DNA of 33,546 nucleotides from Candidatus Kaiserbacteria bacterium. GTDB taxonomy: Bacteria; Patescibacteriota; Minisyncoccia; Phycocordibacterales; Phycocordibacteraceae. The stretch spans positions 1 through 33,546 of the forward strand of contig DRNP01000004.1 of NCBI GenBank assembly GCA_011322135.1, given 5' to 3'. A program made the position numbers and the translations under genes. Below the pieces are notes generated by a model that had not been told where the DNA came from, ran no database searches, and saw nothing but the letters and a program-made list of their open reading frames with translations. Each line of letters begins with the position of its first letter. Within the stretch, counting starts at the first letter, position 1. This document shows, piece after piece, positions 1-33,546 of this stretch.

Positions 1-1642
1 AACCGCTCTTTGAGATATCAATTGAATATGTTGATGTTGCGATAATGTTCCCAAAATATGCATTGCCACATTTTGTTGTCGGTACTGTTACGTCGTACCC
101 AAAGTAATTATTATAGAGTCTGACATTCGCATCAGATAACAAGAAACCGCTCGAATCTGTAACGGTAACCAACATTGATGTGGGTGTTGACGCATCAAGC
201 GTAAGTGCAGATTTACGAGTATCTCCCGGAGAAAGTACATATAGTGGAGGAGAACATGCATCGATCACGTCATATCCGATAACGCCAAGTCTATATCTAT
301 CCCACTCAAAAGTAAGTGCTCGTGCTCCGGAAGCATCAGTCGTCGTTGATATATTCACTTTATAAATAGGTGTAGAACTTCCTGTCGAACCAATTGTCTT
401 TGTACCTACAATAGTAAACGGTACGTTTGGAATCGACTCCGGTCCGGTAGTATAGTCAACAGTCCAATCTTGAACTTTTGGCACGATTGTTGTTTTTGAT
501 GTTGTAGCTATTACTCCAAGTTTTAGAGATGGATATGTGCTCGTGGAAACACCGGCGAGACTTACCGGGAAACTCGCAAACCCGTCACTGTTACCAGGCA
601 AAGCAGAATCAGGAATTATGTTTCCCGAGCTATCGTACACTCGTACTCTAACTCCTGAGCCAGACGATACGTTTAGTCCCGCGTCTAACGATGTCCATGC
701 ATATAAATTATTTGGAGAAATTGCAGTTGAGCTTGCACTTCCTAAAAGAGCACCGCCGGATATTTGTAACGCACCCGCAACAGCATCCATACTTGATGTC
801 GCAGAAAGTAGAGACTCGTCATTGAAAGTATCCGTAAAGCTTCCGGACTTCGGCGGAGTGTATGTACTTAATAACAAATGTGTTATTAAATCGATTGCAA
901 ACGTACCTGTCGTTGTTTTATCTTTCGCAACCGTTAAATAACCCGGTGTCGGATTTTGGTTTATGAGGTCTCGTTTATAAGTTTGCGCGGAGGAAAATCC
1001 GTCTTTTGTAACATAAACCTGATACTCGGTAGAAGTAGGAGCTCCGCCAAGAATCACTTCTCCTAAAATATTTGAAAAGGTTGTGAGGTCTATCGTAGGT
1101 GTTGTGGAAGCATTTACAATATGCACCGTAGCACCTGAAACAGGAGTGCCGACCGCATTCACAACGTGTATCAAAAGTGTCCCACCACCGTTAGTGGTCT
1201 CAATTCCTGGTGGAGCAAAATTCGAGAGCATGCTGATAACTTTTGTCTTTCCTGCAAACGGATACGAAACCGTTACTTTTGCAAGCTTGTAATCTGTAGT
1301 TACATTATTTTCATCATTCACACCTAGTCCATCCGCAGGGTCGTCTACATATTGTATGTAAGTATTAACATCGTACGTCACACCGTCTTCTGTTATCAAT
1401 TTATCTTGAGGTACTGCTCCTGCAGGTATGCCCTGAATTGTCCCGAGTTCGTCGTATGAAAGACCACGCAAATACTCCATCTGAGAATCAGCGAGCGAAG
1501 AAGCCCCTGCACGTGCTTTTGCCAAATCTGATACGAGAAGAGATGCGTGAAGTATACCCATGAGCGCGAGAAAAATAATGAGCACAAGTGCTGAGCCAAC
1601 AACGACATCAATAAGCGTCATCCCGCGCGCGCGAATATTCAT
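1..1642 (-). CDS. Type IV prepilin-like surface protein with carboxypeptidase-regulatory/Ig-like repeats, C-terminus beyond left edge
   Basis: Hand translation of the minus strand from ATG at 1642 is open to the window edge: MNIRARGMTLIDVVVGSALVLIIFLALMGILHASLLVSDLAKARAGASSLADSQMEYLRGLSYDEL... with later 'GGTLLIHVVNAVGTPVSGATVHIVNASTT...'. N-terminus is prepilin-like (G|MTLID plus hydrophobic helix). Absent from the ORF track because no stop lies in the window. Confidence 0.8.
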   Translation of the reverse strand, partial: MNIRARGMTLIDVVVGSALVLIIFLALMGILHASLLVSDLAKARAGASSLADSQMEYLRGLSYDELGTIQGIPAGAVPQDKLITEDGVTYDVNTYIQYVDDPADGLGVNDENNVTTDYKLAKVTVSYPFAGKTKVISMLSNFAPPGIETTNGGGTLLIHVVNAVGTPVSGATVHIVNASTTPTIDLTTFSNILGEVILGGAPTSTEYQVYVTKDGFSSAQTYKRDLINQNPTPGYLTVAKDKTTTGTFAIDLITHLLLSTYTPPKSGSFTDTFNDESLLSATSSMDAVAGALQISGGALLGSASSTAISPNNLYAWTSLDAGLNVSSGSGVRVRVYDSSGNIIPDSALPGNSDGFASFPVSLAGVSTSTYPSLKLGVIATTSKTTIVPKVQDWTVDYTTGPESIPNVPFTIVGTKTIGSTGSSTPIYKVNISTTTDASGARALTFEWDRYRLGVIGYDVIDACSPPLYVLSPGDTRKSALTLDASTPTSMLVTVTDSSGFLLSDANVRLYNNYFGYDVTVPTTKCGNAYFGNIIATSTYSIDISKSG

Positions 1643-1760
1643 AATTAATATAATACAACACACACGCTCACACGCACATAACATAAACAATTAGAGAAAT
1701 GGAAAAATGAAAATGGGGGTCAAAATGGGGTCAGGACCCATTCTTTATTTCTTTAATACA

Positions 1761-1809
1761 AAATACAAAAGCACAACGCGGGCGAAGCCCGCGCTGTGCT
1801 TTTGTATTT
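1761..1809. repeat. Intergenic palindrome, core GCGGGC-GAA-GCCCGC
   Basis: aaatacaaaagcacaacgcgggc gaa gcccgcgctgtgcttttgtattt; near-perfect arms. Confidence 0.85.
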
Positions 1810-1860
1810 CCGATATGGGAGAGTCCGGCTCTCCCACTTAATGCTTATGAAAAATAATAA

Positions 1861-1889
1861 AAGCCGCGCACTATAAAAGTGCACGGCTT
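1861..1889 (-). terminator. Stem-loop terminator downstream of the 1912-2364 gene
   Basis: aagccgcgcact ataaa agtgcacggctt followed on the minus strand by a T-rich run. Confidence 0.6.
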
Positions 1890-1911
1890 GATTTTGCAAT
1901 ATGGTTGCTCA

Positions 1912-2364
1912 CTATACTTTAATGAGCAACCTGTCTGTTTCGAGTAACGTGTTTTTTTTACACGCTACAAGAAACGAAACGCTTACTGCGTTAAAAGAGA
2001 CATTTTCATTGATAGCAAATCCCCCCGGGAATACCTTTTCAAAACAGGCGACCCAGACCAGCGGACCAACGTCCACAAAACAGATAATCCGATAATTTGG
2101 TTCGTCATCAGACTTGGCAAAAAACTCTACAACCTCATATTCGTAGTTTATTAACTCCCGAAAAGAGAAAACGAGGTTCTTCTTTCGGAGACCTTTCAGG
2201 AGTTCTTCAAGATCTTCCTCAGCAGAGCGCGATAATAACGCTCCCGCCCATTCTGAAACAGTTGCATTCCTTGACGGGATTCCCTCAATCAAAGTTTTTC
2301 CATCTTCTACTTTTGACGAGTTCCCGTTAAAATCAAAAGTCAATCCTTCTTGTACTTGTGCCAT
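1912..2364 (-). CDS. Hypothetical protein, 150 aa
   Basis: Complete ORF; strong SD on minus strand (GGGAGG about 8 nt before ATG); downstream hairpin. Confidence 0.75.
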   Translation of the reverse strand: MAQVQEGLTFDFNGNSSKVEDGKTLIEGIPSRNATVSEWAGALLSRSAEEDLEELLKGLRKKNLVFSFRELINYEYEVVEFFAKSDDEPNYRIICFVDVGPLVWVACFEKVFPGGFAINENVSFNAVSVSFLVACKKNTLLETDRLLIKV

Positions 2365-2687
2365 TTTGTTACCTCCCTTGTTTTAATTTATGGCTTGTTG
2401 TTCTTTAATTTCCAAATATGTTTATAACATATAAATACCTTTCGTACAAATCATTGGTAAATGGGGTCAGGACACATTTTGTACATTACTTAACGAGGAG
2501 TCGTAAAAAAAAGAATGGGGTCTGACCCCATTAACACTAATTTTTTCAAAGATTCCATCTTATTATTTATCAATAAGAAAAAAGAAACCACCCGAACAGG
2601 CGTAATTTCCTGTTTAGATGGTTATTCCCAAACGAGCTTCCATTCCTCGGTACTGGTACCGCGACCGCGATACAATTTTGAGTCCCC

Positions 2688-2828
2688 TCAACCCGGTATT
2701 AATACAACAAAATTATTCTGTTCCGAATCAAAGTACCCAATCTTAACCCAGCGCTCGTGGAGATACCTTCTCTCAATATGAGTCAGCTCCTCAATCTGGC
2801 TCAGTGGTACAAATTTTTTCTTTTCCAT
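2688..2828 (-). CDS. Small hypothetical protein, 46 aa (MEKKKFVPLSQIEELTHIERRYLHERWVKIGYFDSEQNNFVVLIPG)
   Basis: Internal ATG of the listed 117 aa ORF, preceded by GGAG; the longer N-terminus is translated repeat/intergenic DNA. Confidence 0.4.
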   Translation of the reverse strand: MEKKKFVPLSQIEELTHIERRYLHERWVKIGYFDSEQNNFVVLIPG

Positions 2829-2992
2829 GCTAACTCCAAAGTAGTGCACATGTAGTGCTTTTAAGAAGCAGTTACTTCTAATTAGAGCAATAACACAATA
2901 TTTATATATCGTCAAAATGAGAAGTCGGATTCTATATTCAAATGTGTGCGCGCATATCTCAATTTTTAATATATAAATATATCTTTTCACGA

Positions 2993-3025
2993 AAGGTGCG
3001 GGCGGGCTTTGCCCGCCCGCACCTT
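2993..3025. repeat. Intergenic palindrome
   Basis: aaggtgcgggcgggc ttt gcccgcccgcacctt, perfect 15 bp arms. Confidence 0.85.
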
Positions 3026-3081
3026 CCTTTACTCCCAACATAAAATTGCTCCGTTTTATAATATGCTGTTATACTGAAAAT

Positions 3082-3312
3082 ATGGAAAAAGAAAATTATT
3101 CTGATTCTGAACAAAAGACACCTCCTGTATCGACGGTTACACAACAATCTTGGGGTGCTGTTCTCGCTATTTTTATTATTCTGATAATGATTGTTCTCGG
3201 GGCCGTATATGCTTGGAACAAACGTGTTGCTTCTATGAAAAGCATCATCACAAATCAACCTGCATCAGTAATCAACGCTTCTACAACCAATAGTATCTCT
3301 GTGCAAAAATAG
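3082..3312 (+). CDS. Small single-pass membrane protein, 76 aa
   Basis: MEKENYSDSEQKTPPVSTVTQQSWGAVLAIFIILIMIVLGAVYAWNKR...; one TM helix; TTGCTC-18-TATACT promoter ends 6 nt before ATG. Confidence 0.65.
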   Translation: MEKENYSDSEQKTPPVSTVTQQSWGAVLAIFIILIMIVLGAVYAWNKRVASMKSIITNQPASVINASTTNSISVQK

Positions 3313-3358
3313 CGAAAGATATTTATATGCATGATTGCGCTATAAAAATATGGCGCAT

Positions 3359-3426
3359 ATATAAAAACACCCGAGCGGTTTTGTGAATGGCGTGCCATTC
3401 ACAAAACCGCTCGGGTGTTTTTATAT
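3359..3426. terminator. Very long bidirectional hairpin/terminator
   Basis: About 33 bp perfect arms: atataaaaacacccgagcggttttgtgaatggc gt gccattcacaaaaccgctcgggtgtttttatat, between convergent genes. Confidence 0.8.
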
Positions 3427-3437
3427 TTTTCACAAAA

Positions 3438-4649
3438 CTAAATCGCAGACGAAAGCGAATAAATCGGTGCGATTATAGCTATCGCAAATACACCGACACC
3501 GCTACCGATAAGAAGCATTAAAACCGGCTCGATAATTGTAGAGAGGTCTTTTGTGCGACGCTCTACATCTTCCTCGTAATAATCGGCAACTTGTTTGAGC
3601 ATGTCTGCCACTTGTCCCGTTTCTTCTCCAACTTCAATCATGTCGGAAAACATTGTTGGATATATTTTTTCATGCTCCAGAAACGCTTCAGAAAGCTGGT
3701 CTCCTTTACGCACTCGATTTTCGGCTTCTTTTATAACAACCGCGAATGACTCCGTGCTTACAACTTCGCGCGTAATGGAAAGCGCGTCCAACATATCTAC
3801 TCCCGACGAAAGAAGTGACGAGAGTGTGCGCGCAGTCCTTGCAGCGTATGTTTCCCGCATAAGTTCTCCAATGACCGGAGTTATCATAACGCCCTTAAAC
3901 AAAATGCGACTACCGAATTTAGAGTGCGCAAACATCCACACCGACGTAACAAAAACCGCAACGGACATTAAAAAAAGTATCGTATGCCCTGTGAGAAAAT
4001 CAGAGACGGCAACGATAACACGTGTTGCAAGCGGTAACTTGACTCCTAACTGTGTGAATGTATTTGTAAGAGTCGGCACAACGAACATAAGCATGAGCAC
4101 AAAAATTATTATCATTGCAATGATAATAATGCTCGGATAAATCATCGCTCCTCGCACTTTTTTTGTAAGATTTCGAGCGCGCTCCATCTGTGTACCAACG
4201 AGAGCAAGTGCCTGCGAAAGCGTACCACTCTCTTCACCTGCATGTGACATTGCTATAAACAATTTTGGAAATACTTTTGGATACTCCGAAAGTGCTTCGT
4301 GAAATGAGGAACCTTTTTTAACCGAAAAACTAACTGCGGTAAGAATCGCTTTTAAGTTCTTGTTGCGTGTTTGTCTTTCAACCACCGAGAGACTCCTCGA
4401 TAGAGTGAGCCCAGCATGCAACATTGACCCGAGATTCCTCGTCATAAGCACAACATCATCCGCAGAAATACCTGTTCCGAATTTTATATTGAGCCATGAA
4501 GGGAGTGCTAAATTACTTCCCTCTGCAATAGCAACAACAGTAGCTCCTTCTTTTTCAATTTGCTCGTATATTGCAAACCTGGAGGTCGCCTCCATTATAC
4601 GTTTATCCTCTGAATTATCTTTGTTTCGAACGGTAACGTTAAACTTCAT
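3438..4649 (-). CDS. pilC: Type II secretion / type IV pilus inner-membrane platform protein (GspF/PilC family)
   Basis: Two GspF repeats (LTRNLGSMLHAGLTLSRSL..., ARTLSSLLSSGVDMLDAL...), TM segments, next to the PilB ATPase. Confidence 0.93.
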   Translation of the reverse strand: MKFNVTVRNKDNSEDKRIMEATSRFAIYEQIEKEGATVVAIAEGSNLALPSWLNIKFGTGISADDVVLMTRNLGSMLHAGLTLSRSLSVVERQTRNKNLKAILTAVSFSVKKGSSFHEALSEYPKVFPKLFIAMSHAGEESGTLSQALALVGTQMERARNLTKKVRGAMIYPSIIIIAMIIIFVLMLMFVVPTLTNTFTQLGVKLPLATRVIVAVSDFLTGHTILFLMSVAVFVTSVWMFAHSKFGSRILFKGVMITPVIGELMRETYAARTARTLSSLLSSGVDMLDALSITREVVSTESFAVVIKEAENRVRKGDQLSEAFLEHEKIYPTMFSDMIEVGEETGQVADMLKQVADYYEEDVERRTKDLSTIIEPVLMLLIGSGVGVFAIAIIAPIYSLSSAI

Positions 4650-4664
4650 AAATATATTTAATAA

Positions 4665-6413
4665 CTAATCAGATATTGTTCTGAGCACTTCTTCAAGTGA
4701 AGTAATCCCGCGCGCAGCTTTATATAATCCGTCTTCGAGCATTGTCAACATACCCTCTTGGCGTGCTTGTTCCTCTATTGTATCAATAGTACCTTCATGC
4801 AAAATCTTTTCTCGCACCGAAGGTGATACTGCCAAAACTTCGTGAATACCGATACGACTATGATATCCGTCTGCACATTCTGTAGATGATTTTGGTCGAT
4901 AAAAAGGCAGTTGATCAAGTGTTGTACCGGGTTTAACCATTTTTTCTTCGATAAGCGAATTGAGTGCTTTATTGAAACTCTCTTCTTTTGCAATCTTATC
5001 ACGCTCCTCCTTGTTTAAAGTATACTGTTCTTTTTCACTACACAGCCTGCGTACAAGACGTTGTCCAACCACTACGCGCAATGTCGAAACGAGTAAAAAA
5101 GGCTCGACACCCATGTCGACCAAACGAGGCACTGCACCCGCCGCGCTGTTTGTGTGTATTGTTGAAAGTACAAGGTGCCCGGTAAGCGCGGCATTTATAG
5201 CTAGCGAAGCTGTTTCACCATCGCGAATCTCACCAACCATAATGACATTTGGGTCTTGTCGCATAAGAGAACGCAAACCACTTGCAAATGTAAACCCTAT
5301 CGTCGGGTTTACTTGTGTTTGGTTAACGCGTTTCATCTGATACTCGATAGGGTCTTCGATAGTCGAAATATTTACATCCGGTGTGTTTAAAATATCCATC
5401 ACTGTGTAAAGTGTTGTCGTTTTACCGGAACCGGTCGGACCGGAAATAAGGATTATGCCTGTTGTTTTTTGTGTCGCTTTATGAATCCTCTCCATGGTTT
5501 CTCCATGAAATCCGAGCAGGTCCAGAGAAAAACCTCCTCCTGACTCGCGCAACAAACGCATAACTATTTTCTCACCATAAAAAACAGGGAGGAGAGAAAC
5601 ACGGAACGAAACTTTTTCTCCTTCTGTTTCCATTTTGAAACGACCGTCTTGAGGTAAACGTTTTTCATCAAGCTTTAAATTTGAAAGTACTTTGATGCGC
5701 GCAGTAATACCTGCGCTCGCTACTTTTGGAAGAGTCATAGCGTCATGGAGGATACCGTCAATGCGGTAACGAACAAGCACGGCATCCTCCATTGGCTCAA
5801 TATGAATATCTGATGCGTCTTGTACTATGGCATGGCGCAAAAGAGAATCGACGATACGCACAATGGGCAAATCTTCCGCCATCTTTTTCAAATCTTCTCC
5901 TGAAGCGTCGTTCTTTCCATCTCCAACCACGTTAATTTTTCCGGCTTCAGTCGCAATAATGTCACCAAACTCTTCTTTGAGTGATTTCTGATATTGCAAA
6001 AGCGCGTGCTTCAACGATTCGTCATCGGTAAGTCGCGGAAGGATTTTTAATCCCGTCTTTTTGCGCACGGAATCTATAGCTACAAGATCTTGTGTATCAA
6101 GCATTGCAACTTCGAGCTCTTTTTTGTTTTTCTTATACGCAATAATGGAGTGCGTGCGTGCTATCGGCTCCGGTATAAGTGCCAAAATATCTTCTGAAAT
6201 CTTTAAATCTTTCAAACTCACAAATGGAATGCCTAGAACATACGCTTTTATGCGACGTAGTGCGTCTTCGGATAATTGTCCTCGAGCAATTAAAACGTCC
6301 CCTATCGATTGCTTGTTTTTTTTTGCTTCTTCAGCGGCACCATCAATGTCTTTCCGAGACACCAAACCCGAATCTGTTATGAATTTTTTCAATTCGCTCT
6401 CAACAATTTGCAT
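4665..6413 (-). CDS. pilB: Type IV pilus assembly ATPase PilB/GspE
   Basis: Walker A GPTGSGKTTTLYT, EDPIEYQ, MRQDPNVIMVGEIRDGETA, TGHLVLSTIHTN; MshEN-like N-terminal domain. Confidence 0.95.
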   Translation of the reverse strand: MQIVESELKKFITDSGLVSRKDIDGAAEEAKKNKQSIGDVLIARGQLSEDALRRIKAYVLGIPFVSLKDLKISEDILALIPEPIARTHSIIAYKKNKKELEVAMLDTQDLVAIDSVRKKTGLKILPRLTDDESLKHALLQYQKSLKEEFGDIIATEAGKINVVGDGKNDASGEDLKKMAEDLPIVRIVDSLLRHAIVQDASDIHIEPMEDAVLVRYRIDGILHDAMTLPKVASAGITARIKVLSNLKLDEKRLPQDGRFKMETEGEKVSFRVSLLPVFYGEKIVMRLLRESGGGFSLDLLGFHGETMERIHKATQKTTGIILISGPTGSGKTTTLYTVMDILNTPDVNISTIEDPIEYQMKRVNQTQVNPTIGFTFASGLRSLMRQDPNVIMVGEIRDGETASLAINAALTGHLVLSTIHTNSAAGAVPRLVDMGVEPFLLVSTLRVVVGQRLVRRLCSEKEQYTLNKEERDKIAKEESFNKALNSLIEEKMVKPGTTLDQLPFYRPKSSTECADGYHSRIGIHEVLAVSPSVREKILHEGTIDTIEEQARQEGMLTMLEDGLYKAARGITSLEEVLRTISD

Positions 6414-6486
6414 ACGTATTTAAAGTATACCGCGCTCACGCTTCGCGCGAGCGCGGTATTAAACAAAATGCGTGGAAAACGTACTC

Positions 6487-6535
6487 TAAAAAAGAATAGA
6501 CGCGCGGGCTTCGCCCGCGCGTCTATTCTTTTTTA
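6487..6535. terminator. Palindromic terminator downstream of clpP
   Basis: taaaaaagaatagacgcgcgggc ttc gcccgcgcgtctattctttttta. Confidence 0.8.
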
Positions 6536-6549
6536 CTCTGTAAAAGTTT

Positions 6550-7164
6550 CTACTTTGTTTTATATACTTGGTCGATGATACCGTATTTTTTTGCTTCATC
6601 AGCGGTCATAAAGAAGTCGCGGTCAACATCTTTTTCTACTTTACTTAATGACTGCCCGGTATTTTTTGCCATAATTTTATTCAATCGGTCGCGTGTTGCG
6701 AGAATATGTCTTGCTGTTATTTCTATATCGGTTGCTTGACCTTCAGCTCCACCAAGTGGCTGGTGAATCATAATTTCCGCATTCGGAAGCGCAAAACGCT
6801 TACCTTTTTTACCTGCAGACAAAAGCCATGCTCCACCTGATGCTGCCATACCAACTACAACAGTAGCAACATCTGGTTTGACGTGATTCATGGTATCAAT
6901 CATCGCCAAAGTTGCGGAAACGGAACCTCCCGGTGAATTGATATATAAATAAATATCTTTTTTAGGGTCTTCCGCTTCCAAAAAAAGTAACTGCGCAATA
7001 ATTAGATTTGCCGTTTCGCTTTCTATTGCACCACCTAAAAAGATTACTCTTTCTTTCAAAAGGCGTGAATAAATATCGTAAGCACGCTCTCCGAATTGCG
7101 ATTTCTCGACAACCATCGGAACCATAAATGATGCGCGCGGTTGATTTTTGTTTAAATCTTGCAT
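6550..7164 (-). CDS. clpP: ATP-dependent Clp protease proteolytic subunit
   Basis: [45 protein letters not shown]...[11 protein letters not shown]...[12 protein letters not shown]. Start trimmed from 7302 because the extension runs into a hairpin repeat and a TTGCCA-17-TATTAT promoter sits at 7174-7202. Confidence 0.93.
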
Positions 7165-7173
7165 ATGTCCAGC

Positions 7174-7202
7174 ATAATATCCGTGTTTCATCCGCATGGC
7201 AA
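7174..7202 (-). promoter_or_regulatory. Predicted clpP promoter
   Basis: Minus strand TTGCCA, 17 nt spacer, TATTAT; 9 nt to ATG at 7164. Confidence 0.6.
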
Positions 7203-7259
7203 GTATTTTCACATGTGAAGAGTTTGTCTGATGACAATTCCGAATATAAATAGTGCGAG

Positions 7260-7304
7260 GCGTGGGCGAAGTGAGCTTGCTCGGCAAGCTCACTTCGCCC
7301 ACGC
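7260..7304. repeat. Perfect intergenic palindrome
   Basis: gcgtgggcgaagtgagcttgc tcg gcaagctcacttcgcccacgc. Confidence 0.85.
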
Positions 7305-7325
7305 TTTTTATTAAAAAATACAGTC

Positions 7326-7386
7326 GCGCGAGAATAATTAAAGTGCGCGGCGCCGTCGGCGCCGCGCACTTTAATTATTCTCGCGC
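7326..7386. repeat. Perfect 29 bp-arm palindrome downstream of ppa
   Basis: gcgcgagaataattaaagtgcgcggcgcc gtc ggcgccgcgcactttaattattctcgcgc. Confidence 0.85.
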
Positions 7387-7406
7387 ACTCTCCACACAAA
7401 AATCAC

Positions 7407-7994
7407 CTACTCCGCGAGCAACGGTTTATATTCTTTTTCGTATCGCTCGATGCTTTCTTTTACAAGCTTAATGGCATCTTGCGCATTCAAAAACTCGCCC
7501 ACCTTTCCGGTGTCCGGTTTTTTCATTGTCTTGTAATTCTCCCAATAATAAGTGGTCTCTCTTTTGAAATATTCTCCAAGGTCATCAACCGACTGAATAT
7601 GACTAACACGCTTATCGTCTGCAAGTACCGCAATGACCTTGTCATCAACCTCACCTCCATCGATAAATTTCATAGCACCTATAATGCGTGCTTCCACTAC
7701 CGCCCCCGGTACGATTGGTTCCGTAATGTTCACAATCTCTATATCAAGAGGGTCGTTATCAATATCCCATGTTAAAGGAATTGCTCCATACGTAAAAGGA
7801 TACGCAAGGGACGAATATCCGACTCGGTCGAGCTTGAGCTGACCTGATTCCGTAATTAGTTCGTATTTGTTAATAGATCCCGAAGAAACTTCAACTATCG
7901 TATGTACAATTCCTTTTTCTTCGTCCGTAAACGCCGGAAGTACATGCAAAAGATTTAGCATGTATCGTGAAGGTTTTTGGTCAATGTTTGCCAT
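7407..7994 (-). CDS. ppa: Inorganic pyrophosphatase, family I
   Basis: NKYELITESGQLKLDRVGYSSLAYPFTYGAIPLTWDIDNDPLDIEIV; active-site D-x-D-P-L-D present. Confidence 0.93.
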   Translation of the reverse strand: MANIDQKPSRYMLNLLHVLPAFTDEEKGIVHTIVEVSSGSINKYELITESGQLKLDRVGYSSLAYPFTYGAIPLTWDIDNDPLDIEIVNITEPIVPGAVVEARIIGAMKFIDGGEVDDKVIAVLADDKRVSHIQSVDDLGEYFKRETTYYWENYKTMKKPDTGKVGEFLNAQDAIKLVKESIERYEKEYKPLLAE

Positions 7995-8123
7995 ATTGAT
8001 TATTTAGTTACAAAAATAATTATTAAATATTCCACCGTTACACTTTGATGTCAAAGCTTAATATACCGAGCATCGAGCATTTAACTGCAACAAAGTATAA
8101 CTCCACTTACTCTATTGTGATAT

Positions 8124-9494
8124 TTATTCGTCCTCTGCGACCTTATCGCGCGACTCTTCTTCGTCAACAATAGACTCTCCCTCTTTTTCCGTAAGTTCTT
8201 CCTCTGCAGGAAGTTCCGTCTCCGCTTCTTTTGTCTTTTCCGGAATAACTTCTTCTGAAGACGTTGGTTCGACACCTTCCTCTCCGGAAGGTGCTACGGT
8301 ATCCGATGCTCCTTCATCCGGAGCAATGTCCACCGACTCACCATCAGTTTGCGCAACTTCGTCACCTCCTGTTGAGACAATATCTATATTCCATCCGGTA
8401 AGCTTCGCAGCCAAACGTACGTTTTGTCCGCCGCGCCCAATTGCTAACGACTGTTGGTCTTCCGTTACGGTCACCATGGCACGATGTTCAGATGTATTGA
8501 GTTCAACCTCTATAATCGTGGCAGGTGAAAGCGCTTCTTTGATATAAGTCTCCGGGTCATCAGACCACTCGACAATATCAATACGTTCACCGCCAAGTTC
8601 ACTTATCACGGTCGAGACGCGCACACCGCGCTGTCCAACGAGCGAACCAACTGGGTCAACATGCGGGTCAACGGACGCAACAGCAAGCTTTGTCCGGCTT
8701 CCGGCTTCGCGTGCGAGCGCTTTTGTCTCGATAACTCCTGAAGCAAGTTCCGGAGCTTCCATTTCAAAAAGTTTCTCTACAAACTGCGGATGTGCTCTTG
8801 AGAGTCGCAAATAAACTCCTCGGAACCCTTCATCTACACTATAAAGATACGCGCGTATGCGCTCGCCGGGACGATATCTTTCACCCGGCACTTGCTCTTC
8901 ATACGGAATAAGTCCTGTTGTACGACCGAGGTCAACGTAGATTGCTCCACGCTCTACTCGCTGTACGATGCCTGAAACAATATCGTCTTTCTTATTAGCA
9001 AACTCATCTAAGATTGATACTTTTTCCGCTTCACGGATTTTTTGTATAATAACTTGTTTTGCCGTTTGCGCCGCAATACGACCAAAATCATCTTGTGGCT
9101 CAAGTGGAAAGACAAGTTCGTCGCCTACTTGTGCATCACGCTTCATGAGCTTCGCATCTTTTAGAGTGATGTGCTTTTCAGCATCGAAACGCGGTAACTC
9201 TTCTTCTTCGTCTTCGTGAGAATCATCATTTGCAACTTGCTCTGTACTGTCTTTTGCATCTTCTTCTGTTGGGAAACGTACAGTCGATTCGTCGACAATT
9301 GTTTTTATTTGCTCGAAAACTACGGTACCGCTATCAAGCTCCAATTTTGCGCGTACTATTTGTCCGCGTTTACCGTATTCTTTTTTATACGCTGTCGCCA
9401 TTGCTGTCTCAATAGCGTCAATCATTGTCTCACGTGTAATTCCTCGGTCTTCAAACTCGCCGAGTACCAATTTGATAGTTTTAAGGTCAATCAT
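8124..9494 (-). CDS. nusA: Transcription termination/antitermination protein NusA with acidic C-terminal tail
   Basis: NusA N-domain, S1 (GIVQRVERGAIYVDLGRTTGLIPYEEQVPGERYRPGERIRAYL), KH domains (VGSLVGQRGVRV, LAIGRGGQNVRLAAKLTGWNIDI). Confidence 0.95.
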   Translation of the reverse strand: MIDLKTIKLVLGEFEDRGITRETMIDAIETAMATAYKKEYGKRGQIVRAKLELDSGTVVFEQIKTIVDESTVRFPTEEDAKDSTEQVANDDSHEDEEEELPRFDAEKHITLKDAKLMKRDAQVGDELVFPLEPQDDFGRIAAQTAKQVIIQKIREAEKVSILDEFANKKDDIVSGIVQRVERGAIYVDLGRTTGLIPYEEQVPGERYRPGERIRAYLYSVDEGFRGVYLRLSRAHPQFVEKLFEMEAPELASGVIETKALAREAGSRTKLAVASVDPHVDPVGSLVGQRGVRVSTVISELGGERIDIVEWSDDPETYIKEALSPATIIEVELNTSEHRAMVTVTEDQQSLAIGRGGQNVRLAAKLTGWNIDIVSTGGDEVAQTDGESVDIAPDEGASDTVAPSGEEGVEPTSSEEVIPEKTKEAETELPAEEELTEKEGESIVDEEESRDKVAEDE

Positions 9495-9608
9495 AAATAA
9501 ATATATTGAAATAATAGTGTACTTCTCACGCTCACTATAACAAGAAATGCCCGCAAAGCGGACATGTCAGGATTAATATATATTAGCACGGAGCTTCAAA
9601 AAAACAAT

Positions 9609-9641
9609 CCCCTCTCCGAAAGCTACGCTTTCGAAGAGGGG
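9609..9641 (-). terminator. Stem-loop terminator of the 9653-9862 gene
   Basis: cccctctccgaaagc tac gctttcgaagagggg. Confidence 0.65.
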
Positions 9642-9652
9642 GTTAAAAAAAA

Positions 9653-9862
9653 TCACCATCCTGCACCAGAATCCAATGCCGTCTGTTCTAAACTCGGGTG
9701 CTTCGTGATAACAAGCCTTCTGGAACAGATGTCTCTCACAACACACTCCGGATTCCTCCGACGGGCATCGAAGCATCTTACTTCCTCTGTTAAAACTAAA
9801 ACCAAATTGTCCAACTCACCTCTCGGTATTGCTGAAATCTCTTCTTTCAACTTACTTTTCAT
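9653..9862 (-). CDS. Small hypothetical protein, 69 aa
   Basis: MKSKLKEEISAIPRGELDNLVLVLTEEVRCFDARRRN...; strong SD GGAGGC upstream and a terminator downstream. Confidence 0.65.
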   Translation of the reverse strand: MKSKLKEEISAIPRGELDNLVLVLTEEVRCFDARRRNPECVVRDICSRRLVITKHPSLEQTALDSGAGW

Positions 9863-10004
9863 CTCTCGCCTCCTTTTTTAGTTTAATAAATTGCTTCTGC
9901 TCGCAAAATACCACATTTCCATATGTATTGTAAGACTTTTCAAAAGAAAACGTCGAAAATGAAAATGAGGTGGAATGGGGTCAGAACCCATTCTTTATCT
10001 CTTT

Positions 10005-10051
10005 AATACAAAAGCACAGCGCGGGCTTCGCCCGCGCTGTGCTTTTGTATT
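10005..10051. repeat. Intergenic palindrome; second copy of the 1761-1809 type, with shared flanks
   Basis: aatacaaaagcacagcgcgggc ttc gcccgcgctgtgcttttgtatt. Confidence 0.85.
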
Positions 10052-10139
10052 TCCAATATGGGAAAATGGGGTCAGGATTCATTTTGCACTTCGCCATTAC
10101 GCTAATTATTTTATGTCGTGATACAATTACACCATAAAT

Positions 10140-11273
10140 ATGGGAAAAACATCAAGAAAAATAGCCGAACGCTTGCTTAAAGAAGCCGATGTAACAATAA
10201 ACGGTTCAAATCCGTGGGATATGCAAGTTAAAAATGAAAAGGTTTTTGATGAAGTCTTTTCTCGCGGTTCTTTAGGTCTCGGTGAAGCATATATGGCAGG
10301 CTGGTGGGATGCGGAAAAACTCGACGAGTTTTTCTATAAAATATTAAGTGCTCATTTGGACAGAAAGCTTCTTTCTCTACTGAAATTCAAAGACATTAAA
10401 ACGGCACTTTATCTTGCGAGCGCTTCACTTTTTAATTTAAGCTCGAAAAAACGCTCGTTTCAGGTTGGAAAGACACACTACGATGCCGGGAACGACCTTT
10501 TCACGCACATGCTCGACTCACGCTTAACATACACGTGCGGATATTGGAAAGATGCAGAAACACTCGACCAAGCGCAAACTGCAAAACTCGATCTTGTCTG
10601 TAAAAAAGTCGGGCTAAAGCCCGGCATGAAAATACTTGATATCGGATGTGGTTGGGGAAGTTTTGTAAAATATGCTTCGGAAAAATACGGCGTTACAGCT
10701 GTCGGTATCACCGTATCAAAAGAGCAGGCAGAGCTTGCTCGCGAAAATTGCAAAGGGCTCCCTGTTGAGATTCGTGTTGAAGACTACCGTGACACGCGCG
10801 GAACTTTTGACCGCATCATATCGCTCGGTATGTTTGAACATGTCGGGTACAAAAACTATCAAACATATATGGAAGTCGTACATAAACTTTTAAAAGACGA
10901 TGGCTTGTTTTTGTTACACACGATAGGTGGTAATAAATCCGTTCATGCGACAGACCCGTGGATAAATAAATATATATTCCCAAACTCAATGCTCCCTTCA
11001 ATCAAACAAATCGGCGAATCTATTGAAAAAATATTTGTGATGGAAGATTGGCATAATTTCGGCACGGATTATGACAAAACCCTGATGGCATGGTTTGAAA
11101 ACTTCGAAAATAACTGGCAACATCTTTCGGAAAAGTACGATGAGAGATTTTATCGTATGTGGAAATATTACTTACTTTCATGCGCAGGGCTTTTTCGCGC
11201 ACGCGAAGCACAACTCTGGCAAATTGTTCTCTCCAAAACCGGCGTCAAGGGCGGATACTCGAGTATCCGATAA
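10140..11273 (+). CDS. cfa: Cyclopropane-fatty-acyl-phospholipid synthase (SAM-dependent)
   Basis: HYDAGNDLFTHMLDSRLTYTCGYWKDAETLDQAQTAKLDLVCKKVGLKPGMKILDIGCGWGSFVKYASEKYGV...EMFEHVGY-like GMFEHVGYKNYQ. Confidence 0.95.
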   Translation: MGKTSRKIAERLLKEADVTINGSNPWDMQVKNEKVFDEVFSRGSLGLGEAYMAGWWDAEKLDEFFYKILSAHLDRKLLSLLKFKDIKTALYLASASLFNLSSKKRSFQVGKTHYDAGNDLFTHMLDSRLTYTCGYWKDAETLDQAQTAKLDLVCKKVGLKPGMKILDIGCGWGSFVKYASEKYGVTAVGITVSKEQAELARENCKGLPVEIRVEDYRDTRGTFDRIISLGMFEHVGYKNYQTYMEVVHKLLKDDGLFLLHTIGGNKSVHATDPWINKYIFPNSMLPSIKQIGESIEKIFVMEDWHNFGTDYDKTLMAWFENFENNWQHLSEKYDERFYRMWKYYLLSCAGLFRAREAQLWQIVLSKTGVKGGYSSIR

Positions 11274-11321
11274 AGTGTGCAGGTAATAAAAAAGTTATCG
11301 TTGTTATAAATTACGAATAGC

Positions 11322-11370
11322 AATACTAAAAATACAGCGCGGGCGAAGCCTGCGCTGTATTTTTAGTATT
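11322..11370. repeat. Intergenic palindrome, GCGGGC-GAA family
   Basis: aatactaaaaatacagcgcgggc gaa gcctgcgctgtatttttagtatt. Confidence 0.8.
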
Positions 11371-11557
11371 TCCGATACGATAAATGGGGACAGTCACGAT
11401 TTTCCGGAGAAAAAGGTGTCAGGAACCTTTTTATAGAGTTTTTCTTTGACCCACCAAAGACTCGATGCTTAATATCGAGTCTTTCTTTTTTTAGATTTTG
11501 ATTGGACTGTGGATAAATCGTACTTGCAAAGTACAGAATATCGGATATTATGTATTT

Positions 11558-12772
11558 ATGAGCATAATTAGAGATGTAACAGTAAAGGCACTCAAATACT
11601 TAGATATTGAAAGCATATTGATTTTTGTTGGCGCTAGGCAATCTGGCAAAACAACAATATTGAAACAAATTCAATCAAAACTAGAAGCTTCCAAGGAAAC
11701 TTGTTTTTTTCTGAACTTAGAAGACCCCGAATACCTTGGTTTATTAAACGAGCATCCGAGAAATTTGTTGAAAATATTTTCTTTTGATCTTTCAAGAGAT
11801 AAAAAGTATTTTGTTTTTGTTGATGAAATACAATACTTAAAAGACCCCTCTAATTTTTTAAAGTTTATTTTTGACGAATATAAAGAAAAAATAAAATTGA
11901 TTGTTTCTGGGTCCAGTGCTTTTTATATTGACAAAAAATTTAAAGACTCACTTGCTGGGAGAAAAAAGATTTTTAATGTTCACACCCTTTCTTTCAGAGA
12001 ATTCTTAAGATTTAAAAAAGAAGATATTCTGTCTCAAAAAAGTTTTAAAGAAATTAGTTTGGAAGAAGAAAATAAAATTGATTTGTATTATCGGGAATTT
12101 ATTGTTTATGGCGGTTACCCTCGTGTTGTTTTATCACCCGTTGAAGAAAAAGAAAATATTATAAAAGAATTAGCTTATTCCTATATTAAAAAAGATATCT
12201 ATGAAGCAGGAATAAAAAAAGAAGATGTTTTCTACAAATTATTCAAAATATTATCTGATCAAGTTGGTAATCTGGTAAATACGTCAGAACTCGCTAATAC
12301 TTTGAATGTTTCAAAAACAGCAATTAATAATTATTTGGAAACAATGAGGAAATCTTTTCATATTGCATTAATTTCTCCTTTTTCGAAAAATTTGAGAAAA
12401 GAAATCAGTAAGATGCCAAAAGTATTTTTTTATGACTTAGGTTTGAGAAACTTCTTTTTTGGAAGTTTTGAAAGTTTTGAGACAAGAGATGATAAAGGAA
12501 GATTACTCGAAAATGCCGTTTTTAGACAATTAATTGAAAAACATGAAAATGATCAAATAAAATTTTGGAGAACCTCTGCTCAAAATGAGGTTGATTTTGT
12601 GGTGGATGAAAAAAAAGCTTACGAAGTAAAGGTAAATATTAATCAATTTAAGAAAAGTAAATACAAGAGTTTTTTAGAAAGTTACCCGGATATTGATTTT
12701 TCTTTGATTTCTTTTAATTCAAAAGATGTTGTAAAAGAAGATTTCGCAATTAGAAATGTTTGGGAAATTTAA
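11558..12772 (+). CDS. AAA-family ATPase with C-terminal DUF4143-like nuclease-fold domain
   Basis: MSIIRDVTVKALKYLDIESILIFVGARQSGKTTILKQI...FVDEIQYLKDPSNFLKFIFDEY...IVSGSSAF...FWRTSAQNEVDFVVDEKKAYEVKV. Start trimmed from 11498 because TTGCAA-16-TATTAT precedes ATG 11558. Confidence 0.88.
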   Translation: MSIIRDVTVKALKYLDIESILIFVGARQSGKTTILKQIQSKLEASKETCFFLNLEDPEYLGLLNEHPRNLLKIFSFDLSRDKKYFVFVDEIQYLKDPSNFLKFIFDEYKEKIKLIVSGSSAFYIDKKFKDSLAGRKKIFNVHTLSFREFLRFKKEDILSQKSFKEISLEEENKIDLYYREFIVYGGYPRVVLSPVEEKENIIKELAYSYIKKDIYEAGIKKEDVFYKLFKILSDQVGNLVNTSELANTLNVSKTAINNYLETMRKSFHIALISPFSKNLRKEISKMPKVFFYDLGLRNFFFGSFESFETRDDKGRLLENAVFRQLIEKHENDQIKFWRTSAQNEVDFVVDEKKAYEVKVNINQFKKSKYKSFLESYPDIDFSLISFNSKDVVKEDFAIRNVWEI

Positions 12773-12885
12773 TGGAATACTTTCTAATAGAAAAGAATAA
12801 GGTGTGGGAAAAATGGGAAAAGGTGCCGGCAACATTTTAAAGTGAGCGAGGTTAACCTCACTCAATCGGATATTTTGGTGCGATA

Positions 12886-12928
12886 CAAAACCGGCGCGAG
12901 ATTGCTTCGCAATCTCGCGCCGGTTTTG
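12886..12928. repeat. Perfect 20 bp-arm palindrome
   Basis: caaaaccggcgcgagattgc ttc gcaatctcgcgccggttttg. Confidence 0.85.
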
Positions 12929-13079
12929 CATAAAAAAACACTCCCACCACTTAATGCTTAGCTCCCTCTCCAAAATAATCAAAAAGTTATCCACAGCATT
13001 ACACTACGACATTAGCGCATACGCAATGTATTTGTAATACAATAAGTTTATTATTCTCAATACTTTTTAAAAATCATTT

Positions 13080-13622
13080 ATGCCACGTAAAATCATCGCT
13101 CAAATAGCTATTTTAGCCTCTGTATTCTTTCTCTCTATCGGGTTGCAAGGCTTCGCAGCGTTTAGACAGCCAACACAAGCACCTCCATATGGAAATGCAT
13201 CAGCTCCTATAAACATTGGCAGTACCGCCCAAACTAAGACAGGATCGCTCACTGTTGGCGATACACATCTTAACTACTGGGGATATGGTGTCTTGACATC
13301 ACAACCTATTCATACCGGATCATCTGTAGCAGCAGGAAATACATATCTTAACTACTGGGGATATGGTGTCTTGACATCACAACCTATTTCTTCCGATAGC
13401 TACATACGAACTCATAGTTCTGTAAGGTCTCCATATTACTGTAACGAAGCTGGAACTGTTTGTAAATCTGCGAATGCTTTGGTAAGTGGAAGTGGAGGAG
13501 GGTCAATTTCTTGCACATGGGGTGGTACTAGAGTTGTCCCCGGAAATATGTATGGGTGTTATGACGACCTTTATGTAACTTGTTCTGGTGGAAAAGTTAC
13601 TCATATGCATTTCGGCTGTTAA
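13080..13622 (+). CDS. Secreted/surface protein with duplicated Tyr/Trp-rich module
   Basis: Signal peptide MPRKIIAQIAILASVFFLSIGLQGFAAF; PINIGSTAQTKTGSLTVGDTHLNYWGYGVLTSQPI...NTYLNYWGYGVLTSQPI; C-terminal Cys-containing domain. Confidence 0.75.
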   Translation: MPRKIIAQIAILASVFFLSIGLQGFAAFRQPTQAPPYGNASAPINIGSTAQTKTGSLTVGDTHLNYWGYGVLTSQPIHTGSSVAAGNTYLNYWGYGVLTSQPISSDSYIRTHSSVRSPYYCNEAGTVCKSANALVSGSGGGSISCTWGGTRVVPGNMYGCYDDLYVTCSGGKVTHMHFGC

Positions 13623-13635
13623 TTTTTCTAATTAA

Positions 13636-13668
13636 ACAGAATCACCGATTACCGATGATTCTGTTTTT
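13636..13668 (+). terminator. Rho-independent terminator
   Basis: acagaatcaccgattaccgatgattctgttttttt. Confidence 0.6.
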
Positions 13669-13729
13669 TTGATTTCAATTATATATTGATATCTAGTTAA
13701 TGGATTAAATGGGGGGGTAGGACCCATTC

Positions 13730-13758
13730 ACACAGCGCGGGCGAAGCCCGCGCTGTGT
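13730..13758. repeat. GCGGGC-GAA palindrome
   Basis: acacagcgcgggc gaa gcccgcgctgtgt. Confidence 0.85.
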
Positions 13759-13820
13759 TTTAGGGTTGTGTACTGTTTTCTTATATCACGGCACTGACAA
13801 ATAAATGGTATAAATGGGAA

Positions 13821-13977
13821 TAAATGGGGACAGTCACGATTTTCCACGCGCTGTGTTTTGGTATTAAGTGCCGTTTTATGTACCACAAATATAGCTGTTT
13901 TCTGATATCACGGCACGCATAAATGGGGACAGTCACGATTTTCGAAATAGGGTAAATGGGGACAGTCACGATTTTCC
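13821..13977. repeat. Array of AAATGGGGACAGTCACGATTTTCC repeats
   Basis: Copies at 13822-13845, 13921-13943 and 13954-13977, with another at 11382-11405 and degenerate versions to 14028. Confidence 0.85.
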
Positions 13978-14212
13978 AAAGATAAAAAAGGGGGTCAGTC
14001 ACCTTTTATTCCAGTCACGATTCCCCACGGTTAGAGGAGTATTGCGTTGTATTTTGTTTTTGTCGTTCAGCGTTGCACGTGCTAAAGTGCCCACACCGTT
14101 ACAAAGTAGCGATTTCGTACTTTATTCCACTATAATCAGTGTCATAAAATATCCGCGTATGCTAAAAACTCGCAGATATACCGAGCGAATACTTTAATAC
14201 GATTTTCAAATT

Positions 14213-15742
14213 ATGTCTTTAAAATTCCTTTTTACCTTACTGGCAATTTCAGGAGCGGCAGGTATCGCACTGGGCTATGTTCTGCGTTGGCTCATTGCCC
14301 TCAGTCAGCGTGGGTCACTTGAACTTGATATAAAACAAAAAATGCTCGAGGCAAAAGAGCGCGCCGGAAGTATTCTCGCAGATGCGGAAAAGCACGGAGA
14401 CGCTCTGGCAAGAAAACGTTTGGAAAAAGTACACGAGCACGAAGAAAAATTAGAGAAATTTGCTTTGCGCCTTTCAAAAAAAGAAGAGTTTTTGGACGAG
14501 CGTGAGCGGAGCAACGCTCTGGAGGCGGAATCACTACGCCATCGTGAAAACGAAGTCTCTCGTTTGGAAAAAGAGTCCGAAGCACTCATGGAGAAACGCC
14601 GACTCGAGCTCGAGCGGGTATCGCATCTTTCACAATCATCTGCACGCGAAGAGCTTTTAAAAGATATCGAGAGCTCACAAGAAACCGCACTACTTGGAAG
14701 ACTGCAAAAACTCGAAGCGCACGGGCGCGAGAGGTTTGAAGAAGTTGCACGCAATATATTGATATCTACCATTCACCGCCTGGGAAATACTGTTAATTCC
14801 GAGGTCATGTCCCTCTCAATCCCCATTCCGTCTGATGAAGTGAAAGGAAAGATCATCGGAAAAGAAGGGCGAAACATTAAAGTGTTTGAGCGAGTTACCG
14901 GAGTCGATGTTATCGTGGACGACGCACCTGACCGCATCACTTTATCTTCTTTTGACCCATTACGTCGCCACATAGCAAAGCTCGCACTTGAACAACTCAT
15001 AATTGACGGGCGCATTCAACCGACAAAAATAGAAGAAACCGTTGCCCGCGTCAAAAAAGAAGTTGTGGAAACAATAAAGCAAAAAGGTTCTGAAGCATCA
15101 TATGAAGCCGGAGTCGTTGGGCTTGACCCAAAGCTCATTACACTTCTTGGCAGACTTTATTTCCGCACAAGCTACGGTCAAAACGTACTGCAACACTCTG
15201 TTGAAATGGCGCACTTAGCCGGCATGCTTGCCGAAGAGCTCGGAGCAGACCCTGCAGTGGCACGCGCAGGAGCGCTTTTACATGACATTGGCAAAGCAGT
15301 AGACCACGAAGTTCAAGGTACTCACGTGGAAATAGGAAAACGCATACTCGAGCGTTTCGGTATTGACAAAAAAATTATTTTAGCGATGCAAGCACACCAT
15401 GACGAATATCCGTACGAAACGCCCGAATCAATTATCGTGCAAGTTGCAGATGCTATTTCCGGAAGCAGACCGGGAGCAAGGCGTGATTCTGTCGAGAAAT
15501 ATCTTGAACGACTTGGCGAGCTCGAACATCTTGCCATGAGTTTCCCCGGAGTTGAAAAAGTATACGCGGTACAAGCAGGACGTGAAATCCGCATATTTGT
15601 AAATCCCGGCAAAGTCTCCGATCTGACAATGCATAAAATGGCACGTGATATTGCAAACCGTATTCAAGAAGAATTAAAATATCCGGGAGAAATTAAAGTA
15701 AACATAATACGCGAAAATCGCGTTGTGGAGTTTGCGCGATAA
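14213..15742 (+). CDS. rny: Ribonuclease Y
   Basis: N-terminal TM and coiled coil, KH (GKIIGKEGRNIKVFERVTGVDVIVDDAP), HD (RAGALLHDIGKAVDHEVQGTHVEIG). Confidence 0.96.
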   Translation: MSLKFLFTLLAISGAAGIALGYVLRWLIALSQRGSLELDIKQKMLEAKERAGSILADAEKHGDALARKRLEKVHEHEEKLEKFALRLSKKEEFLDERERSNALEAESLRHRENEVSRLEKESEALMEKRRLELERVSHLSQSSAREELLKDIESSQETALLGRLQKLEAHGRERFEEVARNILISTIHRLGNTVNSEVMSLSIPIPSDEVKGKIIGKEGRNIKVFERVTGVDVIVDDAPDRITLSSFDPLRRHIAKLALEQLIIDGRIQPTKIEETVARVKKEVVETIKQKGSEASYEAGVVGLDPKLITLLGRLYFRTSYGQNVLQHSVEMAHLAGMLAEELGADPAVARAGALLHDIGKAVDHEVQGTHVEIGKRILERFGIDKKIILAMQAHHDEYPYETPESIIVQVADAISGSRPGARRDSVEKYLERLGELEHLAMSFPGVEKVYAVQAGREIRIFVNPGKVSDLTMHKMARDIANRIQEELKYPGEIKVNIIRENRVVEFAR

Positions 15743-15855
15743 AATAAACCCGAGTACTCTAAACTGCTGAAAATGCCTTATTTTACAGTGTTTTTTAGCA
15801 AAATTATATATGGAAAATACGGTTGGTTAAATATGCTTGTCGAGTAAGTGGGTTT

Positions 15856-15892
15856 ATGAGACGTGGGCGGGCGAAGCCCGCCCACGTCTCAT
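15856..15892. repeat. GCGGGC-GAA palindrome downstream of rny
   Basis: atgagacgtgggcgggc gaa gcccgcccacgtctcat. Confidence 0.85.
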
Positions 15893-16123
15893 TTTATTTT
15901 ATCCCGTCCTGTGTTTGGCTTCATGTCTTTAGACATGCATATACGATTATCCGGATTTCAATTCTTCATGGAAACACATTTGTTTCAGATGTCAAAAAAT
16001 TACGCTATCCACTTCTCACTTTTGCAACACTTGCAAGGAAACGCTGTATTTCCTATACTTTTGGACATACCCCTCAGAAGCGGATTGCCCGCTCTTATGA
16101 GGTATTAGCCATATCAGATTCCT

Positions 16124-16396
16124 ATGAATAAAGCGGATATTATAGAAAAAGTTCACGAAGTACTTGGTTCTACAAAAGCAGACGCAGACCGCGCTGTTGA
16201 AAGTGTGATTACTTCAATTACAAACTCACTTAAAGAAGGTGAGGAAGTGTCTATCGCAGGACTCGGCATCTTTTCTGCAAAGGTTCGCCCTGCACGTATG
16301 GGACGAAACCCGCGCACAGGTGAAGCTGTCCAGATTCAGGCCATGCGAGTACCGAAGTTTCGTGCAGCAAAAGCACTAAAGGACGCAGTACGATAA
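16124..16396 (+). CDS. hup: HU-family DNA-binding protein
   Basis: MNKADIIEKVHEVLGSTKADADRAVESVITSITNSLKEGEEVSIAGLGIFSAKVRPARMGRNPRTGEAVQI. Confidence 0.95.
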   Translation: MNKADIIEKVHEVLGSTKADADRAVESVITSITNSLKEGEEVSIAGLGIFSAKVRPARMGRNPRTGEAVQIQAMRVPKFRAAKALKDAVR

Positions 16397-16412
16397 ACAC
16401 GTTCTTGTGCAT

Positions 16413-16457
16413 ATTCAAAAAGTGTGACGAGCCGTCGGCTCGTCACACTTTTTGAAT
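16413..16457. terminator. Bidirectional hairpin between convergent hup and rarA
   Basis: attcaaaaagtgtgacgagcc gtc ggctcgtcacactttttgaat. Confidence 0.8.
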
Positions 16458-17591
16458 TTATTTTAAATAACGCCTTTTTTGATTCACTAATTTTTCAGGC
16501 AAATAACTTTCCGTATCATATTTTTCGTATCCTTTTCCATACTCGAGATTCTCCATAAGCTTCGTTGTTGCGTTTCGTATCTTTTTCGGTATCGGTAGAT
16601 TACCAAACTTTTTTACATCTTCTTGTGCTAAACGGAAAGCATCGTACGCTGAGCGATTTTTCTTGCTCTCAGAGAGATATACGACACCGTGTGCAAGATT
16701 TATCGAACATTCCGGATATCCTATAGTCTCACACGCACGAAACACCGCATTTGCCACCACAAGAGCCGTTGGTTGAACAATTCCAATATCCTCACTTGCA
16801 AATATCACCATGCGCCTTGCAATAAAAAGAGGGTCTTCTCCGGCGTTAACCATACGTGCAAGATAATAAAGTGCAGAATCAGATTGCCCTGCGCGCATAC
16901 TTTTAATAAAAGCACTTATAGTGTCGTAGTGTTCATCGCCAAGCTTGTCATAACGTAAGTTCGGAGAATTAAGTGTTTCTTCGAGCGCTTTTATGTTTAC
17001 ATCGCCATAAAGAGACTGTGTGCTATCAATAATTCCAAGCGCTTTGCGTGCATCTCCGTCTGCATATCTTACAATCCATTCCACAGCATCTTTATCGAGA
17101 GGGATTTTTGCACGTAAAAGTATTTCTTTCAAAGAGTCCTCGGAAAGAGATTCAAATGTAAACACACGGCAACGTGATAAAAGCGCGGGAATAATTTCAA
17201 AAGAAGGATTTTCCGTAGTTGCTCCGATTAGTGTGATTTCCCCATTTTCAACAAACGGTAAAAGAAAATCTTGTTGTGCTTTATTAAAACGATGTATTTC
17301 GTCCAGAAGAAGCACTTTGTTTACAAGTTTGGTATCGCTATCGATAATTTTTCGAATATCTCCTTTCCCGGAAGAAACAGCGGAAAGTTCAAAAAGCTCA
17401 GCTTTTAGAGCTCGCGCATAAATACGTGCGATTGTCGTCTTCCCTGTTCCCGGTGGTCCCCAAAGAATAAACGAAAAGTTGTGCTTCTTTTCAATAGCCA
17501 CACGAAGAGTTTTACCTTTACCGACAAGATTTTTCTGACCCACGAACTCATCGAGTGATTTTGGTCGTATGCGCGAAGCGAGAGGTTTCAT
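16458..17591 (-). CDS. rarA: Replication-associated recombination protein A (RarA/MgsA AAA+ ATPase)
   Basis: MKPLASRIRPKSLDEFVGQKNLVGKGKTL...ILWGPPGTGKTTIARIYA...LLDEIHRFNKAQQDFLLPFVENGEITLIGATTENPSFEI. Confidence 0.95.
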   Translation of the reverse strand: MKPLASRIRPKSLDEFVGQKNLVGKGKTLRVAIEKKHNFSFILWGPPGTGKTTIARIYARALKAELFELSAVSSGKGDIRKIIDSDTKLVNKVLLLDEIHRFNKAQQDFLLPFVENGEITLIGATTENPSFEIIPALLSRCRVFTFESLSEDSLKEILLRAKIPLDKDAVEWIVRYADGDARKALGIIDSTQSLYGDVNIKALEETLNSPNLRYDKLGDEHYDTISAFIKSMRAGQSDSALYYLARMVNAGEDPLFIARRMVIFASEDIGIVQPTALVVANAVFRACETIGYPECSINLAHGVVYLSESKKNRSAYDAFRLAQEDVKKFGNLPIPKKIRNATTKLMENLEYGKGYEKYDTESYLPEKLVNQKRRYLK

Positions 17592-17669
17592 ATTTAATAT
17601 ATTACACCCCGTACTAAATATATATAAAAACCTTGCCGAATAAACTTGCGTTGGTTATATGGCTCTTTG

Positions 17670-17710
17670 TGTTAAGACGCGGGCGGGCTTCGCCCGCCCG
17701 CGTCTTAACA
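17670..17710. repeat. GCGGGC-TTC palindrome
   Basis: tgttaagacgcgggcgggc ttc gcccgcccgcgtcttaaca. Confidence 0.85.
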
Positions 17711-17798
17711 GCGGTGAGTGATGTTAAACCTCACTCACTTCATAAATACGAAATACGTTCGCGAGTGTTTGTAAACAGGTGTTTATAAAAATGCACGA

Positions 17799-17850
17799 GC
17801 ACAAAAATAACGAAGCAAACACATACGTGTTTGCTTCGTTATTTTTGTGC
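17799..17850 (-). terminator. 24 bp-arm hairpin abutting the tRNA-Gly 3' end
   Basis: gcacaaaaataacgaagcaaacac atac gtgtttgcttcgttatttttgtgc. Confidence 0.7.
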
Positions 17851-17918
17851 GGGATAGGAGAATCGGACTCCTGCTCTCAGTTTGGAAAACTGATGTTCTA
17901 CCATTAAACTAATCCCGC
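17848..17918 (-). tRNA. tRNA-Gly(TCC), no encoded CCA
   Basis: Minus strand GCGGGATTAGTTTAATGGTAGAACATCAGTTTTCCAAACTGAGAGCAGGAGTCCGATTCTCCTATCCCGC; anticodon loop TTTCCAA. Confidence 0.92.
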
Positions 17919-18021
17919 AAATATAACAAGATGATATTGCATATCCTCGAAACTGTAAACTTTCACTTTTGAGGATGTTCACAGCATAGCAAATACCGAG
18001 CGTCTCGGGTAGCATGAGTAT

Positions 18022-19200
18022 ATGAAATCATTTGGAATCTTGTGGTTGGTTATTTTGGCGTCCATTGCCGGCTTGTGGCTGTCAAACACAAAACCATTCG
18101 CAATTCAAAAAGACTTACCCGCTTCAAAGATAACTCTTGCCACGACCACAAAGCAAACATCTTTCATAAAATCTCCTGAAAAAACGCGCAAAGCGTTTAT
18201 ACAAACGCAAAAAAGTGTCAGTACGACTTCAAAAGCTAAAACATCGCCCGAAACGAAATCTACCACACCAAAACGAAATACCTACATTCCTGAAAAGGAC
18301 CTACCGCAAGACTCACAAAAAACAAACGAAACACAGACGCTCATATCAACTCAAGCGCAATTGTCTGCAAGCGCTATAAAGTTACGTTCCGCACTTGTAA
18401 ATATTATATGTACCACACCTGCCGGAGGAAGGATTCGCTCTATCTCGGGAAGCGGTATCGTAGTTGGATCGCGTGGAGTAATTCTGACAAACGCACATAT
18501 AGGTCAATACTTCCTATTACACGACTACCCCAGCAAGGGTAATACCGTATGCAATATACGAACAGGAAGCCCTGCAAGAAATACTTATTCGGCAAAATTA
18601 ATGTTTATATCTCCATCGTGGATGGATGCTAATCCCGGCACTCTCACACAATATGCTCCAACAGGTACCGGAAAATACGACATTGCATTTCTTCTTATTA
18701 CAAAAAGTCTCACGGACAAACCGCTACCTAAAACATTTTCTTTCATACCGCTCGCAAAACAAGCTCCAAAAAAAGACGATGACGTCGTAATAGGGTCGTA
18801 TGCCGCGCAATTTTTAACTACAAACCAAATTAATTATTCGCTCTACCCCACTATCACATACGGAAATGTAAAAAACATTTTCACATTTGATACAAATACC
18901 GTCGATGTTATTTCTCTCGGAGGGAGCGCTGCCGCTCAAGAAGGATCTTCCGGAGGCGGTATCATAAATGCAAACTGCATGCTCACGGGAATAATCACAA
19001 CAAGTACTACAAAAGGCGACACGGATACTCGCGATTTACATGCTATTACCGCAACATATGTGCGCAGAGATTATAAAAAGGAAACAAATTACTCTATTGA
19101 TGACGCATTAAACAATCCGCAAACGACAACTGATATGTTTTCATCGGAAGCTTCGGCTCTATCGGCAATTCTTGTGAAAAAACTCACTCAAACACCCTAG
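18022..19200 (+). CDS. Membrane-anchored trypsin-like serine protease
   Basis: N-terminal TM, low-complexity linker, SGSGIVVGSRGVILTNAHIG (His), YDIAFLLI (Asp), EGSSGGGIINANCMLTGI (Ser). Confidence 0.88.
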   Translation: MKSFGILWLVILASIAGLWLSNTKPFAIQKDLPASKITLATTTKQTSFIKSPEKTRKAFIQTQKSVSTTSKAKTSPETKSTTPKRNTYIPEKDLPQDSQKTNETQTLISTQAQLSASAIKLRSALVNIICTTPAGGRIRSISGSGIVVGSRGVILTNAHIGQYFLLHDYPSKGNTVCNIRTGSPARNTYSAKLMFISPSWMDANPGTLTQYAPTGTGKYDIAFLLITKSLTDKPLPKTFSFIPLAKQAPKKDDDVVIGSYAAQFLTTNQINYSLYPTITYGNVKNIFTFDTNTVDVISLGGSAAAQEGSSGGGIINANCMLTGIITTSTTKGDTDTRDLHAITATYVRRDYKKETNYSIDDALNNPQTTTDMFSSEASALSAILVKKLTQTP

Positions 19201-20246
19201 GATTCTTGCGATGCGATATAAATTGTACGAGTAGGATATGCGAACTCGATTTTTTCATGCGCAAAAAGCTCCATGAGTGCCAGATTTAGCTCTTGTTGTT
19301 TATCCATGTACTCGTTGTAGTCACCGGAATGCACATAATACACAAGATCAAAATCGAGCGATGACGCTCCGAAACCGGAAAAATGTACTCGGTCTAAACG
19401 AATGTCCTTTATATCTGCAAGCAATCCTTTTATCTTTTCCGGTAAACCTGCAACGATTTTACGCGGTGTCTCATATAAAATACCGAAAGTCATTTCTACA
19501 CGACGCTCTTTCATTGTGTGGAAGTTTTGAATGCGTGTAGATGTTAACTCTTGATTTGAAATGACCAACTCCTCGCCTTGCAATGCTCGCAATCGAGTTG
19601 TTTTTATACCTATTCGCTCTACTGTGCCCATTTGGTTTCCTACTATTATGAAATCTCCAACTGTAAACGGTTTATCAAAATATATTGCGAACGAACTGAA
19701 AAGGTCTGTGAGTATATTTTGAAGTGCAAATGCTATCGCGACACCGCCAATGCCGAGACCGGCGACAAGAGATGTGATATTTATACCCAAGTTTGATAGT
19801 ACAAGCAGAATTGCAACAACCCACAGAGATGCTTTTATAAAAGTACCTATTAGGTGCTTCGCGACAACTTCTTCTTTTTTCCCACGCTTCCCTTGCTCTA
19901 AAAGAGTATCTATCGCTAAGCTGGAAGCTCGAAGTGCATACCACAACACGAGCGCAAGCAGTATTACATTTAGTATTGTCCTCGCGATTTGAGGTAACGC
20001 CAATGTCTGAAATCCTACATAAAATGCCAGGTACCAATAAAATGACGGGTGGATACTTTGCACCATCGCCATAACGACATCATCAATTTTTGTTTTTGTT
20101 TTTTTTGAAAAAGCTTCAAGCCGAACGATTACTCGCTTTTGTATAAAAGAAAAGATAAACGCCGAAATAATTGTAACCAAGATGGCTATTGCAACCGGCT
20201 CGAGATATGTGGTCAATATTGTATCTATATTTGGAAACGCAAACAT
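19197..20246 (-). CDS. MscS-family mechanosensitive ion channel
   Basis: NLGINITSLVAGLGIGGVAIAFALQNILTDLFSSFAIYFDKPFTVGDFIIVGNQMGTVERIGIKTTRLRALQGEELVISNQEL. Confidence 0.94.
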   Translation of the reverse strand: MFAFPNIDTILTTYLEPVAIAILVTIISAFIFSFIQKRVIVRLEAFSKKTKTKIDDVVMAMVQSIHPSFYWYLAFYVGFQTLALPQIARTILNVILLALVLWYALRASSLAIDTLLEQGKRGKKEEVVAKHLIGTFIKASLWVVAILLVLSNLGINITSLVAGLGIGGVAIAFALQNILTDLFSSFAIYFDKPFTVGDFIIVGNQMGTVERIGIKTTRLRALQGEELVISNQELTSTRIQNFHTMKERRVEMTFGILYETPRKIVAGLPEKIKGLLADIKDIRLDRVHFSGFGASSLDFDLVYYVHSGDYNEYMDKQQELNLALMELFAHEKIEFAYPTRTIYIASQES

Positions 20247-20297
20247 TTATAATTAGGATAAGTCATTAATAATTGCAAAACACGCGAGCGCGCCCGC

Positions 20298-20403
20298 AAG
20301 TATTCGGCGCTCGGTCGGGGTGCCGAGACTCGAACTCGAGCTACATCCTCCCAAAGGATGCGTGCTACCGCTACACCACACCCCGACCGAGCGTCGAATA
20401 CTT
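20298..20403. repeat. 25 bp inverted repeat enclosing tRNA-Pro
   Basis: aagtattcggcgctcggtcggggtg (20298-20322) and caccccgaccgagcgtcgaatactt (20379-20403), one mismatch. Confidence 0.9.
20316..20385 (-). tRNA. tRNA-Pro(TGG), no encoded CCA
   Basis: Minus strand CGGGGTGTGGTGTAGCGGTAGCACGCATCCTTTGGGAGGATGTAGCTCGAGTTCGAGTCTCGGCACCCCG; anticodon loop TTTGGGA. Confidence 0.92.
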
Positions 20404-20431
20404 CACACAAGTTTCGACATATTCTATCCTA

Positions 20432-20827
20432 TCAGACAATGTGCGGAATGTATCGTACTCGCGCAACTCCGTCATTACGACGTAACCATACCACCACGCC
20501 GTCAACTTGCCACTCCCCTCTCCATTTTTTTTCAGCGAGATACCACTCTCCTGTTCGTACGACCCTTCGTATCTTTGTCGGATTCAATTTATCTGTCGGA
20601 TCAAAATTATCTCCTGTGTCAAAACGCAACGGAAATTCATCGCATACCGTACTTTTTACTTCTATCACATGCACGACATTTTCTTTTTGAGCAACAATAT
20701 CCAGCTCGCCTGTTTTATGCGCAATGTTTCTATCGATGACACGAAACTTATGTCGTCGTAGATATTCTGCGGCAGCTCTTTCACCGACATGTCCTATCTT
20801 TTTGCACGATGCATGCGATAAATTCAC
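20432..20827 (-). CDS. YraN/UPF0102 family predicted endonuclease (GTG start)
   Basis: GHVGERAAAEYLRRHKFRVIDRNIAHKTGELDIVAQKENVVHVIEVKST. Confidence 0.92.
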   Translation of the reverse strand: MNLSHASCKKIGHVGERAAAEYLRRHKFRVIDRNIAHKTGELDIVAQKENVVHVIEVKSTVCDEFPLRFDTGDNFDPTDKLNPTKIRRVVRTGEWYLAEKKWRGEWQVDGVVVWLRRNDGVARVRYIPHIV

Positions 20828-20918
20828 AAAAACATTATACCATTGACCTAGAAAAATACGATATGTTTAAACGTTTTTTAATGAACATTTCTATTGGTCT
20901 TTTATTTTTTAGTGTCTT

Positions 20919-20948
20919 TTATCCACACAATCCACAGGTTTTTCCACT
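20919..20948. promoter_or_regulatory. Cluster of DnaA-box-like 9-mers
   Basis: TTATCCACA (20919-20927, exact), CAATCCACA (7/9), TTTTCCACT (8/9) within 30 bp of AT-rich DNA. Confidence 0.4.
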
Positions 20949-21179
20949 GTTGTCTTTCAGACTTCCTGTCATTTATAAAATAACCTTGTTTTTAACCGTT
21001 TTAATCGCAATTTAAAGAACTTTTTGTTTTTTGTGTTAATAACACAGATGCTAAAAGCAATTTACGTCTATAAACGCGCAACGCGATTTAATGTACTTGT
21101 CATTGTGTGATATGTGCGATTTCAATCAATACGACAAACACAGTCGCCAACACATCCGTGTTTGTCTCGTTGTTTTTGT

Positions 21180-21249
21180 GCGGATAGGGAGAATCGAACT
21201 CCCGACTCGTCCTTGGCAAGGACACGTTTTACCACTAAACCATATCCGC
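21180..21249 (-). tRNA. tRNA-Gly(GCC), no encoded CCA
   Basis: Minus strand GCGGATATGGTTTAGTGGTAAAACGTGTCCTTGCCAAGGACGAGTCGGGAGTTCGATTCTCCCTATCCGC; anticodon loop TTGCCAA. Confidence 0.92.
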
Positions 21250-21342
21250 ATCAACTAAATGAACGCTGTAATAATCTCATATTCTCAATCATCAAGCAAA
21301 CTGTTGTACCCCAGGTTCAAGGATTAGTTGCAACCACACGCA

Positions 21343-21373
21343 TTATTGAGTGAGGTTTAACCTCACTCAATAA
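21343..21373. repeat. GAGTGAGGTT/AACCTCACTC palindrome
   Basis: ttattgagtgaggtt t aacctcactcaataa. Confidence 0.85.
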
Positions 21374-21399
21374 ATCTCTATAGCTTTAAACAATCAAAA

Positions 21400-21434
21400 A
21401 GCCACGAAATTTTCCGAAGGAAAATTTCGTGGCT
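21400..21434 (-). terminator. Stem-loop downstream of the 21445-22170 gene
   Basis: agccacgaaattttcc gaa ggaaaatttcgtggct. Confidence 0.7.
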
Positions 21435-21444
21435 AGAGTTTTTT

Positions 21445-22170
21445 TTAGACGAACATCACAGTAACCATTGCGATACAATATACCACTGAAAAAATTCTGA
21501 AACTGAGAACCTTTTCTTCAGTAACAGCATCAGTAGTAGCAATGTCGATGATGACGGTAACTTCGCATACCGAGATGAAGGCAACAGCGGCACTGACGAC
21601 AATGGCAGCAGCAACAGCGGCACTGACGACAATGGCAGCAGCAAAAAGAGTGATAATAGGTACAATAATAGCAATGATTGCAACTACTTCCGTAGCGAAT
21701 TTTTTATCATTAAAGCCATATCGCCACACTCTATAGTTAGAATAGATCATCGCAACCAACCCCACCAAAGCAAAAGCCACGTACCAAGCGAATTTTGGTT
21801 CGCTTTTTTTAGTAGTGTCTTTATTGAGATAAACAAAACATCCTTGCCCACCTTTTTCAGGATCAAAAACAACAACCTTTTGTTGTTTTTTAATAATTCT
21901 GTAGTGAAAGAAATCCCAAAAAGATTTCAATGGGTGCCTTTCATTTTCAACAATAAACATCTTCCCGAAAGGAATTTCCTCTCCAGGGTTTTTCATTGCC
22001 TCTCGCTCTTCTGCCGTTAGAGGTTTCAAGACCTCCGGTCTCTCCACCTGTTTCAACAATCCCTGTCCATTTTTCATCCACTCTGTGCCAGCATTACAAA
22101 TGCTGACAATAGCAAAATATGAAAACAAACAAGTCGCCAATAACGTTAAAAACAATACTGACCTTTTCAT
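21445..22170 (-). CDS. Hypothetical membrane protein with signal peptide and Ala/Val-rich tandem repeat
   Basis: MKRSVLFLTLLATCLFSYFAIVSICNAG...; strong SD; AAAIVVSAAV repeated. Confidence 0.75.
   Translation of the reverse strand: MKRSVLFLTLLATCLFSYFAIVSICNAGTEWMKNGQGLLKQVERPEVLKPLTAEEREAMKNPGEEIPFGKMFIVENERHPLKSFWDFFHYRIIKKQQKVVVFDPEKGGQGCFVYLNKDTTKKSEPKFAWYVAFALVGLVAMIYSNYRVWRYGFNDKKFATEVVAIIAIIVPIITLFAAAIVVSAAVAAAIVVSAAVAFISVCEVTVIIDIATTDAVTEEKVLSFRIFSVVYCIAMVTVMFV
21581..21642. repeat. 30 bp in-frame tandem repeat, about 2 copies
   Basis: aacagcggcactgacgacaatggcagcagc at 21583-21612 and 21613-21642. Confidence 0.9.
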
Positions 22171-22252
22171 TATCTCCCTCCCTATATTTTTATTTTTAAT
22201 TCAAGATACAAACCTGCAGTAAGTATATAACAGAAATCAAACAAAGTCAAGA

Positions 22253-22297
22253 ATAATTAAAAGTGAGTGAGGTTAAACCTCACTCACTTTTAATTAT
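22253..22297. repeat. GTGAGTGAGGTTAAACCTCACTCAC palindrome
   Basis: ataattaaaagtgagtgaggtt a aacctcactcacttttaattat-type arms, 22 bp. Confidence 0.85.
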
Positions 22298-22394
22298 CGG
22301 ATATGACAATACTGTTGCATCTGCTAATTATGCGCCATTCGTATTGCACACTCATTCCCAAATATTGTGCGACACTGTGCGCTATACTAAAGCG

Positions 22395-23288
22395 ATGAAG
22401 GCAAACGAAGCGAAGCAACAATTTCTTGAATATATCGAAATAGAACGTGGACGTGCTGTAAAAACAGTAGAAAATTATGACCGCTACCTTACACGCTACT
22501 TCGCGCACGCAAACATACACTTCGTAAAAGACATAAACGAAACCAACATACGCGAATTTCGTCTTTGGTTAAACCGCCAACCGGGAACGCACGGAGCAAT
22601 GAAACGCCGTACACAAAATTATTATTTAATAGCACTCCGTGCTTTTCTAAAGTTTTTACGCAAGCGAGGCATCAATAGTATTCCACCGGAAAGTATAGAG
22701 CTTGCGAAAGTTCCCGAGAGGTCTCTCGATATGATAACGTCTGCAGAGCTAAAACGTTTACTAAACTCGGCAAACGGACCGGACGAAAAATCTCTCCGTG
22801 ACAGAGCGATATTTGAGCTTTTGTTTTCAACGGGGTTGCGTGTTTCTGAACTTTGCTCGCTAAATAATGACATAGACCTTTCTCTTGACGAATTTTCAAT
22901 ACGTGGGAAAGGAGACAAAGTGCGTGTTGTTTTTCTTTCTGAAACGGCGAAGCGTGCCGTTGCACGATATATAAAAGCTCGCAAGGACATGGAGGACGCT
23001 CTTTTTGTGAACGTCTCTAAAGGACATTCCAATTCGTCACGTCTCACACCACGGTCAATCGAGCGCATCATTAAACATTACGCAGTCAAAGCCGGTATAA
23101 CAAAGAAAGTCACCCCACATGTTTTGCGCCACTCTTTTGCCACAGATCTTCTTTCAAATGGGGCTGACATACGCAGTGTTCAAGCTCTTTTAGGGCATGC
23201 AAATATTGCCACAACACAAATCTACACACACGTTACAGATGCGCACCTGCGTGAAGTACACAAAAAATTTCACAGTAACGGGCTATAG
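22395..23288 (+). CDS. xerC: Xer-family tyrosine recombinase
   Basis: MKANEAKQQFLEYIEIERGRAVKTVENY...TGLRVSEL...HVLRHSFATDLLSNGADIRSVQALLGHANIATTQIYTHV (R, HxxR, H, Y present). Start trimmed from 22263; TATACT lies 6 nt upstream of ATG 22395. Confidence 0.93.
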   Translation: MKANEAKQQFLEYIEIERGRAVKTVENYDRYLTRYFAHANIHFVKDINETNIREFRLWLNRQPGTHGAMKRRTQNYYLIALRAFLKFLRKRGINSIPPESIELAKVPERSLDMITSAELKRLLNSANGPDEKSLRDRAIFELLFSTGLRVSELCSLNNDIDLSLDEFSIRGKGDKVRVVFLSETAKRAVARYIKARKDMEDALFVNVSKGHSNSSRLTPRSIERIIKHYAVKAGITKKVTPHVLRHSFATDLLSNGADIRSVQALLGHANIATTQIYTHVTDAHLREVHKKFHSNGL

Positions 23289-23317
23289 CAAATTTATATT
23301 TCTGATATAGTGCATAT

Positions 23318-24082
23318 ATGCGTATCGCCTCTTGGAATGTAAACGGTTTGCGTGCTGTAATAAGAAAAAATAACTGGCAACCCTTTTTAAAGAAAATACA
23401 TCCTGACATTTTTTGTCTGCAGGAAACTAAAGCTTCGCCGGAACAGCTCTCCGATGAAGCATTGTCACCAGCCGGTTATTCCGCTTTTTTTGCTTCAAGC
23501 AAAATAAAAAAAGGATACAGTGGTGTTGCATTGTATTCTAAAATCGAACCGTTAAATGTAAGGTACGGATTTGGTATTAAAGAATTTGATATCGAAGGAC
23601 GTACCATTTCAGCTGAATACAATGACTTTTGGCTCATTAATTCTTATTTTCCAAATGGTGGGCAGGGTCCTGCAAGACTGGATTATAAGCTTCGTTTTTA
23701 TGATGCTTTCCTTGATTTTATAGAAAATCTACATGCTAAAAAACCGGTTATATTTTGCGGTGATGTAAATACAGCTCACGAAGAGATTGATCTTTCAAGA
23801 CCGGAAGAAAATGCCAAATCTTCAGGATTCCTTCCGCAAGAGCGTGCGTGGATTGACGAAGTTTTAAACAACGGATACGTGGATACGTTCCGCCATCTAC
23901 ACCCACGCCAATCAAACGCATATTCCTACTGGGACATGCAAACACACGCTCGCGATAGAAACGTTGGGTGGAGGTTGGATTATTTTTTTGTTTCGCAAGA
24001 GCTTTCACCGCGTATAAAGAAATCTGAAATCCACACTGATATATATGGTTCTGATCACTGCCCTGTTTCTGTCACGCTCTAA
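23318..24082 (+). CDS. xth: Exodeoxyribonuclease III / AP endonuclease
   Basis: MRIASWNVNGLRAVIRKNNWQPFLKKIHPDIFCLQETKA...GDVNTAHEEIDLSRP...RNVGWRLDYFFVS...YGSDHCPVSVTL. Confidence 0.95.
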   Translation: MRIASWNVNGLRAVIRKNNWQPFLKKIHPDIFCLQETKASPEQLSDEALSPAGYSAFFASSKIKKGYSGVALYSKIEPLNVRYGFGIKEFDIEGRTISAEYNDFWLINSYFPNGGQGPARLDYKLRFYDAFLDFIENLHAKKPVIFCGDVNTAHEEIDLSRPEENAKSSGFLPQERAWIDEVLNNGYVDTFRHLHPRQSNAYSYWDMQTHARDRNVGWRLDYFFVSQELSPRIKKSEIHTDIYGSDHCPVSVTL

Positions 24083-24109
24083 AGGACAAGTTATCCACAG
24101 GCATGTCCT

Positions 24110-24331
24110 TTACTCTGTCCTATACAGCGGTATTATAAATATCGGAAGGAGTTCTTTGTGAGCACTTTCCGTAAGTAGTTCTTTCCAAGAGAAGAAATGC
24201 AGATGCGGAACAGTTTCAGTCCAACGACGGGGCGAATCCCCCATTATGTACCATAAAGGGTCTGCAATAGTTCCACGTGTAACATATTCTCTTAAAAAAT
24301 ATATAAAAGTCGCCACCTCCAGGCGTGCCAT
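24110..24331 (-). CDS. Hypothetical small protein, 73 aa
   Basis: ORF only; start codon lies in a hairpin arm, so the start is uncertain. Confidence 0.3.
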   Translation of the reverse strand: MARLEVATFIYFLREYVTRGTIADPLWYIMGDSPRRWTETVPHLHFFSWKELLTESAHKELLPIFIIPLYRTE

Positions 24332-26613
24332 CCAAAAAGCCCCAAGCTATTACTAAATATCGGCACGCCAACAGGCGGCTTTTTTATTTACACATTTTAT
24401 TTATATACAACACTTCGCAGCATAAACAGTACCTTTTATACTTATATACACAACTATCGTAACCTAAAGATACTGTTTTGATCTTAATAAAAAATCGTGC
24501 AACAGCGTTATCCATGTTTCACGTGAAAGAACGGTTTATAAAAATCTGAGTTAAAGAAAGAAACGGGTTGCTGTTTTTGTTATAGAACGGCTTTGTTAAC
24601 ACTTGTTTTTAATAAAAGTTACGTATTATAAAAACGGCAAAATGTGGAAAATAGTCTCACGTCCTAGATTCAAGAAATAGTTGCAAGGCCTAAGCAGTAT
24701 GAACCAAAACAAAATGGGTCCTGGACCCATTAACATTAACCATAACTACATACTAGACAATGCTTTTTTATATAATTATGTTTATTCATTCCTTAATGGG
24801 GCTAAAAACAAGAGAAATCCAGTGTATTACTGGGTTTTTTTGATTTTGCCGACAACACTAAATGCTACTTAACTCATTTTGATAAAAAGTCGTGCAACAT
24901 CGTTATTCATGTTCCACGTGAAAGAATTATTTGTAAAAAATCTTAGACTTTATTACACATGTAATATCTTGTAACTCAATAAATTTGATATTTTATATAG
25001 CTTTTACATGACAAAACCAATGTTGCACGTGAAAACTACATCTTTGACACACTCCTCGACAAAAAACCTATTGATACAGCAAATATCCACGACAGTTGTT
25101 CCACGTGAAAGAATTATTTGTTTGTAAAACAGCTTATTTAGATTGTTCCACGTGAAAAGTCTACCGAACGTGGTGCTTTTGCATGATTTTACCAACCTCT
25201 ATTTGCTCAACATCATCTTGTTTTTGCTTTCCCAATTTACCTAAAGCACTTAATTCTTCATCCGATAGGTCTAAAAGCTCTTCTGAACGCTTATCCAAAT
25301 ACTCTTCTGTATTCTTTTTAGGGTCTTCCAGCACTTCTTCTAATAGAGCATGCAAAGTCCACCCGATGCGTGGACCTGGTTCCACGTGGAACTTTTCCAT
25401 TAGATGCCGACCGCCTGTTTTTAGCATAGAGACAGAAATAGGGTCACGTAATGCTTGTTCAACCATTGCTTTGTACTTTCTAAACCGAAAAGGTTGTTCT
25501 TTTGGGCGTCCTGTGCCAACTCTATCGCAAATACGCAAATTAAGCAGATCCCATATATTTTCCTCACCAACGTTACTAATCATTCTCCTAACAGCTGAAA
25601 GGGTGATTTTGTCCGGATCAGAAAAAAACATGTGCCAACGAACGAGTTTTGTTACGCGATTAATGGTTTCACGTGAAAACTTCAGATCTGATAATACTTT
25701 TTTTATGATTCGTGCACTTACAACTTCATGACCATGGAAAGTCCAGTCTTTTTTTTCATCAGACCAACGTCTAGAATCTGTTTTCCCTATATCGTGGAAA
25801 AGGGCAGACAATCGAATATCTAAATCCCATTTTTTATCTGCCGAATGCTGTACCGCACGTAACACGTGTTCAAAAACATCAAAAGAGTGCGCCTGGTTTT
25901 GATCTATACCTACTGCACGCGCAAGATCCGGAATAATATATTCAAGAAGTCCCAGACGTTCTGCAAGAGCCAATCCTATAAGAGGACGGTCAGACATAAT
26001 AATCCGTATAAACTCATCCCGAATACGCTCTTTTGATATATGTTTGAGATTGGATGCTTTTTTCTGAATTGCCGTAGCAGTATTCGTATCAATAGCAAAG
26101 TCGAGTTCAGCAACAAAACGTATCGCTCTCATTAGCCGAAGAGCGTCTTCTTCAAAACGTTCCTCCGGGTCACCGACAGTTGCAATAACTTTTTCTAGGA
26201 CAGCATCTTGTCCTTTATACGGGTCTACTATTTGTCCTTTAGAATCTTCAAATGCAATGGCGTTTATAGTGAAGTCGCGCCTGGCAAGATCTTCTTCTAA
26301 AGAATCTCCAAAAGTTACAGAATCTGGGCGACGTTTATCCCCGTAGCTTGATTCTGTGCGATATGGTGTAACTTCTACAATTTTTAACGTGTCATCATCT
26401 GTTTCATTTACAATACCGACGGTGCCGAAATCATTTGTATAAAAGGTTTCCGAAAACAATGATTGTATGTCGTCAGGTTTTGCATTCGTGGTGATATCCC
26501 AATCTTTTGGTTTCCTTTTTAGTAATAAATCTCGAACGCAACCACCGACAAGATATACTTCAAAACCGGCTTCACGTATCTTTTTTGTTATTAAAGATAT
26601 TTCACGTGGAACA
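24269..26613. promoter_or_regulatory. Cluster of nine parS-like (ParB-binding centromere) sites
   Basis: AGTTCCACGTGTAACA 24269; TGTTTCACGTGAAAGA 24515; TGTTCCACGTGAAAGA 24910; TGTTGCACGTGAAAAC 25021; TGTTCCACGTGAAAGA 25097; TGTTCCACGTGAAAAG 25144; GGTTCCACGTGGAACT 25378; GGTTTCACGTGAAAAC 25665; TATTTCACGTGGAACA 26598. Confidence 0.85.
24312..24385 (+). terminator. Interrupted stem-loop with U-tract downstream of xth
   Basis: gccacct ... ggcgtgcc (24322-24329) pairs ggcacgcc (24362-24369) ... aggcggc then tttttt. Confidence 0.5.
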
Positions 26614-26624
26614 TTATGCATCAT
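25161..26624 (-). CDS. cca: CCA tRNA nucleotidyltransferase with HD domain
   Basis: [37 protein letters not shown]...[11 protein letters not shown]...[15 protein letters not shown]...[14 protein letters not shown]. Confidence 0.95.
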   Translation of the reverse strand: [487 protein letters not shown]

Positions 26625-26685
26625 GCATGTATAGTAATACCCCTATGGCGTTTTTCCTAGAGGGGAAGTAGTATTAGGAAGTTAT

Positions 26686-26760
26686 GCCCCGGTGGTGAAA
26701 TGGATATCACGACTGACTTCGGATCAGTTGTTCCGGGTTCGAGTCCTGGCCGGGGCACCA
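26686..26760 (+). tRNA. tRNA-Arg(TCG), CCA encoded
   Basis: GCCCCGGTGGTGAAATGGATATCACGACTGACTTCGGATCAGTTGTTCCGGGTTCGAGTCCTGGCCGGGGCACCA; anticodon loop CTTCGGA. Confidence 0.93.
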
Positions 26761-26769
26761 GAATCTGAC

Positions 26770-26895
26770 TTTTTGATTTTTGTGCGAGACTTTTCAAATA
26801 AGGAAGAATAAGAAATCGGCACAGACCACTTTGTGTCGGCGCTGATGCGTTGCACGAGTGCTCAATTTCAAGTTTTTTTGATGAAATGCGTTCGA
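26770..26895. repeat. Long direct repeat, copy 1 (126 bp)
   Basis: tttttgatttttgtgcgagacttttcaaataaggaag...aaatgcgttcga; matches 28832-28956 with one T-run indel. Confidence 0.97.
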
Positions 26896-26973
26896 AAGAT
26901 GGACTTTATACCGTATTCTTCTTAATTTTGGATGGTGGAGCTATTATAAACAACATGGCTATTTAAAATATAG

Positions 26974-27975
26974 TTATTCATTTTTCTTCTTTAATAACTC
27001 TGGGTACTCAATCGCCATCTGGGTAAATTTATCCATTTCGTAAATCTCATTTATCTCTATTCGGTGAATAATATCTTTAAATTTATTTTTCATTTCTCGT
27101 ATAAGATCACGCAATTCTTTTCTACTTTCAATCTCAATATCTAAGAGAAGTTCCCAAGTTCCCATTCCTTTTACATAATTTATTATATTTGGATGTGAAG
27201 AGCAAAAATTATATAAATCATCGATCTTTTTTTTATCAAAATGAATTATTTTAAAACAAACACGATAAAGGAGTAACCCCAGTTTTTGATAATCAATGGT
27301 GAAAGTAATTTTGGTAATTACTTTGTCTCTTTCTAGTCGATTAAAATGTTTATGCACCAAACCCACCGAAACATCTAGAATTTCTGCTATTTTTGTAAAT
27401 TCCATTCGCCCATCAACAAGAAGTATAGAGATTATTTTTCTATCAATTTCTGAGAGTTTAGTTTTTTTTGTTGTTCCTCCTGATATAGCCGAGTTTTGGA
27501 ATTTGTTTTCTTTATTAATTAGATAGGAACGTGGAAATTTAGTAAAACCTAATCCAACAAAAATATCAGACATGGTGATATATTTACCGTATTTTGAAAA
27601 GATTTCTTGCAAGATTTCATTATGATGGAAAATATCACGGCTAATAATACCAATTAAAACATCGGCATAACCATCAGCTCGTTGAACTATTGGAATGTAT
27701 TTATGCTTATTGAAATATTTGTACATTTCATCTTCTTTTTCTTTTGTTAGTCCTGCAAATTTTAACCAATAACCCCAAAAGAAAGAATAATCCATTTTGT
27801 CGTAGTCTGTGAAAGCCCAAAAGTGCTTAATAATTCCTTTCTCGATTAATTGTTCGAAATGATATTTAACTACTTGTGGGGAAGTTTTTACAGAACGAGC
27901 TATTTTGGAATAACTAGCCCTCCCGTCTTTATCAAGTTCAAACAGTATTTTTTTATCTAATTCTGTTATGTTCAT
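26974..27975 (-). CDS. Double Lrp/AsnC-type transcriptional regulator (two HTH domains)
   Basis: MNITELDKKILFELDKDGRASYSKIARSVKTSPQVVKYHFEQLIEKGIIK... and LSEIDRKIISILLVDGRMEFTKIAEILDVSVGLVHKHFNRLERDKVI. Confidence 0.85.
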   Translation of the reverse strand: MNITELDKKILFELDKDGRASYSKIARSVKTSPQVVKYHFEQLIEKGIIKHFWAFTDYDKMDYSFFWGYWLKFAGLTKEKEDEMYKYFNKHKYIPIVQRADGYADVLIGIISRDIFHHNEILQEIFSKYGKYITMSDIFVGLGFTKFPRSYLINKENKFQNSAISGGTTKKTKLSEIDRKIISILLVDGRMEFTKIAEILDVSVGLVHKHFNRLERDKVITKITFTIDYQKLGLLLYRVCFKIIHFDKKKIDDLYNFCSSHPNIINYVKGMGTWELLLDIEIESRKELRDLIREMKNKFKDIIHRIEINEIYEMDKFTQMAIEYPELLKKKNE

Positions 27976-28128
27976 TTTTTAAATTTTATCAATTTATTAT
28001 CATAATAGTATAGTATTTAAAAAAATACAAGAAATCTATTGAAATCCCTTCTAACAGTGGTATTATCTTCTCAGAAAGTTAAGTAGTTCCTTAAAAACAA
28101 AGTTCGCGAAAGCGACGGGGAGGTAGTT

Positions 28129-28572
28129 ATGAAGATTTTGGTAATTGATGACAAACAAGAAGAGCGCGAGGGCGCAATCAGCCAGTTGAGTCAGCACGAG
28201 CTGACCGTTGTAGATGGCTACAGTACTGGGAAAGAAGCGCTCCAATTAAAGGAGTGGGATGTAGTTCTCACCGACATGCTGATGCCGGACTACGAAGGAG
28301 TACTACAACCTTACGGGCTAGTGTTATCCTTAATGGCGCAAGCTAAGGGGATCCCGGTGGCAGTTGTGTCATCAGGAAACCACCATGACCATCGGATGCT
28401 TTTCGCCGCCGAGGAGGTAGGTGGCAAAGTATCAGAAAACTTCTTTGTATTAGCATCAAGGTGGTGTCCAACCACCACAAACAAGAGAAAGGATTGGTCA
28501 AAAGCCTTAGATATCGTGTTAGGGAAGGCTCGACACGATGTCGAAAGACCAGATATAGCTATATCTGGTTAA
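28129..28572 (+). CDS. Stand-alone receiver-like (response regulator-like) protein
   Basis: MKILVIDDKQEEREGAISQLSQHELTVVDGYSTGKEALQLKEWDVVLTDMLMPDYEG...AVVSSGNHHDHRM; SD GGGGAGG; no output domain. Confidence 0.8.
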   Translation: MKILVIDDKQEEREGAISQLSQHELTVVDGYSTGKEALQLKEWDVVLTDMLMPDYEGVLQPYGLVLSLMAQAKGIPVAVVSSGNHHDHRMLFAAEEVGGKVSENFFVLASRWCPTTTNKRKDWSKALDIVLGKARHDVERPDIAISG

Positions 28573-28578
28573 CTTCTT

Positions 28579-28614
28579 AAGCCCGTGAAGTATCACAACT
28601 TCACGGGCTTTTAT
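28579..28614 (+). terminator. Rho-independent terminator
   Basis: aagcccgtgaagt atcaca acttcacgggctt ttatttt. Confidence 0.85.
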
Positions 28615-28831
28615 TTTCACATCTACGGAATGACTGTATGTTTTAGATACAAATATTTACTAAATCTGGAGGTTTATAGCTAACTCTCTATTTTAACCTT
28701 TTCCAGCCCCACACAAAACCAAGCGGGGACGGCACGGAATACTCTTTTTGAATATCTCTTACTATGCCGTCCGAGTAGTGTCCTATAAATTGCCCGATAG
28801 TGCACGGCACCTAGACAAAATTTCTTCCACA

Positions 28832-28956
28832 TTTTTGATTTTTGTGCGAGACTTTTCAAATAAGGAAGAATAAGAAATCGGCACAGACCACTTTGTGTCG
28901 GCGCTGATGCGTTGCACGAGTGCTCAATTTCAAGTTTTTTGATGAAATGCGTTCGA
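28832..28956. repeat. Long direct repeat, copy 2 (125 bp)
   Basis: Near-identical to 26770-26895. Confidence 0.97.
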
Positions 28957-28999
28957 GCTTAGTTGTAAAGACGCACCAAAATAAAACTTTACAAAATAT

Positions 29000-29023
29000 A
29001 GATATGGGTATATACTCATATCT
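29000..29023. promoter_or_regulatory. 24 bp near-perfect palindrome, candidate operator
   Basis: AGATATGGGTAT|ATACTCATATCT, 25 bp upstream of ATG 29048. Confidence 0.5.
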
Positions 29024-29047
29024 GTTATAAGATAATCTTAAATAAAT

Positions 29048-29236
29048 ATGCCTAATTTTGACGGAACAGGCCCGGACGGAAAAGGTCCCCAAACAGGTAG
29101 AGGCCGTGGATATTGTCCACCTGACCAAGATACACCAGACCCAAAGACTCCTTTAGCATCAAGAATGTTTAGAAATCGAAGAAACGGAGCAGGATTTGGC
29201 AGAATGAGAAGGTGGTTTGGTTTCCCAAAAAGATAG
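29048..29236 (+). CDS. DUF5320-like small Gly-rich protein
   Basis: MPNFDGTGPDGKGPQTGRGRGYCPPDQ. Confidence 0.75.
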   Translation: MPNFDGTGPDGKGPQTGRGRGYCPPDQDTPDPKTPLASRMFRNRRNGAGFGRMRRWFGFPKR

Positions 29237-29275
29237 TAGTGTTGGTGTGCAGTATATTATCTTTTAAGTATCGGC

Positions 29276-29313
29276 TTGATAAACCGGCTACATTTAGGTG
29301 GCCGGTTTATCAA
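29276..29313. repeat. 13 bp-arm inverted repeat
   Basis: ttgataaaccggc tacatttaggtg gccggtttatcaa. Confidence 0.8.
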
Positions 29314-29347
29314 TCTGGAAAGTATTTCGATATAAATATATAAATCT

Positions 29348-29629
29348 ATGCCAAGACCATTTTTAAAAAGAAGAATAAATTCGAACCCAAACGTTGTTTT
29401 TTATAAACCTCGAGGGATTCCTTTGCGAGAATTAAAGACAATTAAAATAACTTTAGAAGAATGGGAGTCTTTACGTTTAAAAGACGTTGAAAACATGAAC
29501 CAGATTGATGCTGCAAGAAGCATGAACACATCACAGAGTACTTTCCAAAGGATTTTAACAAGGGCACATAAAAAAATTAGCTTTGCTTTGGTACATTGTA
29601 TGGCGATACAAATTACTATAGATGAATAG
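29348..29629 (+). CDS. DUF134 (UPF0251) family predicted DNA-binding protein
   Basis: MPRPFLKRRINSNPNVVFYKPRGIPLRELKTIKITLEEWESLRLKDVENMNQIDAARSMNTSQSTFQRILTRAHKKISFALVHCMAIQI. Confidence 0.85.
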   Translation: MPRPFLKRRINSNPNVVFYKPRGIPLRELKTIKITLEEWESLRLKDVENMNQIDAARSMNTSQSTFQRILTRAHKKISFALVHCMAIQITIDE

Positions 29630-29879
29630 TTCTCTTCCTAAAACAGGGTGCATGATTCATTAAGATATAAAGGTAGATAACTGAAGCGGTTTAGTTATCT
29701 GCCTGTACGGTGAAAAACAAAAACGAATTTCACACCGCGTCAGAATATCCGGTGGGTGAGGTGATTGAGGTTTAAGATATTTTGCTTTTGATTTGGAAGT
29801 AACAAAGACTACTAAAATAGCTAATTTTAAGAAATGGGTCCTGAACCCATTTCTTGGTGGAAAAATAAACGCGTGAGTG

Positions 29880-29914
29880 AAAAAGTGAGTGAGGTTAAAC
29901 CTCACTCACTTTTT
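29880..29914. repeat. GTGAGTGAGGTTAAACCTCACTCAC palindrome
   Basis: aaaaagtgagtgaggtt a aacctcactcacttttt. Confidence 0.85.
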
Positions 29915-30289
29915 TTATTAAACATGAACGACTTTTTGTATGTATTACCTATAAAATCTTGTAGCTCCATTTCTAATTCTTATTACTGTTTTATTTTTAC
30001 AAAATAAACTTTTTTATATTTAATTATATTTTTTAGCCATATTACAGCTTAACAACAACACAAAAGCGAGTTTTCACGCACCGGTTTTTGATATTAAGTC
30101 AAAATAAGTATTAATCTTTGCATCTTTTAAAACACAAAACGTGTAATTAGGTGCGTTTAGTATGCAAACTACACTCTATTTTAGTGTTTCTTTTAAAGAA
30201 CGAGGCATCATTACCTGCGGATTGCAAAGCGATGCACGATTACACGCGAGTTGCAAAAATAATCAATCTATGCTATGGTAATTTTCATC

Positions 30290-30556
30290 ATGCTTACAAA
30301 GCGAGTAAAGAAGTCAACGATAAAGAGCGTTGCCAAACACGAAACGGATACCGGTTCTGCAGATGTGCAGGTTGCTCTTTTGACACGCAATATCGAGGAA
30401 TTAACAAAACACCTTCGCAAAAATCCGAAAGATTTTCATTCACGCCGAGGGCTTTTGCAGATGGTTGCAGATCGCCGTTCACATTTACGTTATCTCGAAA
30501 AGAATAACAAGCGCCGATACAACGTTGTAATCAAAAAACTCGGTCTCAAACGATAA
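30290..30556 (+). CDS. rpsO: 30S ribosomal protein S15
   Basis: MLTKRVKKSTIKSVAKHETDTGSADVQVALLTRNIEELTKHLRKNPKDFHSRRGLLQMVADRRSHLRYLEKNNKRRYNVVIKKLGLKR; TTGCAA-17-TATGGT upstream. Confidence 0.96.
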   Translation: MLTKRVKKSTIKSVAKHETDTGSADVQVALLTRNIEELTKHLRKNPKDFHSRRGLLQMVADRRSHLRYLEKNNKRRYNVVIKKLGLKR

Positions 30557-30766
30557 TTGATTTAAGAAACACTTAAATCAATTATTTTCTTTATACATTT
30601 GTATGTATACTATTTGTTAAGGCGGTGAGGATTAAATCTTCACACTGCTTGACGCAATTGTGAGCCAAGAATATTTTTATACGAAGACACACAATTCATA
30701 CAAGGTGGTATCATGATATCTGTGGCAATGTCCACATATTTTTAATAAAATTTATTTCTTGTTTTT

Positions 30767-31285
30767 ATGACAGTTATCAAACACAGCGCTCAGCGCGTAG
30801 GAGTATTTATTGATACACAAAATTTGTATCATAGTGCAAGACATCTTTATAAGGCTCGAGTTAATTTTGCTGAAGTCCTCAAAGAGGCTGTTGGTGGGCG
30901 CATTCTTGTGCGCGCTATTGCATATGTTATTTCTACTGAAAACGGTGATGAGAAAAACTTCTTTGAAGCTCTTACTAAAATAGGTATAGAAACAAAAGTG
31001 AAGGGTCTTCAGGTTTTCGCGGACGGAGCAAAAAAAGCCGACTGGGATGTTGGTCTTGCAATTGATGCCGTAAAATTGGCTCCAAAACTAGATACGATCA
31101 TAATCGCTTCAGGAGACGGAGACTTCGTACCACTTATTCAATATTTGGATATGAACGAAGGTTGCCAGGTGGAAGTTATTTCATTTGGAAAATCATCATC
31201 ATCGAAACTAAAAGAAGCGACACATGCTTTCACAGATATGGGCGAGGATCCGAGACGCTTTATAATCGGACAACATTACGACTAA
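30767..31285 (+). CDS. NYN-domain (LabA/DUF88) family protein, predicted RNase
   Basis: RVGVFIDTQNLYHSARHLYK...ADWDVGLAIDAVKLAPKLDTIIIASGDGDFVPLIQYL. Confidence 0.9.
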   Translation: MTVIKHSAQRVGVFIDTQNLYHSARHLYKARVNFAEVLKEAVGGRILVRAIAYVISTENGDEKNFFEALTKIGIETKVKGLQVFADGAKKADWDVGLAIDAVKLAPKLDTIIIASGDGDFVPLIQYLDMNEGCQVEVISFGKSSSSKLKEATHAFTDMGEDPRRFIIGQHYD

Positions 31286-31308
31286 TAAAAGTACCTAGGC
31301 ACAAAAAA

Positions 31309-31338
31309 TACACACCCTCATTTCACCATGAGGGTGTG
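31309..31338. terminator. Stem-loop terminator
   Basis: acacaccctcat ttcacc atgagggtgtgt. Confidence 0.7.
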
Positions 31339-31368
31339 TTACGTTAGAATATAGCGTAAGGATTACTT

Positions 31369-32919
31369 ATGAATGACAAAACCGAACAAAACATACAACA
31401 ACCACCGCAATCAGACGGTTCAAACAATACCGATGCCCAGCAAACAGATGTAGATCAAATAATACCGTCAAAGATTCCAACTCCGATTAACTCCGGAGTG
31501 CGTACTTATGCAAAAGATATGGAGCGTGCAAAAGAAATGTATACCGGGCAGGGCACTCCAGAAGATGACGCAAGTCAAAATGAATCGCAAATTCCTGTTC
31601 CAGATACTCCTGTAAAAGACCATCCCGGTATTCCTCTTGATATGGTTGTCATGCATAGAGAGTCCGAAACAAAAGAAGAAGCCACCCCGAAATCTCATGC
31701 ACACAAAACTCCGAGTGTATCTGCTCCAGAACTTGACTCTAACGAGCAGTATATTCCATCGGAAGAATCAACTGGTGGCGACGAGTCTCTTGCTGTTGAA
31801 ACTACAAAAGAATCAACTGAAAATGATGAGTCATCTGTAGTCGAACCTACAAAAGTGGATATTGATACAAAAAATATCGAGAGACCAAATAAAAAAACAC
31901 CTCTTAGTATGTTTATTGATACACCGAGTGAAGTGCCCTCCGGAAAGATAGAAAGACTTAAAAAGAAAATCTCCGCATCTGCAATCACTCCTCCTCCGCC
32001 AAAACTTCCGGCAACAAACTCTCCAATACATACATATAAAAGTGACTTTGCAGACCATATACATGAGACTAAATCAAAACGTGTTGATGTACTGGTTGCC
32101 GAACAAGATGCTCCAAGAGAGCGTCGTATGCACTCGGCGGCGCCTGCAAGGTCGCACACAATCCTATTTGTCATAGGAGGAACTCTTCTCTTTGCAATAA
32201 GCATACTTGGAGTTTTGTATGTTTATGGATACAACAAGCAACGTTCTTTCGTACAAAACAATCAAACTTCGACCCCGTCTCTCATTGCGTCAGAATCACA
32301 AAAAGAGTTGGTAGGATCCGGACGCTCGCTTTTACACGAAATTGCAGAAGCATCAAAAAAATCCATACCCGATGGCTCGATTACTGTTTTTTATCAAACA
32401 CGCCTCGCAACCACATCGTCCGGTATCTCAACACACGTTCCGTTACTTGGAAGTACGTTTTTTGCGAACCTTTCTATGCCGGTTCCTAATCTTTTGGCGC
32501 GCACAATCGCAAGCGACAGCACAATCGGTATTATTCATTCCGGAAAAGAAACACGTCCGTTTTTCATATTACAAGTAAACTCGTACGACGCGGCGTTTGC
32601 CGGAATGCTTGATTGGGAACATACCATTTCAAAAGATTTATCAGAAATATATCCTGCATATCCTCAAAAACCTGTACCAGGTGCGCAGAGTGCAAGCTCC
32701 ACAGAAAAAATGCAAACTGCCTCGAGCACAAAAAGTGTTTCTCCGCGAACATTCCAAGATGAAATTGTTTTAAATCACGACACGCGCGTACTTCGCGATT
32801 CTAATGGAAATAGTATTTTGATTTATGGGTTTAGAAATAAACACGCTCTTATAATTGCTCGAGACCCGATGGCGTTCGCAGAAATTATAACAAGACTCAA
32901 TAACTCAACCTCTAAATAG
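31369..32919 (+). CDS. Hypothetical protein: acidic low-complexity N-terminus, one TM, extracellular C-terminal domain
   Basis: Complete ORF; AAGGA SD; TM SHTILFVIGGTLLFAISILGVLYVYGY. Confidence 0.75.
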   Translation: MNDKTEQNIQQPPQSDGSNNTDAQQTDVDQIIPSKIPTPINSGVRTYAKDMERAKEMYTGQGTPEDDASQNESQIPVPDTPVKDHPGIPLDMVVMHRESETKEEATPKSHAHKTPSVSAPELDSNEQYIPSEESTGGDESLAVETTKESTENDESSVVEPTKVDIDTKNIERPNKKTPLSMFIDTPSEVPSGKIERLKKKISASAITPPPPKLPATNSPIHTYKSDFADHIHETKSKRVDVLVAEQDAPRERRMHSAAPARSHTILFVIGGTLLFAISILGVLYVYGYNKQRSFVQNNQTSTPSLIASESQKELVGSGRSLLHEIAEASKKSIPDGSITVFYQTRLATTSSGISTHVPLLGSTFFANLSMPVPNLLARTIASDSTIGIIHSGKETRPFFILQVNSYDAAFAGMLDWEHTISKDLSEIYPAYPQKPVPGAQSASSTEKMQTASSTKSVSPRTFQDEIVLNHDTRVLRDSNGNSILIYGFRNKHALIIARDPMAFAEIITRLNNSTSK

Positions 32920-32979
32920 CAACGAGTAATGCGCTTATGACGAACAAACACGGTACTGCAATTATTAAAAAATCGTAAC

Positions 32980-33423
32980 GTGGAAAACTCTGTAAATAAA
33001 CCGACCATGAAAGGGTATGCCTCGCTTCGCGCAGCGCAACCAAATGGTGCATATGCATCACTCGTAACAATAGAAGCGGATCTTACACGCGGATTACATT
33101 CTTTTTCCATAGTCGGTCTTGCGGACCGAGCGGTAGAAGAAGCGCGCGACCGTATTAGTGCTGCAATACGTCACACAGGGTTTAAATCACCAAAGTCAGA
33201 AAATCGCAGAATCGTACTTTCACTTTCGCCGGCAGACCTAAAAAAAGAAGGGTCTCACTATGATGTTGCTCTCGCTCTTGCATATTTAACGGCATCCGGA
33301 GATATAAAACTTCCGGAGACATCGATGCTTTTTGCCGGCGAGCTTGCTCTTGACGGAAAAATACGCTCTGTGCATGGTGTGCTACCGCAAGTCCTTGCAG
33401 GAAATAAACGACCACCGGACTGA
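32980..33423 (+). pseudogene. comM: ComM/YifB (Mg-chelatase-like AAA ATPase) N-terminal fragment, reading frame interrupted
   Basis: YASLRAAQPNGAYASLVTIEADLTRGLHSFSIVGLADRAVEEARDRISAAIRHTGF...FAGELALDGKIRSVHGVLPQVLAGNK then out of family into RPPD*; the AAA+ domain is missing. Confidence 0.8.
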
Positions 33424-33546
33424 GGTCCGGTGGTTTTGGGTTTGCCCGCTTAATCGCGGGCTGATACGTGGTTAATCAGAGAGCAACTTGTTGAAGAGCG
33501 ATGGCTGATCAACTTCATTGTGGTGGTATTGATGTTTAACGTACCG
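33411..33546 (+). mobile_element. Possible left end of an IS110-type insertion sequence (structured leader plus transposase N-terminus)
   Basis: Hairpins accaccggac-tgag-gtccggtggt and gcccgc-ttaatc-gcgggc, then ATG at 33501 reading MADQLHCGGIDV (resembles the IS110 DEDD N-terminus), followed in frame by TAA near the window end. Confidence 0.45.

Follow-up and report, generated by a model that had tools for sequence, protein, structure and literature searches.

A probable ParA-less parS centromere in and beside cca, in the origin region of a Candidatus Kaiserbacteria genome

We propose that nine parS-like sites packed in and beside cca, the gene for the CCA-adding tRNA nucleotidyltransferase, are very probably a centromere at the chromosomal origin of a Candidatus Kaiserbacteria bacterium, and that this centromere works without ParA. 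Its likely output would be origin marking and the recruitment of SMC-ScpA by a ParB predicted to bind the sites. The stretch of DNA analyzed here (33,546 nucleotides, hereafter the window) lies on contig C4 of a draft genome of 656,807 bp in 46 contigs, 95% complete. A preliminary description of the window had already read the cluster as an origin-proximal chromosomal centromere. Our analysis supports this reading: The cluster is unique in the genome, a ParB is encoded, and the sites are conserved at cca. Our literature search found no work joining parS with Patescibacteria or CPR bacteria.

The nine sites lie between 24269 and 26613 of the window (Table 1). Scored against TGTTYCACGTGRAACA, four of them carry 1 mismatch (24515, 24910, 25097, and 26598), three carry 2, and the other two carry 3. 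After dinucleotide shuffling, the window contained 0.68 sites on average, and nine were reached in 0 of 100 shuffles. All nine sites of the preliminary description were recovered at their coordinates, five of them in a gene-free AT-rich stretch and three in cca, as it had placed them. It had counted three sites matching at 15 of 16 positions; those three do have a single mismatch, but four sites do under TGTTYCACGTGRAACA, the difference being that the preliminary count took A, and TGTTYCACGTGRAACA R, at position 11. The GC content is about 0.30 in the 400 bp beyond cca versus 0.40 for the window. A 79-bp imperfect direct repeat (24466-24544 and 24861-24939, 78% identical) carries sites 2 and 3, which suggests a local duplication of sites.

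Table 1. Sites and neighboring features of the cca region, in window coordinates.
Feature	Position	Strand	Sequence	Remarks
XerC/XerD-family tyrosine recombinase	22263..23288	+		conserved near neighbor
xth, exonuclease III-like	23318..24082	+		convergent with cca; conserved neighbor of the cluster
DnaA box	24091..24099	+	TTATCCACA	just past the xth stop codon
parS-like site 1	24269..24284		AGTTCCACGTGTAACA	2 mismatches; between xth and the AT-rich stretch
Intergenic AT-rich segment	24386..25160			five sites; candidate centromere and origin-proximal segment
parS-like site 2	24515..24530		TGTTTCACGTGAAAGA	1 mismatch; in the 79-bp repeat with site 3
parS-like site 3	24910..24925		TGTTCCACGTGAAAGA	1 mismatch; partner of site 2 in the 79-bp repeat
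parS-like site 4	25021..25036		TGTTGCACGTGAAAAC	3 mismatches
parS-like site 5	25097..25112		TGTTCCACGTGAAAGA	1 mismatch
parS-like site 6	25144..25159		TGTTCCACGTGAAAAG	2 mismatches; directly past the cca stop codon
cca, CCA-adding tRNA nucleotidyltransferase	25161..26624	-		487 aa; carries three sites
parS-like site 7	25378..25393			in cca, nt offset 1231; Phe-His-Val as TTC CAC GTG
parS-like site 8	25665..25680			in cca, offset 944; Phe-Ser-Arg-Glu as TTT TCA CGT GAA
parS-like site 9	26598..26613			1 mismatch; in the 5' end of cca, offset 11; Val-Pro-Arg-Glu

Across the draft genome, every site with at most 1 mismatch is inside the cluster. When 2 mismatches are allowed, 9 sites are found, 7 of them in the cluster, while a reversed-pattern control gives 1; the two sites elsewhere have a broken CACGTG core. 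Sites with 3 mismatches outside the cluster are near the control level (23 in all versus 14). This genome-wide scan, which had been set beforehand as a possible refutation, revealed no comparable cluster elsewhere in the draft genome.

The cluster is also conserved in relatives. We compared 80 loci with a cca relative from Kaiserbacteria/Paceibacteria, each with up to 10 kb of flank per side. The cca interval, which we let reach from 2 kb before the gene to 1.5 kb past it (0.37 Mb in total over the 80 loci), contained 181 sites of 2 or fewer mismatches, spread over 71 of the loci, whereas the flanks of the 80 loci outside this interval (0.94 Mb) contained 0; the reversed pattern gave 1 within the interval and 2 outside. 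Loci of the group to which the window belongs have their sites within cca and just past its 3' end, and most relatives have a site no more than about 60 bp from the cca end, where site 6 is found. The sites are mainly upstream of cca in several more distant loci (L082, L085, L086, and L091) as well as in other families of the order (G023, G033, G034, and G036), and several of these families have none within it. Seven of the genomes searched had no site with at most 2 mismatches; six of these also gave no cca match, and the locus is therefore probably absent from their assemblies. Among 81 loci, cca has xth as a neighbor in 75 and the Xer recombinase in 69. Four other genes of the window occur in 0 of the 80 related loci, which suggests that they were inserted recently around the conserved block of cca, xth, and Xer: those for an AsnC-like regulator, a response-regulator-like protein, and a DUF134-like protein (26974-27975, 28129-28572, and 29348-29629; named by eye) and for an orphan protein without a Pfam match (21445-22170).

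Inside cca, the parS sites are under codon-level constraint and are held through codon choice. Four offsets in the gene (584, 905, 944, and 1231) each carry a site in 45 to 59 of 81 cca genes. The cca of the window has its sites at 11, 944, and 1231; offset 1231 is occupied in 59 of the 81 genes and offset 944 in 45, and offset 11 is common to the closest relatives only (3 genes). In total, 207 sites were observed within cca genes versus 19.6 after synonymous codons were permuted within each gene; the 14 genes without any site are nearly all from more distant relatives. At site positions whose amino acids are compatible with CACGTG, this hexamer is present in 117/165 and 34/42 cases; the corresponding fractions at other positions of these genes are 7/49 and 2/43. 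Serine is encoded by TCA at 140 of 156 site codons versus 244 of 1346 elsewhere. For an identical residue, codon identity is 0.74 at sites versus 0.41 elsewhere. All of these codon counts come from kindred sequences and are hence not independent. Inheritance alone is insufficient to explain the pattern, since synonymous positions elsewhere in these genes have diverged.

The preliminary description had further proposed that the window is near oriC, and data from relatives support this by GC skew, DnaA boxes, and the distance to dnaA. In a complete relative (G023, 981,549 bp), the GC skew of sampled stretches is negative before and positive after a point between about 62 and 120 kb, it switches back between 482 and 520 kb, and the minimum of the cumulative skew is at 82-84 kb (2-kb steps, 30 to 132 kb). 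A perfect parS is found there at 84,021, and three DnaA boxes (83,868, 83,888, and 83,999) lie no more than 160 bp away. In G019, where some stretches are N and give no skew value, the sign changes near 102 kb and cca is at 110 kb. For G036, about 30-45 kb separate the sign change from parS. A skew sign change thus occurs at the cluster or within about 45 kb of it in these three relatives. Where one contig of a relative holds both genes, dnaA is mostly 29-50 kb from cca. In the window's group, the DnaA box TTATCCACA occurs at about 0.48 per 500 bp just beyond cca versus 0-0.08 in other bins, and an equivalent box where xth ends is a common feature of relatives. One-mismatch DnaA boxes are no more frequent over the full window than expected by chance, and the local GC skew in the window is weak. 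Taken together, a place for the cluster in the origin region is supported; for the source genome this rests on relatives, and the exact oriC would be a prediction. The source draft assembly lacks dnaA, though 34 of the 38 genomes searched carry it; because of this, a true loss of the gene was rejected, and its absence from the draft is probably an assembly gap.

The genome encodes one ParB, a protein of 435 aa on contig C36 with the domains ParB_N, HTH_ParB, and ParB_C, whose residues 12-217 align with solved ParB/Spo0J structures. Jalal and colleagues showed that R173 and G201 (Caulobacter numbering) mark parS specificity (PMC7383237). The equivalent residues are Arg and Gly in the source ParB and in 18 of 18 parsable relatives (11 other loci had no parsable motif), so that the search for a ParB homologue, also set beforehand, returned a protein with the expected residue at both parS-contact positions. 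The top NCBIfam score of this ParB, which is below the model's cut-off, is to a Noc model; judged by the contact residues, the specificity is predicted to be of the parS rather than the Noc type. ParB is present in 30 of 30 good-quality genomes. As the preliminary description had stated, the window itself has neither parA nor parB. In the complete relative G023, no parAB operon is near the origin: parB is at 712 kb and parS at 84 kb, about 353 kb apart the short way round. The source parB (L016) adjoins the end of a TGS/RelA-like gene and a peroxiredoxin-like gene, both identified by eye.

The possible partners of ParB are widely encoded. An SMC_N match was found in 30 of 30 good-quality genomes and ScpA in 29 of 30. 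SMC is 723-766 aa long in the eight relatives read (L196-L203); in the source genome it is fragmentary, with 242 and 491 aa encoded at contig ends (L194/L195; the end of C13, and C33). SMC of B. subtilis is about 1186 aa. In the one relative's SMC scanned with Pfam, both head halves were found and no hinge was recognized, and its best NCBIfam model was TIGR02168, at 533 bits versus a cut-off of 567. A canonical SMC with a hinge and arms of about 340 aa was therefore not seen in this set of eight lengths and one hinge scan. Buermann and colleagues reported that the arm of wild-type B. subtilis SMC has 344 residues and that an unrelated dimerization domain is able to replace the SMC hinge (PMC5344682).

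The most serious rival to a centromere without ParA is a complete ParABS system, in which ParA has diverged or falls in an assembly gap and was missed, and segregation is ParA-driven as in Caulobacter. The draft state of the source genome would allow this, and two genomes of the same genus have strong AAA_31 matches (342-359 aa). However, the AAA_31 profile found no match in the source draft genome and none whatever in 34 of 38 genomes, the complete G023 among them; 2 of the 38 exceeded the ParA-family cut-off, while 14 of 14 control genomes were positive. Matches to the CbiA profile were for the most part weak and lay in frames of about 550 aa. We rejected these as ParA; by their length, which is that of CTP synthase, the frames would encode this enzyme. 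No ParA neighbor of parB was seen within the 3.3-kb locus read, either. The absence of ParA is thus stated for two profiles, AAA_31 and CbiA, over mostly draft genomes, and on these data we regard a complete ParABS as improbable.

Alternatively, the CACGTG palindromes could be transcription-factor operators or stem-loops that regulate cca and xth. Sites do lie in and beside cca, and one of them scores as a terminator-like stem, but they are inside and downstream of the gene with none at promoters. In addition, the cluster of other families of the order is on the opposite side of cca, several having none inside it, and the motif is the parS consensus, for which a matching ParB is encoded. Regulatory sites and terminators were therefore rejected on site placement, and we consider this explanation very unlikely. 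A chance or compositional build-up of CACGTG, for which several further copies in the window might speak, has a negligible probability: Those copies lack the parS arms, and the shuffles of the window, the counts across relatives (181 versus 0), and the codon constraint in cca all stand against it. Chance accumulation was rejected on the shuffles and the relatives, and it is already refuted by the comparative data.

For the ParA-less centromere that we favor, we suggest a plausible mechanism. The single ParB, encoded elsewhere, would bind the sites of the cluster via its HTH domain, form a closed, CTP-dependent clamp, and spread across the cca-xth interval. Since no ParA was detected, the output is most likely not ParA-driven pulling; judging from known ParB-SMC systems, it would be origin marking and SMC-ScpA recruitment instead. 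Segregation could then be performed by SMC-driven folding and separation of the new origins. A more far-reaching version is possible, but we find it doubtful: a minimal segregation shared by the whole lineage, in which a ParA-less ParB-parS on cca-embedded sites would load a short hinge-less SMC, perhaps with a RecN-like apex, and the stripped-down SMC-ScpA would act alone.

This scheme recalls Streptococcus pneumoniae, which has an orphan ParB, four origin-proximal parS, and no parA (PMC7022226). Here, too, ParB and parS near the origin go together with SMC and an undetected ParA. Unlike in S. pneumoniae, up to nine sites crowd within and next to cca, where they show as an imprint at the codon level, and the one SMC scanned has no recognizable hinge. 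With Spo0J-parS of Bacillus subtilis, the system shares the 16-bp motif, the ParB domain layout, the origin proximity, and the encoded SMC and ScpA, but Soj/ParA is undetected, parB is far from the sites in the complete relative, and the SMC of the relatives is shorter. The equivalents of R173 and G201 and the origin-proximal parS cluster are as in Caulobacter ParABS, whereas ParA and a par operon at the origin are what the present system appears to lack. Noc-NBS nucleoid occlusion employs a protein of a homologous family, but here the specificity residues (R, G) are of the ParB type and the sites are parS, at one locus only.

The cluster provides a mapped, testable candidate centromere for this lineage, and it can serve to mark the origin region of draft genomes. 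In the codon choice of cca, selection for parS within a gene has left a clear natural record. If a ParA-less ParB does work with a short, apparently hinge-less SMC in these bacteria, they would be a test of which components the ParB-SMC machinery can do without.

Follow-up and report, generated by a model that had tools for sequence, protein, structure and literature searches.

Genomic islands at tRNA genes carry acquired genes right behind the tRNA, with direct repeats on both sides and a cargo that varies among relatives. A similar arrangement is produced by Campbell-type insertion-duplication (a single crossover), after which direct repeats of the recombining stretch flank the insert, which can be deleted by reversal. 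Integron cassettes are small one- or two-gene units carrying attC core sites. At the level of gene regulation, local Lrp-type regulators often control a divergent gene from a shared intergenic region (PMC8707732, PMC10201364): both in PA2577/PA2576 (PMC8707732) and in BarR (PMC10201364), regulator and partner are transcribed apart from one such region. In the literature on Patescibacteria we found nothing directly on point about islands at tRNAs.

The locus described here lies in a window of 33,546 nt, which is the whole stretch of DNA analyzed, and shares traits with each of these systems (Table 1). As in tRNA islands, acquired genes lie behind a tRNA between direct repeats (hereafter R); however, these repeats are 126 bp long, are located outside the tRNA and include none of its sequence, there is no integrase, and the whole island spans only 2 kb. 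The likeness to Campbell-type integration comes from the arrangement only, as neither a donor molecule nor an empty site was seen here. The island resembles integron cassettes in its small size and in its flanking repeats of ~120 bp, but R has no attC core sites and the locus has no integron integrase. Lastly, regulator and partner are transcribed apart from one intergenic region, as in PA2577/PA2576 and BarR, but here two wHTH domains are joined in one chain of 333 aa and the partner is an orphan receiver protein, swapped for other genes in relatives.

Table 1. Features of the repeat-bracketed island and its surroundings (positions in the window)
Feature	Position	Strand	Basis and remarks
Species-specific palindrome, left inversion breakpoint	22267..22283		
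tRNA-Arg(TCG)	26686..26760 (including CCA)	+	ARAGORN and Rfam; left border of the variable gap
Direct repeat R, copy 1	26770..26895		126 bp, 40% GC
Double-Lrp regulator	26974..27975	-	Two AsnC-type wHTH domains and a C-terminal RAM-like domain (Pfam); 29% GC
Predicted bidirectional promoter region common to both genes	27976..28066		DNA homology and conserved -35/-10
Orphan receiver-domain protein	28129..28572	+	Divergent from the regulator; 48% GC; Response_reg, E 1e-7 (Pfam)
Intrinsic terminator of the receiver gene	28579..28610	+	
Direct repeat R, copy 2	28832..28956		125 bp
DUF5320 and DUF134 genes	29048..29629	+	Pfam; further gap cargo
Species-specific palindrome, right inversion breakpoint	29889..29905		

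A first-pass annotation of this DNA had described the two repeats as near-identical and only one T apart in a homopolymer, and the alignment bears this out. Positions 26770-26878 match 28832-28940 at all 109 nt (100% identity); beyond this stretch, the copies match again for about 16-22 nt after a one-T indel (a run of 7 T vs 6 T). The spacing of the copies is 2062 bp, and BLAST aligns them at 99.2% identity over 126 columns (E 9e-58). The exact match of 109 nt is not of chance origin. The annotation was also right in placing the start of copy 1 at 9 bp past the CCA end of tRNA-Arg (CCA end 26760, R start 26770) and in reading ~1.9 kb with a double-Lrp regulator and a receiver-like protein between the copies (1.94 kb, domains confirmed by Pfam).

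The 657-kb assembly contains exactly two copies of R, and the repeat was not found in 57 relatives. Among 397 genomes of the order, only partial matches of 18-41 nt (79-100% identity) were present outside its own genome, and we judged these to be due to chance. No match was obtained with core patterns of R (21-24 nt, exact) against viral and genome contigs, with blastn against phages and plasmids, or with spacer plus R in ten selected genomes, the last being a search without positive control. R as a dispersed repeat common to relatives, phages, plasmids or viral contigs was rejected, having no convincing match. A recent duplication, as had been proposed, is supported on the scale of the genus. 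Instead of keeping both copies at fixed positions, the relatives lack R and the island alike. The ancestral state was not seen, as none of the genomes had one R without the island.

To place the repeat pair in its genomic context, we counted direct repeats of at least 70 bp and at least 95% identity lying 0.3-6 kb apart. The genome under study has three such pairs in 298 kb, while none was found in 311 kb of congeners or in 159 kb of other class members. The three pairs are R, a 118-bp pair on contig C35 and a pair of palindromic elements on contig C28, the latter 2.1 kb apart and with a related copy on contig C3. The C35 repeats (locus L105, G000:C35 1-118 and 946-1063) are direct, 96.6% identical and 945 bp apart; they bracket a NYN-domain gene with an apparent terminator of its own, and the contig begins exactly at its repeat. 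A kinship of R with the C35 repeat was discarded, the two being unrelated in sequence. Contig ends in the assembly overlap by 143-145 bp, so the assembly word length (~145) was probably longer than R and both copies would have been spanned together with their flanks. As the copies also differ by one base, it is unlikely that the R pair is an assembly duplication. The arrangement of the R-bracketed island is real and unusual. At the end of the window (32980-33546), the comM reading frame ends after 147 aa on meeting a terminator-rich repeat, and the final 145 bp are also present at both ends of contig C9.

The position of the island was then compared with the gene order of the genus. In congeners the order is rpsO / xer-xth-cca-tRNA-Arg / tRNA-Gly-tRNA-Pro-tRNA-Gly, complete in two genomes (G074 and G006) and largely present in 16 others; in each congener examined, tRNA-Arg adjoins cca. 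Behind tRNA-Arg is a gap of variable size, 26 bp to 2.7 kb across 18 congeners, with unrelated cargo that includes decarboxylase-like, membrane-protein and putative endonuclease-like ORFs (names taken only from reading the sequence). The window carries the block from xer to tRNA-Arg in reverse orientation with respect to the flanking DNA, and the palindrome GTGAGTGAGGTTAAACCTCACTCAC lies at both inversion breakpoints; its core has 16 copies in the 657-kb genome and none in 436 kb of congener DNA. Reversing the inversion between 22267 and 29889 yields the order of G074 and G006, and brings the island and the DUF5320/DUF134 genes back into the gap between tRNA-Arg and tRNA-Gly. This places the island, with good support, in a site known to vary within the genus. 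DUF134 was absent from the 16 congeners searched; a homologue (56%) is present in another family (G044), with an adjoining DUF5320-like ORF. R itself could not be tied to the inversion, because it is missing at the other breakpoint. A further copy of the palindrome family lies at 21350-21366. Elsewhere, a putative HTH and 'YWGEGDK' endonuclease-like family was observed directly beside tRNAs, behind tRNA-Arg in four loci (L035, L045, L046 and L052) and next to tRNA-Met in another (L075, 718-1533).

Within the island, the regulator matches the HTH_AsnC-type model in two stretches (E 2e-17), and its AsnC_trans_reg (RAM) match at 244-298 scores 18.0 bits vs a curated cut-off of 25. The gene is absent from 57 congeners, and its homologues in other families of the class, including Parcubacteria and Moraniibacteriota MAGs, are 69-80% identical; for comparison, the cca protein has 62-79% identity to its counterparts in congeners. 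In the one class member allowing both comparisons (L083), the identity is 43% for the cca protein and 74% for the regulator. Furthermore, the GC content of the regulator is 29%, vs 40% for the window. Absence in congeners, high identity in other families relative to cca, and deviating GC all point to lateral transfer, and a foreign origin of the regulator is well supported. No relatives of the cargo were found in viral contigs. In one relative (L077, 698-12001), sequence reading places the double-Lrp gene in a series where TrmB-like regulators alternate with amino-acid-binding-protein-like genes, a neighborhood that hints at amino-acid sensing.

DNA similarity to all relatives ends at 28045, inside the promoter region shared with the receiver gene, and 11 of 12 loci have divergent -35/-10 elements (TTGAAA or TTGATA / TATAAT-like) at a matching position. 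The divergent partner is less constant. The closest double-Lrp relative (L081) has a receiver-protein homologue there (36%, E 3.5e-21); the partner is receiver-like also in L086 and, weakly, in L088, while L085 has a similar small protein with no Pfam match. In the other double-Lrp loci, the divergent partners are unrelated genes. The lateral origin of the receiver gene is less certain than that of the regulator, as its clear homologues are all distant. The double-Lrp protein probably controls its own promoter and the divergent receiver promoter.

Several origins of the repeat pair can be weighed against these data. The first-pass annotation had suggested the scar of an integrative element, and the tRNA neighborhood could indeed reflect site-specific integration at the 3' end of tRNA-Arg by an integrase since lost. 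In this genome, five of 16 sampled tRNAs have a copy of their 3' end (10-22 nt) 100-200 bp downstream, so tRNA ends here may be integration targets; the same frequency indicates that our test is able to detect such scars. Nevertheless, the final 25 nt of tRNA-Arg are not repeated anywhere else in the window (≤3 mismatches), R begins outside the tRNA, and the interval between the copies holds the regulator and the receiver gene only, without any recombinase; the XerC/D-like gene nearby is conserved across the genus. A faint match (GGCACC-AGA) 28 bp before copy 2 was rejected as a tRNA remnant because shuffled sequences match as well (p 0.76). The missing att copy already largely refutes an integration scar, an origin that is very improbable. 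The tRNA 3'-end copies deserve a description of their own: across the genus they lie 66-270 bp downstream (5/16 own and 9/71 congener tRNAs; e.g., L120 ~6741-7143, L121 9017-9285 and 11714-12251, L038 near 1581, L042 near 16158), often with a common motif, CGAAAGCCGGAGC ... GTGACCGAG, between tRNA and copy, and look like a small tRNA-end element. Another proposal was that R represents two copies of a small RNA. More generally, R could be a functional element, for instance a small RNA, leader or operator, whose identity selection or gene conversion has preserved; the near-identity of non-coding DNA and the position of copy 2 upstream of the DUF5320 gene speak for this. However, the fold of R did not exceed that of shuffled sequences on either strand (z -0.26 to -0.97), the only Rfam match up to E 1 was at the tRNA, R was found to hold no strong promoter or terminator, and it is unconserved in relatives. 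Since recent duplication sufficiently explains the identity, we consider a functional element rather unlikely and the small-RNA proposal unsupported.

R could also be the recombination site of a cassette system, in which single units with ~120-bp direct repeats are moved by a host recombinase acting in trans. The second candidate cassette on C35, the lack of such repeat pairs in 311 kb of congeners and the self-contained look of both cargoes are coherent with this idea, to which we give a small but real chance. Against it, the R and C35 repeats differ in sequence, neither was found as a full copy at other sites, and R is without attC cores, terminal inverted repeats or a linked recombinase. 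Indeed, attC core sites (RYYYAAC / GTTRRRY) are missing on both strands of R and its terminal inverted repeats do not score above shuffles, so that R was rejected as an attC site and as the end of a MITE, IS or composite transposon. A variant of this idea, that the species gains and loses small self-contained units at locus-specific direct repeats of ~120 bp without a linked recombinase, with R and C35 as examples, is marginally more doubtful; if true, it would be a cassette-like mode of insertion without precedent for Patescibacteria in the literature searched. As small as for the cassette system is the chance that R is a low-copy dispersed intergenic repeat that brackets acquired genes by coincidence and not causally. 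The genome does hold dispersed elements (the 16 palindromes, the C3/C28 palindromic element and the 143-145-bp contig-end repeats), but R has exactly two copies, is not palindromic, has no terminal inverted repeats, and flanks the acquired unit with one copy near each end. Finally, a metagenome assembly in 46 contigs and a regulator GC strongly off that of the contig could raise the suspicion of an artefact or chimera. This is scarcely credible given the inferred word length of ~145, the single-base difference between the copies and the fit of the locus to the variable gap of the genus.

The explanation that we favor is that an acquired two-gene unit was inserted behind tRNA-Arg, that the resident spacer was duplicated by the insertion, and that the unit can be deleted by homologous recombination; we hold this to be about an even bet, and the duplication mechanism in particular is an inference with a comparable chance of being right or wrong, no empty site having been seen. 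According to this scenario, a self-contained regulatory unit, with the double-Lrp and receiver genes transcribed apart from their shared promoter region, would have been acquired laterally and would have landed in the gap behind tRNA-Arg, a site accepting different cargo across the genus. The insertion itself would have duplicated the resident spacer, giving the two copies of R. A donor molecule with this stretch could have recombined through a single crossover, or a break with staggered ends could have been filled in; our data fit both routes alike. The copies would then not be att sites, and a dedicated recombinase would not be needed. Through RecA-type recombination between the two copies, the island would be lost and a single R would remain, and in this sense the island is presumably deletable. 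The GC content of R (40%) equals that of the window and differs from those of the regulator (29%) and the receiver gene (48%), which weakly favors a resident spacer over donor DNA; on the other hand, the lack of R in all relatives fits equally well with R having arrived with the cargo. The second repeat-bracketed gene, on C35, may point to a recurrent process and not to one accident.

Gene gain and loss in Patescibacteria, which have very small genomes, are little understood. In the present case, a regulator has moved between orders together with its conserved promoter region. It now adjoins a receiver gene at a variable locus linked to a tRNA, where the long flanking repeats would make loss of the island easy. 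The double-Lrp gene and its divergent partner, which is exchangeable and often a receiver protein, form a recurring small module that is functionally testable.

What the first reader, a model, noticed from the sequence alone, without database searches (positions are those of the whole stretch)
32980..33546. comM interrupted by a structured element resembling the left end of an IS110-type transposon
Seen: the ComM frame is good to ...GVLPQVLAGNK and then loses family similarity. The next ~90 bp holds two tight hairpins and weaker stems, followed by ATG GCT GAT CAA CTT CAT TGT GGT GGT ATT GAT GTT (MADQLHCGGIDV). Known: IS110 transposases start with a DEDD-type GIDV(H/S)K motif, and their structured left end encodes a bridge RNA. 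Inference: an IS110-type element sits in comM and the sequence ends because the element is multi-copy. The in-frame TAA after GIDV is a caveat (decay or end-of-contig error).
Basis: partly seen in the sequence, partly recalled or inferred. Interest (0 to 1): 0.7.

Follow-up and report, generated by a model that had tools for sequence, protein, structure and literature searches.

The report
comM split by an IS200-type transposon
The last 140 or so bases of this contig are the right-hand end of an ordinary IS200/IS605-type jumping gene that has inserted backwards into the comM gene of a Parcubacteria-type bacterium; it is not an IS110 element and shows no sign of a bridge RNA.

Summary
comM (ChlI/YifB family) is good to about 33402 and then meets a multi-copy structured element that ends the contig. 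The last ~144 bp occur four times in the genome, always at contig ends next to different flanks. The other half of comM starts at the end of contig C24, next to the element's opposite end.

The element is not IS110. The "MADQLHCGGIDV" frame is chance: its TAA is fixed in all four copies, one copy lacks the Asp, and no IS110 domain occurs in the assembly. On the minus strand the last 75 bases read RYVKHQYHHNEVDQPSLFNKLLSD*, the C-terminus of an IS200/IS605 TnpA (Y1/HUH transposase). Both differences between copies are silent in that frame. Related elements occur in about 20 named genomes, mostly Patescibacteria; those measured are about 600-655 bp with tnpA alone.

The two hairpins are the right-end subterminal palindromes. 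The guide next to them (AAAG or AAAA) co-changes with the terminal tetranucleotide (TTAC or TTAT), as the IS608 guide model predicts. New member of a known kind; interest low.

The parts
32980..33402 (+). 5' part of comM (YifB/ComM, ChlI-like N-terminal domain), interrupted; the frame runs into the element and stops at 33423
   Evidence: the 3' part with the AAA+ Mg_chelatase and C-terminal domains lies on contig C24
33403..33546 (-). right (3') end of an IS200/IS605-type element, 4 copies in the genome; the contig ends inside it; boundary good to about 1-2 bases
33472..33546 (-). last 24 codons plus stop of tnpA (RYVKHQYHHNEVDQPSLFNKLLSD*)
   Evidence: 77% identical to residues 127-148 of the sibling TnpA; synonymous variation between copies
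33541..33543 (-). codon of the presumed catalytic tyrosine in the class 1 context Y---Q (Y-VKH-Q)
   Evidence: alignment of a homologue to a solved IS200-type transposase; motif definition PMC6006769
33444..33461 (-). right-end hairpin 1, GCCCGC-GATTAA-GCGGGC
   Evidence: the corresponding stem changes on both sides in homologues
33412..33433 (-). right-end hairpin 2, CCACCGGAC-CTCA-GTCCGGTGG
   Evidence: the homologous stem changes on both sides
33434..33437 (-). putative right guide tetranucleotide AAAA, just 5' of the hairpin foot
33404..33407 (-). putative right-end cleavage tetranucleotide TTAT, at the end of the element
33501..33539 (+).

Best explanation
A small IS200-group element of the IS200/IS605 family (tnpA only, about 600-655 bp judging by relatives) has inserted into comM, antisense to it. 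The window ends inside its right end. On the minus strand the order is: comM 3' half (contig C24), TTAA flank, left end with hairpins, tnpA, right-end hairpins, terminal TTAT, comM 5' half (this window). By analogy with IS608 and ISDra2, the HUH/Tyr transposase would bind the subterminal hairpins on single-stranded DNA, cut at tetranucleotides read by guide bases at the hairpin foot, and move as a single-stranded circle without target duplication. The insertion parts the N-terminal domain of ComM from its AAA+ motor, so it very probably inactivates ComM. Shown: identity of the family, copies, both ends, split gene, guide/terminus co-change. Inferred: single-strand transposition, loss of ComM function, current activity.
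For: Four right ends and three left ends, all at contig ends. The two halves of comM sit at the C4 end and the C24 end next to opposite ends of the element, and joining them restores one open frame. The window's minus-strand tail matches the C-terminus of TnpA in a sibling genome. That homologue is Y1_Tnp, E=1.1e-31, and IS200/IS605 transposase NF033573, E=2.7e-35, above its cut-off, while it is below the cut-off for REP-associated transposases. A close homologue matches the solved ISHp608 transposase. Homologous elements share left end, tnpA, right-end hairpins and terminus. Guide AAAG goes with terminus TTAC in the 20 such right ends counted; AAAA goes with TTAT in the four window copies and in L060, from another lineage. 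Siblings carry an uninterrupted comM (14 of 16 other same-genus genomes).
Against: The middle of this particular element is not in the assembly (no Y1_Tnp hit in the bin), so its full tnpA is inferred from relatives; a contig of about 630 bp would often fall below a binning length limit. The fourth left end was not found. The simplest in-frame join of comM has one residue more (AGLKN) than the relatives aligned (AA-KR), so the exact boundary or the pre-insertion sequence is not settled.
Confidence: 0.96

Rival explanations
1. IS110-type element with a bridge RNA at its left end, the transposase starting MADQLHCGGIDV.
For: Superficial match of GIDV to the IS110 N-terminal motif; structured sequence next to it.
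Against: TAA right after GIDV in all four copies, and GIGV in one copy; no PF01548 in the assembly, though the same search finds it in 4 control genomes; no Rfam match; the tail is coding on the other strand.
Confidence: 0.01
2. Non-autonomous derivative or REP/REPtron: only the ends are mobile and there is no full tnpA in this genome.
For: No Y1_Tnp hit in the assembly; some order-level relatives match only in the terminal hairpins.
Against: All four copies still carry the last 24 codons of tnpA, with only synonymous differences between copies; the homologue scores as IS200, not as REP transposase; Y---Q and not Y---NP context.
Confidence: 0.1
3. Assembly artefact: an unrelated repeat falsely joined to comM, with comM intact in the cell.
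For: Draft genome of 46 contigs; all copies lie at contig ends.
Against: Two independent contigs carry complementary comM halves next to the left and right ends of one element in the expected orientation; rpmA (C22, left end) and rplU (C9, right end) pair up the same way.
Confidence: 0.03

Closest known systems
IS200/IS605 family, IS200 group (tnpA only); IS608 and ISDra2 as mechanistic models
   Same: Y1/HUH transposase of about 150 aa, subterminal hairpins at both ends, TTA-type left flank, guide-like tetranucleotide 5' of the hairpin foot (PMC6006769, PMC5934647)
   Different: No room for tnpB in the homologues measured, unlike IS608; right-end pair AAAG/TTAC or AAAA/TTAT instead of GAAT/TCAA of IS608; two hairpins in the right end and an additional long hairpin in the left end
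IS110 family with bridge RNA (IS621)
   Same: A mobile element with structured non-coding sequence
   Different: No DEDD transposase, no sign of a bridge RNA, opposite strand and end
REP-associated tyrosine transposases (REPtrons)
   Same: Y1 transposase superfamily, palindromes
   Different: Multi-copy element with tnpA sequence in each copy; Y---Q context; below the NCBIfam REP cut-off
comM interruptions in Acinetobacter (AbaR and other elements)
   Same: Mobile DNA interrupts comM (PMC11472951)
   Different: There often Tn7-like islands that target comM; here a small IS whose other copies lie beside unrelated genes, so no sign of comM targeting

Membership tests
IS200/IS605 family (IS200 group) | Y1_Tnp / IS200 transposase | tested here: met
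   Homologue with matching C-terminus and right end: PF01797 E=1.1e-31, NF033573 121.4 bits vs cut-off 55. In the window only 24 codons are present.
IS200/IS605 family (IS200 group) | Catalytic Tyr in context Y---Q (class 1) | tested here: met
   RYVKHQ at 33529-33546, minus strand; definition PMC6006769
IS200/IS605 family (IS200 group) | HUH motif | tested here: met
   H-I-H or H-V-H (DHIHV, DHVHF, DHIHL) in homologues; not testable on the window itself, which holds only the C-terminus
IS200/IS605 family (IS200 group) | Subterminal hairpins at both ends | tested here: met
   Right end z=-5.8; left end at C24 z=-7.2 and -8.3 for the two strands; right-end stems vary on both sides in homologues
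IS200/IS605 family (IS200 group) | Guide/cleavage tetranucleotide pairing | tested here: met
   Right end: AAAG/TTAC in 20, AAAA/TTAT in 5, of which 4 are copies in this genome. Sequence co-change only, no cleavage assay. Not worked out for the left end.
IS200/IS605 family (IS200 group) | Insertion 3' of a fixed short target, no target duplication | tested here: inconclusive
   All three left flanks end in TTAA and no duplication is seen, but no conspecific empty site is available and the join has one residue more than relatives
IS110 family | DEDD transposase (PF01548) | tested here: not met
   No match in the assembly, controls positive; frame closed and motif not conserved between copies
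IS110 family | Bridge RNA in a long non-coding end | tested here: not met
   No Rfam match (whether Rfam holds such a family was not checked); the structured stretch is the right end of another IS family
REP-associated tyrosine transposase | Y---NP context of the catalytic tyrosine; NCBIfam NF047646 | tested here: not met
   Y---Q context; 30.8 bits vs cut-off 80

The most novel reading that the evidence does not exclude
A Patescibacteria-centred IS200-group lineage that moves by single-strand transposition with its own guide code (AAAG/TTAC, shifted to AAAA/TTAT in this genome), and that has disabled natural transformation in one lineage by splitting comM.
Probability: 0.3. Interest if true: 0.3.

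Novelty: new member of a known kind. Interest (0 to 1): 0.15.

Why it matters
It corrects a tempting IS110/bridge-RNA reading. It shows that a short peptide motif on the wrong strand can mislead, and that contig ends in draft genomes of very small bacteria can mark collapsed insertion sequences. The natural change AAAG/TTAC to AAAA/TTAT fits the IS608 guide model in another lineage. A split comM in one species of a group with otherwise intact comM is a small data point on competence in these bacteria.

Tried and rejected
IS110 domain search of the own genome: nothing. Rfam search of the last 247 bases: nothing. Pfam with the 24-residue tail alone: nothing, too short. Y1_Tnp search of the own genome: nothing, because the middle of the element is missing from the bin. 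Reading the structured end as a TnpB omega-RNA end was considered and dropped: the homologues hold tnpA alone within about 600-655 bp. Literature searches for IS200 in Patescibacteria or insertion sequences in Parcubacteria found only a paper on another subject.

Full report
What was claimed.

The repeat. The window is the whole of contig C4 of a 656,807-base draft genome with 46 contigs. The last 144 bases (33403-33546) occur four times: at the end of C4, at both ends of C9 and at the start of C10, 99-100% identical and next to unrelated flanks (sequences).

The frame. ATG...GTT TAA is at 33501-33539. The TAA stands in all four copies, and the C10 copy has GGT for GAT, that is GIGV. This is not how the start of an IS110 transposase would behave. 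No IS110 domain is found in the assembly, while the same search finds it in four control genomes. On the minus strand the last 75 bases read RYVKHQYHHNEVDQPSLFNKLLSD*, and the two C10 differences are silent there.

Identity. A DNA search of 93 genomes of the genus found one related right end outside the own genome, in G049. There it follows a 149-residue frame ending RRYVSHQHHHNEVEQPSLFEKLTA. That protein is Y1_Tnp (E=1.1e-31) and an IS200/IS605 transposase in NCBIfam (E=2.7e-35). The window's tail matches its residues 127-148 at 77%. A close homologue matches the solved ISHp608 transposase. The window tail contains a tyrosine in the context Y---Q that marks class 1 (IS200) rather than REP enzymes (PMC6006769).

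Distribution. A scan of named genomes returned 20 loci, nearly all Patescibacteria (Taylorbacteria, Magasanikbacteria, Moraniibacteriota, Paceibacterota, Uhrbacteria, Doudnabacteria and unnamed Parcubacteria), with single records labelled Omnitrophota and Oxalobacteraceae. In wider searches the element is patchy: 2 of 387 class-level genomes with a close TnpA, and 6 of 397 order-level genomes with a related right end, own genome included. Elements with both ends measured run 595-655 bases from AAACC to TTAY, which leaves room for tnpA alone.

The other end and the split gene. The C-terminal part of comM (Mg_chelatase E=5.5e-79 and Mg_chelatase_C) is on C24, beginning at the contig's end behind a structured leader. 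That leader has two further copies, at the starts of C22 and C32. All three are preceded by TTAA and begin TCTATAAACC, like the left ends of homologues. Joining the comM flanks in a script gives one open frame through the junction. Relatives have uninterrupted comM frames, mostly of about 515-530 codons. Those aligned have one residue fewer at the junction, so the exact boundary is open by a few bases.

Other insertions. rpmA (L27) on C22 next to a left end and rplU (L21) on C9 next to a right end make a second pair. The remaining ends lie beside rplI (L9), a MacB-type permease gene and lepA. Four left ends are expected and three were found.

Structure and guide rule. The right end folds as two hairpins, z=-5.8. 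Across homologues both stems change on both sides (for example GCCCGC/GCGGGC to GCCTGC/GCAGGC, and CCACCGGAC/GTCCGGTGG to CCACCGGCC/GGCCGGTGG). Just 5' of the last hairpin the bases are AAAG when the element ends TTAC (20 right ends) and AAAA when it ends TTAT (the four copies of this genome and L060 from another lineage). This is what the IS608 model of guide and cleavage-site pairing predicts; in IS608 the left guide AAAG reads TTAC (PMC5934647). In that count the regular expression also caught inner left-end hairpins and other palindromes; I set those aside by inspection.

Function. By analogy with IS608, TnpA would excise and insert single strands. ComM is a helicase for recombination of incoming DNA, and its interruption lowers transformation in Acinetobacter (PMC11472951). 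Here the insertion parts the N-terminal domain from the AAA+ motor. A 404-codon frame reads from the element's left end into the C-terminal half, but whether it is expressed is unknown.

Verdict. A real insertion in comM, of an ordinary IS200/IS605-type element. The IS110 and bridge-RNA reading is rejected. Interest 0.15.

Noticed in passing
G000 C22:1-145 and C9:6570-6714: A second copy of the element appears to sit between rpmA (L27) and rplU (L21); C22 and C9 can be joined through it, as C24 and C4 can through comM.
   Followed up: partly
L011:1116-2330 (G000 C24): A 404-codon frame starts (GTG) inside the element's left end and runs in frame into the C-terminal half of comM.
   Followed up: no
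window 33402/33403 and L011 about 2235-2250: The simplest in-frame join of comM has one residue more than the relatives aligned; either a lineage-specific codon, homopolymer slippage or an imprecise boundary.
   Followed up: partly
L096, L100 (G678), L098, L101 (G777): Matches restricted to the last 46-57 bases of the right end; in L096 no transposase frame is listed in the stretch examined. Possible non-autonomous or decayed copies.
   Followed up: partly
L043 (G087): The homologous tnpA in a single-contig genome is split between two frames, so that copy looks decayed.
   Followed up: no
window 31369-32919: 516-codon frame directly upstream of comM without a Pfam match; by eye it has one likely membrane segment.
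   Followed up: no
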